This document shows, one piece after another, positions 1 to 64,000 of a stretch of DNA of 64,000 nt. The first letter of the stretch is position 1. Every line of letters begins with the position of its first letter. This DNA is from Neorhizobium tomejilense. Its GTDB lineage: Bacteria; Pseudomonadota; Alphaproteobacteria; Rhizobiales; Rhizobiaceae. The notes beneath the pieces are model-generated. The model was not told the DNA's origin and searched no databases. It worked only from the letters and a program-made list of their open reading frames with translations. Location: contig PVBG01000003.1 in the NCBI GenBank assembly GCA_002968845.1, positions 372,001-436,000 on the forward strand. The letters run 5' to 3'. Both the position numbers and the translations under genes were made by a program.

Positions 1-224
1 ACGCCGAGGTCGATTTTTCTAAACTACCGCCGGGATCTAAGGCCAGGTTCGGCCTACCGTCGATCGGAAATCCGAGCCTGTTAGCCGACACAGTCGCCCC
101 GTTGCTATCGACCACTATCGAACAGAAGCAGCAACTCTTGGAAACCAATGACGTGGTGACTCGTCTGCATAGACTCATCGAGCTGATGAGCGATGGCCGA
201 CCCAAAGCCGTCGCAAAGTACTAA
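1..224 (+). CDS. LON N-domain (substrate-binding) protein, C-terminal end only
   Basis: An open frame enters the window (first full codon at position 3) and stops at 222-224. Its last 73 residues read like the end of the Lon protease N-terminal domain: the stretch NPSLLADTVAPLL followed by EQKQQLLE and a helix ending RLHRLIELM matches the usual helical part of that domain. In full Lon this is followed by a long coiled coil and the AAA+ and protease domains. Here the protein stops about 12 residues later, so it is either a stand-alone LON-domain protein, which exists in many bacteria, or a truncated Lon. The start lies outside the window. Assignment is by family resemblance only. Confidence 0.6.
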   Translation, partial: AEVDFSKLPPGSKARFGLPSIGNPSLLADTVAPLLSTTIEQKQQLLETNDVVTRLHRLIELMSDGRPKAVAKY

Positions 225-235
225 CTTTTGCGACG
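209..235 (+). terminator. Hairpin over the stop codon of the LON-domain gene
   Basis: CGTCGCAAAG and CTTTTGCGACG form an almost perfect stem of about 10 bp, and the TAA stop codon lies in the loop. No clear T-run follows. It could act as a weak terminator or as a 3'-end stabiliser. Confidence 0.35.
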
Positions 236-440
236 TATCGGCTTTCTCTCAAGGGGTTTGCGGATTCTCGTCGCGGAACTCGTTCGCAAAAGCTGGAGTT
301 TCGCGGCGAATTTTTCCGCATTAGGTAGCAAAGACCACCGAAAAACCGTAACCGATGTGCGGTTCCCACATTGTCCTGCCTGTCTTGACCTGTGATGGGC
401 TTTGCATCGATGATGCGAAGGGAGCTTCTCCAAGAGAACG

Positions 441-764
441 ATGACGTTCATGGTAACACCTAGCGAGACTTTTGACGGCATACCGCCTGTTGAACCCGCT
501 CCGGACGAGCAGAAGACAACACTGGATCAAGATTTTCTCGATGACTGCCAGAATGCCATTGTCGAGTTAAAGCACAATAACGCTTGGATTTTCAGAGAGG
601 AGCTTCAAACGCGCAGCGCCATTTGGGGAGAGCTTTTGCGTCGCGACTTCCTGATATCCGGTGAAATTCCGATTGAATACGTCAACAGGCTGATATGCTG
701 GAAGGCTAGCAACGGTCGGGCCGCGATCGCGATCGCAGTCGGGCAAGTCGTGAAGCCACTCTGA
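441..764 (+). CDS. Hypothetical protein, 107 aa
   Basis: Not recognised. It encodes a soluble, acidic protein of 107 residues with a proline-rich N-terminal stretch (about residues 10-25) and a predicted helical remainder. A purine-rich stretch (AAGAGAACG) directly precedes the ATG. No membrane segment or signal peptide is seen. It stands alone between the LON-domain gene and a convergent membrane-protein gene. It could be a real accessory gene. Support is limited to an open frame, a plausible ribosome binding site and a natural-looking amino-acid composition. Confidence 0.45.
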   Translation: MTFMVTPSETFDGIPPVEPAPDEQKTTLDQDFLDDCQNAIVELKHNNAWIFREELQTRSAIWGELLRRDFLISGEIPIEYVNRLICWKASNGRAAIAIAVGQVVKPL

Positions 765-939
765 AGAGCTGCCTGGTTTAGGTTGGCTGTGGCCATCGGC
801 GTCGCCTGGATCGCCAGCAAACGGTCTGTGATCTTCGTCGACATGAACAGCGCCCAGGGCGTCTGTTCGACGCTCTCACAATTACAACGTCAAATTACCG
901 CCTTTCAGAGAGCAGGGCCCCCTATTGCGGAGCAGCGTT

Positions 940-2619
940 TCAGTAAAGGTTTTGTCGACGGACGCCGCCAGTCCTTTCCTGCTCCCGTGCGATGCGTTCC
1001 GCTCCAGTCGCACAAACCCGAGGGGGTGACGACGGTGAGACATTCGCCCAGTCGGCTTGAAGTTTGACGAAGAGATTGCGCTTGTCATCGACCAGAGGCG
1101 GCGGAGAAATCCCCATTCGGTGCATCGCCACAAACAGATCATTAAGTAGGTCATATGAAAGATTGGGCTTAGCCCACAGGGCCAGCAGGACAGGTTCGGC
1201 GACCACGCGCGCGGAAGAGCCGACGCGACATAAGCCTTCTATGGCTGCTCCATCAACGGAGGGTAAAGAAGCGCGTGGATTCATCAGATAGGGCAAGGCA
1301 TCGGGGCCGAGGTCACCCAGCCGCCGGAGTAGCGGCTGCACCTCCCAAAGCCAGTGATCGTTGCCGGCACTCGCGTAAACCGCCAGAAGACGGGATTTGA
1401 GTTCAGCGAATTCGCCTGGGGGCAGAGCGGCCGCGAGTCGAGCAAGGACAAGGCCGCTCTCGCGCGCCTTTAAATGCAAGCGCGCTGCTCGTTCGATGCC
1501 CGTCATGACCGCATCGGCGTGGGAGGCAAGGACATCGGCGCGACTGACCAGGACATCGATGCGCCATTCAGTGACCTTCGCTGTCGGGTCTGCGATCATC
1601 CCGTCGACGTTGGCAAGCTGGCGTGCGATGATTGCCTCCTGTATCCTGACAATCTTCGCCAGCACCACAACGCTATCGCTTCCGGCTCGATCGTCGGTCG
1701 CGATAGGCACGAGCCCGAGAGCCCGTGCGAGGACATTTGAATCTTGCCTGTATGGGGTGCTGCCCTGGACAATGGGCGTATGACTGTTTCGCGAGAACCC
1801 GGCACTGCATTCCCATCTCGCCGCTCCAGAATCAAGACCGCAGCCGATGAGCGGCATCGGTATCCAACCGAGAGGTGCGGCGACGCCCCCGAGGACCTGG
1901 AAACTGCGGCCGTCCGGCATGGTGATGGTCGTCGTTATCCGTGTCACTGGAAGGCTTTTCTCGAAACCCTTCGTCTCCTTCCGGCTCACCGTAACGATCG
2001 GTAGTTCTGGCCTTTCCGGCATCGACAGATTGCAGAAACGTGTTTCCAGGGGTCCGTAGGCGAAGGCTTCACCATCACGAAACTCCGAAGTCTGCACATT
2101 TGTAGACTGTAGATCGCGGGTCTCGCGGAGCTTGACGCATAGAGGTCGTTCGATCATCCGCTTGGACAGATAACCCTCTGGAACATTGCCTTTGACGGTG
2201 TAAGCGACCGATAGCGCGAAGTTATTGGTGAGCCAGGCGCTATTCCCGTTTTCGTCTCTCTCGAAGACGAGGGCGTGGTGAGCAGGATCAAAACCCGTCA
2301 CAACCTGCAGGTTGGCTGCGTCGGTGCGGCCGCTGAGCTCACGCAACGCGGAATGTTCCAGTGCTGCAACTGTCAAGTACCCTCCGTAAAAGATCAGTGG
2401 CAGCAGAAGCCACAGGCGCGAAACCCGCCCCATGATCGCCTCGATGGCGACCCCAATCATGCTGCCATTCACGAGCACGACCGACCAAGCCATCGCCATC
2501 GCGAACATCAGGAAAATGCCCGTAAACGGTATGGCTTGAAGGACGAAGACGCACCCGGTCACGACCAGGCCAACGAGCGAGATCGGGAAATGTCTGCGCA
2601 CCTGCTCTTCACCCTTCAT
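940..2619 (-). CDS. Membrane-anchored protein of unknown function, about 559 aa
   Basis: Not recognised. The N-terminal 90 residues hold three hydrophobic segments (about residues 12-30, 32-52 and 66-86). A large soluble region of about 460 residues follows, probably outside the inner membrane. It contains scattered cysteines (for example in PLCVKLRE and IGCGLDSG) and a helical C-terminal half rich in Leu and Ala. The ATG at 2619 (MKGEEQV) was chosen because the longer frame would need a TTG at 2673. No enzyme motif is visible. A phage- or secretion-related sensor is possible but nothing in the sequence proves it. Confidence 0.6.
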   Translation of the reverse strand: MKGEEQVRRHFPISLVGLVVTGCVFVLQAIPFTGIFLMFAMAMAWSVVLVNGSMIGVAIEAIMGRVSRLWLLLPLIFYGGYLTVAALEHSALRELSGRTDAANLQVVTGFDPAHHALVFERDENGNSAWLTNNFALSVAYTVKGNVPEGYLSKRMIERPLCVKLRETRDLQSTNVQTSEFRDGEAFAYGPLETRFCNLSMPERPELPIVTVSRKETKGFEKSLPVTRITTTITMPDGRSFQVLGGVAAPLGWIPMPLIGCGLDSGAARWECSAGFSRNSHTPIVQGSTPYRQDSNVLARALGLVPIATDDRAGSDSVVVLAKIVRIQEAIIARQLANVDGMIADPTAKVTEWRIDVLVSRADVLASHADAVMTGIERAARLHLKARESGLVLARLAAALPPGEFAELKSRLLAVYASAGNDHWLWEVQPLLRRLGDLGPDALPYLMNPRASLPSVDGAAIEGLCRVGSSARVVAEPVLLALWAKPNLSYDLLNDLFVAMHRMGISPPPLVDDKRNLFVKLQADWANVSPSSPPRVCATGAERIAREQERTGGVRRQNLY

Positions 2620-2870
2620 GACACGGACGCCGCCACTTTCAATAGCGGAGATGCTTATCAGACTTCTCCCCAAGAAATTCTAAAGGGGTGCAATCAGAAG
2701 TTCCATGGACGCTGGTCACATTGCAACTGCTGAGAACTAAAGCTACGCTGGGGGCGTCAACCGCTCGTCAGTTGCGAGTTGGGCATCTACGTCCCGCGAC
2801 GGCCGACGCGCTGCACTTCATCCGCAATTTTGCACAGCAGGTAGAAGGTCAGAATTCCCATGAGAGAAGC

Positions 2871-3299
2871 ATGAAATTGCAGGATGACGACAACGGCCCT
2901 AGCCTAGCTCGCGGTCTTTTCAGAATCGGCGTTCTCTTCGGATGTGTCGCTTTCGTCCTGTTCTTCTTTTGGGAAACTTACGGTTCGAGCGCCGCTCTCA
3001 GCCGACTATCAGCGGCGGCAAGCAATTTCTCCTATACAGAGAGGTGTGATGCCAACGGAAATCCGACGACTACGGGAGAACCCAACTGCATCGACCTTGG
3101 TCGCTACCAGTTTGTTTATGGCCCCGTGATGAAGGCCTTTCGAAGAGCGTGTTCAGGGAGTGACGATGCCCCGGGGGTCATAATCTTGGAGGAAGACAAA
3201 GCACCAAGAATAGAAATTCACCGGGTGGAAAAGGCCTTCAGGTTTCGATGGCGCAATGGTGCGAATGTGCCATGCCTACCAAGCAACCCGACACCCTAA
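2871..3299 (+). CDS. Single-pass membrane protein, hypothetical, 142 aa
   Basis: Not recognised. The chosen start (MKLQDDDNG) gives a short cytoplasmic tail, one strong membrane helix at about residues 18-38 (IGVLFGCVAFVLFFFW), and a roughly 100-residue domain with four cysteines (SYTERCDANG, EPNCIDLG, RRACSG, NVPCLPS) that could pair as disulfides in the periplasm. It faces away from the gene at 940-2619. Earlier in-frame starts up to 2688 exist but would add residues without natural composition. It may be a small accessory membrane protein of the T6SS neighbourhood; that link is only positional. Confidence 0.5.
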   Translation: MKLQDDDNGPSLARGLFRIGVLFGCVAFVLFFFWETYGSSAALSRLSAAASNFSYTERCDANGNPTTTGEPNCIDLGRYQFVYGPVMKAFRRACSGSDDAPGVIILEEDKAPRIEIHRVEKAFRFRWRNGANVPCLPSNPTP

Positions 3300-3430
3300 G
3301 GGAGGTTGGTCCAAGGGAACCGTTGCGGCAGGCTCTAGCTACGGAGAGCCGAAAAAATCCACGGCATCAATCCAATCGATCCGGCTCCACTTGTCGCCGA
3401 CGACGATGGCCCTGAATCGGACGACCGCGC

Positions 3431-3694
3431 CTAGTCCGTGGAGTCGTCACGGGTTTCCACGGCTATATCGTGAAGGGCTAGCGTGTCCTCAGGAGCGTAC
3501 TCAGCAGAAAGTATCACGCCCAGAAATGCCGCTCGGGCGATTTCCTTTCTCGTCGCCTGGGGATGCCGTGCCTTAACTGCATCCACCAGCGCCTTGGGCT
3601 TCATTCCGGGGATAGCGAGTTCTCTGATCGTATTCGCGATCTTCTCGATCTCCCGAAGCTTCTTCTCGCGCATCCAAGCCTCCAAGGGGGTCAT
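3431..3694 (-). CDS. Hypothetical protein, 87 aa, helical
   Basis: Not recognised. It encodes an 87-residue soluble, charged, mostly helical protein. The segment from about residue 12 to 60 (IANTIRELAIPGMKPKALVDAV) looks like a small helix-turn-helix-type or helical-bundle fold. The C-terminus is acidic. It begins with ATG at 3694 and lies on the same strand as the T6SS module, but is separated from it by about 470 bases. A DNA-binding or regulatory role is possible and is inference only. Confidence 0.5.
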   Translation of the reverse strand: MTPLEAWMREKKLREIEKIANTIRELAIPGMKPKALVDAVKARHPQATRKEIARAAFLGVILSAEYAPEDTLALHDIAVETRDDSTD

Positions 3695-4168
3695 TCACAA
3701 AGCCTTGCCAGATTTTGATGAGGCCTTTGTGACGGCTGTGCGAACGACGTAGGGAGGATGAACACGATTGGTCCCAAATGCGATGTCGCAATTTGTGGAA
3801 CGGTTCGCTGAAGTGGGCGGAAGGGTCGCGAGGGGATGTTCGTTGGGGGTGCGAACGATCTTTTCCGGGGGACGGGGGAAGTACCCTCGCGACCCACCTC
3901 AAACGCCCGGCTGGGCAATTGGTTCCGATGGAAAGTGCGGCCGGAGCTGCACTGAAGCGCGCTCCGGCCGCCGGCCCGCCCTGGGATGTCCAGTTGAGGG
4001 AAAAAGTCGAAGTTGAAGACCCGCCTTGATGGGAGAGGCAACTATAGGGAATGCGAGGCGAGCCTTCCAACCACTTTTAAGTAAGGAGGGGCTTGCGTAC
4101 GGAAGCGGACAGGCAGGCATGCGTCCTGGAGCAAAGCGGTGGCTCGATGCCGTTGCAGGAACCAGGGT
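3695..4168. other. Intergenic stretch, about 470 bp, nothing recognised
   Basis: GC-rich open frames run through this stretch on both strands, but their translations are low-complexity and rich in Arg, Pro and Ser, as expected for frame shadows. No repeat, RNA gene or clear terminator was found. Confidence 0.4.
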
Positions 4169-4447
4169 TTAGTCCGCCACAACACCTACAAGCTTGCGCT
4201 CGACGATAAGGGCATCCAGCAGCGAGGTCTTCTCGTTCAGCACGGCAAGCAGCCCGTCGGTGTCCGGCCAAGCCATGGTGAACCGATATATGGCCATTGC
4301 TCCAAGGGGCTCCAGATCCGGGTCATGCCGCCGAAGTTCTTCACGCTCGGACAATGCTTCACGCTGGCAATCCTCCAGGGAAGCCTCGAAGCCCAAAGAA
4401 TCGTCACTGCCCGGCACGATCTGATACCCAAATACAACCAATTCCAT
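4169..4447 (-). CDS. Small acidic protein downstream of PAAR, 92 aa
   Basis: Not recognised. The start MELVVFGYQIVPG at 4447 gives 92 residues with a mixed alpha/beta pattern: an initial strand, an acidic helix (EDCQREALSEREELRR), a second strand (MAIYRFTMAWP) and a C-terminal helix and strand. It is the last minus-strand gene below VgrG and PAAR. Its position in a type VI effector cassette makes an immunity or chaperone role conceivable, but no family match supports this. The upstream extension to 4594 has shadow-like composition and was left out. Confidence 0.5.
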   Translation of the reverse strand: MELVVFGYQIVPGSDDSLGFEASLEDCQREALSEREELRRHDPDLEPLGAMAIYRFTMAWPDTDGLLAVLNEKTSLLDALIVERKLVGVVAD

Positions 4448-4685
4448 TCCATCTTCCTCGGACAAGCACCTCATAGGTATAGCCGCACATGGGCGTTGGG
4501 GAACTCTCAAAATCGGGGGGTGACGAGGACATCCGCACCACGGCGACGGGCTAGGGTGGACCTGCCGTCTCGTTTGCATCGTCGAACAGATCATGCGACG
4601 ACTTCTCGCAGGTCGAGATATGCGCGACCGGGGAGGTGAGACGGGTCCGTGTCAATATGTGCCGGAGTACTGCGTCATTGCGTTC

Positions 4686-4985
4686 TCAGCCGCCAATCTC
4701 GACATTCTCCGATCCCGACTGGGCATGCCCGCCGCAGTCGATCGCGTCGCCCACCCGCCCGGCTGGCTTGCCATTGATGAAGACGGAACCCGACCCTACG
4801 GTCAAAGAACGTCCATGTGCGGGCTCGGGACATGAGGGGCAGCCATGCGGTTCGTAGGCGTCGCCCACTCGCATGAGTGGCTTGCTGTTGACATAGACAT
4901 TGGGGCTGCCACCCGTCGCATTGCTCGGAGGAAAATGGCATGCATGACCCGAGCCGATGTCTTCTCGTCGATGTGCTGGTGGCAT
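4686..4985 (-). CDS. PAAR-domain protein, T6SS spike tip
   Basis: This 99-residue protein is made of one PAAR domain. The typical glycine-rich beta-arches are visible as SPNVYVNSKPLMRVGDAYEPHGCP, interrupted here, then SGSVFINGKPAGRVGDAIDCGG near the C-terminus. His and Cys residues in the turns (PHGCPSC, DCGGHAQ) are those that bind zinc in this family. PAAR proteins cap the VgrG trimer and sharpen the injection needle. The vgrG gene is 1.7 kb upstream on the same strand, so the two probably form one spike complex. No toxin domain is fused, so any effector must be separate. The first residues (MPPAHRREDIGSGH) are typical of the family. Confidence 0.88.
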   Translation of the reverse strand: MPPAHRREDIGSGHACHFPPSNATGGSPNVYVNSKPLMRVGDAYEPHGCPSCPEPAHGRSLTVGSGSVFINGKPAGRVGDAIDCGGHAQSGSENVEIGG

Positions 4986-5201
4986 GGCCTTAACCTCTCA
5001 AGTCCATTGTCAAAACCCTGGCATTCTCGTCATTCCTACGGACGTTTGCACGTTTTTCCCGATGTCTCGCGCTCCAAACACGGATGCGTCTCGATGAATT
5101 GCCATACGAAGCCCCGCTCTTCATTCCCGTCAGCGAAAGTTGCAGTCATAGCAACAGCCGATCGCTTCATGAGTGGCCCCTTCAAAACACCAAAAACTCG
5201 C

Positions 5202-6050
5202 TCACGGCATGGAACTGCCCGCACGGCCTCTAACCCATTGGACATCGTTGTCCGATATCCAACGGCGGATCCAGTCGCCGCGTGCGTCTCGCCTCGCATG
5301 CATCTGGTTCCAAGCGCCACGGCTTGAAGGTTTCCCTCCGTTTTCCTCGAACAAATCGATGGGACCGCCCACATGCGTGGCATAGTCAAGCGCGAAGTAG
5401 GCTTCCAAGCCGGAGCCGAGCAGATCGCTTGGGAAATCGACCTTCCCCGATGCGGCTGCCATGGCGATCCTCCGATTGCCATGGAGCTGCCCGGTCGCTG
5501 ACCCGATCCGTCGATGTGTCACCAGAAAAAGTGGCTGATTGGAACCGTCGAGGAGAAAGCTTTCAGCGTTCGGAAAGCCGTCGCCCACCATACGGCAGGC
5601 GAATGTCATCTTTTTGCTCGTCCGGTCAATGTGGATGTCGAGCGAATTGGACACATCGAGCTCAGGAACCACGCCTTTGTAAAAGTCGTGCCAAGCGTCG
5701 GAATTGGGCATGGCGAAATTCTGGCCGCGGTAGGAGAGAAAGACTTGCGCGTGCTGATCGCCATCTTTGCGATACGGGTCCACCTGGCCGTGCACCTCTG
5801 CCTTGGGCTGCTTTCTAGGATCACTGTAGTCCTGATCCAAGCCGAAAATCGCATTCCGGCTGACGTCCGATATTGCTGGTCTGGCGATTAGTTTTGCAGC
5901 TTCCAGATTGATCACGACCTCATGCTTAATTCTGGACGTTGCCCCAAGGCTGGTCGAAAATCCTCTATTGTCCCCCTCGTAGAACAATCCTCCAGCCCCA
6001 AAGTTCTCCTGAGGATGAAAGGAACGTGTATGAAGAGCGATTTCAGTCAT
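5202..6050 (-). CDS. Unknown protein of the VgrG cassette, possible T6SS effector, 282 aa
   Basis: Not recognised. It is a 282-residue soluble protein without signal peptide or membrane helix. An N-terminal region (about 1-75) is followed by a beta-rich core holding AQVFLSYRGQNFAMP and SLDIHIDRTSKKMTF, and by a C-terminal region with many basic residues (ARRDARGDWIRRWI). It overlaps the preceding secreted-protein gene by 8 bp (6043-6050), so the two are co-translated. In type VI cassettes the gene between vgrG and PAAR is often the cargo toxin and its partner the immunity protein. By position this protein is a candidate effector and the signal-peptide protein a candidate periplasmic immunity protein; this is inference. 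A different reading frame stays open over 5036-5201, so a frameshifted C-terminal extension cannot be excluded. Confidence 0.6.
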   Translation of the reverse strand: MTEIALHTRSFHPQENFGAGGLFYEGDNRGFSTSLGATSRIKHEVVINLEAAKLIARPAISDVSRNAIFGLDQDYSDPRKQPKAEVHGQVDPYRKDGDQHAQVFLSYRGQNFAMPNSDAWHDFYKGVVPELDVSNSLDIHIDRTSKKMTFACRMVGDGFPNAESFLLDGSNQPLFLVTHRRIGSATGQLHGNRRIAMAAASGKVDFPSDLLGSGLEAYFALDYATHVGGPIDLFEENGGKPSSRGAWNQMHARRDARGDWIRRWISDNDVQWVRGRAGSSMP

Positions 6051-6669
6051 GAAACCTATCCTTCGATGCCGAGCAGGAAAGTACGTGGTCGAATTTCACG
6101 CAACTATATCGTTCGGTTAAAAACCCTATTCGTTTCGCACTGCCCGCTATCCGACTTTCTTCTTCGGAATGGTCGGTTCCCAGTATATGCATAACTTGAA
6201 GCGGGCCGACATTTACAATCTCATGGCTTGCCGGATGCATGTCCTGCCCGACCCCTCCAATGCTCACTTGCTTGGTCCCGAGCTTCTCCATTGGATAGTC
6301 GGCTCCGGGAAACGGCGCGAAACGGAAGCGAAATGTGCCGTCTTCTGGATAGTCGAACTGAACAATGCTCACGACATCTGACGCCACCGCGCCGAGTCGA
6401 CGGTCGGCGTCGCCGATTGGCTTGGCGCTACTAACTCGTTGATCATTTAGGGCCGGATTTTCGAAGCCTGTCGATTGCCTCCAGTCTTCGGTCGACACCT
6501 GCTTTGGCAAGACAATTACCGTTCCACCCCGACCAAGGATTGGTGGCTTGAGGTAAATCGTTACGTCGGAAAGCATCTTCTTTTTATCCTCCGCGACTGC
6601 GTACGAGTAGCTGCTGCCTGCCAATAAAATGGGCAACAAAATCGCCATTGGGTACCGTAGATTTCGCAT
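6043..6669 (-). CDS. Secreted protein of the VgrG cassette, 208 aa
   Basis: The first 26 residues form a Sec signal peptide (MRNLRYP, then a hydrophobic stretch IAILLPILLAGSSYSYAVA-like, cleavage near AVAED). The mature part of about 180 residues is beta-rich (VTIYLKPPILGRGGTVIVLP; DGTFRFRFAPFPG) and ends in two cysteines that could pair (SCVKFD and LSCSAS). It lies 11 bp below vgrG and overlaps the next gene by 8 bp, so all three are one operon. Its export to the periplasm fits an immunity protein against a periplasm-acting effector, or an accessory loader. No family is recognised. Confidence 0.65.
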   Translation of the reverse strand: MRNLRYPMAILLPILLAGSSYSYAVAEDKKKMLSDVTIYLKPPILGRGGTVIVLPKQVSTEDWRQSTGFENPALNDQRVSSAKPIGDADRRLGAVASDVVSIVQFDYPEDGTFRFRFAPFPGADYPMEKLGTKQVSIGGVGQDMHPASHEIVNVGPLQVMHILGTDHSEEESRIAGSAKRIGFLTERYSCVKFDHVLSCSASKDRFHD

Positions 6670-6680
6670 CCCGTCGTCCT

Positions 6681-8816
6681 CTAGGAATTAAGGTCAATGC
6701 GGGCGGCCTTCATATCGATATGCTCCTCTTCCTGGACGATTAGCTTGACGCCCTTCATCGTGATCGTGCCGTCTGGCTGCATCAAGATTTCCGATTTGCC
6801 GCATCGGAAATGTATCTCGCCATGGGCGTCGATCATCTTCTTCTTTGCGACCACCTCTCTCGAATCCTGCCCCGTGGAAATGAACGCGGCTCCGCCGACA
6901 TTGACCGTATAGGCGGCACCTACAGTCGTGAGATACACCCCTGACACCTCGATGCTGTACGCTGATGTGGTATTTATCCGGATGGAGTTGGCCGCGTCGA
7001 TACTGAGATTGCCCCGCCCAACGGCCTGGTCGAGAGAATGGCTCAGGAAATAGCCGGCGGGACGCATACCAAAGGGATCACGGCGGGCCTCGCCGCTGAT
7101 GAGATTGCCAAATGAGCCCGTGCCGACATTGATGGACAGGTTCTGAGCGATGTTTTGCGTGCTCGACCTCTCGACTTCGGTCAGGGACATGCCGCCCACG
7201 GAGACGATCTTGTTGGCATCTACGCGCTCGGTCGCATGATTTTCGACCTTGGCCGTAAAGTCCTTCTGGGCATGAAGGTAGATTTCCTCACGGTTTCTCT
7301 CGTCTTCGAAGGTCAGTTCGTTGAACCCGGTCCCCTTGTGAGTGTTGGTCCGGAACACGCTCTTGGTCTTGTTGGCCGGAAGTTGGTATGGAACCCTGTT
7401 CTTCGGATTGGGCACCAAGCCAACGACGATCGGCCGATCGGGATCACTGTCCAGGAATGCCGTGAGTACTTCCATTCCGATCCGGGGGATTACCTGGCCG
7501 CCCCAGCCCTGGCCGGCCCAGTTGGTGGCGACCCTGACCCACTTGGTGTCGGACCCGTCCTTCCTGGCGCGATGGCGCTGCCACGGGAACCACAGCTTTA
7601 CGCAGCCGTCCGGATCGCAGTGGATTTCCTCACCCTCAGGCCCGGCGACGACCGCGACCTGCAAGCCCTCTATTTTCGGCTTGGGCGTGGTGCGATGCGG
7701 GGTCAGAGGAACCCGTGACGGGATCGCCTCGAACGTGTTGCGATATTCCGGTTCCGTGCTGGAATCCGTTTCGTAGGAACGGTCGATGACAACGTGCTCG
7801 GCAGAAACAATGACATGCTCCTCATAGAGCGCGTCCGGATTGGCCACGTCGTATGGCGTGAAGCGACGACCCGGTTCAAGGACGCGAACCGTGGACGCCC
7901 CCGTCACCCGCTCGTGATCCGCTTCGCTTGCCTGCGAGCGAAGCTTCTCCACCTGTTCTGCCTCGTCGTGCATCATTGCCCGCGCCGGCCATTCGAACAC
8001 CTCCCGCCTGTCATTGCCGGGCAAATCGACCAGCGACGGCGTGGTGTTTTGTGGGATGGTGCCGAAGGTCTTGTAGTTCCAGTCCGCTCCTGTGCGGCTT
8101 CCTGGCACATAGGAAAAGCGGCGCATCCACTCGCAGATGTGGTTCTGATTCGAGCTGCCGCGCGCGAGCCTGACCCTGCCTTCACCCTGGGCGGCGTCGG
8201 AGGGGTCAAGCCAGCCGGAGGTGTGGTTGACCAAATGCAGCGTATGCGCGCCCTTGCGATGCGTAAACCACCAGAAATATCCGTCCTCCTCGAACCGCCG
8301 GAAGAGATAACGAAGATCGCTTTCGTTGAACTGGCATGAATAGTGGAGCGGTTTCGGACTGAGGACGCCGCTCGTGTCGGCATGCTTCAGCCCATGTTCT
8401 TGCATCAGCGTGTCGAGAACATCGATAGCCGTCTGATCCATCCAGATGCGCGAGTCGCGGGTCTGCGAAAGGAGCCACAGGGAGGGCCGCAGCACGAGTT
8501 GATAGGACCGGAGTCCTCTCGTCACCGAAGGACCTTCATGGAGTTCAGTGACCAATCCATTCCAGCAGCGATGGACTGCCGCTTCTGCGTCTTCCCCCTG
8601 CTGAACTTCCAGCTCGACATCGACGAGTTTGCCGATCAGGTCGGCCGGCGCGACGTCCTGTTTGGACCGTACCGAAACCCGGATTTCAAAAAGCTTGTTG
8701 ACACCCTCGGTGACGCGGGCTCTCTCCGGAAGCAGGACGTTCTCGCCCAGCGGCGAGGAGATTTTGATCACTCTCGATGCCTGGATAAAATCGCTACCTA
8801 AAGGCTGGTCGTTCAT
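6681..8816 (-). CDS. vgrG: VgrG, type VI secretion spike protein (TssI)
   Basis: This 711-residue protein has the VgrG layout. The gp27-like part spans about residues 20-400 (markers SSPLGENVLLPERARV, YLFRRFEEDGYFWWF, CEWMRRFSYVPG). The gp5 OB-fold follows (VVGLVPNPKNR, WVRVATNWAGQGWGG, IPRIGMEVL). The C-terminal beta-helix consists of repeats such as HLHAQKDFTAKV and INVGGAAFIS, ending in a DUF2345-like tail. No toxin domain is fused. The start at 8816 (MNDQPLGSD) was preferred over the TTG at 8840 because AAGAGGG lies at the right distance upstream. No other tss genes are in the window, so this is an orphan spike cassette that would depend on a T6SS apparatus encoded elsewhere. Confidence 0.93.
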   Translation of the reverse strand: MNDQPLGSDFIQASRVIKISSPLGENVLLPERARVTEGVNKLFEIRVSVRSKQDVAPADLIGKLVDVELEVQQGEDAEAAVHRCWNGLVTELHEGPSVTRGLRSYQLVLRPSLWLLSQTRDSRIWMDQTAIDVLDTLMQEHGLKHADTSGVLSPKPLHYSCQFNESDLRYLFRRFEEDGYFWWFTHRKGAHTLHLVNHTSGWLDPSDAAQGEGRVRLARGSSNQNHICEWMRRFSYVPGSRTGADWNYKTFGTIPQNTTPSLVDLPGNDRREVFEWPARAMMHDEAEQVEKLRSQASEADHERVTGASTVRVLEPGRRFTPYDVANPDALYEEHVIVSAEHVVIDRSYETDSSTEPEYRNTFEAIPSRVPLTPHRTTPKPKIEGLQVAVVAGPEGEEIHCDPDGCVKLWFPWQRHRARKDGSDTKWVRVATNWAGQGWGGQVIPRIGMEVLTAFLDSDPDRPIVVGLVPNPKNRVPYQLPANKTKSVFRTNTHKGTGFNELTFEDERNREEIYLHAQKDFTAKVENHATERVDANKIVSVGGMSLTEVERSSTQNIAQNLSINVGTGSFGNLISGEARRDPFGMRPAGYFLSHSLDQAVGRGNLSIDAANSIRINTTSAYSIEVSGVYLTTVGAAYTVNVGGAAFISTGQDSREVVAKKKMIDAHGEIHFRCGKSEILMQPDGTITMKGVKLIVQEEEHIDMKAARIDLNS

Positions 8817-9200
8817 GAATACCCTCTTGGCCCCCGTCAAAGGTCTCGGCCCGACACTTAGTCACGTTCAGCCGCAGCGTGTGGAGAAGTTAGGGCATCA
8901 CCTGCGGTTTGCAAGCGGTGGGCAGGCGCGACCGTCCTGCTGCTGCCGATCGGAGACGGCCCCGAGGGCTCGGCCGTCAGGGCGGTTTGGGTCGCATGAT
9001 GGATAGTGGTTGGATTTGAGACCGCTTTAGGACCGCCAGCAAGGTGCCCACTCCGGAGTGGGTCAGAAGAAGTAATCCGGGCTTTGCAGAACTGCCTATT
9101 CTGCGACCTTGCAAAGGTCATTGCCCTGCTCATACGATACCTTAAACTGACATCGCATTGAACAAGGCGCATATTCTGTTCTCGGTATATTGTGGTGAAA
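8817..9200. other. Intergenic stretch between vgrG and a membrane-protein gene
   Basis: The divergent 380-bp region carries a 7-bp inverted repeat (GACGGCC at 8955-8961, GGCCGTC at 8972-8978) and, nearer to the plus-strand gene, the AGAA-N7-TTCT element annotated at 9086-9104. Nothing else is recognised. Confidence 0.45.
9086..9104. promoter_or_regulatory. Inverted repeat GCAGAA-N7-TTCTGC, first copy
   Basis: GCAGAA and TTCTGC are perfect complements separated by seven bases. The right half and the following bases (TTCTGCGACCTTGC) recur with few changes at 9735 upstream of the next gene. It lies about 95 bp before the ATG at 9201 and could be a regulator binding site shared by both genes. 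Confidence 0.4.
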
Positions 9201-9632
9201 ATGGCAACGATGATCCTTTTTATTCGCATATTTTGGAGCATCTTCTGGCGATCTGTTTTGGTCCTCATCATCAACGCCATCATCACTTACGTGGTATCCG
9301 CGATGGTGCCGCCGCAGTCTGTATCTCTTGTCAAGACCCGATTGTCGGTGTCGCTTCTTCCCGCGATCTTCATCTTTGCGGCACTGGCTGCGAAGTCACC
9401 GCCAGGCGTCATCTTCGAGGAGCATTCGTCGCTCTCCAACGCACAGTGGCGGCAAACCTACTTCGGGCTGTGCCTATGCAGTCTCATCAGCCTGGTGATT
9501 GTCAGCGTCACGGCACCACTCTTGGAGACAGATGCATGGCTAGCCTTGCGGTCACTGCTGCCGATGGCAATGTTCTTGATCTTCTGGGTGGGGATTGCCG
9601 CCTGGCAAACACGATCAGCGATCAGCCGATAG
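9201..9632 (+). CDS. Small integral membrane protein, 143 aa
   Basis: Not recognised. The protein is almost entirely hydrophobic, with four likely membrane helices at about residues 5-28, 42-60, 80-102 and 112-135. Two GTG codons just upstream (9192, 9195) are alternative starts. It has the size and helix number of small superinfection-exclusion or transporter-accessory proteins, but no motif identifies it. It is followed after about 140 bp by the APH-like kinase gene, and both genes share a repeated element upstream, which suggests common control. Confidence 0.55.
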   Translation: MATMILFIRIFWSIFWRSVLVLIINAIITYVVSAMVPPQSVSLVKTRLSVSLLPAIFIFAALAAKSPPGVIFEEHSSLSNAQWRQTYFGLCLCSLISLVIVSVTAPLLETDAWLALRSLLPMAMFLIFWVGIAAWQTRSAISR

Positions 9633-9723
9633 CGGGTGTTTCAATAGAAGTCCCGAATCTTTGGATCAATTCAGCTGAATTGAAGCCTGTTTCGAGCCGA
9701 CCTTCAGTCATTGCGGCTGCCAT

Positions 9724-9738
9724 AGAATACCTTATTCT
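9724..9738. promoter_or_regulatory. Inverted repeat AGAA-N7-TTCT, second copy
   Basis: AGAA and TTCT are separated by seven bases, and the following bases (GCGGCCTTCCCAAAG) resemble those after the first copy at 9086 (GCGACCTTGCAAAG). It lies 36 bp upstream of the ATG at 9774, a position suited to an operator over or near the promoter. Confidence 0.4.
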
Positions 9739-9773
9739 GCGGCCTTCCCAAAGCTCCTACAGGGGTGCCTGAG

Positions 9774-10757
9774 ATGCTGGACTTCGATCCGTTATATTCG
9801 ACCCCTCAGGGTGCGTCGATCGAACGGTTTATAGAACAGCACTATGCAATTGCAGGGTCGGTTCGCTGCCGGATGCTTCATCGTGGGTTGAACGACGTCT
9901 ATCTCGTCACCGACAACAGCGGTCAGCGTTACGTATTCAGACTTTCCCACGTCCGGGCCCGCGGTCGAGCCGATGTCGAATCCGAGACGGCTTTCCTCGA
10001 CCATCTTTCACGGGCCAAAGTGCCTGTCGCAGCGCCCATCCCGACGCGTGATGGTGCCCTCTACACCAAAGGACGCGCTGCAGAAGGGGTGCGTGAAGGC
10101 GTGCTTTTCCGAGCTGTGGCCGGTCGAGAGCCTATTGCGACCGATGCTGGCGATGCACGGGCCAACGGGAAGACCCTGGCTCTGATGCACAATGCAGCCG
10201 AGACATTTTCGTCTGACGGAGCATTGTATCGGCTCGACCTCGAACACTTGCTGCACCGGCCGCTCACGCGGATACGCGATAGTGGAATCGTGGAAGACGC
10301 CAAAGTCGTTGGCGACCTTGAAGATATCGCCTCGCGCACCGCCAAGGCGGTCGAAGCGTTCGGCAATCTAACGTGGACGTACTGTCACGGGGACTGTCAT
10401 GGCTTCAATGCCAGGATCAACGACGCGGGCGATGCGGTCTTCTTCGATTTCGATGACGGAGGCCGGGGATACCTCGCGTACGACCTGTCCGTGTTCCTGT
10501 GGGCGAAGGTGTCCTTCGGCCGGAAGCTGACACCGATGTGGGACGCGTTCATCGAGGGATATCGAGCGGTGCGGCCGATTGCCCCCTACGACTTCGAGGC
10601 AGCACAGCGTTTTGTCATCGTCCGCCACTTCTGGCTGATGGGGGAGTACGCCAGCCGATCGCAAGAATGGGGTAGCAACGCTGTCGGCTGGATCGCTCGG
10701 GAAGCTACGTTCCTCAAGACCTGGGAGACGGATCGGTTTGCGGACCGTCTATTCTGA
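9774..10757 (+). CDS. Aminoglycoside-phosphotransferase-family kinase
   Basis: This 327-residue protein has the APH/choline-kinase fold. The N-lobe (about 30-115) contains the ATP-contacting strands (NDVYLVT, YVFRLSH). The C-lobe holds the catalytic loop CHGDCHGFN (His205-Asp207) and the metal-binding FFDFDDGG (Asp225-Asp227). The body resembles the SrkA/homoserine-kinase-like branch more than true aminoglycoside resistance enzymes: the CHGDCHG form and the final WLMGEYASRS helix are usual there. The substrate cannot be told from sequence; a small hydroxyl compound or a stress-protein target are both possible. The ATG at 9774 is used because AGGGG lies eight bases upstream; a GTG at 9765 is the alternative. 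Confidence 0.82.
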   Translation: MLDFDPLYSTPQGASIERFIEQHYAIAGSVRCRMLHRGLNDVYLVTDNSGQRYVFRLSHVRARGRADVESETAFLDHLSRAKVPVAAPIPTRDGALYTKGRAAEGVREGVLFRAVAGREPIATDAGDARANGKTLALMHNAAETFSSDGALYRLDLEHLLHRPLTRIRDSGIVEDAKVVGDLEDIASRTAKAVEAFGNLTWTYCHGDCHGFNARINDAGDAVFFDFDDGGRGYLAYDLSVFLWAKVSFGRKLTPMWDAFIEGYRAVRPIAPYDFEAAQRFVIVRHFWLMGEYASRSQEWGSNAVGWIAREATFLKTWETDRFADRLF

Positions 10758-10785
10758 GGTCGGCGTCGCCGAGTTTCGACACAAC

Positions 10786-11940
10786 TCATTCGAACGCAGG
10801 TGGGGTAGGCTCCGTGGCAGACATCCAGTGGACCCAGACGTGGACCCCGCGATCCTTCAGCGCCTCGAAGATGCGTCTGGTCGGCGTGCCGGCGGTCGTT
10901 ACCTCGCTATAAATCTCGTCGTTGAGGACCCTCACTCCCTTTAGCGCGGGCAAGTCGAGCAAAGCCTCGATATGGTTCATCCCGGTGCTGAGGTTCAGGG
11001 ATTCGAGTTTGGAGAACGGCAGAAAGGTTCGCACATCGACCTCTCCGATCATCGAGATCGCCGAAAAGCTCTTGAGGTTCGAGCAGAGTTCGATCCCCGA
11101 CAGGTCCTTGACGTCGAAGACGTCGTCTTCGCCATCCCAGAAATACCACGCGTATTCATAGACCGTTCCTCCGCCGTCGAACTCGATCTCCTCCACGGCG
11201 GCGAGTAGCTCGTCGGTCAGCGGGTATCGCTCCAGATAGTCCCGGGCCTCGGAGATGATCTCGTATCCCTCGTGCTCGAGATCGACCGCTCGACGGAGGA
11301 CGTGCGTGGCGAGCTGTTCAGGGGAGCCGAGATCGATCTGCTTCGCGTCGAGAAGCGAAGACAGGACTACGAGCTTGAGGTTTGGGTCCGCGAAAGGCGC
11401 ACCAGCAATGCCTGCCGCCGCCGGGTAGGGTGGTTCAGTCGGTTCCGGATACTCGGCCTCCGGGTTGGAAAAGACGATTTCGTTGACCGTTTCGAGGGTG
11501 AGGCGGACACGCAGATTATAGCCCTCGGGAAACCGCCGCACGCCCATGCGCACCCCTCGCATCATCGGCAGGTCGTCGCCGATCTCGAGAGAGGGCATGG
11601 CGGCGCGCACCTGCTCGATCTTCATCTCCATCGCGATCCCGTCGACCGGGTGCAGGAAGCGATGATTGTAGTTGAGCATGCCGATCAAGCCGTCCCGATC
11701 GATCCACGCGACGAACCCATGGCTGTTTTCGAGCAGGTCGATCTTGCAGCCCTTGTGTGGGGGAGGTGGCTTCCAGGCGGAACCCATTGCTGTCTCGACC
11801 TTCGCCATCAGCATACCGGGCCGCAGGGCGGCGAGCGCCGCGACATCCACGTTGTCGTTCAATGCCGCCATCACCTGCCCTCCGTGAATGCCCGCAAGCG
11901 CGACTGCGGCCACGCCCGCCAGAAATTCCCGTTTCCGCAT
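10786..11940 (-). CDS. Exported protein with repeat-like C-terminal region, unknown function
   Basis: The start MRKREFLAGVAAVALAG at 11940 gives an N-terminal export signal of about 27 residues. KREFL before the hydrophobic stretch resembles a weak twin-arginine motif. The mature protein of about 355 residues has two parts. The first (about 30-160) reads like a two-repeat domain with ALRPGMLMAKVETAMG and later EQVRAAMPSLEIG. The second (about 185-380) opens with FADPNLKLVVLSSLLD and runs into short leucine-rich segments (LKSFSAISMIG, LESLNLSTGMNHIEALLDLPALKGV) like leucine-rich repeats. The FADPNLKL stretch is reminiscent of the DUF6892 group, a weak call. It is convergent with the APH-like gene. 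Confidence 0.6.
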   Translation of the reverse strand: MRKREFLAGVAAVALAGIHGGQVMAALNDNVDVAALAALRPGMLMAKVETAMGSAWKPPPPHKGCKIDLLENSHGFVAWIDRDGLIGMLNYNHRFLHPVDGIAMEMKIEQVRAAMPSLEIGDDLPMMRGVRMGVRRFPEGYNLRVRLTLETVNEIVFSNPEAEYPEPTEPPYPAAAGIAGAPFADPNLKLVVLSSLLDAKQIDLGSPEQLATHVLRRAVDLEHEGYEIISEARDYLERYPLTDELLAAVEEIEFDGGGTVYEYAWYFWDGEDDVFDVKDLSGIELCSNLKSFSAISMIGEVDVRTFLPFSKLESLNLSTGMNHIEALLDLPALKGVRVLNDEIYSEVTTAGTPTRRIFEALKDRGVHVWVHWMSATEPTPPAFE

Positions 11941-12027
11941 CAAAACGTCAGCCATTCCCTGTGTCGTCGTCAATGTTAAAGCCGCCGTGCGACAAATATA
12001 CTGGCCCAACAGACTTTCAATGGGTGC

Positions 12028-12420
12028 CTACCGGAACAACTGCATCACGTTCTGAGCGTCCGAGTTCGCGATCTGAAGCGACTGTATCGCCAGTTGTTGT
12101 TGCGCCTGCAGGGCCTTGAGCCTCGTCGCGGCGTCGTTCATCTCGGCGTCGACAAGGCGACCTATCCCGCTATCAAGGGAGTCTCTGAGTTTGGAGGCGA
12201 AATCGCCCTGCCGGGCCATCGTTCTCCAAGTCGACGGGTGGTTCGGCTCCAGCCCATGTCGCTCAGCAACTTCATTGACCATCGCGCCGGACCGAAGGCT
12301 TTCCGAAACGATCCGCGCCTTCAACTCGTCCGGCCAGTGCCGGTGAAACTCACGTCCAGACTTGCTGGTTATGAGACCTCCAAGGTAGTCTCCATGGAGA
12401 AACTCCGTTCGCTCGCCCAT
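12028..12420 (-). pseudogene. In-frame chimera: IS66 TnpA N-terminus fused to a flagellin C-terminus
   Basis: The frame of 130 codons joins two unrelated proteins. Residues 1 to about 72 (MGERTEF, DYLGGLITSKSG, HRHWPDELKARIV, HGLEPN, STWRTMARQG) are the start of an IS66-type TnpA with its helix-turn-helix. Residues about 73-130 (SKLRDSLDSGIGRLVDAEMN, RLKALQAQQQLAIQSL, ending QLFR) are the C-terminal helix of a rhizobial flagellin, including the family's usual last residues. The junction is near 12202-12204. The rest of the flagellin, the rest of tnpA and the other IS66 genes are missing. It is best read as a scar of an insertion followed by deletion; whether it is expressed is unknown. Confidence 0.75.
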
Positions 12421-12814
12421 GGAAAGGCGATCACAGATTAGGACAGACAGGACAATGTGGGCGCGGAGCACCGGTTACTGCTCGCCGCGTTTTCGCGACA
12501 TACTGATTTTGCTAGATGAAATCCTGAGGGGGTAGAACGAAAAGAGACCCGACTACATGAGCCGGGTCTATGTAGGAGACAAACCGCATCTCCTGAGAGG
12601 GAACGGGTTCAAACTTACCTGCGAACCTCTGGCTGTGGAACCAGCGCATTCACAATTACATGGGGTGTGTCTTTTAAGTCTGCTTCCACTCGATGCCGTT
12701 GGCGGTCGACGCGGGTATCCAGCTCAACTATCGAGAAAGGCTCCTGTCAAGGAAGCCGCAAAGCGTGCCACTCATCATCGGCGGTATGGTTGCCTGTCCA
12801 GACGCTTTGCAGCA
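12421..12814. other. Intergenic stretch downstream of the IS66/flagellin scar
   Basis: About 390 bp without a convincing gene. It holds the minus-strand hairpin annotated at 12540-12569. A recognisable IS66 terminal inverted repeat was looked for and not found. Confidence 0.35.
12540..12569 (-). terminator. Possible rho-independent terminator, minus strand
   Basis: Read on the minus strand, AGACCCG and CGGGTCT form a 7-bp stem around an 11-base loop, followed by CTTTT. No minus-strand gene ends close by; the nearest candidate ends at 13074. It may be part of old, decayed DNA. Confidence 0.3.
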
Positions 12815-12940
12815 ATGGAAGAGATCAGGTTACATCTGATCGACCGCTTTCAAAGCGGCCACATGACTAGCGAGCAATCTAGGCGCATCTTCCGCAAGCA
12901 GGCCGATCCAACTTTCTCCAAAAAATATTGGGAGATGTAA
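12815..12940 (+). CDS. Possible small protein, 41 aa
   Basis: A 41-residue charged, helical peptide begins MEEIRLHLIDRF and ends SKKYWEM. The first helix resembles a small DNA- or protein-binding helix. The next gene begins six bases after its stop. No good ribosome binding site precedes the ATG. It is kept as a possible gene because of its natural composition and tight spacing. Confidence 0.3.
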   Translation: MEEIRLHLIDRFQSGHMTSEQSRRIFRKQADPTFSKKYWEM

Positions 12941-12946
12941 GTCAGC

Positions 12947-13129
12947 ATGAAGCGCGTACTTGTCAGCAAAAAGGCCGCCTATTTGTTGTTCGTTCCGACC
13001 GGCATCCTCATGTTCACCGCTGCTTGGTGGTACTTTGGGCCTTATTCCCTTGGAGCTTTCGCCTCTGTCGCCATCATTTTCGTTGTGCTTCGCGTTGTGG
13101 CTGTGAAAGTGTTTCAGATAGTCGGATGA
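12947..13129 (+). CDS. Small membrane protein, 60 aa
   Basis: Not recognised. Sixty residues with a basic N-terminus (MKRVLVSKKA) and two hydrophobic helices (about residues 10-30 and 34-56) indicate a small inner-membrane protein with both ends probably in the cytoplasm. GGAGATG lies upstream at a usable distance. Its end overlaps the end of the minus-strand gene at 13074-13352 by 56 bp in convergent orientation, so one of the two may be shorter or not real. Confidence 0.45.
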   Translation: MKRVLVSKKAAYLLFVPTGILMFTAAWWYFGPYSLGAFASVAIIFVVLRVVAVKVFQIVG

Positions 13130-13352
13130 ACGCTCCTTCCCTGTCGCGCGGATGGGTAGACAGTGTTGTCGCCCTCACAGCGTCTCTCTTTAGATCTGCC
13201 CAAAGAACCTCATGCATTGCGCAGAACAGGGCTTGTTCTGGCGACATTTCGTAGTTGAAGGGGCACTCGGCCACCTTGAGTATCGTCCGGTCTATAAGGA
13301 CTTGTGCCTCGCGATCCGAATTGACGAAGCGGAATGCCCATCGCTTCAACAT
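13074..13352 (-). CDS. Sigma-region-2-like small protein, about 92 aa
   Basis: The first 60 residues (MLKRWAFRFVNSDREAQVLIDRTILKVAE) look like the helical region 2 of ECF-type sigma factors, in which rhizobia usually show a RWAxxL-NS(R/D)EA-(L/I)(V/I) pattern. Region 4 is absent: the protein ends about 35 residues after the resemblance stops. It may be a truncated sigma factor or a small protein derived from one. The gene starts 54 bp below the end of the diguanylate cyclase gene on the same strand. The start is uncertain; an in-frame extension to 13457 exists inside the cyclase gene. Assignment is weak and based on pattern resemblance. Confidence 0.4.
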   Translation of the reverse strand: MLKRWAFRFVNSDREAQVLIDRTILKVAECPFNYEMSPEQALFCAMHEVLWADLKRDAVRATTLSTHPRDREGAFIRLSETLSQPQREAQRK

Positions 13353-13405
13353 CTGACGTACATCTTGCGAGCCCGCCGCAGCCGCGGAAATTGTGCGACC
13401 TGCAC

Positions 13406-14383
13406 TCAGGTCGCAGTCAAAGCTCTGGATGAGTGCTGTTTTTCCCCATCCCGGCAAACACGATTTCGCCCGGTCGACTTCGCCTCGTAAAGCGCCCTGT
13501 CCGCGTTCGAATAAAGGGTGTCGAAAGAACCGTCCGTCGGGGTTTGCACCGCTATGCCAATAGAGACCGTGATCTTGAAAGTACCAGCCGTCGACAGAAC
13601 AGGGCGCTGCTCAATTTGATGCCTGATCTGTTCGCACATCTCCAACACTGCCTCTGGCTCCATGGCCCTGAACAAGATCGTGAATTCCTCGCCGCCGACA
13701 CGGGCGAACGTCATCCCACTGGCTGCTTCGGCCGCGATGAGCGTCTGGATGGACTGCGTCAGCGCTTTGAGGGCCGCATCGCCGGCTGCGTGGCCATAGG
13801 TGTCGTTTACACGCTTGAAATGATCAACATCAAGGACAGCAAGGGCAACTTTGCTGGAAGCGGTCACCCCTTCCTTAAATAGCGCATGGCCGATATTGAA
13901 CGCATGGCGGCGGTTGAACGCGCCCGTTAGTTCGTCGGTGACCGCCAGAAGATGCAATCTGTGCTGGATCAGCTTCAGGTCCGTGATGTCCTGGAGAAGA
14001 AGCTGAACGACGGGATTACCCTCCCAAGGCAAAGCGCCTGCGATCAATTTGATTGTCCGCACCTCACCCGTGGCAATTCTGATCTCGGCCTCTGTCGGTT
14101 CCACGCTGATTCGGCCGTGAAAGGCCTCCTCCATCTGCTGGGCCGCTTCGTCGGCACAGGTGGACAGAAAATCGAGGAAATGTTTGCCCACGACTTCATT
14201 TTGCGGCACGTGCAGGAGGCGTGCGGCCTCCTGGTTTCCAAAAATAATCCCTTGCCGCGTATGAATGAGGAGGCCCATAGGCATGAGGTCGAGCATCATG
14301 CCCATCCTCTCCTGGGTGTCGACAAGCGTCTGCTTGGTAAGCTCCGCTGCTTCGTGTGCGTCGTGATCTTCGTCCAAGAACAT
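13406..14383 (-). CDS. PAS-GGDEF diguanylate cyclase
   Basis: This 325-residue protein has a PAS domain (about 25-135, beginning MLDLMPMGLLIHTRQG) and a GGDEF domain (about 145-310). The active-site loop reads GGEEF (residues 230-234), and the upstream metal site is in VLDVDHFKRVND, so it should make cyclic di-GMP from two GTP. The RxxD product-inhibition site normally a few residues before GGEEF is not present, which predicts weak feedback control. No membrane segment is seen, so PAS would sense a cytoplasmic signal. The start at 14383 (MFLDEDHD) follows GGAAGA; a longer frame to 14581 has shadow-like composition. Confidence 0.88.
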   Translation of the reverse strand: MFLDEDHDAHEAAELTKQTLVDTQERMGMMLDLMPMGLLIHTRQGIIFGNQEAARLLHVPQNEVVGKHFLDFLSTCADEAAQQMEEAFHGRISVEPTEAEIRIATGEVRTIKLIAGALPWEGNPVVQLLLQDITDLKLIQHRLHLLAVTDELTGAFNRRHAFNIGHALFKEGVTASSKVALAVLDVDHFKRVNDTYGHAAGDAALKALTQSIQTLIAAEAASGMTFARVGGEEFTILFRAMEPEAVLEMCEQIRHQIEQRPVLSTAGTFKITVSIGIAVQTPTDGSFDTLYSNADRALYEAKSTGRNRVCRDGEKQHSSRALTAT

Positions 14384-14699
14384 CGCTGGTCTTCCATGCC
14401 TGAAATGGTCGCGAGCATCTTTGAAGCCCACGCGAAATCGCAGTATCGAACCAGACGATGAAAACACGGATAACTTAATTAGATATTGCGCATCGAAATG
14501 GACCGCCGTGGACCAAATCGTGACTTGCCGACGAACCAGCTCTCGCGACACAGCCGATCTCGCGACGCCATCAGTCTCCATTTCACTGGCCGTTGTGCGG
14601 TGCCATGCTACCGGCGTGCCGCTGCCCCTTAGACGGCGGCGGAGCCTTGATGGAACATTTGCGGCTTCTCCGGATTCCTACACGATCGGAGGAGCATTC

Positions 14700-14903
14700 A
14701 TGCCAAGATCTTCGGACGAAGATACCTATACCATGACCACGTTTCGCCACAGCTATGATCTGCCAGCGAGGGAGGCGTTGCAGATTTTCCAAAGCTTCGG
14801 GCCAAGGCGCGCTGATCTGGACGCATTCATGGCAGCATACCTGCACCCGGGTGGGGTCGAGCACTGGGTGATGGACGTCAATCCACCGCGCCCAAGCCCC
14901 TGA
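14700..14903 (+). CDS. Small soluble protein, 67 aa, with its own terminator
   Basis: Not recognised. It encodes a 67-residue protein with an acidic N-terminus (MPRSSDEDTYTM), a helix around ALQIFQSFGPRRADLDAFMAAYL, and a proline-rich end. CGGAGGAGC lies at ideal distance before the ATG, and a clear rho-independent terminator begins 53 bp after the stop. These two signals make it a convincing single-gene transcription unit despite its size. It diverges from the diguanylate cyclase gene. Confidence 0.55.
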   Translation: MPRSSDEDTYTMTTFRHSYDLPAREALQIFQSFGPRRADLDAFMAAYLHPGGVEHWVMDVNPPRPSP

Positions 14904-15423
14904 GGGCTGCGACGTCGTCGAGGCTTGCAGAATGTGCCACGCGGCTGACAGTGATAAGCCTGCGTCAGGCTTTTTATTCACCTTCTGACTGTTGCTTTTC
15001 TTTGCGCCAACACACCGGGAAATCCTTCCGTGTCCAATGTGAAAGCCACTATCGTTTCTCTCAGATCAAAAGAATGGTCAGCGGTTGGTCGGTCGCCGCC
15101 ACGCTTGCCGCCGGAAGAGCAACGGAATATGCAGACGCTTTGACCTAAAGCCAGTGCGATACCGGAAGCTGGCGTCCTAATCGTCGAGCGGCGTGCGTAG
15201 CGGTCTTCTAGGAGTGGGCCTGCCGACGTTGGCGACTTCAATAGGAGCGGCTGCCTCGATAGGACGCCCCGCAAATTGAAAGTAACCAGCAGAGATCGGC
15301 GCGGCGTTTGACCCAAGACCCTCCGAAATGCCGGGGAAGCCTTGGTCTCAGCTCACTGGGAAGCCGGTACGGCCCAATGCTCAATGTGACATTCGTTTTG
15401 CGAAATCCTCCCCGCAGCGGTGA
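14904..15423. other. Intergenic stretch, about 520 bp
   Basis: It holds the terminator at 14956-14976. The rest shows no gene, repeat or RNA structure that could be supported. Confidence 0.4.
14956..14976 (+). terminator. Rho-independent terminator of the 67-aa gene
   Basis: AAGCCTG-CGT-CAGGCTT forms a 7-bp stem with a three-base loop, followed by TTTTA. It ends the plus-strand transcript of the 14700-14903 gene. Confidence 0.65.
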
Positions 15424-16224
15424 CTAAACCGTGCGGCATTGAAAATATCTTCCAGGTGAGGTTCCGAAGGCGGCTCCGAAGACGGCAATGAAGGCGCTGG
15501 GGCCTGAATAGCCGAGAGAGTAGGCAATATCGCTAACGCTCTGGCCAGCAGCGAGCCACTCCACCGCCTTCAGAAGCTTCGCCTGCTGACGCCAGGCGCG
15601 GAAACTCATTCCCGTCTCGGCTTGGAAATGACGCTGAAAGCTCCTTGACGACATGGCCGCACGAGAAGCCAGTCGCTCGAGTGGCCACTCTTCACCTGGT
15701 TCATTGCGGATGTCAGCAGCAATGATTTGAAGGCGCTCTGATATCGGCGAAGGAAGCGATAGCGGCGCAACCGGACTGGTCTGAAGCTGATCAGTGATAA
15801 CTGCCACAAGCCGTTCAGCGCGAGGATTGCCTGCATCTGAGCGAGGTATTTCCAGGAATGCGAGGATGAGCTCGCGCAGGAGCGGCGTTGTACCAATGAC
15901 CGACACCTCTAAGGGCAGGTCCACGACAGCCTCGGGGCGGAAGAACAGGTAACTGCGCTCGGTTTCCTGGAGGTAGGTCACTTCATGGAGGACACCAGAG
16001 GGAACGAAGACAGCGCGTTCAGGTGGCACAATGAAGTACCCGCGCAAGGTCTCAAGCCTCAGCGACCCGCGCACGATCTGAAAGAGTTGGGCGCGGTGGT
16101 GGGTATGATAGGCGTATGTCGTCCCAGCGGGCTCTGTTCCACCTTGGGCGACAGCCGTGAACGGATAGTCTCCCACCTCATCTTCCGGCAAGTGGGCAGT
16201 AGTCAGGTTCTCGCGAGCGATCAT
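15424..16224 (-). CDS. AraC/XylS-family transcriptional regulator with cupin sensor
   Basis: The 266-residue protein starts with a cupin-like ligand domain (about 10-110; YAYHTHHRAQLFQIVRGSL, FVPSGVLHEV). It ends with two helix-turn-helix motifs of the AraC type (about 175-262; LERLASRAAMSSRSFQRHF and VSDIAYSLGYSGPSAFIAVF). The order and length fit the group of AraC regulators with an N-terminal AraC-binding cupin. The ligand is unknown. The gene diverges from the DUF1127 gene with about 95 bp between them, a usual layout for control of its neighbour. Confidence 0.88.
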   Translation of the reverse strand: MIARENLTTAHLPEDEVGDYPFTAVAQGGTEPAGTTYAYHTHHRAQLFQIVRGSLRLETLRGYFIVPPERAVFVPSGVLHEVTYLQETERSYLFFRPEAVVDLPLEVSVIGTTPLLRELILAFLEIPRSDAGNPRAERLVAVITDQLQTSPVAPLSLPSPISERLQIIAADIRNEPGEEWPLERLASRAAMSSRSFQRHFQAETGMSFRAWRQQAKLLKAVEWLAAGQSVSDIAYSLGYSGPSAFIAVFGAAFGTSPGRYFQCRTV

Positions 16225-16320
16225 GGCGTCTCACAGATACATTTTGTCAGAATGACAATAACATGTCCGCAGGCAATTCCCTAGACTGGCCGTCACAGCA
16301 ACAAAAGCTGGAGGTGAGCC

Positions 16321-16632
16321 ATGCCAGTAGAACGACTTGAATCCGTCGCACGCTTCATTCGCAGCCTTCCAACGGCGGGGCGAGTTTGTCTCCACAAAAC
16401 GCACTTCATTGCCCGGTGGTGGCAACGAGCGACGACCGAACAGGAACTGCGGTGGCTGTCAGACCGCGATCTGGCAGACATAGGTGTCGCTCGACGCGAT
16501 ATACGCAAGGTAGCGCGTGCCCGCGCGAGCGCGTTTGACGAGCCCCGAACGACCGAACGTCACAAGACCAATCTTACCAATGCTGGGATCTCTCGACCTC
16601 GCCAGTCCTTCGATGGGACGCTCTCCAGGTAG
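16321..16632 (+). CDS. DUF1127 (YjiS-like) small protein with extra tail, 103 aa
   Basis: Residues about 30-62 contain the DUF1127 signature (WWQRATTEQELRWLSDRDL, then DIGVARRDIRKVA), an Arg-rich two-helix unit. In rhizobia such short proteins bind RNA or ligands and affect stress and phosphate physiology; that function is known only for some members. The C-terminal 40 residues (after SAFDEPRTTERHK) do not belong to the domain and look less natural, so the original stop may have been lost by a frameshift. It diverges from the AraC gene. Confidence 0.72.
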   Translation: MPVERLESVARFIRSLPTAGRVCLHKTHFIARWWQRATTEQELRWLSDRDLADIGVARRDIRKVARARASAFDEPRTTERHKTNLTNAGISRPRQSFDGTLSR

Positions 16633-16865
16633 GTATCGCAGGAGGGCGTCGAAAAATTTGAGATAGGCCCCGCCGATACTGGCCTGTGCGCCGCTCCAAG
16701 AAAGATGGGAATGATTGATAATCGGATCGGACGGCGTCAAAAGTCCATGGCAGCCGATCCTAGATCAGGGCCGTCAGGACGACGTGGGGCAGCCCCATGA
16801 AAGCGGCGCGATGGAGCAAAACGGTGGCGATAGGCGTTAGGAGATAGCGCCTACGGAGCATCCGG

Positions 16866-17139
16866 ATGGACCGGCACTTGGAAGATTGGGAAATGGAACT
16901 GCTCGCCTCGCATGAAACGAGTATCCGCGAGTACGAAGACCTGTTGCGAGCCTTGGATGCAGGTGAATGGATCATACTCCCTGACTTTAGGCGACGTGAC
17001 GGATGATGAGCGTAAAAAGGCCGAATGGTTCCTCGCTTGTCACAAGGCCAACCTTCTCAAGTTGCGGGAGGGGGCGGCCAACGACAACGAACCGCCAATG
17101 GATGAAGAACTGGCCGACCTGATCGCGGGTGACTGGTAG
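16866..17139 (+). pseudogene. Small rhizobial-type gene broken by a frameshift
   Basis: Two adjacent frames each carry half of one apparent protein. From the ATG at 16866 the first frame reads MDRHLEDWEMELLASHETSI and goes on to ILPDFRRRDG before a stop at 17004. The +1 frame over the same end continues DVTDDERKKAEWFLACHKAN and ends DLIAGDW at 17139. The first frame has a natural N-terminus and the second a natural C-terminus, and they join smoothly near 16990-17004 if one base is removed. A single-base insertion is therefore likely. A sequencing error would look the same. Confidence 0.55.
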
Positions 17140-17145
17140 CCTTTC

Positions 17146-17379
17146 TCAGGTCAGCGACCTTTCAGCGTAGTCGATGCTGAAGCCGAAGCGAAGCGTCGCT
17201 ATATGATCTCGATCCGCATCAGAGACCTTGATTACAAGTTTTTCTGGCGGCGGAAAGTTGCGGCAGGCAAATTGGGCGAGCGCATTCAACGCTGCGTTCA
17301 TCGCTTCTTGAGGATTTGGTACATCGATCGAGGTTTCCGCCTCGATGCTGTCTGAAATTTCCAGATAAAAAATTGTCAT
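17146..17379 (-). CDS. DUF6894-like small protein, 77 aa
   Basis: The start MTIFYLEISDSIEAE at 17379 gives 77 residues with the strand-acidic-turn-helix-strand order of DUF6894 proteins: an N-terminal strand (IFYLEI), an AMNAALNALAQFA helix, and a last strand (LVIKVSDADRDH) followed by another strand. The match is weaker than that of the neighbour at 17518. The two genes diverge with about 140 bp between the starts and may be old paralogs. Molecular function is unknown for the family. Confidence 0.5.
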   Translation of the reverse strand: MTIFYLEISDSIEAETSIDVPNPQEAMNAALNALAQFACRNFPPPEKLVIKVSDADRDHIATLRFGFSIDYAERSLT

Positions 17380-17517
17380 CGGTCCACCGCTGTTGCAGGA
17401 CCTGTCAATGAGCGCAGCGTTTATTAGTTCCATCTAATATGAATGGCTTGCCTGGTCGAGCAGGAACATTCCGGAGTTGGAGATGATTGGTACGGGAGCG
17501 TACAAAAAGGTGAGGGC

Positions 17518-17751
17518 ATGCCCCGGTATTATTTCGATGTTATCAACGGCCACGGCCTGGAACGAGACGACGACGGTCAGGACCTCTCCTCCGAAAACGA
17601 AATTAGGCGCGAGGTAACTCGCATTCTCACTGACATCGCAAAAGACGAAATTTCCTATGCTGACGCAGCGAATATCCGGGTGAATGTCCGAGATCGCAAC
17701 GGATTGCAGGTGCACTACGGAGAAATATCGTTCCGAAGCGGCAGCGATTGA
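17518..17751 (+). CDS. DUF6894 family small protein, 77 aa
   Basis: The protein opens MPRYYFDVINGHGLERDDDG, the hallmark of DUF6894. A helix (ENEIRREVTRILTDIAKDE) and a last beta-hairpin (IRVNVRDRNGLQVHYGEISF) follow. These proteins are common and multicopy in rhizobia and methylobacteria, often in stress-related accessory clusters; their function is not known. The ATG at 17518 is used since the conserved MPRYYF begins there. AAAGGTGAGG lies just before it. Confidence 0.82.
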   Translation: MPRYYFDVINGHGLERDDDGQDLSSENEIRREVTRILTDIAKDEISYADAANIRVNVRDRNGLQVHYGEISFRSGSD

Positions 17752-17905
17752 AGACGTCGCTGGATCGACAATCGTCACTAGTGTCGTTTGCCGCACCGAC
17801 CCTTTGTTCCCGTAGGCTGACGACACCGCCTCATGGATAGATCGACGGTGCGGATACCGACGAGTTCAATTGGGATAGCCAAGGACGTTTGGTCGGCTAA
17901 GCAAG

Positions 17906-18085
17906 TCAGCCACGCGCTCGAGCGTCGTCGGTTCCGTTGGCTTGATCAAGTCTTACCTTCTGCCCATCAGCCCACGAACGCGCGAACTTCTCGAATGAGA
18001 AATGTTTCTCGGAGACTTCACCGTCTTCAACAACGCGGACGGTGAACTGCACGTCTTCGGGGATGACTTTGACCGAATTCGTCAT
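17906..18085 (-). CDS. Hypothetical protein, 59 aa
   Basis: Not recognised. The start MTNSVKVIPEDVQFTVRVVE at 18085 is preceded by AGGAGTGGAAG. The short protein has an N-terminal beta-hairpin and a basic, helical end (FEKFARSWADGQKVRLDQ). It stands alone between convergent small genes in a stretch rich in such proteins. Confidence 0.5.
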   Translation of the reverse strand: MTNSVKVIPEDVQFTVRVVEDGEVSEKHFSFEKFARSWADGQKVRLDQANGTDDARARG

Positions 18086-18214
18086 CTTCCACTCCTGCAC
18101 AAGGCCACTGTCACACTCGATGGCTCCGCGCCATCAGGACCCCCAGAATATCGCAAGAGCGGGCGCTGCCAAGGTATTTCAGGACTTCGTACGGTACCGG
18201 ACGGTGACACCTGG

Positions 18215-18397
18215 CTAGTCGGCCGGTTTTTCCGTCGCAGGCGTTGATTTTGGCTTGTTCAATGGAGGTTGATCGATGCCTGCTTTGATCTTGATGCGGC
18301 GTCCAAGCGGCTTGAATCCGACCTCGTCAAGACAGGAACCGAGGGAGACGTTCTTCGAGGTCTTGACCCTGATGCTTCGCTTTACGGGCTTTGCCAT
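18215..18397 (-). CDS. Basic small protein, 60 aa
   Basis: Not recognised. The start MAKPVKRSIRVKTSKN at 18397 is preceded by GGAGGAGCGAG, a very strong ribosome binding site. The product is Lys/Arg-rich and ends in a proline-rich tail, like small nucleic-acid-binding or ribosome-associated proteins. That reading is only from composition. Confidence 0.5.
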   Translation of the reverse strand: MAKPVKRSIRVKTSKNVSLGSCLDEVGFKPLGRRIKIKAGIDQPPLNKPKSTPATEKPAD

Positions 18398-18605
18398 CTC
18401 GCTCCTCCATCTCCAGTAAGCCCGCACCATGTACCCAGCCCACCCGTCGGGCAAGGCTCAACCGCCGCCGTCCCGAAAAAATCAATCGAGCCGGTCATTT
18501 AGCGGAATGGGCTTAGAGTGCTGATTCATTTCACGATTCGAAAAATTGACTGTTAGTGTCGTCTAAAAAACCACTTCGGACCGGCTTGACTCTCCCTTTT
18601 GAGCG

Positions 18606-18620
18606 GAACAGAAGAAGAAC
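18606..18620. promoter_or_regulatory. LexA box upstream of imuA
   Basis: GAAC-AGAAGAA-GAAC is an exact GAAC-N7-GAAC site, the reverse complement of the alphaproteobacterial LexA consensus GTTC-N7-GTTC. It lies 61 bp before the imuA ATG. imuA-imuB-dnaE2 cassettes are known LexA targets in this class, so SOS control is expected. Confidence 0.85.
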
Positions 18621-18681
18621 GTCAGCCGTTTTGAGGGACATGAAGTCCTCTGCAACGCGAACCTGAGGAGGGTCGTGAACG

Positions 18682-19440
18682 ATGTCGCATGCCCGCAATT
18701 CTCAGGTCGTCGAAGAGCTCCGAGAGCGCATCGCGCACCTGGAAGGTTGCGCATCCCGGAAGGCGGTGGTGCTGCCATTCGGTGTCCCCGAGGTCGATGA
18801 GCGACTCCCGGGAGGTGGCCTGGCATACGGCGCGCTTCATGAGGTCGCAGGCGGCGGTTCCGGAACGGTGGACGGCGCAGCAGCGGCCCTGTTCACGGCT
18901 GGGATTGCTGCGCGATCAAAGGGCAAGGTCCTATGGTGTCTGACCCGCCCCGATCTCTTCGCCCCGGCGCTTTCGCAGGCGGGCCTCCATCCCGACCGGA
19001 TCATATTCTGCGAATCCGACAAGGAGGAGGACGTTCTGGCGTCGATGGAAGAGGGGCTGGCCTTTGGCGGTCTTGCGGCCGTCGTTGGTGAACTGGTGCG
19101 GTTGCCGATGACGGCCTCCCGCCGCCTTCAGTTGGCCGCTGAGAAGACGGGAACGATGGGGCTGGTCGTGAGGAGGTGGAGGCGGCAGACCGAGGCTGCA
19201 GACTTCGGAAACCCCACGGCTTCGACGACGAGGTGGCGTGTCAGCGTGCTGCCTTCCGAGCCGTTGCCAACTGCGGGCGTTGGGCGGGCCAGATGGCTGG
19301 CGGAACTAATGCGTGTCAAGGCGGGCGAGTGTGCCGAGTTTGAGTTAGGAGCATGCGATGCCAAGGGTCGTCTCAGTTTACTTCCCGTATCTCGCGACAG
19401 ATCGGATACGTCGTCATGGCAAGGGAGCCGTGCCAGCTGA
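18682..19440 (+). CDS. imuA: ImuA, SOS translesion synthesis protein
   Basis: This 252-residue protein is a RecA-like fold member of the mutasome. The N-terminal part carries PFGVPEVDERLPGGGLAYGALHEV, the region matching the RecA N-terminus. Strands and helices of the RecA core follow (KVLWCLTRPDLFAPAL, RIIFCESDKEEDV). Classic Walker residues are missing, as is common in ImuA. It acts with ImuB and DnaE2 in error-prone bypass of DNA lesions. AGGAGGGTCGTGAACG precedes the ATG, and the gene overlaps imuB by 83 bp, so the three are translated as a unit under the LexA box upstream. Confidence 0.9.
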   Translation: MSHARNSQVVEELRERIAHLEGCASRKAVVLPFGVPEVDERLPGGGLAYGALHEVAGGGSGTVDGAAAALFTAGIAARSKGKVLWCLTRPDLFAPALSQAGLHPDRIIFCESDKEEDVLASMEEGLAFGGLAAVVGELVRLPMTASRRLQLAAEKTGTMGLVVRRWRRQTEAADFGNPTASTTRWRVSVLPSEPLPTAGVGRARWLAELMRVKAGECAEFELGACDAKGRLSLLPVSRDRSDTSSWQGSRAS

Positions 19441-20872
19441 CCAGCCGCTTGTCGTGATCTCGCGGAGTGGCTCGAAGCGCTGGGTGTCGGCCGCTGACAC
19501 TGCTGCCCGCAAGGTCGGCCTTCGTGTTGGCATGGCGGCCAGTAAAGCTCAGGCCGTCATCGCGAACCTGACGATGATCGACGCCGACCCGGCTGCGGAC
19601 GCTGCCGCGCTCGAGCGGTTGGCGCTGTGGGCACTCCGGCAATACAGCCCCGTCGTAGCCGTCGATGGCGTGGATGGTCTCGTACTCGACATCGAGGGTG
19701 CCGACCACCTGCGCGGCGGGGAAGAGATGTTGATCTCGGGCCTCGTCAATCTGCTCCGCAGCCGCGGCCTGGCGGCGAGAGCCGCCGTTGCGGACACATG
19801 GGGTGCTGCCCATGCGATCACCCGCATGACGACTGCAGAGACCACGGTTGTTCCTGTCGGAGGCGTCAGCAAGGCCGTGGTCGGGCTGTCCATCCACTGC
19901 CTACGACTGCCGTCCGACACCATCCAGGGGCTTCGGACTCTCGGCATAGAGACGGTCGGCGAACTGTCGGCGATGCCCCGCGCTCCGTTGACCCTGCGTT
20001 TCGGAGCGGAAGTCGCACGGCGGCTAGATCAGCTTTTTGGTCGGGTGGCCGAACCCATCGAGCCTTTGCGAACACCTGAACTTGTCGAAGTTTCCCGGAA
20101 TTTTCAGGAACCCATCGGTGCGCCAGAGACGATCGCGAAATACATCCGAAAATTGGTAGCCGATCTTACAGCCAGGCTCCAAGAGCGCGGCCTCGGCGTT
20201 CGCCGTTCCGACCTCGTCATTCATCGCGTCGACAACACGAGGCAGTCCGTCCGCGCGGGGCTCCAGAAGCCTGTCCGCGATCCGGCTCGGCTGTCGAAGC
20301 TTATCTGTGACCAGATCGAAAAGATCGATCCCGGCTTCGGTATCGACAAGATGGTCCTCGTCGCGGTGATGACCGAGCCGCTGGAAGAGCGGCAGATCGC
20401 GTCATCGCTGATCGAGGAACAGGTCGTCGATGTGACCCCGCTCATCGATATCCTCGGAAATCGAGGTCAGCGCCTGTATCGAGTGACGCCGGTAGCTTCC
20501 GATGTCCCCGAGCGGTCGGTCATGAGGATAGCTTCGACCGCGGACGAAACGGGGGCAGACTGGGCCGTGAAGTGGCCTCGTCCGTCGCGACTGCTGGCCC
20601 GTCCGGAGCAGATCGAGACCATCGCCGTCCTGCCGGACCAGCCGCCTGTCGTCATCAACTGGCGTGGCAAACGACGGCGCATCGTCCGGGCCGACGGCCC
20701 CGAGCGCATATTCGGCGAGTGGTGGTTGTGTCCGCGCGAAATGGAAGCTGTCCGCGACTACTTCGTCGTCGAGGACGAGAACGGCGAACGCCTCTGGGTC
20801 TACCGGGCGGGTGACGGCGTCGATACGGCGACAGGCTCTCACAAGTGGTTCCTCCACGGGGTTTTCGGATGA
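19358..20872 (+). CDS. imuB: ImuB, Y-family polymerase-like adaptor
   Basis: The 504-residue protein has the Y-family polymerase layout: palm/fingers ([35 protein letters not shown]), thumb ([20 protein letters not shown]) and little finger. The N-terminal strand that carries the catalytic acid in active Y-polymerases reads VYFPYLATD, without the acid cluster, as expected for ImuB, which serves as a clamp-binding bridge between ImuA and DnaE2 rather than as a polymerase. TAGGAGCATGCG precedes the ATG inside imuA. Its TGA overlaps the dnaE2 start (ATGA at 20869). Confidence 0.92.
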
Positions 20873-23800
20873 AATACGCCGAACTCCAGGTCACGACGCA
20901 TTTCAGCTTTCTCCGCGGGGCTAGTTCCGCCGACGAACTCTTCGCTACTGCGGCTGCAATGGGCATCGACGCGCTTGGTGTCGTGGACCGCAATAGCCTT
21001 GCTGGCATAGTCCGGTCTTGGGAGGCGGCGAAGGCGACGGGCGTTCGCTTGGTTGTCGCCTGCCGTCTCGATCTCGCCGACGGCATGTCGCTCCTTGTCT
21101 ACCCGACCGACCGTCCTGCCTACTCCAGGCTCACCCGCCTGCTGTCGTTGGGGAAGAGCAGGGGCGGCAAGGGAAAGTGCATCCTTAACCTCAACGACGT
21201 GGAAGCCTACAGCGACGGCCTGATCGCGGTCCTGATCCCCGACGAAGCCGACGATGTCTATGCGGGACAGCTCCGCAAGGTCTCTGCCATCTTTGGTGAC
21301 CGCGCCTATGTCAGCCTATGCCTTCGCCGTCGTCCGAACGACAGGCTGCGCCTGCACAACCTGTCGAACATGGCGTTTCGCCACAAGGTCAAAACGGTCG
21401 TCACTAACGACGTGCTGTTCCATGATCCCTCTCGCCGCCAGCTCCAGGATATCGTGACCTGCATCCGCAGCCGCACCACGATCGACAGCGTGGGCTTCGA
21501 CAGGGAAAGGCATGCCGACAGGTTTCTGAAGGCTCCCGAGGAGATGCATCGTCTGTTTTCCGAGTACCCGGAGGCGCTTGCCCGCACCCGCGAGATCGTT
21601 GATCGCTGCAAGTTCGACCTATCTGAACTCCAGTACCAGTATCCGGAGGAGGCGCTAGTTCCCGGTCTCGATGCCCAGCAGTCGCTGACGAAGTTCGCCT
21701 GGGAAGGTGCAGCAGAGCGTTATCCCGAAGGCATCCCGGAGAAAGTTCGCAAGGCGATCCTTCATGAACTCGATCTCATCAGGAAGATGTCGTATGCGCC
21801 CTACTTTTTGACGGTGTACTCGATCGTTCGCTTCGCCCGCTCGAAGGACATCCTCTGCCAGGGACGCGGGTCCGCCGCCAATTCGGCGGTCTGCTACTGT
21901 CTTGGGATCACCAGCATCAATCCCGAGACATCCGACCTGTTGTTCGAGCGCTTCGTGTCGATGGAGCGCAACGAGCCGCCGGATATCGACGTCGATTTCG
22001 AGCACTCCCGCCGCGAGGAGGTCATCCAGTGGATTTACGAGACCTACGGGCGTTCGCGCTCGGCTCTCTGCTCGACCGTCACCCGCTATCGGGCAAAGGG
22101 CGCGCTGCGCGATGTCGGGAAAGCGCTCGGGCTCCCTGAGGACCTGATAACGCAATTGTCGTCCGGGGTCTGGGGCTGGTCGGAAGGCGTCGGGGAGAAG
22201 CAGCTCAAAGAGAACAACATGAACACGGCGGATTACCGCCTGAAGCTGGCGCTGGACCTCGCATCCCAGCTGATGGGCGCGCCGCGGCATCTTGGCCAGC
22301 ATCCGGGTGGGTTTGTCCTGACACAGGACAGGCTGGACGACCTCGTGCCGATCGAGCCGGCCAGCATGAAGGACCGCCAGGTCGTCGAGTGGGACAAGGA
22401 CGACATCGAAGCCCTGAAATTCATGAAGGTCGACGTTCTGGCCCTGGGAATGCTGTCGTGCATGGCTCGCTCGTTCGAACTCCTGGCTGAACACAAGAAC
22501 GAGCCGATGAGCCTTGCCGACGTCCCGCAGGAGGATTCGAAGACCTACGCCATGATCCGTAAGGCCGATACACTCGGGACATTCCAGATCGAGAGCCGTG
22601 CCCAGATGGCAATGCTGCCTCGCCTGAAGCCAAGGACGTTCTACGACCTGGTCGTCCAGGTGGCGATCGTGCGGCCCGGACCGATCCAGGGTGACATGGT
22701 TCATCCGTATCTTCGCCGCCGGGAAGGCAAGGAAAAGGTCGAATACCCGACGCCGGATCTCGAGGCCGTCCTTGGCAAAACCCTCGGCGTTCCGCTGTTC
22801 CAGGAGAGCGCCATGAAGGTCGCGATGGTATGCGCGGGCTTTTCGGCGGGAGAGGCCGACCAGCTGAGACGGGCCATGGCCACGTTCAAGTTCACGGGCG
22901 GGGTCAGCAAGTTCAAGGACAAGCTCGTCGATGGCATGGTGAAGAACGGTTACACCCGCGAGTTCGCCGAGAAGACATTCACGCAGCTGGAAGGCTTCGG
23001 AAGCTACGGCTTCCCGGAGAGCCATGCCGCTTCCTTCGCCCTCATCGCCTATGCGAGCTCGTGGGTAAAGTGCCATCACCCTGACGTTTTCTGCGCCGCC
23101 CTGATCAACAGCCAGCCGATGGGTTTCTATAGCGTCGCGCAGATCGTCACCGACGCCCGTCAGCATGGCGTCGAAGTCAGGCCCATCTGCGTGAACGCAT
23201 CACGCTGGGACTGCACCATGGAACGGATCGGCAATTCTGATCGGTTCGCCGTCCGGTTGGGAATGCGGGTTGTCAAAGGGCTTTCCGAGATTGACGCGGC
23301 GCGCATCATCTTGGCCCGCGCCGACCAGCCGTTCGAAAGCGCCGACGACATGTGGCGGCGGTCGGGGATTCCGACGGCGTCCCTGGTTAAGCTCGCCCAC
23401 GCGGATGCCTTCCTTCCGTCTCTAGGTCTCGAACGCCGTCAGGCACTGTGGGACATCAAGGCGATGCGCGACGAGCCGCTGGAGTTATGGGCAGCCGCGG
23501 CCGAGCGCGAGGCCGCGACCGTCGCCGAGATGCAGGAGCCCGAAGTCGTCCTGAGATCGATGACCGAAGGCAGGGAGGTCGTCGAGGACTATACGAATAC
23601 CGGACTGACCCTGCGCGCCCACCCGATGTCGTTCCTTCGCAAGGACCTCGAGGGGAAAAAGATCGTCACCTGCGCCGAGGCGATGGGAGAGCGCGACGGA
23701 AGGTGGCTCTGGACGGCGGGGCTGGTTCTCGTGAGGCAGCGGCCCGGATCGGCCAAGGGCGTGATGTTCCTAACGCTGGAAGACGAGACCGGGATTGTCA

Positions 23801-24126
23801 ACGCCGTCGTGTGGCCGAGCCTCTTCGAACGCCAGCGGCGGGTACTTATGACGGCGTCCATGATGGGTATCCATGGCCGTATCCAGCGTGAAGGCGAGGT
23901 GGTTCATCTGGTCGCCCAAAAACTTTTCGATTTTTCGGCCGACCTGTCGAGCCTGAGTGAGCGCGACGGGGACTTCCCGCTACCACATGGCCGCGGAGAT
24001 CAGGTCAAGCATGGCGGCGGTCCCGATCCACGGGACCACCCGAAGCCCGCAGTGCAGGCGAGGGACATCTATATCCAGGACCTCCACATCGATACGCTGA
24101 AGGTGAAGAGCCGGAACTTTCACTAG
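20869..24126 (+). CDS. dnaE2: DnaE2, error-prone DNA polymerase III alpha subunit
   Basis: At 1085 residues it is a C-family polymerase of the DnaE2 (ImuC) branch. The N-terminal PHP domain begins [18 protein letters not shown] and lacks several of the metal-binding histidines of replicative DnaE. The polymerase core contains [16 protein letters not shown] and the catalytic [16 protein letters not shown] helix-hairpin-helix region and an OB-fold follow ([18 protein letters not shown]). It extends past damaged bases during SOS mutagenesis. The ATG at 20869, overlapping the imuB stop by four bases, is preferred over 20845. The C-terminal end (KSRNFH) is typical of the subfamily. Confidence 0.95.
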
Positions 24127-24658
24127 TAGGACGGGCGTTTCCAGCGAACTCGTTTCGGTATCGGCGCTGAGATGGCGTGAAGGCTTTCAGCTTAGCTTGA
24201 AAGCTGTTGTTTCGGCCCCGAAGCGACGAATCTTGCGACAGGAGTGCGCCTTCATCTAGGTCATTCGGATAGTCTTAACCTTCAACCGAAAGCAGACCTC
24301 CGCACCGTCGAGTTGGACAGCACCTAAGAACTACTTTTACGCTATAGCCCACTAAGGCATTTCCGTTATGAACCGCAGGTGTCTGCACTCCTGAGGGGTC
24401 AATCAGGAGCTGACCGCCTCACTTGTCTCTCTCTTTGAGCGAATCGCCGTTCGGTGCATAGCGATAGGCGGTAGCGAATATTTCTTGAACCGTCGTGCAG
24501 GCAGTCGCGAATCCCCTGTGTCCGAGTTTTGTGGGGCTAGCTGTGTTGCTCAGGCGTCTGAACGCCGCCCCCTGTGTTAGGGTCACAATGATAAAAACGA
24601 TCACCTTTTAGTGGTGCTCTCGGTCTGTTATGCAGAGTGTAATTTCGGGGGGTAGCAT
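24127..24658. other. Intergenic stretch between dnaE2 and the Septu-like operon
   Basis: About 530 bp without a convincing gene. It holds the weak terminator at 24183-24204 and a second 7-bp inverted repeat (CTCCTGA at 24388-24394, TCAGGAG at 24403-24409). No reverse transcriptase gene or retron-type structured RNA could be recognised upstream of the ATPase gene. Confidence 0.4.
24183..24204 (+). terminator. Possible terminator of imuA-imuB-dnaE2
   Basis: GCTTTCA and TGAAAGC form a 7-bp stem around an 8-base loop 56 bp after the dnaE2 stop, followed by TGTTGTTT. The T-run is poor, so this is a weak call. Confidence 0.4.
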
Positions 24659-26188
24659 ATGATTTTCAACGTGATTTCAAGAGCTCAGGCAATTCCGCAA
24701 AAAGGATTGAACGAGGCTTACCTTCGCATCGACCACTGGAACGATTTCAGCTTCGTAACGATGTTCGAAGTTGTCTTATTCGATGAAAACGGAACTAAGC
24801 ATCAGCTCGGCAATGTTAAAATTGGTTTTGTTGAGCAAACGAAGCAAACGGCCACCCATTCGGTGTTGAGTTCCACCTTCGAGGAATTGGATGAAAAGTT
24901 CTTCTCACTCGGGGATGACGTTGCCTATTACAAGATAATAGCTGAGCAACTCACGGAAACATGCAGAACATCGTATCTAAAAGCGCTGCGAGATGTCGCT
25001 TATGCAGAGGTCGCCCTGGAGAGGGCAACCGGCCAAGAGGTTTTCAGGGTTTCGCTGCTTCGGTCCGTGAGCATGACGGCGGTGACCGGACAATATAGGC
25101 GGATTCTCGATGGCGGTGCGGAATTAACCGACTTCAACTTTGGTTACGAGCGCCCGAAAGACGAGAGGTACGCCGGCATCGACTTGGAGTTCAAGGTAAC
25201 CGCCAGTTCCAAGCCCAACACCAATGTTCACGCGATCATTGGGCGAAACGGTGTAGGGAAGACAACGCTTCTGAACGACATGATCGATGCGATCATGGAA
25301 CGCCCTGACAGGAAGGGCGGCTTCTACCTTCGAGACCTGTTTGGCACGATAGCCACCCCGGACAGATATTTCGCGGGACTGGTATCTGTCTCCTTCAGTG
25401 CATTCGATCCGTTTGACCCACCGCAGGAACAGGCGGATCCCGAACTTGGAACGCGCTATTCATATATCGGGCTCAAGCAAGAGGGCCAAAGTTCAGGTCA
25501 GCTCAAGACACTCGCCATGCTTCGAGATGAGTGCGTTGCCAGCATCGGCGAATGTTTTGCTGACCGAAACAAACGAGCTCGTTGGATAAGGGCTCTTTCA
25601 ACGCTCGAGTCCGACGAAAACTTCAAGCGGATGGATCTCAAGACGCTAGCCATAAATGACGACTGGGGACAGGCTGCGAAGTCGTGGGTTGCCCGCATGA
25701 GTGCCGGGCATGCGGTTGTGCTTCTGACTATTTCAAAGTTGGTCGCCCGTGTCGAAGAAAAGACGGTGGTTTTGCTCGATGAGCCTGAAACCCATCTTCA
25801 TCCGCCGTTGCTTTCGGCATTCACGCGAACATTGAGTCAACTGCTCCAAGACAGAAATGGGCTTGCAATTGTCGCTACCCATTCCCCAGTGGTCCTGCAG
25901 GAAGTTCCCAAGTCGTGCGTCTGGGTGATTAGCCGCGCCGGTCTCGCGCTCAAACGAGCACGTCCGCGCATTGAAACCTTCGGCGAGAACGTAGGCGTCC
26001 TTACACGAGAGGTATTCGGTCTCGAGGTATCGAAGTCGGGCTTTCATTCTCTACTCGCTAAAGACGTCGAGACCGGCAAAAGCTATGAGGAAATCGTCCT
26101 CGAGTACGATGGTCAACTGGGTCTGGAGGCAAGGGGCATTCTTCGTGCGCTGGTAGCCGAACCCCAGGCCGGAGTGCAATCCGAATGA
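24659..26188 (+). CDS. Septu-like AAA/ABC-type ATPase (PtuA-like) with N-terminal extension
   Basis: This 509-residue ATPase has a Walker A (GRNGVGKT, 195-202), a signature-like segment (MSAGH, 347-351), a Walker B (VLLDEPETHLHP, 371-382) and the switch ATHSP (406-410). This is the AAA15/OLD type found in PtuA of Septu and related defence proteins. The Toprim domain of OLD nucleases is absent. About 180 residues before the ATPase core form a separate region (YLRIDHWNDFSFVTMFEV, LGNVKIGF, FFSLGDDVAYY) that the simplest PtuA form lacks. The stop overlaps the start of the HNH gene (ATGA), so the pair is co-translated. Pairing with an HNH nuclease is what points to Septu-like phage defence; activity is inferred. 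Codon use is less GC-biased than in the neighbours, as in transferred genes. Confidence 0.8.
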   Translation: MIFNVISRAQAIPQKGLNEAYLRIDHWNDFSFVTMFEVVLFDENGTKHQLGNVKIGFVEQTKQTATHSVLSSTFEELDEKFFSLGDDVAYYKIIAEQLTETCRTSYLKALRDVAYAEVALERATGQEVFRVSLLRSVSMTAVTGQYRRILDGGAELTDFNFGYERPKDERYAGIDLEFKVTASSKPNTNVHAIIGRNGVGKTTLLNDMIDAIMERPDRKGGFYLRDLFGTIATPDRYFAGLVSVSFSAFDPFDPPQEQADPELGTRYSYIGLKQEGQSSGQLKTLAMLRDECVASIGECFADRNKRARWIRALSTLESDENFKRMDLKTLAINDDWGQAAKSWVARMSAGHAVVLLTISKLVARVEEKTVVLLDEPETHLHPPLLSAFTRTLSQLLQDRNGLAIVATHSPVVLQEVPKSCVWVISRAGLALKRARPRIETFGENVGVLTREVFGLEVSKSGFHSLLAKDVETGKSYEEIVLEYDGQLGLEARGILRALVAEPQAGVQSE

Positions 26189-27078
26189 GGCCGCTGAACC
26201 GTCCTGAGTACAATCCGCTCGATGTATTTTTTCAATGCGTCGCCGAAATAGGTGAAGCCGATCGCCAAAAGCCTTTCTTCGAGAATCAAGAACACATATC
26301 TCAATCGGTCGTCGATTTCGAAGCGGCCACTGCGACGAGGAGCTGGCATGCCCTGCCACGTGTCGGGCGAGGGCACCCCGAGGTGGTGATAAGGGGCACA
26401 TTGACCAAGGGCGACCTGGTATCCCTTTATGGAGATTGCCTCGTGGGCGGTGCCGAAGCGAGGGAGTTGTACGACGCGCTGCTCGTATCCTCGGACGAGA
26501 AATGTCCCTTCTGCGGCGGGATCGGTCAGGTCCACACGTTGGACCATTACCTCCCGAAATCCAATTTTCCGATCTACTCGGTGCTGCCGGACAACCTTGT
26601 TCCGTGCTGCCGCGATTGCAATACAGGTAAGATGAGCTCGTTCGCTACGCAGCAGAGCGAGCAGACCCTTCATCCTTATCTGGACGAAACCAAGTTTTTT
26701 ACGGAGCGATGGGTTCACGCCAGGGTCTGCCAGACAACGCCGATCTCGATCGAGTATTTTTGTTCACCGCCGGAGGAATGGCCGGAGATCGACAAGCTTC
26801 GAGCAAAGAGCCACTTCGATCAATACAACCTGGCACGCCGGTATAAAATCCAAGCGGGGGCAGAACTGGCACGCGTAATCCATTCGAGAATGAAGAGCCT
26901 TCGGGTTTTAAGTCCGGCACAATTCGCCGAGCATCTCGGTGACCATGCCGATGACAGCGGCTATGACCTCAATGGGTGGACCAGGACGATGTACTGGGCG
27001 CTTCGACGAAGCCTTTGGTTTTGTGGTGCCGACTTCAATGAGCCGCCGGGACAGGCTCAGGCCGAAGCCGTCGCGTAG
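26185..27078 (+). CDS. HNH endonuclease (PtuB-like), partner of the ATPase
   Basis: The 297-residue protein carries an HNH nuclease core at about 107-149: CPFC (107-110), LDHYLPKS (119-126, with the catalytic His121), an asparagine in LPDNLVP, then CCRDCNTGK with the second zinc cysteine pair. The flanks are about 100 residues before and 150 after, longer than in the shortest PtuB proteins. It starts inside the ATPase stop codon, so both products are made together. In Septu the ATPase controls a nuclease that cuts nucleic acids upon infection; that mechanism is known for other members and inferred here. Confidence 0.8.
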   Translation: MRPLNRPEYNPLDVFFQCVAEIGEADRQKPFFENQEHISQSVVDFEAATATRSWHALPRVGRGHPEVVIRGTLTKGDLVSLYGDCLVGGAEARELYDALLVSSDEKCPFCGGIGQVHTLDHYLPKSNFPIYSVLPDNLVPCCRDCNTGKMSSFATQQSEQTLHPYLDETKFFTERWVHARVCQTTPISIEYFCSPPEEWPEIDKLRAKSHFDQYNLARRYKIQAGAELARVIHSRMKSLRVLSPAQFAEHLGDHADDSGYDLNGWTRTMYWALRRSLWFCGADFNEPPGQAQAEAVA

Positions 27079-28023
27079 CGTCAGCTATCGTTACGTGCGC
27101 CAGACTTGCGAGTGCAGTCCAGCAACTCGCGGAGTGGACTTTTCCCCTGAAATCAACAGTCGCGTGAGAATCTTGGATGCCTTGATTTATCTCGGCGATC
27201 AGGGAAGCTGGCGCTGGAACGAACAGAAACCTTCAGAAGGATTATGGTTAACTCGGAGAAGGCAAGGTTCGTTGTAACGATGATCGAGGTGCGCTCGTAG
27301 AGCCTGCTGATCAGATGGAACAGGAGCTGACGCCAGCTTGGGCAAAATGGCAAATGGCCGAGTTCGGCAAGGATGATGAAGTCGAGACGGTTGAGATCGT
27401 GTAAACCGGCCGTCTGAATTCCGAGGAACTCCCGCCAGTTTGAGCCGACAGCGGTCGTCGGCACCACGGTGGTATGGCCGCTGTCGTCTATTACGCTCCA
27501 GAAGCGGTCAGACTGCTGTCGGCCCTTCAAACCGGACATCGGGCGAAGTTTTTACGCTTTGGGTTTACTTCCAACATCAGGGCCACCCACGAACTCGCCG
27601 TCAACGCGGCGGTACATGAGCTTCGCCCAGGTTTGGTGACAGCCTTAGTGTCGTCTGGAAGAAGAAGTATGACTCAGGTGGGTTACCGATGTCGTTCGGC
27701 GTCGTCCTGGCCAACGTTACGGTCGAGAACCAGTCCTGCGGCCACGTGATAGGGGAAGTGCCACCGAAACGTCCCACGCCTCGGCGATGGGGTCCGATCG
27801 ACGCAGGGCGAAGGGGAGAGAATGCCAAGTCCCAGGAGAGCCTGGTCTGGCTGCCGGCGTTGAGGTGAGGGAGGCCCAAAAGCCAAGATTCACGACGGCT
27901 TCGGACAGGTCAAAGAAGCCGGACCCTATCAACGATCCTGAAGAAAAGCGCGTTCGAGACCTCGCCAAATCCGACACCATTCTCATGATCCGGAACATTC
28001 GACCATCCGGTGCATTAGCATCC
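27079..28023. other. Stretch between the Septu-like operon and the response regulator
   Basis: About 945 bp that hold the IstB remnant at 27252-27398 and otherwise no recognisable gene. Open frames exist, but their translations look like shadows. The response-regulator frame stays open upstream to 27787 without a good start. The decayed insertion sequence suggests that the defence genes arrived next to transposon DNA. Confidence 0.4.
27252..27398 (-). pseudogene. IS21-family IstB transposition helper, internal fragment
   Basis: About 49 codons read HDLNRLDFIILAELGHLPF and continue LLFHLISRLYERTSIIVTT up to NLAFSEL. This is the Walker B and sensor region of IstB, the AAA+ helper of IS21 elements (normally RLDLLILDELGYLPF). 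Two substitutions (Ala for Asp, His for Tyr) lie in the ATP-site motif. Both flanks lose the resemblance, and no istA or element end was seen, so only a scar remains. Confidence 0.75.
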
Positions 28024-28419
28024 ATGGATGAAGCTGAATTTGCCAGGCTGAACGAGCCTATCGCTCTCGTCGTTGATGACGAACCCCTGATCCTCATGGA
28101 TACTGCGGATATGATCGCTGACGAGGGCTACGCCATCGTCGAAGCGAGGACCGCTGACGAGGCTTTCGAGTTCCTTACCCGATACTCCTCCCTCCAGTTG
28201 CTGTTCACCGACGTTCAGACCCCCGGACATCTTGACGGCTTCGATCTAGCTCGCAAGGTGGCCGACCGTTGGCCACATATCTGCGTCATAGTCGCGTCAG
28301 GTGCGGCCAAGCCGAAGCCTGGGGACATCCCTGAGAACGCCACATTCATCTCAAAGCCCTTCAGCGCCCGGCTCGTACACGACGTGCTGAGAGAACGATG
28401 CGTCTCGACAACGCCGTAG
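28024..28419 (+). CDS. Single-domain response regulator
   Basis: The 131-residue protein is a receiver domain: the acidic pair VVDDEPL near residue 20, the phosphate-accepting Asp in LLFTDVQTPG, and the conserved Lys in FISKPFS. There is no output domain, so it probably passes phosphate or acts by binding a partner. The order receiver, RsbQ-like hydrolase, PAS histidine kinase within 2.5 kb suggests that it is a target of the kinase at 29304. The start is uncertain: ATGs at 27985 and 28024 are both possible and neither has a strong ribosome binding site. Confidence 0.78.
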   Translation: MDEAEFARLNEPIALVVDDEPLILMDTADMIADEGYAIVEARTADEAFEFLTRYSSLQLLFTDVQTPGHLDGFDLARKVADRWPHICVIVASGAAKPKPGDIPENATFISKPFSARLVHDVLRERCVSTTP

Positions 28420-28507
28420 CGGCAGACAGCTTATGCCTGCGATGCCTCACATCTCAGGTGCATTTTCGCGCGGACCTGTTACGTTGCCGCGACGCTCAGG
28501 GGGTGGA

Positions 28508-29296
28508 ATGTCGGTCATTCGGCGTAACAACGTTGTGGTCTCCGGACATGGAGAAAAGGCAATCGTCTTTTCACACGGTTTCGGGTGCGACCAGAATATG
28601 TGGCGGTTCGTTGCTCCAGAATTCGAAACCCGTTTCCAGACCGTACTGTTTGACCACGTCGGTGCGGGCAAATCAGATCTCGGCGCATATGATCCTGAAA
28701 AATACGGCGACCTTCACGGCTATGCCGAGGACCTCGTGGAAATCGGCGAGGCGCTTGGCCTGAAACAGGCTGTATTCGTGGGCCACTCGGTGAGCGCAAT
28801 GATCGGCGCTCTGGCATCCCTCAAAGCTCCTGACATGTTCGAGGCGCTTGTGATGGTCGGCCCGTCGCCCCGCTATATCGACGACATTGGCTATAAAGGA
28901 GGCTTCAGCCCGGCAGATATTGAGGAATTGCTCGCTTCGCTCGCGGACAATCACATGGGTTGGTCGATAGCGATGGCTCCAGCGATCATGGGAAACTCGG
29001 ACCGCCCCGAACTCGGGCAGGAGCTTGCCGACAGCTTCTGCAGGACCGATCCCGCGATCGCGAAGGCATTCGCACGGGTGACCTTCACTTCCGACAATCG
29101 CGCCGACCTGCCGCGGGTGACGGCGAGAACGCTCATACTCCAGTGCAAGGATGACATCATCGCATCAGAAGCAATCGGCGAGTATGTACGCGACCATATC
29201 CCGGGAAGCAGGCTGGTCGTCCTTGACGCGACTGGTCACTGCCCAAATCTCTCGGCTCCTCGCGAGGTCGTCGCCGCCATCCAGGATTTCGTCTAG
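28508..29296 (+). CDS. RsbQ-like alpha/beta hydrolase
   Basis: The 262-residue protein is close to RsbQ/KAI2-type hydrolases: oxyanion region SHGFGCDQNMW, nucleophile elbow GHSVSAMIG (the Ser), an Asp in LILQCKDDIIA, and a His in DATGHCPNLSAP. RsbQ makes or processes a small hydrophobic signal for the PAS-domain phosphatase RsbP in Bacillus. Here the next gene, 7 bp downstream, encodes a PAS-domain histidine kinase, which would be the equivalent partner. The start at 28508 (MSVIRRNNV) follows AGGGGGTGG. Confidence 0.85.
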   Translation: MSVIRRNNVVVSGHGEKAIVFSHGFGCDQNMWRFVAPEFETRFQTVLFDHVGAGKSDLGAYDPEKYGDLHGYAEDLVEIGEALGLKQAVFVGHSVSAMIGALASLKAPDMFEALVMVGPSPRYIDDIGYKGGFSPADIEELLASLADNHMGWSIAMAPAIMGNSDRPELGQELADSFCRTDPAIAKAFARVTFTSDNRADLPRVTARTLILQCKDDIIASEAIGEYVRDHIPGSRLVVLDATGHCPNLSAPREVVAAIQDFV

Positions 29297-29303
29297 GCAG
29301 CCG

Positions 29304-30434
29304 ATGGACCACGATACCGATTTCCGCGATCTGTTCGACAACGCACCGTGTGGATACCTTGTTCTGAACGACAAGGGCCGCATCGTGCTCGTAAACGAGA
29401 CGCTCCGAATATGGCTCGATCTGGTGGACGACGAGCTTCTAGGCAAACGCCTGCTCGATCTCCTGCCCGTGGCGGGCCGTGTTTTCTACGAAACTCATTT
29501 CGCACCCCTCTTGCGCATGCAGGGTTTTTTCCATGAGGTCGCGCTAGATGTGGTCCGGAGAGACGGTACGAGGCTGCCTGTCCTTGCCAATGCCACTCAG
29601 CGCGTCGATGCAGATGGCGAAGTCAAGGAAACCAGGATCGCTCTCTTCCAGGCGACGAGCCGACGCAAATATGAGCGGGAACTATTCGAAGCAAACGAGG
29701 CCGGTGACCAGGCACGGAAGGAAATCGAGACCCTCAATAAGGCCCTGACCGAAACAGGCCGCCTGCGCGACGAATTCATCGCCATCCTCGGGCACGATCT
29801 CCGGAACCCAGTCGCTGCTATCGGAGGCGGCATGCGCATTCTGTCAAAAGAGGACCTCAGTTCAAGAGGTCAGCAGGTCGTCCGACTGATCGATGGCAGC
29901 GTTGCCCGCATGGGCAGACTGATCGATGACGTACTTGACCTGACCCGTGGTCGAATGGGTGGCGGCCTTACGATCTCCCGTAAGGTCGAAGAGGACCTTT
30001 CCCTCCACCTCAAGCAAGTCGTGGCGGAGCTTTCTACTGGGAGCGGCAGACGCATCGACGTCGAGATTGACCTGCCTGAACCAGTGCTCGTGGATGCCGG
30101 ACGCATTGACCAACTGGTCTCGAACCTTCTCGGGAACGCACTATCTCATGGAGCGGAAGACAAACCCGTCGGGCTGTCGGCACGAGTGGCTGGACATGAC
30201 CTGGTCATTTCTGTCTCCAACGGCGGCGACCCAATCCCGCCCGAGACGATTGGCCGCCTGTTTCAACCTTTTTTTCGAGGAGGTGACGCTGCGGGACGTC
30301 ACGAGCAAGGCCTCGGGCTCGGTCTTCATATCGCCTCCGAGATCGCAAAGGCACATGGCGGAACGCTCTCGGTGTCGTCCTCCGCCGAGAAAACAACATT
30401 TGAGTTTCGCATGCCGATCGGTGCGGAAAACTGA
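29304..30434 (+). CDS. PAS-domain sensor histidine kinase
   Basis: The 376-residue cytoplasmic kinase has an N-terminal PAS domain (about 5-115; LFDNAPCGYLVLNDKG, VNETLRIWLDL), a short coiled coil (ELFEANEAGDQARKEIETLN), a dimerisation/phosphoacceptor helix (AILGHDLRNPVAAI with the His) and an ATPase domain with N box (LLGNALSHG) and G box (GLGLGLHIASEI). The MDHDTDFRDLF start at 29304 comes 7 bp after the hydrolase stop. PAS probably binds the product of the RsbQ-like hydrolase, and the receiver protein at 28024 is the likely phosphate acceptor. Both are inferred from gene order. Confidence 0.88.
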   Translation: MDHDTDFRDLFDNAPCGYLVLNDKGRIVLVNETLRIWLDLVDDELLGKRLLDLLPVAGRVFYETHFAPLLRMQGFFHEVALDVVRRDGTRLPVLANATQRVDADGEVKETRIALFQATSRRKYERELFEANEAGDQARKEIETLNKALTETGRLRDEFIAILGHDLRNPVAAIGGGMRILSKEDLSSRGQQVVRLIDGSVARMGRLIDDVLDLTRGRMGGGLTISRKVEEDLSLHLKQVVAELSTGSGRRIDVEIDLPEPVLVDAGRIDQLVSNLLGNALSHGAEDKPVGLSARVAGHDLVISVSNGGDPIPPETIGRLFQPFFRGGDAAGRHEQGLGLGLHIASEIAKAHGGTLSVSSSAEKTTFEFRMPIGAEN

Positions 30435-30443
30435 AGGTGCGCG

Positions 30444-30749
30444 GTGACGAGGGTAACCGACTTCATTTCCGAGCTCGTCCAAGCCGCTAACACCCTCCCT
30501 TCGTTGGCTCCATCCGAGCGTCGGCGGCTGATCGAACGGGGCATCTCGACCGTGCAGGCCCAGAGAGAGCTACTGCACGTCAATGGAAACATGGTCGTAA
30601 TCCAGCCCGGGTTCATGTCGGACATGCCAACGCTTGCCGAGATGGCGGGGGACAACGAGGTCGTAGATGTCCTCGTGAGCGCCGGGATGCTGATGCTCGC
30701 CGGGGAGATCAGGCGTCTGCGCATCCTCTGTAACGTGGACGGAGACTAG
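30444..30749 (+). CDS. Hypothetical protein downstream of the PAS kinase, 101 aa
   Basis: Not recognised. It starts with GTG at 30444, nine bases after the kinase stop, so it is in the same operon. The product is soluble and helical: a first helix pair (FISELVQAANTLPSL, SERRRLIERGISTVQAQREL), a short hairpin (NMVVIQPGF) and a last helix (VVDVLVSAGMLMLAGEIRRLRIL). It could be an accessory regulator of the kinase. No family is identified. Confidence 0.55.
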   Translation: MTRVTDFISELVQAANTLPSLAPSERRRLIERGISTVQAQRELLHVNGNMVVIQPGFMSDMPTLAEMAGDNEVVDVLVSAGMLMLAGEIRRLRILCNVDGD

Positions 30750-30757
30750 TTCCCGTT

Positions 30758-30772
30758 GTTCTCATTCCGTTC
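30758..30772. promoter_or_regulatory. LexA box upstream of the SRAP pair
   Basis: GTTC-TCATTCC-GTTC is an exact match to the alphaproteobacterial LexA consensus GTTC-N7-GTTC. It lies 38 bp before the ATG of the first SRAP gene, a usual operator position. It supports SOS induction of both SRAP genes. Confidence 0.8.
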
Positions 30773-30810
30773 CTGTGTTATCCCGTTGCGCGTTTCTGTG
30801 GGACCAGTCG

Positions 30811-31479
30811 ATGTCACGCCTGTACGCGATAACTCGAACCATGGACGAGATCGTCGCGCATTTCGGCGTGGACGTTGCGAGTCCGGTTGACCTCCCGTGC
30901 GAGACGATCGAGGGCACACACGGACTGATCGTGCTCGAGAAGGACGGTCTCCGTCTGCTCAAGTCGATCCCGTGGGGCTTCCCGAGGCAGACACGCGAGA
31001 TGCGGACAGGCGGGGAGCCGCCAGGTCGCATCGGTCTCGTAGCTGACCTTACCAATCCGCGGTGGGATCGCATTGTCGTTGATCCGCGCTATCGATGCCT
31101 GATACCGCTCACTCACTTCGCAAATCCCGACGGCCCCAAGGGCGAGAAGACGAGGACATGGTTCTCGAAGAACCGCCAGCCGTTGATGGCTTGGGCCGGG
31201 TTCTGCAAGAACACGGCTGACTTCGGACCCGTGTTTGCCGGAATGACGATGACGGCGAACGAGAAGATCAAGCCGTTCAACGACCGCATGCCGGTCCTTC
31301 TGAAACCAGACGAATACGACCGCTGGCTTCACGGTTCGATCCAGGACGTCATCGCGATCCAGTTTCGCGATCCCCCGCCTTCGGAAGACTTCGAGATCCT
31401 TCACACTCGAGACCGCTGGCAAAGCGGGACGCCGCCAGGGAAAGCCTTGTCGCGCCGGGCCAACGACGCCATGTTCTAG
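30811..31479 (+). CDS. SRAP-family protein lacking all catalytic residues
   Basis: The 222-residue protein is clearly an SRAP (SOS response-associated peptidase, YedK/HMCES) fold: IPWGFPR, YRCLIPLTHFA, TRTWFS, WAGF and DRMPVLL are in family order. Yet the four residues that make the enzyme work are changed. The N-terminal Cys2 that bonds to abasic sites is Ser2; the Asn before ADLT is Gly/Leu (75-76); the Glu of HFAE is Asn105; the His of VHxRMP is Asn157. Its tandem neighbour keeps all four. It may be a DNA-binding pseudo-enzyme, a partner subunit, or a decaying duplicate. The LexA box lies directly upstream. The ATG at 30811 was chosen because family homology starts there. Confidence 0.85.
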   Translation: MSRLYAITRTMDEIVAHFGVDVASPVDLPCETIEGTHGLIVLEKDGLRLLKSIPWGFPRQTREMRTGGEPPGRIGLVADLTNPRWDRIVVDPRYRCLIPLTHFANPDGPKGEKTRTWFSKNRQPLMAWAGFCKNTADFGPVFAGMTMTANEKIKPFNDRMPVLLKPDEYDRWLHGSIQDVIAIQFRDPPPSEDFEILHTRDRWQSGTPPGKALSRRANDAMF

Positions 31480-31507
31480 CAACCCGCGACCTATCGGGAG
31501 ACAACGC

Positions 31508-32152
31508 ATGTGCAACTTGTATACCGTCCGCAAGTCCGCCGCCGAGGTAGCCGCACACTTCCGGGTGGCGAACCTGATGGCATCCAACGCTCCTGAGGAG
31601 GTCTACCCTGGGACCCCTGGCATGGTCGTTACGGAAAACGAAGGCGTGCGGGAGCTGCGGTCGATGACTTGGGGGTTTCCGATGCGGTTCGCGACTATGA
31701 AGCCGGACGCGAAGCCCAAGCCCGTCAACAACATCGCGGACCTGACCAAGGGTACTTGGGTCGGTCTGGCCCGCAAGCCGCAATGGCGCTGCTTGATCCC
31801 CCTTACGCATTTCGCTGAACCCGAGGGGCAGAAGGGTGCGATGACCAGAACGTGGTTTTCGTTGCCGGACGAGCCCGTTTTCGCGTGGGCCGGACTCTGG
31901 CGCGTCAGCGACGAGTGGGGTCCGGTATACTCAGGCGCAATGACCGACGCCAACGCGTTCGTGGCTCCCGTCCATAACCGGATGCCAGTGATACTCCACC
32001 GCGATGATTACGATCGATGGCTACACGGAAGCTTCGAGGACGTGCTGGCCTTCCAAAGGCGGTCCTTCCCGCCAGAGCTGATGTCGATGGAGAGGACGTC
32101 CGAACTCTGGGTCAAGAAAAGGACGGCGACGGAAAGTCCGCTACTCCTGTGA
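31508..32152 (+). CDS. SRAP family (YedK/HMCES-like) abasic-site shield protein
   Basis: The 214-residue protein begins MCNLYTV, giving the catalytic Cys2 once Met1 is removed. The other active-site positions are present: Asn74/Asn75 (PVNNIADL), Glu104 (THFAEPEG) and His156 (VHNRMP). The family forms a thiazolidine DNA-protein crosslink with abasic sites in single-stranded DNA and so protects them; that chemistry is known for YedK and HMCES and expected here. It lies 28 bp behind a catalytically dead paralog, with GGGAGACAACGC before the ATG, so both should be expressed from the LexA-controlled promoter. Confidence 0.9.
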   Translation: MCNLYTVRKSAAEVAAHFRVANLMASNAPEEVYPGTPGMVVTENEGVRELRSMTWGFPMRFATMKPDAKPKPVNNIADLTKGTWVGLARKPQWRCLIPLTHFAEPEGQKGAMTRTWFSLPDEPVFAWAGLWRVSDEWGPVYSGAMTDANAFVAPVHNRMPVILHRDDYDRWLHGSFEDVLAFQRRSFPPELMSMERTSELWVKKRTATESPLLL

Positions 32153-32269
32153 CATGACCATTGAACTCGCCCTCAAGCTTGCCCGTTGGCTAGGCGTCAG
32201 CTGGCCTGGACCTCAGGAACGACTTCGCGAGGCACGGGTTATATTCAGTCAGCCGTGGAGGAGCGCGAG

Positions 32270-32512
32270 ATGGTAGACAAGGAACAGCAGCAGCGTGAGC
32301 GGGCTTACAAGATCTGGGAAGACGAAGGTCGCCCGGAAGGTTCACACGACGAACATTGGCGGCGTGCCGAAGAACAGCATGAGCTGGCCGAGCAAGAATC
32401 CGAGGATGTGACGAAGGTCAATCAGCAGGCCGACGACAGGTTCGCGAGGGACGACACCGAAAGCACGTCGGTAGCAGACATAAAGCCGCCATCAGCGGTG
32501 AGCCCCGATTGA
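32270..32512 (+). CDS. DUF2934 family protein, 80 aa
   Basis: The start MVDKEQQQRERAYKIWEDEG at 32270, preceded by GGAGGAGCGCGAG, opens a DUF2934 unit: RERAYKIWEDEGRPEG, then DEHWRRAEEQ. The C-terminal half is acidic and disordered. Such short proteins are frequent in rhizobial stress clusters and have no known biochemical role. The last 21 bp overlap the convergent gene at 32492. Confidence 0.82.
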   Translation: MVDKEQQQRERAYKIWEDEGRPEGSHDEHWRRAEEQHELAEQESEDVTKVNQQADDRFARDDTESTSVADIKPPSAVSPD

Positions 32513-32836
32513 TAGAGACGACAACTTTCTGCGGCCATTGAAATCCCGAGGCCTTTGCTTCGCTCGGAGTGCAAGGACGTCCTTTTCGAATATCCAAACC
32601 TTGCCGTCGTCGCCATCTCCCCGCGCCAACATCACTTCGGCCATGTCACGGTAGACATCTGCATAGCGTGCCAGGCGCTTTAGCGACGCCTGTGGAGGAT
32701 CGGCGGTGGCGATCATCGCCTCGCGGGTTACGACGACGATCCAGACCGACGTGCCATCAGTCACTCCGAGATGGCCGTTCTCTCCGAAGAGAAAAGGGGA
32801 AGGTTCGCACAGTTCCATTTCGACGACATTGTCCAT
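32492..32836 (-). CDS. Unknown protein co-transcribed with two Ku genes, 114 aa
   Basis: Not recognised. The ATG lies one base after the stop of the second Ku gene, and its ribosome binding site (AAGGCGGGATAGG) lies inside that gene, so expression is coupled. The protein has an N-terminal strand pair (LGVTDGTSVWIVVVTREAM), a helical middle (ASLKRLARYADVYRDMAEVML) and a basic C-terminus. It has the size and pattern of small modulators of the DUF1488 type, but the match is too weak to call. Its fixed link to Ku makes a role in end joining conceivable. Confidence 0.6.
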   Translation of the reverse strand: MDNVVEMELCEPSPFLFGENGHLGVTDGTSVWIVVVTREAMIATADPPQASLKRLARYADVYRDMAEVMLARGDGDDGKVWIFEKDVLALRAKQRPRDFNGRRKLSSLSIGAHR

Positions 32837-32837
32837 C

Positions 32838-33650
32838 CTATCCCGCCTTCTTGCTTTTGAGTTCGTCGGCCAATGACTTTTTCAATGCGTCCATGATGTT
32901 GATGACGTTGGAGGCCGGAGCGGCCGTCTCTTTGCCTTTAGTTGACTTCTTGACAGGCTTGAGGGCTTTCTTCTTTTCAGCGATGAGCTTGAGGAGGCTC
33001 TCCTGGATCGGGTCGCTGACCATGTCCGGCGACCATCGCGCAGTCTTCTGCTTGATCAGCTTTTGGGCCAGCGGCAACAGATCTGGATCGGCTTCGTCCT
33101 CGATGTCCTCGAAGTAGTTCTCCTCGGGTCTGACCTCGTCTCCGAAACGAAGCGACCAGAGTACGATGCCCTCACCGCGAGGCTCGAGGACGACAGCGCG
33201 CTCGCGGCGGCCGATGACGAGCTTCGACACACCGACAACCTTGTCAGCTTTCATCGCATCACGGATGACAGCGAATGCCTCGTTTCCGACGGCGTCGTCG
33301 GGCATCAGATAGTGCGGTTTCTCCAGATAGACCCACTCGATGCTGTCGGCGGGCACGAACTTCTCGATGTCGATCGTCTTCACGGTATCGAGGGCCACGG
33401 CATCGAGGTCGTCTTCAGTCAGGATGACATAGTCGTTTTCGCCGCGGGCGTACCCTTTCGCCTCGTTCTTGTCGCGCACCGGTTTTCCCGTCACCGAGTC
33501 GAGGTACTGGGAGACGACGCGGTTGCCGGTCGCCTTGTTCAGGGTATGGAAGCGCACCTTCTCGGATTCGGATGTCGCCGGGGTCATCGCTACCGGACAG
33601 GTGACGAGGGAGAGTTTCAGATAGCCTTTCCAGTAGGGACGCAATGCCAT
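32838..33650 (-). CDS. ku: Ku protein, non-homologous end joining, second copy
   Basis: The 270-residue protein has the bacterial Ku core (about 1-230): PYWKGYLKLSLVTCPV at the N-terminus, NRVVSQYLDSVTG, YVILTEDDLDAV, and the bridge segment IEKFVPADSIEWVYLEKPHYLMPD. A Lys-rich C-terminal tail follows (from about 225), the part that recruits ligase and binds DNA in bacterial Ku. It forms a ring that slides on broken DNA ends. It lies 11 bp below the first Ku gene in the same operon. Multiple Ku paralogs are usual in rhizobia and can pair. No ligD is seen in the window. Confidence 0.93.
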   Translation of the reverse strand: MALRPYWKGYLKLSLVTCPVAMTPATSESEKVRFHTLNKATGNRVVSQYLDSVTGKPVRDKNEAKGYARGENDYVILTEDDLDAVALDTVKTIDIEKFVPADSIEWVYLEKPHYLMPDDAVGNEAFAVIRDAMKADKVVGVSKLVIGRRERAVVLEPRGEGIVLWSLRFGDEVRPEENYFEDIEDEADPDLLPLAQKLIKQKTARWSPDMVSDPIQESLLKLIAEKKKALKPVKKSTKGKETAAPASNVINIMDALKKSLADELKSKKAG

Positions 33651-33661
33651 GATCAGTCTCC

Positions 33662-34567
33662 TCAGCCTGCTTTGCGCTGTGGGGCTGTCTTCACCGCGGA
33701 GGACTTCGCGGCCGTCCCGCGCGCGGCGCGTTGCCGTCCGGTGCCAGCGTTGGCATTGGCGGCAGTGCGTTTCGGTTTGTCCGCTGCGGCCTTCATCATT
33801 CCGGCGCTTTCACGCAACGCGGCCAGCAGGTCGTTTGGCTTCGAGACTTCGACCTTCTTCTTTTTCGGGAGTGCCTTGCCTTCGATCTTTGCCTTGACCA
33901 GTTCGGCCAGCGCCGCTTCATAGCGGTCATCGAAGGTCGCAGGATCGAACTCGCCCTTCTTGGTGCCGATGATGTGCTTGGCGAGATCGAGCATCTCACC
34001 CTCGATCTTGATCTTCGGCAGTTCTTCGAATGCCTTTTTCGACGAGCGTACCTCGTAGTCGTAGTTCAGCGTCGTGGCTATGAGGCCCTTGCCATGGGGC
34101 CGGATCAAGACGGTGCGCATCCTGCGGAACAGGACCGTGCGAGCGATCGCGGCGACATTCGATTTCCGCATGCCATCGCGCAGGGCCGCGTAGGCGTCGG
34201 AACCCATCCTGTCTGGCGTCAGGTAGTACGGCTTATCGAAGAATACGTCGTCTACATCGGAGCAGGGGATGAACGCCTCGATCTCGAGCGTCTTGTTGCT
34301 CTCGGGGATCGTTGCCGCCACCTCTTCGGGGTCGATGATGATGTATTGCCCGTTTTCGATCTCGAAGCCCTTGGTCTGGGCTTCTTTCGGTACAGGCTCC
34401 TCGGTCTCGCTGTCGATAAACACGCGGTTGACGCGGTTTCCGGTGGCGGTGTTGATCGTGTTGAAGGTGATGCGATCCGATGTAGACGCAGCGGTGTAGA
34501 GCGCCACCCCGCACGACACCTCGCCAAATTTCACGAAGCCTTTCCACTGTGCCCGCTGGCCTGCCAT
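33662..34567 (-). CDS. ku: Ku protein, non-homologous end joining, first copy
   Basis: The 301-residue protein carries the Ku core with family markers AGQRAQWKGFVKFGEVSC, NRVNRVFIDSETEEPV, YIIIDPEEVAATIPES and EAFIPCSDVDDVFFDKPYYLTPD. A long basic tail rich in Lys, Arg and Ala follows (from about 230), longer than that of its neighbour. The two proteins are clearly paralogs and may form a heterodimer. The start MAGQRAQWKG at 34567 is used because homology begins there. A perfect 10-bp inverted repeat starts 48 bp upstream and is a likely operator. Confidence 0.93.
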   Translation of the reverse strand: MAGQRAQWKGFVKFGEVSCGVALYTAASTSDRITFNTINTATGNRVNRVFIDSETEEPVPKEAQTKGFEIENGQYIIIDPEEVAATIPESNKTLEIEAFIPCSDVDDVFFDKPYYLTPDRMGSDAYAALRDGMRKSNVAAIARTVLFRRMRTVLIRPHGKGLIATTLNYDYEVRSSKKAFEELPKIKIEGEMLDLAKHIIGTKKGEFDPATFDDRYEAALAELVKAKIEGKALPKKKKVEVSKPNDLLAALRESAGMMKAAADKPKRTAANANAGTGRQRAARGTAAKSSAVKTAPQRKAG

Positions 34568-34614
34568 GACGCTGAACTCCGACTCGACTGATTCGCGACT
34601 CAATCGTTACGCAA

Positions 34615-34643
34615 CCGATTCGTTCCGAATCGAAACGAATCGG
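34615..34643. promoter_or_regulatory. Perfect 10-bp inverted repeat upstream of the Ku operon
   Basis: CCGATTCGTT (34615-34624) and AACGAATCGG (34634-34643) are exact complements around a nine-base spacer that itself contains CCGAATCG. The hexamer GATTCG or its complement occurs three times in the element and once more at about 34600. It lies 48 bp before the Ku ATG and does not match a LexA box. It is probably the binding site of an unknown dimeric regulator. Confidence 0.6.
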
Positions 34644-34856
34644 TTTTCAATGGCTTGGCGTTGGAAGCGGAATCGCTCTCTGAAGCCTTGACGATCATAC
34701 TCGGGTCAGAGGTCGAAGGCCGCCACCGCCAAGCCGTCCTCCCCTCGTCAGACGGAATGGTCGCGGTTGAAGGTACCGGCTTCAGTGATGGGATGAAAAT
34801 CAGGCCTAAGTCCGAGCCGGTACAACGCTCATAGTGGACCATAAACGAGGCTGTTG

Positions 34857-34991
34857 TTACCTTGGGTCGAAGCCAAGTGATTCCAATGTCGCCTGCGCCT
34901 CGAAGGCCTTGGCGAAGACCTCCAGATAAGCCTGTGGCCAATCCGCTTCGTCCCATCGACTTCTCGAACGATCCGTTCCACCATCGAGCAT
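34857..34991 (-). CDS. Possible small protein or remnant, 44 aa
   Basis: A short frame reads MLDGGTDRSR, then WPQAYLEVFAKAFEAQATLE, and ends GFDPR. The amphipathic helix looks like real coding sequence, but the length and the missing ribosome binding site leave open that it is the end of a decayed gene. Confidence 0.25.
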   Translation of the reverse strand: MLDGGTDRSRSRWDEADWPQAYLEVFAKAFEAQATLESLGFDPR

Positions 34992-35634
34992 CGGGACGAG
35001 CGGGTAGGCTGGAAGCCGTCGCCCGGACCGCTCCGGCCGCTGGCTGCGCCAGGGGCGCTTTTCACGCTTGGCAAAGGCGGTTTTCGGACGATTGAGGCGC
35101 GTTTTATGCTTTAGGCCGAGGCGGACGCCTGGGCGCGTCGTTGTTACCGTGGGCCGTGGGGCGGCAAGTGAACGCCGGGCGGATGAAATATTTTTCTAAG
35201 GCGGCCGCGCCGCGCCGTCGAACGAGCCCGACACTCGGAGTCTTCACTAAAGCGTCGCCACGCTTCCGATCCATCTCACAAATTCTGTTCCAAAAAAGCC
35301 GGGCGCACCGCGCCGGAAGTTTTGATCTCACCCGCGAAGCCCTGGTTATCCAGTGACCGCCGCGCCGCCATATCTGTACCCTGCGCTGCGGAGTCTGGAA
35401 TTGAGCCAGTAAATCGGTGTCTCAGGAAACGTACTGTTGTTACGGGCTGGCCATACGCTGCGTTTCTAATACCTTATGCGGGGTCTATATATATATCGCG
35501 TATGTAACGACTTAGGTGACGTAAACAGTGTTGCTCGAAACAATATGCTGGTATTTCAAAATGTTATTGACGAATCCTAGAAGTTCGCGTGAGTTATATT
35601 TGGCGCGAAACGCCGCGACGATACAGTCGCACGT

Positions 35635-35658
35635 GTCCCCGCCGGTTGTACCGGGGAC
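35635..35658 (+). promoter_or_regulatory. Hairpin in the leader of the AlpA-like gene
   Basis: GTCCCCG and CGGGGAC form a perfect 7-bp stem with a ten-base loop, ending 22 bp before the ATG and just ahead of the ribosome binding site (AAGGAGG). It could tune translation or form part of an operator in the element's control region. Confidence 0.4.
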
Positions 35659-35680
35659 GGTGCAGAAGGAGGATCGAACA

Positions 35681-35962
35681 ATGGCATTCCCGACCGGATA
35701 CTACACGCTCAAGCAGGTTTGCGAGTTTCTGACGCTGTCCAAGTCGACGATATACTGGATGCGGAGGAGAGGTGAATTCGTCGAGGCGGTCGATCTGACC
35801 AGCGGGCGCATCGGCTTTCCGATTCCGGAAGTCCATTCGTGGAAGCTTCGCCGGGACGAGGCGCGCGGCGGCCCCCGCCGGCAGCGTGGACTGATCCGAT
35901 GCCGGCCCCTCCCAGTCTGGAAGGCGAAAGGCGACGAGCGAGGAGGCACCGGCCGCAAGTAG
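35681..35962 (+). CDS. AlpA-like HTH transcriptional regulator of the integrated element
   Basis: The 93-residue protein begins MAFPTGYYTLKQVCEFLTLS and continues KSTIYWMRRRGEF, the winged helix-turn-helix of the AlpA/HTH_17 family, followed by GRIGFPIPEVHSWKLRR, the usual wing. The C-terminal 35 residues are basic and disordered. AlpA-type proteins switch excision genes or integrases of cryptic prophages and integrative elements. It faces away from the integrase gene at the other end of the module. AAGGAGGATCGAACA is a very strong ribosome binding site. Confidence 0.8.
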   Translation: MAFPTGYYTLKQVCEFLTLSKSTIYWMRRRGEFVEAVDLTSGRIGFPIPEVHSWKLRRDEARGGPRRQRGLIRCRPLPVWKAKGDERGGTGRK

Positions 35963-36001
35963 CGCAGCCCTGACACAGGCCGCGCCTCTCCGGAGAGTGT
36001 G

Positions 36002-36910
36002 CTACCGGTCATGCTCGATCCTGGCGAGCACGTCGAGCGCGCCGCTGTCGATGGCCGCGACGATGGACCCGACCCGCTCTTCGAGCGGGCTTCCGGGCCT
36101 TTCCGACCACTCGCGCGACCACGCCACGCCGAGGAGAGGGCTGTAGGCAGTCAGTTTCAATCGACCACACGGGACCGCCATTTCCTTCACCCAGGTCGCG
36201 CCGTAGCGTTTCTGCCGTCTGAATTCTTCGGCGGTGACGAATTTTCCGTAACCGGCGTAATGCATAGTGACCATTTCGCAGAATTCGGCGACGGCGAGGC
36301 CGATCGGCATCCCGTGGACGAAGGCCACGGTCGGGCGAAGGGGCGACCAAATCCGCACGCTTCCGGGGCGGCGTTCCCCCCTGGGGTCAGGCGCGATGCG
36401 CGTGAATTCGAACGAGGGGGCGATCGCAACGCGGTGGCCCAGCGTCCCGAGGGCGTTGAACAGGCGGTCGGCAAAGCGGAGGCACTTTGCGAGGCAGGGA
36501 GCGGAGACCTGTACGTCGACCACCAGCTTTTTCTTCGGCTTGAGATAGAAGCCGTCCACGCCCGGTTCCGCCCCCCGGAAGGAGTCCTCGGCTGCGCGGA
36601 TCAGCGGATGCTTCGATTGGTCCGACGGCCGCCGCGCTGGTCGTTCTCGCGCGGCCGGCGGCGTGTACGGCCGCGGTGGTCGGGTCGACTTGGCCCACCC
36701 TCGTGGTGTCACCGGTCCGGCCGGCGGCAGCGGGGGCGGCTCCGGCGCTCGCCCCGCGGCGTGCTGTGCCCAATAACCAACGGGGGGGCGGGGCACGTCC
36801 AGCCTTTGGCAGATGCGGCCCAGGTAGCTGTCGGATACTCCGCAGACCGCGGCGGCCCTTGTGCCCGACGCTGTCCAGACAAGATGGTAGAGCTCTTCCC
36901 GCGTGATCAT
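36002..36910 (-). CDS. Unknown protein coupled to the integrase, 302 aa
   Basis: Not recognised as a named family. The start MITREELYHLVWTASGTRAAAVCGVSDSYL at 36910 opens with a helix-turn-helix-like segment (TRAAAVCGVSDSYLGRICQRL). A proline-rich linker follows (about 50-105), then a domain of about 195 residues with LKPKKKLVVDVQV and FADRLFNALGTLGHRVAIAP. The start overlaps the integrase stop by four bases (ATGA), so it is always made with the integrase. It is likely an accessory factor of the integrative element, for instance in directionality or regulation; this is inferred from coupling and the N-terminal motif. Confidence 0.68.
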   Translation of the reverse strand: MITREELYHLVWTASGTRAAAVCGVSDSYLGRICQRLDVPRPPVGYWAQHAAGRAPEPPPLPPAGPVTPRGWAKSTRPPRPYTPPAARERPARRPSDQSKHPLIRAAEDSFRGAEPGVDGFYLKPKKKLVVDVQVSAPCLAKCLRFADRLFNALGTLGHRVAIAPSFEFTRIAPDPRGERRPGSVRIWSPLRPTVAFVHGMPIGLAVAEFCEMVTMHYAGYGKFVTAEEFRRQKRYGATWVKEMAVPCGRLKLTAYSPLLGVAWSREWSERPGSPLEERVGSIVAAIDSGALDVLARIEHDR

Positions 36911-38256
36911 CGACGCCTCCGCTTCGCGGGTGGCTCCGTCCCGCCGGGTCCGGCTTCCGCCCGGGGCGACGCTTCCGCGCGAGCTCCTGTGATCAACTGC
37001 TCCAACCGGTCCGCCCACAACGAGAGAGCTTCCGCCGTTTCGTCCAGGTAGCGGTACTGGTCGTATATTCTTTTCAATCCCTTTTTGCCGTGGCCCAGGA
37101 TCGTGTCGATGACCGGTTCGGGTATCTTCAGTGCGGCCAAGTTCGTGCGGACGACCCGCCGGTCGTCGTGCATTACGAACCGCTCCATATTCACGCCGGG
37201 CGAGATTTCCGCAAGCTCGGCCGACACCCTGGCGCGGAACGCGTCCATCGCACCGGCGACACTCACCGGCAGCTGGCCGTTCGTGGTGCTGAACACGCAG
37301 TCGCCGTGATAATAGGACAGACCGCCGCGGATTTTCTGTAGAAGGTCAATCATTGCGTCGGAGAGCGGGACGAGATGTTGGGTCCCCGCCTTGAAGCGTT
37401 CATTCGGCACGGTCCACAGCTTTTCGTCCCAGTCGATCTCCGACCAGCGCATGCCGGTGAGCTCCGCTTTCCGCACGCCGGTCAGCAGCAGCGCCTGGAA
37501 GAAAGGGCCATAGGGATAGGGGGTCTCGTCTGCCGCTCTCCAGTATGCCAGCACTTCGTTCTTGTGCAGGATGCGGTCCCTTACTGTACTATGCAGGCCG
37601 AGCACGGCGGCTTTGAGATCCCGGATGGGGTTCCTGGGATTGTCCGGGTCCAGGCCGTAGGCAAGCTGCCGGTCGGGGTCCATCAGCCAGGTGAAGAATG
37701 TCTTGAAGAGGCGGAACGTGACGTGAGCCGCCGCGGGCGCGGGGCGGGCGCGGATATCCTTGACCAGCTTTGAGACGTGAAGCGCCCTTACCTCTGACAT
37801 GGGCAGCTCAAGCCACGGGTTCCGTCGGGGGTCGAGCATCTCGCGCCGTATCGCCGCGATGTCCTGTGGAACGTGCTTGTTTCTCTCTCGGTCCGGCAAT
37901 TCGGCGATGTAGTCCTCCATCACCGACGCGAACGTATGCCGGCGCGCCAGTTCCTCTTGCTCCTCCTGCCGTTCCTTTTCCTTCTTGGGGTCGAGGCCGC
38001 GCTTGACCAGGGCGTTCCAGTCCGACGCTATCGCCCGGGCCTCGTCGAGCGAGATTCGCCCGTGCACCCCGATGACCCTGCGGGTCGAATTTTTCACGCG
38101 TTCGAACCGGGCGAGCAACACGAATGTCTTCTGCCGCGGGCCGACGCGGACGAACAGGTTGGGCACATCCCCGTCGGGGACGTCATACCGCTTTCCGTTG
38201 CGCGGCGGCGGCAGGTTTTCGATCCGGCTTTCGGTCAGTCCATGAGGGCGGGACAT
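36907..38256 (-). CDS. P4-type tyrosine integrase
   Basis: The 449-residue protein has an arm-binding domain of the P4 integrase type (LTESRIENLPPP, DVPNLFVRVGPRQKTFVLLARF), a core-binding domain (about 108-205) and a tyrosine-recombinase catalytic domain. The active residues are Arg262 (TGVRKAEL), His363 and Arg366 (MHDDRR), His389 (GHGKKG) and Tyr398 (RIYDQY). The C-terminal 45 residues are low complexity. AAAGGAGCATTGCG precedes the ATG. The gene lies next to the 3' fragment of tRNA-Arg(UCU) at 38421, which fits integration at a tRNA 3' end. The integrase appears intact, so the element may still be mobile. Confidence 0.93.
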   Translation of the reverse strand: MSRPHGLTESRIENLPPPRNGKRYDVPDGDVPNLFVRVGPRQKTFVLLARFERVKNSTRRVIGVHGRISLDEARAIASDWNALVKRGLDPKKEKERQEEQEELARRHTFASVMEDYIAELPDRERNKHVPQDIAAIRREMLDPRRNPWLELPMSEVRALHVSKLVKDIRARPAPAAAHVTFRLFKTFFTWLMDPDRQLAYGLDPDNPRNPIRDLKAAVLGLHSTVRDRILHKNEVLAYWRAADETPYPYGPFFQALLLTGVRKAELTGMRWSEIDWDEKLWTVPNERFKAGTQHLVPLSDAMIDLLQKIRGGLSYYHGDCVFSTTNGQLPVSVAGAMDAFRARVSAELAEISPGVNMERFVMHDDRRVVRTNLAALKIPEPVIDTILGHGKKGLKRIYDQYRYLDETAEALSLWADRLEQLITGARAEASPRAEAGPGGTEPPAKRRRR

Positions 38257-38420
38257 CGCAATGCTCCTTTGGCAGGGCAGCGCGCGGGGCAGCAGGAGCG
38301 GCGGGAAGCGCGGTGCCGGGATGACCAAAATGAGCATCGGGGCCGGGCCAAGTCCATGACAACGTTAGGTTCGAACCCGAATGAACGAGTCCGCACTATT
38401 CCTCACGGACCTGGAGTTTC

Positions 38421-38467
38421 GCCTTCTAAGCAGCAGGTCGCAGGTTCGAGTCCTGCAGGGGTCGCCA
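38421..38467 (+). other. tRNA-Arg(UCU) 3' fragment: attachment-site scar (att)
   Basis: These 47 bases contain the anticodon loop CTTCTAA (anticodon TCT), the T arm (GCAGG, TTCGAGT, CCTGC), the acceptor strand AGGGGTC with discriminator G, and a coded CCA. The 5' side is not tRNA: the anticodon stem fails to pair and no D arm or 5' acceptor strand is found. This is the expected result when an element inserts into a tRNA gene and rebuilds the intact copy at its other end, which must lie to the left of this window. Confidence 0.82.
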
Positions 38468-38519
38468 AGCTTGATCTGTCCGACCCGGATGCCCGGACCC
38501 TTCCAGCTGATCCGCGCGA

Positions 38520-38822
38520 CTACCTAACGCGGTAGACGGACATGGCCACCGGGTATGCATAGACGCCCCGGTAGAAGAACCCTTTGCGATACAAACAACC
38601 CCGCAGCCGCACCGCAGGCAGGCTGGCCTCAGCGATCGCTCCGGCCTCTGCCAGACCAGCTTCGGGGAGGCATCGCGCCAGCGCCCTGTTGTAGGCCTGC
38701 ATGAGCTGAGGGCTGCTTTCCACAGGCACGGCTCCGTAGAGCCGCAAATCCGACCGGGCTTCGGCCGCCATCGGTATGCAGGCCAGGCCAAGTGCCACGC
38801 CCAATGCGAGCTTGAGGTTCAT
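38520..38822 (-). CDS. Small exported protein, 100 aa
   Basis: Not recognised. A Sec signal peptide (MNLKLALGVALGLACIPMAAEA, cleavage near residue 22) is followed by a mature domain of about 78 residues with two cysteines (RCLPEAGL, RGCLYRK) that may form a disulfide and a C-terminal strand-rich part (FFYRGVYAYPVAMSVYRVR). It is the first gene outside the integrated element on this side. Confidence 0.65.
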   Translation of the reverse strand: MNLKLALGVALGLACIPMAAEARSDLRLYGAVPVESSPQLMQAYNRALARCLPEAGLAEAGAIAEASLPAVRLRGCLYRKGFFYRGVYAYPVAMSVYRVR

Positions 38823-38964
38823 CTGTTCGCTCTCCGCTTGATAGGATGCCGCCTTGAACGCGATGCCATGCGATTTGTTCCTGAGCTGTGTGTGTGCCTA
38901 TACTCCAAGCCGCCGTATCTCCGACCCGTCGCCGGTCGGCGCGGCTCTGCCTTGGGAGGGGAAG

Positions 38965-39276
38965 ATGAAATGCATCATCGGATTTTTCACAACCAAGCCC
39001 GGCAAGCGCGAGCAATATCTCGAGGCGGCGCGTGATCATCTGGAGAAAAGCCGGCTCGACCCCGATTGCCTTTACATCGAACTGGTCCCGATGCCGGATC
39101 ATCCCGACAAGCTCCTGCTCACGGAGGCTTTTACCAGCGAGGAAGCACATCGCCGACATGAGGATACCGATCATATGCGAGCGCTTTGGGCCGTAGGGCC
39201 GATGCTTCTGTCCCACGTCGTCATCGACAATGTCATATCGGCGTCGGTGGAACACATAGACGAGCGTTTTGAATAA
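38965..39276 (+). CDS. Antibiotic-biosynthesis-monooxygenase (ABM) family protein
   Basis: The 103-residue protein has the ABM dimeric alpha/beta-barrel pattern: MKCIIGFFTTKPGKREQYLEAA, CLYIELVPMPDHPDKLLLTEAF and the helix HRRHEDTDHMRAL. Such proteins include quinol monooxygenases and signalling enzymes; the substrate is not deducible. GGGAGGGGAAG precedes the ATG at 38965, and the upstream extension has shadow-like composition. Confidence 0.8.
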   Translation: MKCIIGFFTTKPGKREQYLEAARDHLEKSRLDPDCLYIELVPMPDHPDKLLLTEAFTSEEAHRRHEDTDHMRALWAVGPMLLSHVVIDNVISASVEHIDERFE

Positions 39277-39537
39277 CACCTGAAACCGCCCGCCGTCGCC
39301 GCCGAAGTGGCTGGGGCCACGAAACCCCATTCTTGCCGCATTGAGGATTCGGAATTGCCGCATTGTTTCGTATGATGGGCGTTGTCGGTTCCGTGGCGTC
39401 ACGCGAGCGGAAGACAGATCGGCGATTGAGCGGCCATGGCCCTCGGAAAACGCCTCCAACACATTGAAATGGTTTTCATTCGGGCAGCTCGAACTGCCCG
39501 GACCCTTTGCTTGTTTTGAGCTTCGAGTGGGATTCAT

Positions 39538-40194
39538 ATGAAAAGGATATCGTCCGCTGGCGCGGTTTGGGCGCTTGCGTGTTTTTTGACGGCCGGTCCG
39601 GGGTTTGCGGAAGACACCCCACTGATCTGGAACCCGATCCGCAGTTCCGACACCAGCTACTCCGTCAAGCTCGGCCTCAAGCTGCCGACCCGGCTCGAAA
39701 CCGAGGCCGGCGTGTCGATGGGCGTCGATACGTCGACGAGCGGAACTCCGCTGGATACGCCCATCAAGTTCTGGAGCAATTTCACGGCGGAAAAGATCCA
39801 GACGCCGGCCTATCAGTTGAACCGCGGCGTCGGTGTCGATCTCGACGGCAATACCGGCAGCGCCGGGATCACCATGAATTATTACGAAAAGGAAATCGCC
39901 ACGCCGACGATCGATATCGAGAGGCGCAGCAGCTACGGCCTGCGGTATGACGGCGCCTCGGGAGAATGGCTCGGCCTTGATGCGAGCCAGTCGGTTCGCC
40001 TGTCGCATAGCCCAAGCAGCACGGCGCTGGTCGGGCGGGCAAGCGGCAGCGACGGGTTTCGCACGCTCGGAGCAGGCGTCGCCGTGGAGAAGAGGCTCGG
40101 CCGGTACATGACGGTCACCGGCGCGCTCGACCGCACCTCGGATGCGCCCGAACCGGTCACGAGCGTCAATGCTCGTTATTCCTTCCGCTGGTGA
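39538..40194 (+). CDS. Exported beta-rich protein, probably outer membrane, 218 aa
   Basis: A signal peptide of about 24 residues (MKRISSAGAVWALACFLTAG, then GFA cleavage) precedes a mature part rich in alternating hydrophobic and polar residues (SYSVKLGLKLPTRLETEAG, SAGITMNYYEKE, SVNARYSFRW). The last residue is aromatic after a beta strand, as in outer-membrane barrels. No family name can be given. It ends 25 bp before the aapP terminator hairpin, which lies between the two convergent genes. Confidence 0.6.
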   Translation: MKRISSAGAVWALACFLTAGPGFAEDTPLIWNPIRSSDTSYSVKLGLKLPTRLETEAGVSMGVDTSTSGTPLDTPIKFWSNFTAEKIQTPAYQLNRGVGVDLDGNTGSAGITMNYYEKEIATPTIDIERRSSYGLRYDGASGEWLGLDASQSVRLSHSPSSTALVGRASGSDGFRTLGAGVAVEKRLGRYMTVTGALDRTSDAPEPVTSVNARYSFRW

Positions 40195-40212
40195 AACGAA
40201 CCGCTGGTGAAA

Positions 40213-40241
40213 CGAAAATGGGGCGCCGAAGCGCCCCATGA
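40213..40241 (-). terminator. Rho-independent terminator of the aapJQMP operon
   Basis: On the minus strand TGGGGCGC-TTCG-GCGCCCCA makes an 8-bp stem capped by a stable UUCG loop, followed by TTTTCG. It ends the transcript after aapP (stop at 40261). Confidence 0.85.
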
Positions 40242-40260
40242 TTGCGTGCCCGTAAAGCTG

Positions 40261-41034
40261 TCAGTGCAGGATCTGGCTCAGGAAGAGCCTCGTGCGCTCG
40301 TGTTGCGGGTTGTCGAAGAATTCGGCCGGCGAGTTCTGTTCGACGATCTGGCCTTGGTCCATGAAGATCACCCGGTGTGCGACCTGGCGGGCAAAGCCCA
40401 TTTCATGGGTGACGCACAGCATGGTCATGCCTTCTTCCGCAAGGCTCACCATCGTATCCAGCACTTCCTTGACCATTTCCGGGTCGAGCGCCGACGTCGG
40501 CTCGTCGAACAGCATGATCTTCGGTTTCATGCAGAGCGAGCGGGCGATCGCCACGCGCTGCTGCTGGCCGCCGGAGAGCTGGCCCGGATATTTATGGGCC
40601 TGTTCCGGGATCTTGACGCGGGCGAGATAATGCATGGCGATCTCTTCCGCCTGCTTCTTCGGCATCTTGCGGACCCAGATCGGCGCGAGCGTGCAGTTTT
40701 CCAGGATCGTCAGGTGCGGGAAGAGGTTGAAGTGCTGGAATACCATGCCGACTTCTCGGCGCACTTCATCGATCTTCTTCAGGTCGTTGGTAAGCTCGAT
40801 GCCGTCGACGATGATGTTGCCAGCCTGGTGTTCCTCAAGGCGGTTGATGCAGCGGATCATCGTCGATTTGCCGGAGCCGGACGGGCCGGCGATAACGATG
40901 CGTTCGCCCTTCATCACCTTCAGATTGATGTCGCGCAGCACGTGGAAATCGCCGTACCACTTGTTCATGCCGATGATTTCGACGGCAACGTCGGTAGCCG
41001 AGACGGTCATTTTTTTGGGTTGGGCGTCTGCCAT
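40261..41034 (-). CDS. aapP: AapP, general L-amino acid ABC transporter ATPase
   Basis: The 257-residue ATPase has Walker A (GPSGSGKST), Q loop ([10 protein letters not shown]), ABC signature ([10 protein letters not shown]), Walker B ([13 protein letters not shown]) and switch His (VTHEMGFAR), the pattern of polar amino-acid transporters (GlnQ/AapP). It drives uptake through AapQ and AapM in the inner membrane. It is the last gene of aapJQMP, 48 bp after aapM, and is followed by a terminator. Confidence 0.97.
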
Positions 41035-41082
41035 TTATATCCCCTTAGTTATCGTTTGTGGCTAGGCACAGCTTCAGGTCGG

Positions 41083-42240
41083 CTATCGCTTCAGGTTGGT
41101 GTCGAGGTGCCGCTCCATGAAGGCGGAGTAGCGCGACATGCCAAAGCAGAACAGCCAGAAGATGAAGCCTGCGAAGATGAGGCCCGTGATCGGCGTGACG
41201 GGGCTGATCCAGGTCGTGTCGGTGAAGTTCAGTTGTACGATCCCGAGAAGGTCGAACATGCCGATGATCGACACCAGCGACGTGTCCTTGAAAAGACCGA
41301 TGAAGGTGTTGACGATGCCCGGGATGACCAGTTTCAGCGCCTGCGGCATGATGATCAGCCGGATCTTCTGCCAGTAGCTGAGGCCGAGCGAATCTGCGCC
41401 TTCGAACTGTCCTTTCGGAATGGCCTGCAGGCCGCCGCGAACGACTTCTGCCATATAAGCGGAGGCGAAGATCGCCACGCCTACCAGCGCCCGCAGGAAG
41501 TTGTCGATCGTCCAGCCGGTCGGCAGGAAGAGCGGCAGCATCACGTTCGCCATGAACAGCACCGTGATCAGCGGCACGCCGCGGATGACCTCGATGAAGG
41601 TGACGCAGATGACCCGGATCACCGGCATCGTCGAGCGTCGTCCGAGCGCCAGCAGAATGCCGACGGGGAGGGAGACGGCGATGCCGACGAAGGAGAGGAT
41701 CAGCGTCACCATCAGGCCGCCCCAGAGCGGGGTTTCGACCTTCTGGAGCCCGAACACGCCGCCATGCAGCAGGAAGAATGAGACGATCGGCAGGCCGACG
41801 AAGAGCAGCAGCGCGTTCAGGCCCTTGCGAGGCAGCTTCGGCATCAGGACCGGCACGAGAAGGGCGATGAACAGGATCGCCACCAGCATCGGCCGCCAGC
41901 GCTCGTCGATCGGATAACGCCCGAACATGAATTGCTGGAAGCGGTCGCCGACAAACGCCCAACAGGCGCCGCTCCAGCCGTTCGGCTTGATGCCGCCCTG
42001 CACGGCGGTGGTGCAGAACGAGCGGTCGGTCCCGAACCACGCCGCCTGGACGAACAGCCAGTTGATCATGCCCGGCAGGATCCAGACCAGGAGGGCAACC
42101 GCAAGAATCGTCAGCGCGGCGTCTTTCGGTGTGGCCAGAAGGTTGATGCGGATCCAGCCCGAGGCGCTCCTGGTGCTGAGCGGAGCGGGCGCGGGGGCGA
42201 TCATCTCCGGGCGGACATAGGCAAGGTTTTTCGTGTTCAT
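41083..42240 (-). CDS. aapM: AapM, general L-amino acid ABC transporter permease
   Basis: The 385-residue inner-membrane permease has an N-terminal helix ([22 protein letters not shown]), a second group of helices around residues 110-135, and the BPD_transp_1 core with five helices in the C-terminal 220 residues. The EAA-type loop reads [20 protein letters not shown], the contact with AapP. It pairs with AapQ. The start is 4 bp after the aapQ stop, so both are coupled. Confidence 0.96.
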
Positions 42241-42244
42241 GATC

Positions 42245-43438
42245 TTACCTCTCCACCAGGGCCATTTTGGCGTTGAACCAGTTCATGAACAGCGAGGTCG
42301 TGATACTGATGCTGAGATAAACGACGAGCCAGATCGACACTACTTCGATCGCCTGTCCGGTCTGGTTCATCGTCGTGCCGCCGGTGGCGACCAGTTCCGG
42401 AAAGCCCACCGCAATGCCGAGCGACGAGTTTTTCGTGAGGTTGAGATATTGGCTGGTGAGCGGCGGGATGATGACGCGCATCGCCTGCGGTACAACGACG
42501 AGACGGGTCGTGGTGGCGGGCTGCAATCCAAGTGCTGCCGCCGCTTCGCTTTGCCCCTTGGCGACGGCCCGGATGCCGGCGCGGATCGTCTCGGCGATGA
42601 ACGAGGCCGTATAGAAGGATAGGGCCAGGTAGAGAGCCACGAATTCCGGCGCGATCACGGATCCGCCCGACAGGTTGAAGCGGCCGGCGATCGGGAAATC
42701 GAACGTCAGCGGAGCGCCAACGGCAAGGAAGGTGAGGACCGGCAGGCCGACGATCAGCCCGATGGCCGTCCAGATCGTGTGGAACTGCTGGCCGGTCCGC
42801 ATCTGCCGTTGTTTTGCCCAGCGCGCCACGATGAACGTCGCAACGATGGCGATCAGCAACGCAAGGGGGATGACCCATGCGGTATCACCCCAGACGGGTC
42901 TCGGGAAGGCGAGGCCGCGGTTGTTGAGCACCATGCCGAGCGGCAGTTTGAGCGAGTCCCGAACCTGCGGCAGCGACGAAAGCACGCCCTTGTACCAGAA
43001 GAAGATGATCAGCAGCACCGGAATGTTGCGGAAGACTTCCACATAGACGGTGCAGAGTTTCGCGATCAGCCAGTTCTTCGAGAGACGTCCGATGCCGATG
43101 ATGAAGCCGATGGTCGTGGCGGTGATGATGCCGAAGAACGCCACCAGGATCGTATTGAGGAAGCCGACGAGGATGGCGCGCCCGTAGGTCGAATCGCTTG
43201 AATAGTCGATCAGCGAGGCGCCGATGTCGAAACCGGCGCGGCCTTTCAGGAACTGATATCCGGAAGCGGTACCTGAACGCGCAAGGTTGGCGACGGTGTT
43301 GTCGAAAATCGACCAGCCGATGCCAACGACGATGACGAGCGTGAGGACCTGGAAAAAAATACCCCGGATCTTGGGGTCGTAAACGTAGGATCTGAGAGTT
43401 CGCGCTTCGGAAGGCGCAATTGCAGCGTGATCTGTCAT
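42245..43438 (-). CDS. aapQ: AapQ, general L-amino acid ABC transporter permease
   Basis: The 397-residue permease has several membrane helices and the conserved EAA loop ([20 protein letters not shown]) near residue 300. The long insertion between the first helices (about 55-90) is typical of the Aap/Bap family. It forms the channel with AapM. AGGGGAAAAGGCC lies before the ATG, just below an intercistronic hairpin that separates it from aapJ. Confidence 0.96.
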
Positions 43439-43456
43439 GCTGGCCTTTTCCCCTGT

Positions 43457-43485
43457 GACCTCATTTTTGAGGTCTTTTTCTTTTT
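43457..43485 (+). terminator. Plus-strand terminator inside the aapJ-aapQ gap
   Basis: GACCTCA-TTTT-TGAGGTC forms a perfect 7-bp stem followed by TTTTTCTTTTT on the plus strand. That is a textbook rho-independent terminator, yet no plus-strand gene lies upstream. It would stop antisense transcription. On the minus strand it is a hairpin in front of the aapQ ribosome binding site. Confidence 0.65.
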
Positions 43486-43507
43486 ATGCGTTTTTCTTTT
43501 ATGCCGG

Positions 43508-43537
43508 GGGATAAGGCGGCAGCGGCCGCCTTATCCC
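43508..43537 (-). promoter_or_regulatory. Intercistronic hairpin after aapJ
   Basis: GGGATAAGGCGGC and GCCGCCTTATCCC make a perfect 13-bp stem with a four-base loop, starting 17 bases after the aapJ stop. There is no T-run on the minus strand, so transcription can read through. Such hairpins protect the binding-protein mRNA and let it be made in excess over the membrane parts. Confidence 0.75.
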
Positions 43538-43553
43538 GTCTTGGTCTGGCCGA

Positions 43554-44579
43554 TTACCGAACCGGCGGAGCGTATTGCAGGCCACCCTTGGTCCAGAGCG
43601 CGTTCAGGCCACGCTGGATCTTGAGGGGGGTGTTCTGGCCGATGTTGCGCTCGAACACTTCGCCGTAATTGCCGACGGCCTTGATGATGTTGTAGGCCCA
43701 GTCGTTGGTCAGGCCGAGGTCGGTACCGATCTTGGTATCCTTCTCGATGCCGAGGAAGCGGCGGACGTCCGGGTTGGTGGAGGACTTGCGGATGTCGTCG
43801 ACATTGGCCTTGGTGATGCCGAATTCTTCAGCCTGCACCAGCGCGTAATGCGTCCACGAAACGATATCGAACCACTGGTCGTCGCCCTGGCGAACGGCCG
43901 GGCCGAGCGGCTCCTTGGAGATGATTTCCGGCAGAATGATGTGCTCATCCGGGTTCGAAAGCGACAGGCGCAGCGAATAGAGGCCGGACTGGTCGGTCGT
44001 GTAAACGTCGCAACGGCCTTCCTGGTAGGCCTGGTTCACTTCCGGCAGCTTTTCGTAGACGACCGGCTTGTATTCGAGCTTGTTGGCCTTGAAAAAGTCG
44101 GCGAGGTTGAGCTCGGTGGTGGTGCCGGACTGAACGCAGACGGCAGCGCCGGAGAGTTCCAGAGCCGACTTCACGTTGAGGCTCTTCGGTACCATGAAGC
44201 CCTGACCGTCGTAATAGTTGACGGTACGGAAGTTGAAGCCGAGCGCGGTGTCGCGGTTGATCGTCCAGGTCGTATTGCGGAAGAGGACGTCGCCTTCGCC
44301 CGACTGCAGCGCCGTGAAGCGGGTCTGCGAGGTGGTCGGGGTGTATTTGGTCTTCGTTGCGTCATTAAAAAGGGCAGCAGCAAGGGCTTTGCAGTAGTCA
44401 ACGTCGAAGCCGGACCAGTTGCCCGATGCGTCCGGTGCGGCAAAGCCGGCGAGACCGGTGTTGACGACGCACTGAACGAAACCCTTGGACTTGACGGTAT
44501 CAAGCGTGGCGGCCGATGCCGCCGATGCGAAGCCAAGGACCGCTGCGCCAATCGCGGCTGACAGAAGCGTCTTTTTCAT
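43554..44579 (-). CDS. aapJ: AapJ, periplasmic L-amino acid binding protein
   Basis: The 341-residue protein starts with a Sec signal peptide (MKKTLLSAAIGAAVLGFASAASA, cleavage near residue 23). The mature part is a type II periplasmic binding fold (LDTVKSKGFVQCVVNTG, WSGFDVDYCKALAAA, CVQSGTTTELNLADFF, WVDIVSWTHYALV-like segment). It delivers amino acids to AapQMP. The ATG at 44579 is where the signal peptide begins. It is the first gene of the operon and is followed by a stabilising hairpin. Confidence 0.97.
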   Translation of the reverse strand: MKKTLLSAAIGAAVLGFASAASAATLDTVKSKGFVQCVVNTGLAGFAAPDASGNWSGFDVDYCKALAAALFNDATKTKYTPTTSQTRFTALQSGEGDVLFRNTTWTINRDTALGFNFRTVNYYDGQGFMVPKSLNVKSALELSGAAVCVQSGTTTELNLADFFKANKLEYKPVVYEKLPEVNQAYQEGRCDVYTTDQSGLYSLRLSLSNPDEHIILPEIISKEPLGPAVRQGDDQWFDIVSWTHYALVQAEEFGITKANVDDIRKSSTNPDVRRFLGIEKDTKIGTDLGLTNDWAYNIIKAVGNYGEVFERNIGQNTPLKIQRGLNALWTKGGLQYAPPVR

Positions 44580-44944
44580 TTTCCCAACCTTTATCTGTGG
44601 TTTTCTGTGACTTGATGGAACCGGGCCGCTCCCCTGTCTTATCGAATACGGCCGGCCGCCCGCGAACCCTCCCGGTGCAGGCGCCGCTATCTCATTCGCA
44701 AAACAACGCAGGGTCAAGTGTCGCCTTTTCGAATTGCGTCTGAAATGAGGTAAATTCGTTAACCCGGCTCAGAAAACGCTCATTTACTTAAAGTTTGGGC
44801 AGCGCGTGATCAAAAGAGGTGCGTTTTCCGTGATGTGGCAGGCGACCTGATGTCTCTGCTTCAGGCTCCTTTCGCGGGGTTGACCGGGCCTTGCTCCGGC
44901 GGCAAAACTTTGCGCCTCAATTGCCAACGAAAGCTCTCCCCGAC
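44580..44944. other. Divergent control region between aapJ and metC
   Basis: About 365 bp with no gene. It holds the putative aapJ promoter at 44690-44718; other operators could not be identified by eye. Confidence 0.45.
44690..44718 (-). promoter_or_regulatory. Possible aapJ promoter
   Basis: On the minus strand CTTGAC (rhizobial -35 consensus) is followed after 17 bases by TGAGAT, a weak -10. It lies about 110 bp before the aapJ start. Confidence 0.35.
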
Positions 44945-46135
44945 ATGAAAAAGACGAACGAGTCCCTGTTCACCGGCGCTGGCCCCAACACGCGTCTCGC
45001 CCATATGGGCAACGACCCGTCCGACTACCACGGTTTCGTCAATCCGCCCGTCGTTCACGCTTCGACGGTGTTGTTTCCCGACGCAGCGACGATGGAAAAG
45101 CGGGCCCAGAAATACACCTACGGGACCCGCAGCACGCCGACGACCGATGCGCTTTGCGCGGCACTTGACGAATTGGAAGGCTCGGCCGGCACCATCCTCG
45201 TTCCCTCGGGACTGGCGGCGATTTCGGTGCCGTTTCTCGCCTATCTCTCGGCCGGCGACCATGCGCTGATCGTCGATTCCGTCTACGCGCCATGCCGCCA
45301 TTTCTGCAACACGATGCTGACGCGCCTCGGCGTCACGGTCGAGTATTACGATCCGGAAATCGGCGCCGGTATCGAAGCTCTGATTAAGCCGAACACCAAG
45401 CTTATCCATACGGAAGCGCCGGGCTCCAACACCATGGAGATGCAGGATATCAGGGCGATCGCAGAGGTGGCCCACCGGCATGATTGCGTCGTCACGATGG
45501 ACAATACCTGGGCGACGCCGCTTTATTTCCGGCCGCTCGATTTCGGGGTCGACGTGTCGATCCATGCGACGACGAAATATCCGTCGGGCCATTCGGACAT
45601 CATCATGGGTTCGGTATCGGCCAACGCCAAGCATTGGCCCAAGCTCGAGGAAGCCCGCCTTGCGCTGGGCATCTGCGGCTCACCGGATGATTCCTACCAG
45701 ATCCTGCGCGGCCTGCGCACCATGAGCGTGCGTCTCGAACATCATCAGAAGAGCGCGCTCGATATTGCCACATGGCTGGAGGGCCGCGACGATGTCGCAC
45801 GCGTCCTGCACCCGGCACTGCCGAGCTTCCCCGGCCACGCGATCTGGAAGCGCGATTTCAAGGGCGCCAGCGGCGTCTTCTCCTTCGTGCTGAAGGCGCA
45901 GGGCGAGAAGGCGAAAGCCAAGGCGCATGCTTTCCTGGATGCGCTGACCTTCTTCGGCCTCGGTTACTCCTGGGGCGGTTACGAGAGCCTCGCGGTGCCG
46001 GTCAACCTGTCGGACCGCACCATCCGCAAGGCGCCGCCGGAAGGCCCGGTCATTCGCCTGCAGATCGGCCTCGAAGACGTGGCGGACCTCAAGAAGGACC
46101 TGGAAATCGGCTTCGCGGCAGCGGCCGAGATCTGA
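44945..46135 (+). CDS. metC: MetC, cystathionine beta-lyase
   Basis: The 396-residue PLP enzyme of the Cys/Met metabolism family splits cystathionine to homocysteine, pyruvate and ammonia in methionine synthesis. Visible are the substrate region YTYGTRSTPTTDAL, PSGLAAISVPFLA, the PLP-contacting VTMDNTWATP, the PLP lysine in HATTKYPSGHSD, and the C-terminal SLAVPVNLSDR. The ATG at 44945 is used; the extension upstream is not natural. Placement next to aapJ is a known rhizobial arrangement. Confidence 0.93.
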   Translation: MKKTNESLFTGAGPNTRLAHMGNDPSDYHGFVNPPVVHASTVLFPDAATMEKRAQKYTYGTRSTPTTDALCAALDELEGSAGTILVPSGLAAISVPFLAYLSAGDHALIVDSVYAPCRHFCNTMLTRLGVTVEYYDPEIGAGIEALIKPNTKLIHTEAPGSNTMEMQDIRAIAEVAHRHDCVVTMDNTWATPLYFRPLDFGVDVSIHATTKYPSGHSDIIMGSVSANAKHWPKLEEARLALGICGSPDDSYQILRGLRTMSVRLEHHQKSALDIATWLEGRDDVARVLHPALPSFPGHAIWKRDFKGASGVFSFVLKAQGEKAKAKAHAFLDALTFFGLGYSWGGYESLAVPVNLSDRTIRKAPPEGPVIRLQIGLEDVADLKKDLEIGFAAAAEI

Positions 46136-47299
46136 TCATCTCGCCTTGAAGCCGTAAAGCCAGTCGAAATCCGCCGCAAGCGATTGCGGCGGACGCAGCG
46201 ACAGGACGATATCGCGGCCGAGCCGGATCGGGCCGCGGGCGTGATAGGCGAAGCGGTTGAACAGGCCGCGGGCGCGAACCTTGGCGATCCGCCCCGTACG
46301 TTCGCTTTCGAAATCGGCGAGCGCCTGCGCAAGGGGCAGGGGACCGGCCATCCGGTTTGCGAGCACGAACGCGTCTTCGATCGCCATCGATGCGCCCTGG
46401 GCCGCAAACGGCATCATCGCATGCGCCGCGTCTCCGATCAGCACCATGTCGCGACCGTTGTGCCAGCGCCCGGCACTCACCTCGTAAAGCGGCCAGAAGG
46501 TCGGCTGTTCGGCTCTTTCGATCAGTTGAACGATGCGCCGGTCCCAGCGATGGAACTGGCCGAGCAGCATGCGCCGCTGCGCATCGCCGGCTTGCGCATC
46601 CCAGGTCTTGCCGGGGCTGATGCCGGAGGCGATTGCGACGATATTGAACCCGTCGATCTCCTTGAGCGGGTAGGCTACCGCATGGGTTGACGGCCCGAGA
46701 AAGGCGGTGACTTGGCCCGCGTCCAGCCAGTCGGGTCTGGCGCTGCCGGGAATCGTGAAGCGCCAGGCGACATTGCGCGAAAAATCGGGCTCCGGGCTGT
46801 CCGGTATGCCGGCGCGCAGATTGGACCAGACGCCGTCGGCGCCAACGATCAGGGGATAGGTTTTGCCGGTGATCTCGGCCAGCGTCCCGTGCGGATCCTT
46901 GCGGACAGGAGTATCCAGGTGGATGCCACAGAGCGGGTTCTGTTCGACCGCGGCAAGCAATGTCTGTTGAAGCGTGGCGCGATGCAGGACCCCATAGGGC
47001 GCACCCCAGCGCTCGCGGGCAAAACGCCCGGCCGGCACATGCGCAAGCGGTCTAAGCGACGTCCCCGAAACGAGCGCAATCCGCTCCGGCTCGGTCCAGA
47101 CGGCTTCAAGCGCGGGCAGGACGCCGAGTTCGGAGAGCACGTGCGAAGCGTTCGGCGATATCTGCAGGCCGGCGCCGACCTCGATCAGGGCGGGCGCTTC
47201 CTCGAAAATGTCGCAGGCTATGCCGTGGCGGGCGAAGGCGAGTGCGGCCGTCAGCCCGGCCATGCCGGCACCGATGATCGCTACTCTTTCAATGGGCAT
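46136..47299 (-). CDS. FAD-dependent aromatic-ring monooxygenase family
   Basis: The 387-residue flavoprotein has the Rossmann nucleotide motif AIIGAGMAGLTAALAFARHG with a downstream acidic residue (DIFEEA), the DG motif LIVGADGVWSNLR, and the second FAD motif VLIGDAAHAMMPFAAQGASMAIEDA. This is the UbiH/salicylate-hydroxylase type class A monooxygenase. Substrate cannot be told; 3- or 6-hydroxylated aromatic acids are typical. It is convergent with metC, with no gap. Confidence 0.88.
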   Translation of the reverse strand: MPIERVAIIGAGMAGLTAALAFARHGIACDIFEEAPALIEVGAGLQISPNASHVLSELGVLPALEAVWTEPERIALVSGTSLRPLAHVPAGRFARERWGAPYGVLHRATLQQTLLAAVEQNPLCGIHLDTPVRKDPHGTLAEITGKTYPLIVGADGVWSNLRAGIPDSPEPDFSRNVAWRFTIPGSARPDWLDAGQVTAFLGPSTHAVAYPLKEIDGFNIVAIASGISPGKTWDAQAGDAQRRMLLGQFHRWDRRIVQLIERAEQPTFWPLYEVSAGRWHNGRDMVLIGDAAHAMMPFAAQGASMAIEDAFVLANRMAGPLPLAQALADFESERTGRIAKVRARGLFNRFAYHARGPIRLGRDIVLSLRPPQSLAADFDWLYGFKAR

Positions 47300-47312
47300 G
47301 TCGGAATGCCGA

Positions 47313-47558
47313 TCAGGCGGCCTTGACGTGGAAGACGCAGCCCGGCGGGTCGGTCTGTTCGGCCTTCAGCGACGGATTGTAGCGGTAGAGGGTCGAGCAA
47401 TAGGAGCAGACCTTCTCGTTGTCGTCGCCCATGTCGATGAAAATGTGCGGATGGTCGAAGGGAACCGAAGCGCCGGTGCACATGAATTCCTTGACGCCGA
47501 TCTGGATCAAGCGATGCCCGCCGTCGTTCTGGAAGTGGGGAATGCTGTGCCCGGCCAT
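47313..47558 (-). CDS. Zinc-finger protein of the CHCC (NDUFS6-like) family
   Basis: The 81-residue protein carries the zf-CHCC pattern: Cys in EFMCTGASVPFDHPHIF, the His of DHPH, then KVCSYCSTLYRYN. The family binds one zinc and relates to the complex I subunit NDUFS6; in alphaproteobacteria it is conserved and linked to respiratory complexes. The start MAGHSIPHFQND at 47558 is chosen because homology starts there. It lies 13 bp upstream of the monooxygenase on the same strand. Confidence 0.85.
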   Translation of the reverse strand: MAGHSIPHFQNDGGHRLIQIGVKEFMCTGASVPFDHPHIFIDMGDDNEKVCSYCSTLYRYNPSLKAEQTDPPGCVFHVKAA

Positions 47559-47730
47559 GATGGTCTCCGATACTTGAATGCGGCGCGTCTGATTTGCGCC
47601 GGACATTAGCCGCCCGCTTGGCGATTGTGTAGTGGGAAAACCGCCGCAGGCGCGTCGATTTCGTGTCGGGCACGGGTTCAAACGCCGCGGCTCATCCCTT
47701 ATGTTCCCGGCGTCAATGAGGACTGCCCCG

Positions 47731-48519
47731 ATGAATCTCAACGCGCCTGCCTTCTCCAAGTTTTCCCACGAGGGTCTCGACCTTGCCTATTTCGACGAAG
47801 GCGATCCCTCGGGCGATCCGGTGCTGCTCATCCATGGGTTTGCCTCGAGCGCGCTGGTCAACTGGGTGCATCCGGGCTGGCTGAAGACGCTGGGCGACGC
47901 GGGTTACAGGGTGATTGCCATGGACAATCGCGGGCATGGGGCAAGCGACAAGCCGCTCGATCCGGAAGCCTATCGGCCATGGGTGATGGCCGAGGATTCG
48001 ATGGCGCTCCTCGATCACTTGAGGATCCCGGAAGCGCATGTCTTCGGTTATTCGATGGGCGCACGCATCTCGGTCTTTTCCGCACTCGCCCATCCGCATC
48101 GGGTACGTTCCCTGGTTCTGGGAGGTCTCGGCATCGGCATGACCGACGGGGTAGGGGATTGGGACCCGATCGCAGACGCCTTGCTTGCCCCGTCGCTCGA
48201 TGAGGTCAGCCATGCCCGCGGCCGGATGTTCCGCGCCTTTGCCGACCAGACGAAGAGCGACAGGCAGGCCCTGGCCGCCTGTATCCGTGGCTCGCGGGAT
48301 CTGGTGACCCGCGCGGACATGGGGCGGATCGACGCGCCGACCCTGATCGGGGTCGGAACCACGGACGACATCGCCGGTTCCGCGCAGGAACTGGCCGCCT
48401 TGATGCCGCACGCGATTGCCCTCGATATTCCCGGACGTGACCACATGCTCGCGGTCGGCGACCGGGTGTTCAAGAAGGCGGTTCTCGACTTCTACGCGGA
48501 ACTCTCCGCAAGGCCGTAG
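47731..48519 (+). CDS. Alpha/beta hydrolase
   Basis: The 262-residue hydrolase has the oxyanion motif LLIHGFASSALVNW, the DNRGHGASDKP strand, the nucleophile elbow FGYSMGARIS (Ser), an acidic residue in GVGTTDDIAG and the His in PGRDHMLAVG. Physiological substrate unknown. GAGG lies about ten bases before the ATG at 47731. The neighbouring cysE and metC suggest no common pathway. Confidence 0.87.
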   Translation: MNLNAPAFSKFSHEGLDLAYFDEGDPSGDPVLLIHGFASSALVNWVHPGWLKTLGDAGYRVIAMDNRGHGASDKPLDPEAYRPWVMAEDSMALLDHLRIPEAHVFGYSMGARISVFSALAHPHRVRSLVLGGLGIGMTDGVGDWDPIADALLAPSLDEVSHARGRMFRAFADQTKSDRQALAACIRGSRDLVTRADMGRIDAPTLIGVGTTDDIAGSAQELAALMPHAIALDIPGRDHMLAVGDRVFKKAVLDFYAELSARP

Positions 48520-48635
48520 GTTTCTTCATTCTTACGATCAACGGAATGCGATTTTGCGCCCATTGGTCTCGGCGTAAACTTATTCTATATACTGGCCTTG
48601 GAAAGCTCTGCCATACGGCAAACGAGGAGACGGCG

Positions 48636-49457
48636 ATGGCCGCAAGAACTGAAATCCGCCAGGAGCAGGTCGCAACGATGGATCCCATCTGGGATACGTT
48701 GCGCCAGGAGGCGCGCGCGGCAACCGAGCAGGACCCGCTGCTCGCCGCATTTCTGTATTCTGCCGTGCTCAACCATCGCTCGCTCGAGGAATGCGTCGTG
48801 CACCGCATCTGCGAGCGCCTCGCTCATGCGGATATACCGGACGTGCTTCTGCGCCAGACCTTCATGGAAATGCTGGCCGACTGGCCGGAATGGGGCGCGA
48901 TCATGCGCGTCGACATCCAGGCCGTCTACGACCGCGATCCGGCCTGCCTGCGTTTCATGGAGCCGGTACTCTATTTCAAGGGGTTCCACGCAATCCAGGC
49001 GCACCGGCTGGCGCATTGGCTGTTCAACCGCGGCCGCCGCGATTTTGCGCTCTATCTGCAGAGCCGCGCCTCGTCCGTCTTCCAGACGGACATCAACCCG
49101 GCAGCCCGCATCGGCAAGGGTATCTTCCTCGACCACGCCACCGGCCTCGTGGTCGGCGAGACGGCCGTCATCGGCGACAATGTCTCGATCCTGCATGGGG
49201 TGACGCTCGGCGGTACCGGCAAGGAAGGCGCCGACCGCCATCCGAAGATCGCCAACGGCGTCCTCATCGGTGCCGGCGCCAAGATCCTCGGCAATATCGA
49301 GGTCGGGTCGTGCTCGCGCGTCGCCGCGGGCTCGGTGGTCCTGAAGGCCGTACCGCCGAAGTCCACCGTCGCCGGCGTGCCGGCAAAGGTGGTCGGGAGC
49401 GCTGGGTGTTCGGAACCGTCGCGCCTGATGGACCAGCTTCTCGGAGCCGACGACTGA
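48636..49457 (+). CDS. cysE: CysE, serine acetyltransferase
   Basis: The 273-residue enzyme makes O-acetylserine for cysteine synthesis. The N-terminal helical SATase domain (WDTLRQEARAATEQDPLL, LEECVVHRICERLA) precedes a left-handed beta-helix of hexapeptide repeats (DINPAARIGKGIFLDHATG, VVGETAVIGDNVSILHGVTLGG) and the usual catalytic His in LDHATG. Length and order are typical of bacterial CysE. CGAGGAGACGGCG precedes the ATG at 48636. Confidence 0.94.
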   Translation: MAARTEIRQEQVATMDPIWDTLRQEARAATEQDPLLAAFLYSAVLNHRSLEECVVHRICERLAHADIPDVLLRQTFMEMLADWPEWGAIMRVDIQAVYDRDPACLRFMEPVLYFKGFHAIQAHRLAHWLFNRGRRDFALYLQSRASSVFQTDINPAARIGKGIFLDHATGLVVGETAVIGDNVSILHGVTLGGTGKEGADRHPKIANGVLIGAGAKILGNIEVGSCSRVAAGSVVLKAVPPKSTVAGVPAKVVGSAGCSEPSRLMDQLLGADD

Positions 49458-49620
49458 TTCGTCTGCGTTTGCCCGCCGCTTGCCGATGTTTGGGGTTTGC
49501 TGAACATCGGCCCCCAACGAACCTCGCAAAAGAGCGGCAAAGGCTACTTCTGGCGGCTTTACTTTCGCCTTTGTCCCATGCCAAAAGCGCCGCAACCGAG
49601 AACCGCTGACGGAGAGAAAC

Positions 49621-49824
49621 GTGAAACCGGACGAAATCAAAAAACTCGACGCCTATTTCAAGCGCGTGATCAATCCGCAGGCGATCGTCAAGGCGCGTCC
49701 GCGCAAGGACGACTCGGCCGAAGTCTACCTCGGAGACGAGTTTCTTGGCGTCGTCTATATCGATGACGAGGATGGCGACCGCTCCTACAATTTTTCCATG
49801 GCGATCCTGGAAGTCGATCTCTGA
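49621..49824 (+). CDS. DUF3126 family protein, 67 aa
   Basis: The 67-residue protein begins with GTG and reads MKPDEIKKLDAYFKRVI, then KDDSAEVYLGDEFLGVVY, then NFSMAILEVDL, the full DUF3126 pattern, conserved next to cysE in alphaproteobacteria. Function is unknown. GGAGAGAAAC precedes the start, and a strong terminator follows. Confidence 0.9.
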   Translation: MKPDEIKKLDAYFKRVINPQAIVKARPRKDDSAEVYLGDEFLGVVYIDDEDGDRSYNFSMAILEVDL

Positions 49825-49846
49825 TCGAACCGGCCGCGACTTCAAG

Positions 49847-49870
49847 GCGGGCTGACAGGCCCGCTTTTTT
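49847..49870 (+). terminator. Rho-independent terminator after the DUF3126 gene
   Basis: GCGGGC-TGACAG-GCCCGC with a following run of six T. Strong and canonical; it lies 23 bp after the stop. Confidence 0.88.
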
Positions 49871-50033
49871 GATTCGTGCGGGCCGACCGCCGGGAAAGAA
49901 AATGGCTGCGGCGTTTTTGCACGGCTGGCTGCGATCCGCTGATATATCTTCACAAAATCAGGAAGGTGAATCGGTCTATGCAATCGCATGAATTCCGTTG
50001 CAACCAAAGGTGATTTTGCGCCGCACAAATCAC

Positions 50034-50063
50034 CTTGACTTTTATCGGCACGCCGCTTTCTAT
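50034..50063 (+). promoter_or_regulatory. Putative promoter of the phasin gene
   Basis: CTTGAC (50034-50039) and TTCTAT (50058-50063) with an 18-base spacer match the rhizobial housekeeping promoter (CTTGAC, CTATAT). It lies 33 bp before the phasin ATG. Confidence 0.5.
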
Positions 50064-50095
50064 CAGCGCATCCGAATAGAACAAAGGGACCGGCG

Positions 50096-50446
50096 ATGTT
50101 CAATTTCGATGAGGCCAACAAGAAGAGCAAGGAAACGATGGACGGGATGCTGAAGAGCTATTCCGAGACCGCCAAGGGTTATCAGGCGATCGCCACCGAA
50201 GCGACCGACTATTCCAAGAAGTCCTTCCAGGACATGACGGGTTTCATGGAAGCGCTCGCTTCCACCCGCAGCGTCGAAGCGGCGTTCGAACTCCAGACCA
50301 ATTATGTGAAGTCGGCTTACGAGAGCTTCATTGCCGAGTCGACCAAGATTACCGACATGTATGCCGATCTCGCCAAGACGGCCTACAAGCCCTACGAAGC
50401 GCCGGTCGCCAAGTCGACCGCCGTGGTGACCGCAAACGCCGCGTAG
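50096..50446 (+). CDS. Phasin family protein, 116 aa
   Basis: The protein has the helical phasin pattern (FDEANKKSKETMDGML, GYQAIATEATDYSKKSFQD, SVEAAFELQTNYVKSAYES), with a short alanine-rich tail. Phasins coat polyhydroxybutyrate granules; short members of this form also act in stress and membrane association. AAAGGGACCGGCG precedes the ATG. A terminator follows about 40 bp after the stop, so it is a single-gene unit. Confidence 0.88.
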   Translation: MFNFDEANKKSKETMDGMLKSYSETAKGYQAIATEATDYSKKSFQDMTGFMEALASTRSVEAAFELQTNYVKSAYESFIAESTKITDMYADLAKTAYKPYEAPVAKSTAVVTANAA

Positions 50447-50486
50447 CGCGCATAGCGGCCCCCCCAAGCGACGCCTTCACGATAGA

Positions 50487-50519
50487 AGGCCGGCGGCGTT
50501 CAGCGCTGCCGGCCTTTTT
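50487..50519 (+). terminator. Rho-independent terminator of the phasin gene
   Basis: AGGCCGGC and GCCGGCCT pair in an 8-bp stem, extended inside by GGCG/GCGC-type pairs, followed by TTTTT. Confidence 0.85.
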
Positions 50520-50696
50520 GATTCATGCCAATGCGGAAATACCCGACTTTCGGCATGTTCCATCATCTCTTTAGCGTAATAGTGATTGCGTGGCCGCAAA
50601 GGGGGCTTAAAATCCGCGTTCAATGAACTAAGTTAGGAAGACTAAAGTCCGGCCGTTCGGCCATTCGGACGAACCCGCCGGATGACTGGGGAATGA

Positions 50697-51056
50697 ATGA
50701 AGATGATCGCACTGCCGATCTTGATGCAAGCTGAAAAGGGTGGCGACGGAGACAACGCAAATCGCGGTACCTCGGTCATCACGCGCACGAAGCCGAAAAC
50801 AAAGAAGCCCAACCTCTACCGCGTACTGCTGCTGAATGACGATTATACGCCGATGGAGTTCGTCATCCACATTCTGGAACGTTTCTTTCAGAAGGACAGG
50901 GAGGCAGCGACGCGTATCATGCTCCACGTCCACAATCACGGCGTGGGGGAATGCGGAATATTTACATACGAAGTAGCGGAAACCAAAGTGTCCCAGGTCA
51001 TGGACTTCGCCCGGCAACACCAGCATCCGCTGCAATGTGTCATGGAAAAGAAGTGA
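50697..51056 (+). CDS. clpS: ClpS, adaptor of ClpAP for N-degron substrates
   Basis: The 119-residue adaptor has the conserved core [28 protein letters not shown], with the Asn-Asp-Asp and Met of the N-end-binding pocket, and the His of MLHVHNHG. The N-terminal 35 residues are the flexible extension that enters ClpA. It delivers proteins with destabilising N-terminal residues. It lies 10 bp upstream of clpA in one operon. The ATG at 50697 or 50703 may be the start; the latter (MIALPI) matches the usual N-terminus. Confidence 0.96.
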
Positions 51057-51066
51057 GGAACCCGAC

Positions 51067-53598
51067 GTGCCAACATTTTCGCCTAGTCTAGAAAAGGCGC
51101 TGCATCAGGCACTGACCTTTGCCAACGAGCGGCATCACGAATATGCCACGCTCGAGCACCTGCTTTTGGCGTTGATCGACGATGCCGACGCAGCCGCGGT
51201 CATGGGCGCTTGTAACGTCAATTTGGAAACGCTGCGCAAGACCGTCACCGACTATGTCGATAATGAACTTGCCAACCTGATCACCGGTTATGACGAGGAT
51301 TCCAAGCCGACCTCCGGCTTCCAGCGCGTCATCCAGCGCGCCGTCATCCACGTACAGTCCTCGGGCCGCGAGGAAGTGACCGGCGCCAACGTTCTCGTCG
51401 CGATCTTCGCGGAACGGGAAAGCCATGCGGCCTTTTTCCTGCAGGAGCAGGAAATGACCCGCTACGACGCGGTCAACTACATTTCTCACGGCATCGGCAA
51501 GCGCGCGGGCACCTCCCAGACCCGTACGCCGCGCGGGGCCGAAGACAGCGAGCCGGAAGCCAAGCCCTCCGCCCGCGACCAGGAGGAAGGTTCCGCCAAG
51601 AAGCCGCAGGATGCCCTCAAGGCCTATTGCGTCAACCTGAACGAAAAGGCCCGCGATGGCCGGATCGACCCGCTGATCGGCCGCCATGCCGAAGTCAACC
51701 GCACGATCCAGATTCTGTGCCGCCGTTCCAAGAACAACCCGCTCTATGTGGGTGATCCGGGCGTCGGCAAGACGGCGATCGCCGAAGGCCTCGCCAAGCG
51801 GATCATCGAAGGCAAGGTGCCGGAGGCGCTCGCCGACGCCACCATCTTCTCGCTCGACATGGGCACGCTCTTGGCTGGCACCCGTTATCGCGGCGATTTC
51901 GAGGAACGCCTGAAGCAGGTCGTCAAGGAACTCGAAGAGTATCCGGGTGCGGTCCTGTTCATCGATGAAATCCACACCGTCATCGGCGCCGGGGCCACCT
52001 CCGGCGGTGCGATGGATGCCTCGAACCTGTTGAAGCCGGCTCTGTCTTCGGGCTCGATCCGCTGCATCGGTTCGACCACCTACAAGGAATACCGCCAGTT
52101 CTTCGAAAAGGACCGGGCTCTGGTTCGCCGCTTCCAGAAGATCGACGTCAATGAGCCGTCGATCGAGGATGCGATCGAGATCATGAAGGGCCTGAAGCCT
52201 TATTTCGAGGACTATCACAAGCTGCGTTACACCAACGAGGCGATCAAGTCGGCCGTCGAACTGTCGGCCCGCTACATCTCCGACCGCAAGCTTCCGGACA
52301 AGGCGATCGACGTGATCGACGAGACCGGTGCGGCCCAGATGCTGCTGCCGGCCTCCAAGCGCCGCAAGCTGATCACCGAGAAGGAGATCGAAGCAACGAT
52401 CGCCACCATGGCGCGGATTCCGGCAAAGACCGTCTCCAAGGATGACGAGATGGTTCTCGCCAACCTGGAAAAGGAACTGCGTTCGGTCGTCTACGGCCAG
52501 GATGCGGCGATCGAAGCCCTGTCGACGGCGATCAAGCTCGCCCGTGCCGGCCTGCGCGAGCCGAACAAGCCGATCGGTTCCTACGTCTTCTCCGGCCCGA
52601 CAGGGGTCGGCAAGACGGAAGTCGCCAAGCAGCTGGCCGCCTCGCTCGGCGTCGAGATACTGCGCTTCGACATGTCGGAATATATGGAGCGCCACACGGT
52701 CTCGCGGCTGCTCGGCGCACCTCCCGGTTATGTCGGCTTCGACCAGGGCGGTCTCCTGACTGATGGCGTCGATCAGCATCCACACTCGGTGGTCCTGCTC
52801 GACGAAATCGAGAAGGCGCATCCGGACATCTACAATATCCTGCTACAGGTCATGGACCACGGTTCGCTGACTGACCACAACGGCAAGAAGATCGACTTCC
52901 GCAACGTCATCCTGATCATGACGACCAATGCGGGCGCGTCGGAAATGGCCAAGGCCGCCATCGGCTTCGGTTCTTCCAAGCGCACCGGCGAGGACGAAGA
53001 GGCGATCAACCGCCTGTTCACGCCGGAATTCCGCAACCGTCTCGATGCGATCATCCCGTTCGCACCGCTGCCGACCGAGGTCATCCATCAGGTCGTGCAG
53101 AAGTTCGTCATGCAGCTCGAGACGCAGCTTTCGGAACGCAACGTCACTTTCGACCTGCATCAGGATGCGATCGCCTGGCTGGCGGAAAAGGGTTACGACG
53201 AGAAGATGGGTGCCCGCCCGCTCTCGCGCGTCATCCAGGAATACATCAAGAAGCCGCTCGCCAACGAGATCCTGTTCGGCAAGCTGCGTAAGGGTGGCGT
53301 GGTTCGCGTTACCGTCGGCAAGGGCGAGGATGGCAAGGACAAGCTCATCCTCGACTCGATTTCCGAAGCGACGCCCGTGAAGCCGAAGCCGGAGGCCGAG
53401 GTCAAAGAGGCCGCCGAGGAAGCCGAGGCCAAGGTCACCAAGCCCAAGGCGCCGAAGAAGTCGGCGTCCAAGGACAAGGACGGCGGCTCGGCCCGGGCTC
53501 GGGCCATGGTCGATGCGGATGTGATCGCTTCGGAAGATGCGCCGAAGACGCCGCCGCGCAAGAGCACCACGGTGCCGCGCGTGCCGAAGAGCAAATAA
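51067..53598 (+). CDS. clpA: ClpA, ATPase subunit of the ClpAP protease
   Basis: The 843-residue AAA+ unfoldase starts with GTG at 51067 ([15 protein letters not shown]). It has the Clp-N repeats (1-150), D1 with Walker A GDPGVGKT and Walker [12 protein letters not shown]2 with Walker A GPTGVGKT and Walker [11 protein letters not shown], and the ClpP-binding loop region. Beyond the usual end there is a lysine- and alanine-rich low-complexity tail (about 760-843) typical of rhizobial ClpA. It unfolds ClpS- and degron-tagged proteins for ClpP. No clpP is in the window. Confidence 0.97.
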
Positions 53599-53620
53599 CA
53601 GTTTCGCATGGAACTCCTGC

Positions 53621-53651
53621 GATGCCGGGCTTGTCCCGGCATCGTCGTTTT
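53621..53651 (+). terminator. Rho-independent terminator after clpA
   Basis: GATGCCGGG and CCCGGCATC pair over a five-base loop, then GTCGTTTT. It lies 22 bp after the clpA stop. Confidence 0.75.
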
Positions 53652-53681
53652 GATGACGAGCCTTTTCCCATATCCGCCGGA

Positions 53682-54437
53682 ATGCCGATGTCTCCAGACA
53701 GTGATGACCGCAACGCCCTATCCTGGTTCTTTACCGGCATGCGGGGTCTGCTCTCGCTTCCGGCCCTCATTCTCCTGACCTCGATCGTCGGTTTCAGCGC
53801 CTTTGCGCTCGAATCGGGGCTGACGCGCGCCGAGGCGGTCTTCATGTCGCTGGCGATCTGGGCGCTTCCGGCGCAGGTCATCCTAGTCGGCAGCATGGCG
53901 GGCGGCGCCAACATCGCAGCCTGTTTCCTCGCAGTCACGCTCTCCTCGATCCGCATGATGCCGATGGTCGCCTCGGTCGTCCCGGAAATGCGAACGCGGC
54001 GCACGCCGATCTGGCTGCTGCTGATCCTGTCGCATTTCATCGCCATCACCTCCTGGGTGTTCGCGATCACCACGCTGCGCAACGTGCCACGCGAATACCG
54101 GGCAATCTATTTCGCCGGCTTCGGGGTGACTTTGACCTTGACGGGCACTCTTGTCGTTGGGGTCTTCTACGACATCGTTTCGGGCTTTCCACCGGTCGTC
54201 GCGGGCATACTCTTCTTCCTGACGCCGGTCTATTTCAACGCTTCCATCTGGGTGAGCGCACACCAGCCGGTGGTCAAGATCGCCTTCGTGATGGGGATGA
54301 TCCTCGGCCCGACGCTGGCGCTGGTGACCCCGCAATTCGACGTGCTTTGCGCCGGCGTCGGTGGCGGAACGGTGGCCTATCTGATCGACAGGGCGCGTCG
54401 GAAGAGAAAGCGCGTGGGGCAGGAGGGCAGGCGATGA
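53682..54437 (+). CDS. AzlC family branched-chain amino acid exporter, large subunit
   Basis: The 251-residue membrane protein of the AzlC (LivH-like exporter) family has seven or eight hydrophobic helices. Markers are GLLSLPALILLTSIVGFSAFA, EAVFMSLAIWALPAQVILVG, and the long repeat SSIRMMPMVASVVPEM. It pairs with the AzlD subunit to export branched-chain amino acids or their analogues. The stop overlaps the azlD start by four bases (54434-54437). The start at 53682 (MPMSPDSDD) or 53688 is uncertain. Confidence 0.88.
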   Translation: MPMSPDSDDRNALSWFFTGMRGLLSLPALILLTSIVGFSAFALESGLTRAEAVFMSLAIWALPAQVILVGSMAGGANIAACFLAVTLSSIRMMPMVASVVPEMRTRRTPIWLLLILSHFIAITSWVFAITTLRNVPREYRAIYFAGFGVTLTLTGTLVVGVFYDIVSGFPPVVAGILFFLTPVYFNASIWVSAHQPVVKIAFVMGMILGPTLALVTPQFDVLCAGVGGGTVAYLIDRARRKRKRVGQEGRR

Positions 54438-54772
54438 TTGCCGAATACTGGACATTCATCGTCATCGCGGTCGCCGGTTTCCTGGCGACCGATATCTGGC
54501 GCTGGCTCGGGGTTTTCACCGGCAACCGGCTGAACGAGGATTCCGAGGCGCTGTATTGGGTGAGGGCGGTGGCGACCTCGCTCGTCATGGCCGTCACCGC
54601 GAAGCTGATCGTCTTCCCGAACGGCACGCTCGCCGGCACACCGCTCTGGCTGAGGGTCGGGGCCGCCGGCATCGGCTTTGCCGTGTTCCTGGCGACCGGC
54701 CGCAAGGTCGGCATCGGTGTGGCGGTGCCCATGGCGCTTCTGGTCGCCGGTCTCTGGTGGATCGGGTTCTAG
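54434..54772 (+). CDS. AzlD family exporter, small subunit
   Basis: The 112-residue protein has four hydrophobic segments (FIVIAVAGFLATDIWRW, then residues 40-60, 66-85 and 90-110), the layout of AzlD. The ATGA overlap with azlC shows translational coupling. Function as the partner of AzlC in amino-acid export is known for the family. Confidence 0.87.
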   Translation: MIAEYWTFIVIAVAGFLATDIWRWLGVFTGNRLNEDSEALYWVRAVATSLVMAVTAKLIVFPNGTLAGTPLWLRVGAAGIGFAVFLATGRKVGIGVAVPMALLVAGLWWIGF

Positions 54773-54775
54773 AGG

Positions 54776-55207
54776 TCAGTTGCCCAGTTCGCCGATGATC
54801 TTCTCGGCATTCGCCGCCAGCACGTCATTATTCTCCATCTGGCCCGAATGGGGTTTCAACGGCTGTCCTTCGTAACGCGGGACGACGTGGAAATGCAGAT
54901 GGTAAACCGTCTGTCCGGCGGCGGGTTCGTTGAACTGGATGACCGTGATGCCGTCCGCTTCGAAAGCCTCTTTGGCGGCCCTGGCGAGCTTCTGTACCAC
55001 CGGGATCACCTTTGAAAGCACGGCAGGATCGGCATCGAGGATATTGCGCGATGGGGCTTTCGGGACCACCAGAAGGTGACCGGGCGATTGCGGCATGACA
55101 TCCATGAAGGCAAGGGTATCCTCATCCTCGTAGACCCGGTGGCACGGGATCTCGCCGCGCAGGATTTTTCCGAAGATGTTGTTGCTGTCGTAAGCCTGTC
55201 CGCTCAT
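54776..55207 (-). CDS. HIT-family nucleotide hydrolase
   Basis: The 143-residue protein carries the histidine triad YHLHFHVVPR (His103, His105, His107) and the N-terminal IFGKILRGEIPCHRVYEDEDTLAFMDVMP, the HINT/HIT pattern. It hydrolyses nucleoside phosphoramidates or dinucleotides; substrate not proven. It is convergent with azlD, three bases apart. Confidence 0.93.
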   Translation of the reverse strand: MSGQAYDSNNIFGKILRGEIPCHRVYEDEDTLAFMDVMPQSPGHLLVVPKAPSRNILDADPAVLSKVIPVVQKLARAAKEAFEADGITVIQFNEPAAGQTVYHLHFHVVPRYEGQPLKPHSGQMENNDVLAANAEKIIGELGN

Positions 55208-55252
55208 CGTGATGTCCTCTCCTTGGTTTTGTCGGCCCGATCTTTCCGAGCT

Positions 55253-56449
55253 CTAGTCCTGTTCCTGCTGGCGCTCGCCCTTACGGAAAGGGCTGTGCTC
55301 GGCGAGGTATTCCGTCATCTGCTCCACGTCTTCGCGCTCGTGCTCCAGATAGTCGGCGATCGCGCGCCTCAGCCCCGCATGGGCGATATAGTGCATCGAA
55401 TGGGTGGTGACAGGCAGGTAACCGCGCGCCAGCTTGTGTTCCCCTTGCGCGCCCGCCTCGACCCGCTTCAGGCCCTTCGCAAGCGCGAAATCGATCGCCT
55501 GGTGGTAGCAGACCTCAAAATGCAGGAAGGGGTGGTCCTCGATACAGCCCCAGTGGCGGCCATAAAGCGCGTCCCCGCCGATGAAGTTGATCGCGCCGGC
55601 GACGTATTTTCCCTCGCGCTTGGCCATCACCAGCAGGATGTCCTCGGGCATGCGCTCGCCGATCAGCGAATAGAACGCCCGGGTGAGATAGGGACGGCCC
55701 CATTTGCGCCCGCCGGTATCCATGTAGAAGGTGAAGAACTGGTCCCAGATGTCCTCTGTGAGGTCCTTGCCGGTCAGCCAGTCGATCGTAATGCCGTTTT
55801 CCAGGGCTGAGCGGCGTTCCTTCTTCAGGGCTTTGCGTTTGCGCGAGGCGAGCGTCTCGAGAAAGGCGTCGTGGTTCTCATAACCCTCGTTGATGAAATG
55901 GAACTGCTTGTCGGTGCGGTGCAGGTAATCGGCCTCCTCGAAGGCTGCGACCTGGTCTTCCGCGACGAAGGTTACGTGCGCGGACGAGATGCCGAGTTGG
56001 CACGTCACCTCCTGGAGACCTGCGGCGAGCGTCAGCTCCGTCGACCCCCTGTCGTAACCGTCGCGGATGAGCAGGCGGGGTCCGCTCGCCGGCGTGAACG
56101 GCACGGTGCATTGCAGTTTCGGATAATAACGCCCGCCGGCGCGCTCGAAAGCGTCGGCCCAGCCGTGGTCGAAGACATATTCGCCCTGGCTGTGGCTTTT
56201 CAGATAACCGGGGACCGCGCCGATCAGCGTGCCCTTGTCGTCTTCGAGAAGCAGATGATGGCCGAGCCAGCCGGTCTTGGCGGTGGCCGAGCCCGATTCC
56301 TCCAGCGCCGAGAGAAAGGCGTGCGACAGGAACGGATTGTAGGGCACGTCCGAAGAGGAGGACTTGGAAGTGCCCGAGAGGCGCGACCAGCTTGTCGGGC
56401 TGATCGCGCAGAAGGACTTTTCGATGCGGATGGTAAGATTGCCGGTCAT
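55253..56449 (-). CDS. GNAT-like (FemAB-type) acyltransferase family PF04339
   Basis: The 398-residue soluble protein fits the DUF482/PF04339 group: PYNPFLSHAFLSALEESGSA near the start, a middle region YPKLQCTVPFTPASGPRLL and a C-terminal GNAT-like half with KGLKRVEAGAQGEHKLARGYLP. This is the characteristic order of the family. It probably acylates an envelope or small-molecule acceptor; the acceptor is not known. It lies 8 bp after the glycerophosphodiesterase gene, on the same strand. Confidence 0.88.
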   Translation of the reverse strand: MTGNLTIRIEKSFCAISPTSWSRLSGTSKSSSSDVPYNPFLSHAFLSALEESGSATAKTGWLGHHLLLEDDKGTLIGAVPGYLKSHSQGEYVFDHGWADAFERAGGRYYPKLQCTVPFTPASGPRLLIRDGYDRGSTELTLAAGLQEVTCQLGISSAHVTFVAEDQVAAFEEADYLHRTDKQFHFINEGYENHDAFLETLASRKRKALKKERRSALENGITIDWLTGKDLTEDIWDQFFTFYMDTGGRKWGRPYLTRAFYSLIGERMPEDILLVMAKREGKYVAGAINFIGGDALYGRHWGCIEDHPFLHFEVCYHQAIDFALAKGLKRVEAGAQGEHKLARGYLPVTTHSMHYIAHAGLRRAIADYLEHEREDVEQMTEYLAEHSPFRKGERQQEQD

Positions 56450-56457
56450 ACTCTGCT

Positions 56458-57195
56458 TTACAGGGAGGGGGAGGTTGCCTCCCGCGGATCAAAACCTTCG
56501 AAGGTCATCTGGTCCGCATATTTATAGGTATGTTCGCGGCCGTTTGCATCCCTCACGGTCCAGGTAATGACCGGAATTCCAGTCGCTCTCTGGGCTGTGA
56601 CGAACGTATTCGGCAGGTGGGGGTAGTGGTAGGAAATGAAGTCGAGGCCCAGTTGCATGGCCTCGGCGTGCTCGAAAAATTCTTCCGGCTTGTCGCCCAT
56701 AGCAGTGAGGCCAAGCGGATAGGGCGAGCCGGCATTCTTGAGGTCGCGCAGGATGTGATAGTCGAAGCTCATCAGCGCCACCTTGCCCTGATAACCTTCG
56801 AGAACTTCGAGCACCGCTTCGGCAAACCCGTCGTCCTCGCCGTCGCCTTCGCGCCCCTTGATCTCGATGACCAGAGGCACCTTGCCGGCGACGAGGGCCA
56901 GCATCTGCTTCAGGGTCGGCACCTTGTCCTTCGTAGCCCCGACCGCGAGCATGCCGAGTTCGGCCGAGGTCTTTTCGCGGATATCGCCCTTGATGCCGCA
57001 GAGCCGCTCGAGGTCGTGATCGTGAAAGACCACCGGAACGCTGTCGGCGGCAAGCTGCACGTCGCATTCGATCGCAAAGCCGGCTTCCGCCGCGCGGGAA
57101 AAGGCAGACAGGGTGTTTTCCCAGACCTGGTGGTTCATGTCGTGAAAGCCGCGATGGGCGACCGGGAGATCCTTGATCCAGGATGCGGAGGTCAT
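56458..57195 (-). CDS. Glycerophosphodiester phosphodiesterase
   Basis: The 245-residue enzyme has the GDPD signature VAHRGFHDMN, the Glu of NTLSAFSRAAEAGFAIECDVQLAAD, and VVFHDHDLERLCG. These positions bind the divalent metal and the phosphodiester. It breaks down lipid-derived glycerophosphodiesters; without a signal peptide it is probably cytoplasmic. The first four bases overlap the RidA gene end, so the two are one operon. Confidence 0.92.
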   Translation of the reverse strand: MTSASWIKDLPVAHRGFHDMNHQVWENTLSAFSRAAEAGFAIECDVQLAADSVPVVFHDHDLERLCGIKGDIREKTSAELGMLAVGATKDKVPTLKQMLALVAGKVPLVIEIKGREGDGEDDGFAEAVLEVLEGYQGKVALMSFDYHILRDLKNAGSPYPLGLTAMGDKPEEFFEHAEAMQLGLDFISYHYPHLPNTFVTAQRATGIPVITWTVRDANGREHTYKYADQMTFEGFDPREATSPSL

Positions 57196-57662
57196 GCTTC
57201 GATCTCGATGATGGCGTCGATTTCGACGGAGGCGTTGAGGGGCAGGCAGGCCATGCCGACGGCGGCACGGGCATGTTTGCCGGCGTCGCCCAGCACGTTG
57301 GCGATCAGGTTGGAGGCGCCGTTGATGACGAGGTGCTGCTCGACGAAATCAGGTGTCGAAGCGACGAAGCCGTTGAGCTTCAAGATGCGTCGGATCCTGC
57401 CGAGATCGCCCCCGAGTGCCGCCTTCGCCTGGGCGAGGATGTTGATGGCGCAGAGTTCAGCTGCCCGTTGCGCTGCCGGCAAATCCACATCGCGGCCGAC
57501 GAGGCCGGTTACCGCGACCTTGCCCCCTTCGATCGGCAATTGGCCGGAAAGATAAAGAGTATTGCCGCTGATCGTATATGGCACGTAATTGGCGGCGGGT
57601 GCTGCCGCGACGGGGAGTTCGATCCCCAGTTCCTGCAGGCGGCCCTCGATGGCTCCGGTCAT
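57192..57662 (-). CDS. RidA family protein
   Basis: The 156-residue RidA/YjgF family protein shows NYVPYTISGNTLYLSGQLP, VAVTGLVGRDVDL, the middle helix AKAALGGDLGRIRRILKLNGF, and the C-terminal AAVGMACLPLNASVEIDA. RidA deaminates reactive imine/enamine intermediates, but the catalytic Arg of RidA proper is not in the expected place, so it may belong to another subgroup. Its stop overlaps the next gene by 4 bp. Confidence 0.85.
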   Translation of the reverse strand: MTGAIEGRLQELGIELPVAAAPAANYVPYTISGNTLYLSGQLPIEGGKVAVTGLVGRDVDLPAAQRAAELCAINILAQAKAALGGDLGRIRRILKLNGFVASTPDFVEQHLVINGASNLIANVLGDAGKHARAAVGMACLPLNASVEIDAIIEIEA

Positions 57663-57772
57663 TTTCGACTCCCGTTTTGTTGTAAATTCTTCAAAAATCC
57701 TGCATCAAGGCCTTAGCTTGGTCAGATGGCGTTCTTATAACATCACCAACTGAGTCCAACAGGAGAATGTGA

Positions 57773-58621
57773 ATGTTGCGAATGAGCCTCGGGGTGATCC
57801 TTGCCGGCGGTCTGAGCCTTGTGGCTGCCACCTCCGCGGACGCGAATACCGACGCTGCTGCCCGGCTGCTCGTCCCGCATCGCGCCATTTACGACCTGAA
57901 GCTCAAGAATGCCTCCGAACGTTCCGGCATCGAAGGCATGTTCGGCCGCATGGTCTATGAATTCACCGGCTCGGCCTGCACCGGTTTTTCCACCAATTTC
58001 CGGCTGGTGACCAAGATCAATACGGGCGAGGAGACCCGCCTTAGCGATCAGCAGACCACGACCTTCGAGGACATGGCCGCAAACCAGTTCCATTTCGAGA
58101 CCAAGTCCTTCACCGACGAACAGCTCGACAAGCAGCTGAGCGGCGACGCGTCGATCGCCGACAAGGGCATCAAGGTGGAAATCACCCAGCCCGACGGCCG
58201 TGAGATCCAATTGCCGTCGAGCGATTTTCCGACCAGCCATATGCTCGACGTCATCGCGAATGCCAAGCAGGGCAAGAGTTTCTTCGAGGCGCGGGTCTTC
58301 GACGGCTCGGAAAATGGCGACCAGGCGCTGCTGACCACGACGGTGATCGGCAAGTCGCAGACCGCGCAGAAGGACGATGTCGATGCCGACAAGGCGGGCG
58401 AGTTTGCAAAGTCTTCCTTCTGGCCGGTGACGATCGCCTATTTCAACGAGAATGCGGTCGGCGACCCGACCCCGGTCTACAACATGTCGTTCAAGCTCTA
58501 CGAAAACGGCATCACCCGCGATCTCACCATGGACTACGGTGACTTCGTGCTGTCCGGCAGCCTCGCCAAGCTGGAGCTCCTGAAGCCCCAGCAGGACCCG
58601 TGCCCGGCGCCGGCGAAATAG
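57773..58621 (+). CDS. EipB/DUF1849 periplasmic envelope integrity protein
   Basis: The 282-residue secreted protein has a Sec signal peptide (about 1-24; LGVILAGGLSLVAATSADA). The mature part is a beta-spiral of DUF1849: LLVPHRAIYDLKLKNASERSG, EGMFGRMVYEFTGSACTGF, and the end DPCPAPAK. Cys69 and Cys277 correspond to the disulfide pair known in EipB of Brucella. Function in outer-membrane integrity is known there. AGGAGAATGTGA precedes the ATG. Confidence 0.9.
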   Translation: MLRMSLGVILAGGLSLVAATSADANTDAAARLLVPHRAIYDLKLKNASERSGIEGMFGRMVYEFTGSACTGFSTNFRLVTKINTGEETRLSDQQTTTFEDMAANQFHFETKSFTDEQLDKQLSGDASIADKGIKVEITQPDGREIQLPSSDFPTSHMLDVIANAKQGKSFFEARVFDGSENGDQALLTTTVIGKSQTAQKDDVDADKAGEFAKSSFWPVTIAYFNENAVGDPTPVYNMSFKLYENGITRDLTMDYGDFVLSGSLAKLELLKPQQDPCPAPAK

Positions 58622-58835
58622 CCGTCCCTCGCTGACTGCCGGTCACTCGCCGGCATGCCGAGGTAATTTCCGGCAAAGCTCTTGCTTTTGCGGCAAATCG
58701 AATGTATGGCCAGCCACATTCCACACGTAAGGCATGGGATTGTCCGGGAGAAATCCGGACCGTTCCGCCCGGTGGCATTCTCGAAGAGGGTGCTGTTCGC
58801 CTTGCGGAGGTTCAACCGGAAAAGGATAACAAGGC

Positions 58836-59609
58836 ATGGCATTGCCCGATTTCTCTATGCGTCAGCTTCTCGAAGCAGGCGTCCACTTCGGCCACCAGAC
58901 CCACCGCTGGAACCCGAAGATGAAGCCGTATATCTTCGGCGACCGTAACAACATCCACATCATCGATCTGGCCCAGACCGTTCCGATGCTGTCGCGCGCC
59001 CTTCAGGTCGTGTCCGACACCGTCGCCCGTGGCGGCCGCGTTCTGTTCGTCGGCACCAAGCGCCAGGCGTCCGAACTGATCGCCGACTCGGCCAAGCGTT
59101 CGGCCCAGTACTACGTCAACTCCCGCTGGCTCGGCGGCATGATGACCAACTGGAAGACCATTTCGAACTCGATCCAGCGCCTGCGCAAGCTCGACGAAAT
59201 CCTGAACTCGGAAGCTTCCGGCTACTCCAAGAAGGAACGCCTGAACCTCGAGCGCGAACGCGAAAAGCTGGACAAGGCTCTCGGCGGTATCCGCGACATG
59301 GGCGGCACTCCGGACCTGATGTTCATCATCGACACCAACAAGGAAAAGATCGCTATCGACGAAGCCAAGCGCCTGGGCATCCCGGTCGTGGCCATCATCG
59401 ATTCGAACTGCGATCCGGACCTCATCGACTACCCGATCCCGGGCAATGACGACGCCTCGCGCGCCATCGCTCTCTACACCGACCTGATCGCCCGTGCTGC
59501 CATCGACGGCATCGCGCGCCAGCAGGGCGCTTCGGGTCGTGATGTCGGCGCCTCTGCCGAAGCTCCGATCGAGCCGGCTCTCGAAGGCGAAGCAGAAGCA
59601 GAAGCTTAA
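58836..59609 (+). CDS. rpsB: Ribosomal protein S2
   Basis: The 257-residue protein starts [20 protein letters not shown] and contains [29 protein letters not shown] and [14 protein letters not shown]. The alphaproteobacterial C-terminal extension (after about 230) is rich in Ala and Glu. It is the first gene of rpsB-tsf-pyrH-frr-uppS-cdsA-rseP, an order conserved in bacteria. Confidence 0.98.
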
Positions 59610-59618
59610 AGGCCGGAT

Positions 59619-59638
59619 GGAGCGGCTTGGTCCGCTCC
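59619..59638 (+). terminator. Hairpin between rpsB and tsf
   Basis: GGAGCGG-CTTGGT-CCGCTCC forms a 7-bp stem ten bases after the rpsB stop, followed by TCCTTTC. The weak T-run suggests partial termination or mRNA protection rather than full stop. Confidence 0.5.
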
Positions 59639-59845
59639 TCCTTTCTGAAATTCGATCGAGGCCAGAGATAGCGATCCCTGGCCTTGGTCGTTTCAAGGCG
59701 AGCCGCCACCGCTTGGTCGTCGAGGCGATCGCTTTCGTGATGTCTTCATCACGCTGTCACACTTCCGGGTACATTCGTCCCAAAACTTTTGAGTCCGCCG
59801 ACGTTTTTCCGGCGAGAAGCACTTGAACCGACAAGAGGCAAAACA

Positions 59846-60772
59846 ATGGCTGAAATCACCGCTGCATTGGTAAAGGAACTGCGCGAAAAGTCAGGCGCAG
59901 GCATGATGGACTGCAAGAAGGCGCTGACTGAAACGAACGGCGACATCGAAGCGGCGATCGACTGGCTGCGCGCCAAGGGCATCTCCAAGGCCGACAAGAA
60001 GTCCGGCCGCACCGCAGCCGAAGGCCTGATCGGCATCGCCAGCGCCGGCCACAGGGCCGTCGTCATCGAACTCAACTCGGAAACCGACTTCGTTGCCCGC
60101 AACGATGCCTTCCAGGACCTCGTCCGCGGCATTGCAAGCGTCGCGCTGACGACCGACGGCTCCGTCGAGGCGATCTCGGCTGCTACCTATCCCGCTTCCG
60201 GCAAGCCGGTTGCCGACACGATCAAGGACGCGATCGCCACGATCGGCGAGAACATGACGCTGCGTCGCTCCGCCCTGCTGCAGGTCGAGCACGGCGTCGT
60301 CGCGACCTACGTCCATAACGCTGCCGGCGACGGCATCGGCAAGCTCGGCGTCCTGGTCGCCCTGAAGTCGGTCGGCGACAAGGAAGTCCTGACCTCGCTC
60401 GGCCGTCAGGTTGCCATGCACATCGCTGCCACCAACCCGCTTGCCATCCGCGCCGAAGAAGTCGACGCGACTGTCGCCGAGCGCGAGCGCAACGTGTTCA
60501 TCGAGCAGTCGCGCGCTTCCGGCAAGCCGGAAGCGATCATCGAAAAGATGGTCGACGGCCGCATGCGCAAGTTCTTCGAGGAAGTTGCCCTTCTGTCGCA
60601 GGCTTTCGTCATCAACCCGGACGTGACTGTCGGTCAGGCCGTCAAGGATGCTGAAAAGCTCGCTGGCGCTTCGATCGAAGTCACCGGCATGGCCCGTCTT
60701 CTGCTCGGCGAAGGCGTCGAAAAGGAAGAATCGGATTTCGCCGCTGAAGTGGCAGCGGTCGCCAAAGGCTGA
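59846..60772 (+). CDS. tsf: Elongation factor Ts
   Basis: The 308-residue factor starts [19 protein letters not shown] and carries the family sequence [26 protein letters not shown]. The N-terminal UBA-like domain and two core subdomains follow ([37 protein letters not shown]-like segment). It reloads EF-Tu with GTP. The start at 59846 is fixed by the conserved N-terminus and an AAGAGGC-type site. Confidence 0.98.
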
Positions 60773-60801
60773 TATTCGTTAGCTAAAGCTGTCGAAAGCG
60801 C

Positions 60802-60830
60802 AAGGGCACCGGTGACAAGCCGGTGCCCTT
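60802..60830 (+). terminator. Hairpin between tsf and pyrH
   Basis: AAGGGCACCGG and CCGGTGCCCTT form an 11-bp perfect stem with a seven-base loop. It is followed by CGTG rather than T residues, so it may only attenuate. Confidence 0.6.
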
Positions 60831-60886
60831 CGTGTATCCGCAACCCGTTTGACCCTCCGCATGCAATTCGATTTCAAGGAGCCTCC

Positions 60887-61609
60887 ATGTCGCCTCAGCC
60901 CCTCTACAAGCGTGTCTTGCTCAAGGCCTCCGGTGAAGCTCTGATGGGCAGCCAGGGTTTCGGCATCGATGTTGCGGTTGCCGATCGGGTCGCCTCCGAT
61001 ATTGCCGAAGCGCGCGCCATGGGCGTCGATGTCGGCGTGGTTGTCGGCGGCGGCAACATCTTTCGCGGCGTCGCCGTGGCTTCCAAGGGCGGCGACCGGG
61101 TGACCGGCGACCACATGGGGATGCTCGGCACCGTGATCAACGCGCTGGCGCTTGCCACGTCGCTGCGCAAGCTGAACGTCGACACGGTGGTCCTGTCGGC
61201 GATCTCGATGCCGGAGATCTGCGAGAGCTTCTCGCAGCGCCAGGCGCTGCATCACATGGCGCAGGGCAGGGTGGTGATCTTCGCCGGCGGCACCGGCAAT
61301 CCGTTCTTCACGACCGATTCGGCGGCAGCGCTACGCGCGGCTGAAATCGGTGCGGAAGCGATCTTCAAGGGCACCCAAGTGGACGGCATCTATTCGGCCG
61401 ATCCCAAGAAGGACCCGACGGCGACCCGGTTCGAGACGCTGACGCATGGCGAAGTGCTCGAAAAGGGTCTGGCGGTGATGGACGTGGCGGCGGTGGCGCT
61501 CGCCCGCGAAAACTCCATCCCGATCATTGTTTTTTCGATCCATGAGAAGGGCGGCTTCGCCCAAATCTTGACCGGCGGCGGCCGCAAGACCATCGTAGCG
61601 GACAATTGA
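60887..61609 (+). CDS. pyrH: UMP kinase
   Basis: The 240-residue enzyme of the amino-acid kinase fold phosphorylates UMP. Visible are YKRVLLKASGEALMG, VVVGGGNIFRG, the UMP-binding SKGGDRVTGDHMGML, RVVIFAGGTGNPFFTTDSAAALRA and DGIYSADPKKD. It starts at 60887 (MSPQPLYKRVL), preceded by AAGGAGCCTCC. Length is normal. Confidence 0.98.
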   Translation: MSPQPLYKRVLLKASGEALMGSQGFGIDVAVADRVASDIAEARAMGVDVGVVVGGGNIFRGVAVASKGGDRVTGDHMGMLGTVINALALATSLRKLNVDTVVLSAISMPEICESFSQRQALHHMAQGRVVIFAGGTGNPFFTTDSAAALRAAEIGAEAIFKGTQVDGIYSADPKKDPTATRFETLTHGEVLEKGLAVMDVAAVALARENSIPIIVFSIHEKGGFAQILTGGGRKTIVADN

Positions 61610-61654
61610 GGCGCGGCATCGCGGGCCGCCCAGACAACATACGGGAGTAGACGG

Positions 61655-62212
61655 ATGAGTGGAATCGACCTCAACGACATCAAGCGCCGCATGGAGGGCG
61701 CGATCAACGCGTTCAAAAGCGATATCGCGTCGCTGCGCACCGGCCGCGCCTCGGCCAATATTCTCGATCCGGTGATGGTCGAAGCCTATGGTTCGCGCGT
61801 GCCGCTCAACCAGGTGGCCAACATCACCGTGCCGGAAGCGCGTATGCTGGGCGTATCCATCTGGGACAAGTCGATGGTCAACGCCGTCGACAGGGCGATC
61901 CGCGAATCACATCTCGGTCTCAACCCGATCGTCGACGGCCAAAACCTGCGCATTCCGCTTCCCGAGCTCAACGAGGAGCGCCGCAAGTCGCTGGTCAAGG
62001 TTGCGCATGATTATGCGGAAAAGGCGAAGGTTGCTGTCCGTCACGTCCGTCGCGATGGCATGGACGGCCTGAAAAAGGCCGAAAAGGACGGCGACATCGG
62101 CCAGGACGAGAGCCGCTCGCAGTCAGAAAAAGTGCAGAAGATGACGGATGATACGATTTCCGAAGTCGACCGCTTGCTTGCGGATAAGGAAAAGGAAATC
62201 ATGCAGGTCTAA
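61655..62212 (+). CDS. frr: Ribosome recycling factor
   Basis: The 185-residue protein begins [23 protein letters not shown] and contains [33 protein letters not shown] and the long helical tail of the three-helix bundle ([18 protein letters not shown]). It splits terminated ribosomes together with EF-G. GGGAGTAGACGG precedes the ATG. Confidence 0.98.
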
Positions 62213-62264
62213 CTTAGGCCTGGTTTGCCGCCATATTCCGGCGGCCAAAGGAGCCGCATAGAAT

Positions 62265-63008
62265 ATGGTGAACCCCGAGCTTGCAATCATCCCTCAACAC
62301 GTTGCCATTATCATGGATGGCAATGGACGCTGGGCCAACAAGCGCGGGCTTCCTCGTACGGTCGGACACAGCAAGGGCGTCGAAGCGGTTCGCGAAACGG
62401 TGCGGGCTGCCGGCGATGCCGGCGTCAAATATCTGACGCTCTTTGCGTTTTCTTCGGAGAACTGGAGCAGGCCCGAAACCGAGGTGAGGGATCTCCTCGG
62501 TCTTCTCCGGCGCTTCATCCGTCAGGATCTGGCCGAATTGCACCGCGAGAATATCCGCATCCGGGTGATCGGCGAACGCGAGAAGCTGCGCAGCGACATC
62601 CTTCCGCTTCTTCTCGAAGCCGAGGAAACCACAAGGTTCAATACGGCACTGACGCTGGTCATCGCCTTCAACTACGGTGCGCGCGACGAGATCGCCCGTG
62701 CGGTCGCCATGCTTGCCCGGGACGTCGAGGCCGGTGTGCTCAAGGCTTCCGAGATCGACGCGGACAAGATCAGCGCAAAGCTGGATACCGCCGGCATTCC
62801 CGATCCGGACCTCATCATCCGCACCAGCGGCGAGGAGCGGCTTTCGAATTTTCTGCTCTGGCAGGCGGCCTATTCCGAACTTGTCTTCCTGCCGGACTAC
62901 TGGCCCGACTTCGATCGGAAACTCTTCCTCGATGCCCTGAAGATCTATGCCTCCCGCGACCGGCGCTTCGGCGGCCTGTCGAACAAGACGATAGCAGTGG
63001 GTGGTTGA
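62265..63008 (+). CDS. uppS: Undecaprenyl diphosphate synthase
   Basis: The 247-residue cis-prenyltransferase carries [20 protein letters not shown] (with the catalytic Asp), [27 protein letters not shown], and [21 protein letters not shown] with the C-terminal basic/acidic motif. It makes the C55 lipid carrier used in peptidoglycan synthesis. The stop overlaps the cdsA start by one base. Confidence 0.97.
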
Positions 63009-63841
63009 TGAGCACTGAACTGAAGCGCCGCATCGCATCCGCGGTGGTTCTGGCGGCCGTGGTCCTGGCGGCCACCTGGTATGGCGGCCTGGCCTTCCGC
63101 ATCTTGGCTGCAGCCATGGCGGTCCTGATCTATTACGAATGGTCGACGATCACGCGGGCCGCCGAGCGCGATTTTCGTGCGAACGCCTTCGGCTGGGTCG
63201 CGATTTTTCTGATCGCCATCGACCTGGTGGTCGATGAAGGTGCGCTCTCGGTGCCGATTCTCGGCGGCGCTGTAGTCACCGTCCTTCTTCTCGTGCTTCT
63301 GCGTAAGGGCAGCTGGTGGCTGCCGGGCGGCATCTTCTACGCGGGCTTGAGCGGAATCTCTCTGGCGGCGATCCGGGCCGAAGACCAGGCGGGGTTTGTT
63401 GCGACCCTCTTCATCTTCGCGGTCGTCTGGGCGACCGATATCCTCGCCTATTTCGTCGGCCGCGCCCTCAAGGGGCCGAAACTTGCACCGCGCATTTCGC
63501 CCGGCAAGACCTGGTCCGGCGCGATCGGCGGCACGGTGTCGGGCGTGGTCGCAAGCTCCGTCCTGACGCTCGGCGTCTTTTCCCGGCTGTCGATCTGGAC
63601 GGTGGCGATCGCATTTCTGCTTTCCGTCGCCAGCCAGATCGGCGACCTGTTTGAGTCCTTCATCAAGCGCCGGTTTGGCGTAAAGGATTCCAGCCACCTC
63701 ATTCCGGGGCACGGCGGCGTCATGGATCGCGTCGACGGCCTCGTTTTCGCCTGTTTCGCGGCGTTCCTGCTGACGCTTGTTTATACGGCCATGACGGGCC
63801 ATCTTGATGTGTCGGTTGCAGGCTTCCTCTTCGGGTTTTGA
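63008..63841 (+). CDS. cdsA: Phosphatidate cytidylyltransferase
   Basis: The 277-residue membrane protein with eight or so helices has the CdsA signature near the C-terminus: SQIGDLFESFIKRRFGVKD, then IPGHGGVMDRVDGL. It makes CDP-diacylglycerol for phospholipid synthesis. The ATG at 63008 sits in TGATG with the uppS stop. Confidence 0.97.
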   Translation: MSTELKRRIASAVVLAAVVLAATWYGGLAFRILAAAMAVLIYYEWSTITRAAERDFRANAFGWVAIFLIAIDLVVDEGALSVPILGGAVVTVLLLVLLRKGSWWLPGGIFYAGLSGISLAAIRAEDQAGFVATLFIFAVVWATDILAYFVGRALKGPKLAPRISPGKTWSGAIGGTVSGVVASSVLTLGVFSRLSIWTVAIAFLLSVASQIGDLFESFIKRRFGVKDSSHLIPGHGGVMDRVDGLVFACFAAFLLTLVYTAMTGHLDVSVAGFLFGF

Positions 63842-63880
63842 GGTCTGGGCGGCCAACACAATGTTGAAACGGAAATTTTG

Positions 63881-64000
63881 ATGGCCATCCTCAGCTTCCT
63901 TACCGGCTATATCATCCCCTTCGTGCTGGTCCTGTCCCTGCTCGTCTTCGTGCATGAGATGGGCCACTATCTTGTCGGACGCTGGTGCGGCATCCGGGTC
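63881..64000 (+). CDS. rseP: RseP site-2 protease, N-terminal part (cut by the window end)
   Basis: The first 40 residues (MAILSFLTGYIIPFVLVLSL and the zinc site VFVHEMGHYLVGRWCG) identify the RseP/S2P intramembrane zinc protease. HEMGH is the HExxH motif in the first membrane helix. It acts in regulated intramembrane proteolysis of anti-sigma factors. The rest lies beyond position 64000. Confidence 0.95.
   Translation, partial: MAILSFLTGYIIPFVLVLSLLVFVHEMGHYLVGRWCGIRV

Follow-up and report, generated by a model that had tools for sequence, protein, structure and literature searches.

An operon in a 64,000-nucleotide stretch of Neorhizobium tomejilense contig PVBG01000003.1 (the window) probably encodes a mobile, reverse transcriptase (RT)-independent, Septu-like antiviral system that belongs, like the Ea59-Ea31 pair of phage lambda, to the PADLOC class PDC-M01. 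The defensive role is deduced from full-length PADLOC matches, the homology to lambda, the HNH partner, the predicted folds, the patchy spread of the family and the location of the genes in an insertion. The operon consists of an ATPase gene and an HNH nuclease gene on the same strand, which share four bases as had been read from the letters in the original prediction; the coordinates of all features are given in Table 1.

Table 1. Features of the operon and its surroundings (window positions).
Feature	Position	Strand	Details	Basis
Insertion carrying the operon	24127..30455	.	Edge 30455 from L097, 30811 from other loci	blastn of L095-L101
ABC-type ATPase, PDC-M01A / lambda Ea59 homologue	24659..26188	+	509 aa	PADLOC and lambda Ea59 matches
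N-terminal domain of ATPase	24659..25123	+	Residues 1-155; strands, then helices	AlphaFold2
Walker A GRNGVGKT	25241..25264	+	Residues 195-202; G195, N197, G200, K201	Invariant in 52 rows
ABC signature-like MSAGH	25697..25711	+	Residues 347-351; S348, G350	Invariant in 52 rows
Walker B VVLLDEPE	25766..25789	+	Residues 370-377; D374, E375, P376, E377	Invariant in 52 rows
Switch histidine H408 in ATHSP	25880..25882	+	T407, H408, S409	Invariant in 52 rows
ATGA overlap of ATPase and HNH genes	26185..26188	+	4 bases	Sequence
HNH nuclease, PDC-M01B / lambda Ea31 homologue	26185..27078	+	297 aa	PtuB-like fold end to end
HNH core	26503..26631	+	Residues 107-149; two CxxC pairs and D120-H121...N137	Invariant residues, 52 rows
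IstB (IS21) fragment beside operon, ORF	27156..27539	-	Residues 44-99	Pfam IstB_IS21, E 1.3e-10

A profile search against defence-system models, which had been suggested as a check, assigned both proteins to PDC-M01 over their full length. The ATPase matches PDC-M01A with E 8.5e-207 (residues 1-503 of 509, profile positions 1-506 of 510), and the nuclease matches PDC-M01B with E 9.5e-102 (residues 1-281 of 297, profile positions 1-282 of 285). The ATPase profile yielded 79 loci, one of them a genome contig and 78 from a viral collection (drawn from the best 80 of 137 matching stretches), a sample that favours phage contexts; the profile scan of genome contigs gave four loci, of which L010-L012, matching along just 48-95 query residues, were dropped. 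An HNH-type ORF of 275-333 amino acids, recognised by motif and not by profile, adjoins the ATPase in 74 of the 79 loci, its start lying anywhere from 50 bases ahead of the ATPase end to 12 bases behind it; the remaining five loci stop at or inside the ATPase. By the same motif, an HNH partner was found beside all six other same-family ATPase genes, and an HNH-like ORF in five of five further same-phylum loci. Homologues that regularly occur without the HNH gene, named beforehand as an observation that would speak against the proposed Septu subtype, were thus not seen, and the ATPase and HNH genes evidently form one conserved unit. In gene order, in size and in the small overlap or gap between its genes, the window operon agrees with the other members. 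Judged by these comparisons, the operon is an intact-looking member of a listed PADLOC candidate class, and nothing sets the window copy apart. The long ATPase N-terminus and the enlarged nuclease, initially regarded as unusual, are normal for PDC-M01, and the idea of a distinct Septu subtype first found here was rejected because the class is already in PADLOC. PDC-M01 is termed an unpublished candidate in the excerpts of PMC11811056; a bench test of phage resistance for any PDC-M01 member was not found in the literature searched, including excerpts of the two papers that name the class.

The first protein is predicted to be a complete ABC-type ATPase, in which a PtuA-like core is preceded by a family-specific N-terminal domain. 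The Walker A and Walker B motifs were already recognised in the original prediction, and their key residues proved invariant in an alignment of 52 rows (the window and 51 rows chosen at <85% identity from 66 full-length loci), among which the lowest identity to the window ATPase is 19%. A Toprim domain is absent among the 21 Pfam families matching at E up to 1, as had been noted. The AlphaFold2 model ends in helices that follow the ABC core. At the other end, residues 1-155 constitute an extra conserved domain that, as far as sequence comparison reaches, has no known match. It includes residues 22-38 (LRIDHWNDFSFVTMFEV) and 81-91 (FFSLGDDVAYY); W27, D29, T34, L77 and S83 are invariant in 26 aligned rows (alignment A6), and the mean pLDDT is at least 90 in every ten-residue block up to residue 160. 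The PtuA profile does not match this domain, the best hit of a PDB sequence search had an E of 0.018 (SarX), and the 12 Pfam families found were each confined to one of 26 members, with a best E of 0.0011 (WHIM1); neither of these two best hits is credible. That the N-terminal region might be the standard PtuA N-lobe had been named beforehand as an observation against the proposed subtype; the core that follows has the PtuA fold, but residues 1-155 are without a match in the PtuA profile.

The two CxxC pairs, D120-H121 and N137 of the HNH protein, which had also been picked out from the sequence, are present and conserved in the corresponding 52-row alignment, window included. C107, C110, D120, H121, N137, C142 and C145 represent seven of the eight invariant positions, the eighth being L138, and the lowest identity to the window nuclease is 17%. 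The Pfam HNH family scores 19.5 bits, just under its cutoff of 21.4.

In pairwise comparison, lambda Ea59 shares 47% identity with the window ATPase over 522 columns (E 1e-168), and lambda Ea31 shares 35% identity with the nuclease over 289 columns (E 8e-56). The genes ea31 (24509-25399) and ea59 (25396-26973) of NC_001416 overlap by four bases (25396-25399), PADLOC labels Ea59 and Ea31 as PDC-M01A and PDC-M01B, and the window ATPase and Ea59 fall into a supported 14-row clade (96/92) of an ATPase tree with 75 rows. The two pairs hence resemble each other in gene order, overlap, PADLOC labels, near-full-length identity and tree position; however, lambda ea59-ea31 sits between the tail-fibre genes and attP/int, whereas the window pair is found behind dnaE2, within a chromosomal insertion. 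Of 50,697 phage records searched, 24 matched, and the best 20 of these are mostly lambda or its relatives. The lambda endonuclease of 1982 is presumably Ea59. In the open-access literature searched, which most subscription journals lie outside, no paper linking lambda ea59-ea31 with Septu was found.

Several database records deserve mention for their own sake. Three plasmid records (NZ_CP104294, NZ_CP068597 and NZ_CP082339) and one phage record (MW057783) of 48.4-48.5 kb, ascribed to Stenotrophomonas, Paenibacillus, Salmonella and a Campylobacter phage, show the same 47.1% match as lambda; they resemble lambda DNA and may stem from a sequencing control. A match to lambda ea59-ea31 is found in 91 of 5426 E. 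coli genomes, in 68 of which at least 80% is matched in one place, and some DE3-type lysogens retain only 870 of the 2465 bases (e.g., NZ_CP081489, 792937-793806). In another E. coli record (L092, NZ_AP026904; 4302-8363), which is named a plasmid but carries chromosome-like genes, the pair follows icd, an integration site of lambdoid elements.

In the window, the operon is preceded by imuA, imuB and dnaE2, with a gap of 532 bases to dnaE2; the name imuA is assumed from position, a Pfam match being absent. Downstream lie the IS21 IstB fragment, a response regulator, an alpha/beta hydrolase, a histidine kinase and two SRAP genes. The IstB fragment corroborates the IS21 scar noted at the outset. 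None of the ten window neighbours scanned matches a phage family. Some part of the region matches in 39 of 40 same-genus genomes (own genome included), and the operon is absent after dnaE2 from all seven same-genus loci compared (L095-L101). In five of them (L096-L100), 14-44 bases separate the end of dnaE2 (window 24094-24126) from sequence that corresponds to position 30456 (L097) or 30812, and for the 1.5 kb compared past dnaE2 in L095 and L101 there is no match to window 22001-34000. Since the compared loci lack the operon and dnaE2 is joined to the SRAP region in five of them, the operon is placed in an insertion of 6.3-6.7 kb. GTTCN7GTTC boxes are located at 18606-18620, 61 bases before the imuA ORF, and at 30758-30772, with 2 bases left to the SRAP ORF at 30775; such boxes are about as numerous as expected by chance (3 found vs. 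2.6 expected), and two promoter-like sites were found where 1.5 were expected. Elsewhere in the window, positions 58722-58831 match the Rfam rpsB sRNA family with 45.3 bits.

Relatives of the operon were detected in seven of 297 same-family genomes at E 1e-10 and in six of 398 same-phylum genomes at E 1e-40, the own genome being included in both counts, as well as in 64 of 72,556 plasmid records at E 1e-20, some of which look like lambda itself. These searches indicate that PDC-M01 is rare and patchy and scattered in the manner of defence genes, with members on phage-like contigs, on plasmids and, here, in a chromosomal insertion. Among the neighbour families of PDC-M01 loci (the 25 commonest of 86 Pfam and the 25 commonest of 157 PADLOC families), Pfam IMS occurs in three of 137 neighbour proteins. 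UmuC-like genes lie near PDC-M01 pairs at L048:1863-3200 and L055:7576-8865, which may be chance; the window pair, too, is near a gene of the UmuC-like family, imuB.

The structural models relate the operon to Septu and to retrons that carry the same effectors. The nuclease model has the PtuB fold (best Foldseek E 4.1e-3), and the part of the ATPase that was compared, residues 145-509, has the PtuA-core fold. The link in sequence appears thin: hhalign of the nuclease against nine PtuB-like proteins gave a probability of 88.6 and E 2.7e-6 over the HNH core, and the alignment of the ATPase profile with PtuA was confined to 152 C-terminal columns (probability 98.9). E. coli Septu likewise pairs the genes for an ABC ATPase core and an HNH fold, and the spacing between histidine and asparagine is 16 in both nucleases (H121-N137 in the window, H75-N91 in EcB88 PtuB); the core, however, starts at residue 1 in E. 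coli PtuA and at residue 158 in the window ATPase model. According to the excerpts of PMC13096335, H75 and N91 of EcB88 PtuB and the Walker motifs of PtuA are required for immunity. PtuAB of retron I-A (Ec78/Eco7, Ec83/Eco4) has the same two folds as the window pair, but retron I-A possesses an RT and msDNA, whereas the window operon is without an RT, and the common core begins at chain residue 44-62 in retron PtuA compared to 145-157 in the window model. A profile of the RTs from three retron I-A loci found only those three among 4172 ORFs from the loci compared and the window (E up to 0.1), and the 532-base gap folds like its shuffles (z 0.02) and has no Rfam match at gathering scores; the lack of an upstream RT and of a structured RNA, both noticed early on, thus extends to the homologues for the RT and is upheld for the RNA as far as Rfam families go. 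As candidates, a retron was rejected for want of an RT and an msr-msd-like RNA upstream, an OLD nuclease for want of a C-terminal Toprim, and PARIS (AriA-AriB) because the partner is an HNH protein and not the AriB Toprim nuclease. In a viral structure library, the best 50 matches comprise distant ABC-type and other P-loop proteins, with no full-length relative among them.

The operon could be a canonical Septu type I system that merely has longer proteins. The PADLOC PtuA1 model PDLC00282 fits the ATPase at full length (E 3.9e-193, profile positions 1-518 of 520) just as PDC-M01A does, so that the PADLOC library overlaps here; in addition, both folds match, and the excerpts of the Bacillus survey PMC11811056 describe loci called both Septu and PDC-M01. 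This explanation is nevertheless unlikely, because the NCBIfam PtuA model NF041760, named for retron Ec78 PtuA, scores the ATPase at 42.9 bits against a cutoff of 500, residues 1-155 are foreign to the PtuA profile, and the distance from the Walker A lysine to the Walker B aspartate is 173 residues in the window ATPase versus 273 in PtuA of EcB88 (K43, D316, as far as the excerpted source goes). Moreover, the best 25 of 53 PADLOC matches of the nuclease are all PDC-M01B, with no PtuB among them, and the tree splits the 63-row PDC-M01 set from 12 PtuA rows at 100/100. These PtuA rows are NF041760 hits only (12 of 15 loci), with PADLOC's other PtuA1 branches left out; L114, L119 and L120 were left out as cut or unrecognised, L126, whose ATPase was missed by motif, is absent as well, and the tree program cautions that the PDC-M01 and PtuA groups are joined by long branches. 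Of the Septu-like pairing proposed in the original prediction, the PtuA-core and PtuB folds stand, while the low NF041760 score, the extra domain and the split in the tree speak against full identity with Septu.

The surroundings suggest two further explanations. As the operon has dnaE2 upstream and two SRAP genes downstream, and some relatives are near the umuC-like genes of L048 and L055 (IMS in 3/137 neighbour proteins), it might assist the imuA-imuB-dnaE2 mutasome just upstream as an accessory in DNA repair or the SOS response. This is very improbable: the operon follows dnaE2 in none of the seven same-genus loci, in five of which the SRAP region follows dnaE2 directly, the 532-base gap parts it from dnaE2, and no GTTCN7GTTC box precedes it. 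There is a somewhat greater, though still small, chance that the pair serves lambda-like phages themselves, in host DNA turnover, recombination or competition within the infected cell, and was taken up by a bacterial island. Among named homologues, the nearest is a lambda gene pair, an early gene set read from pL, which could hence serve the lytic cycle rather than the lysogen; relatives occur on phage-like contigs, and a weapon against rival phages is hard to tell apart from the defence of a lysogen. On the other hand, the family is scattered like defence genes, the scanned window neighbours are free of phage families, and two plasmid records have no annotated phage gene within about 6 kb, in gene tables that are incomplete. 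Furthermore, ea31, ea47 and ea59 are scored as non-essential in lambda in a table of PMC10695390, a source available in part.

If the operon is an antiviral system, as we consider probable, the ATPase and the HNH protein would assemble into a complex, with ATP-bound dimers of the ATPase holding or licensing the nuclease. The N-terminal domain may sense a phage-made cue or dock the nuclease, thereby replacing the control by RT and msDNA that operates in retron-Septu. Upon infection, the HNH protein would be released or turned on and would cut nucleic acid, possibly single-stranded or damaged DNA, or tRNA; the cutting would halt the growth of the phage and probably sacrifice the cell (abortive infection). 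In the parts of the literature available, PtuAB effectors are described to cut tRNA-Tyr or DNA (PMC11555353, PMC12887533); for retron-Septu, degradation of single-stranded DNA or tRNA by the effectors is reported to follow the dissociation of the complex (PMC12887533).

A bolder reading, which we put forward tentatively and with rather less confidence than the antiviral role, is that Ea59-Ea31/PDC-M01 forms a self-contained further branch of Septu-like systems, in which the N-terminal domain of the ATPase occupies the sensing and holding role of RT and msDNA and whose founding member would be the lambda endonuclease of 1982. If this is true, lambda has carried an unrecognised Septu-like defence system throughout. 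The bridge matters as it ties the PDC-M01 candidate to lambda ea59-ea31. The excerpts of PMC7580223 describe a deletion phage, a lambda in which ea31 and ea59 are replaced, and the role of the lambda b-region genes becomes a plating experiment. A positive outcome would add to Septu-like immunity a branch that is free of RT and has a conserved N-terminal domain of its own; it would also account for the copies dispersed over phage-like contigs, plasmids and islands.
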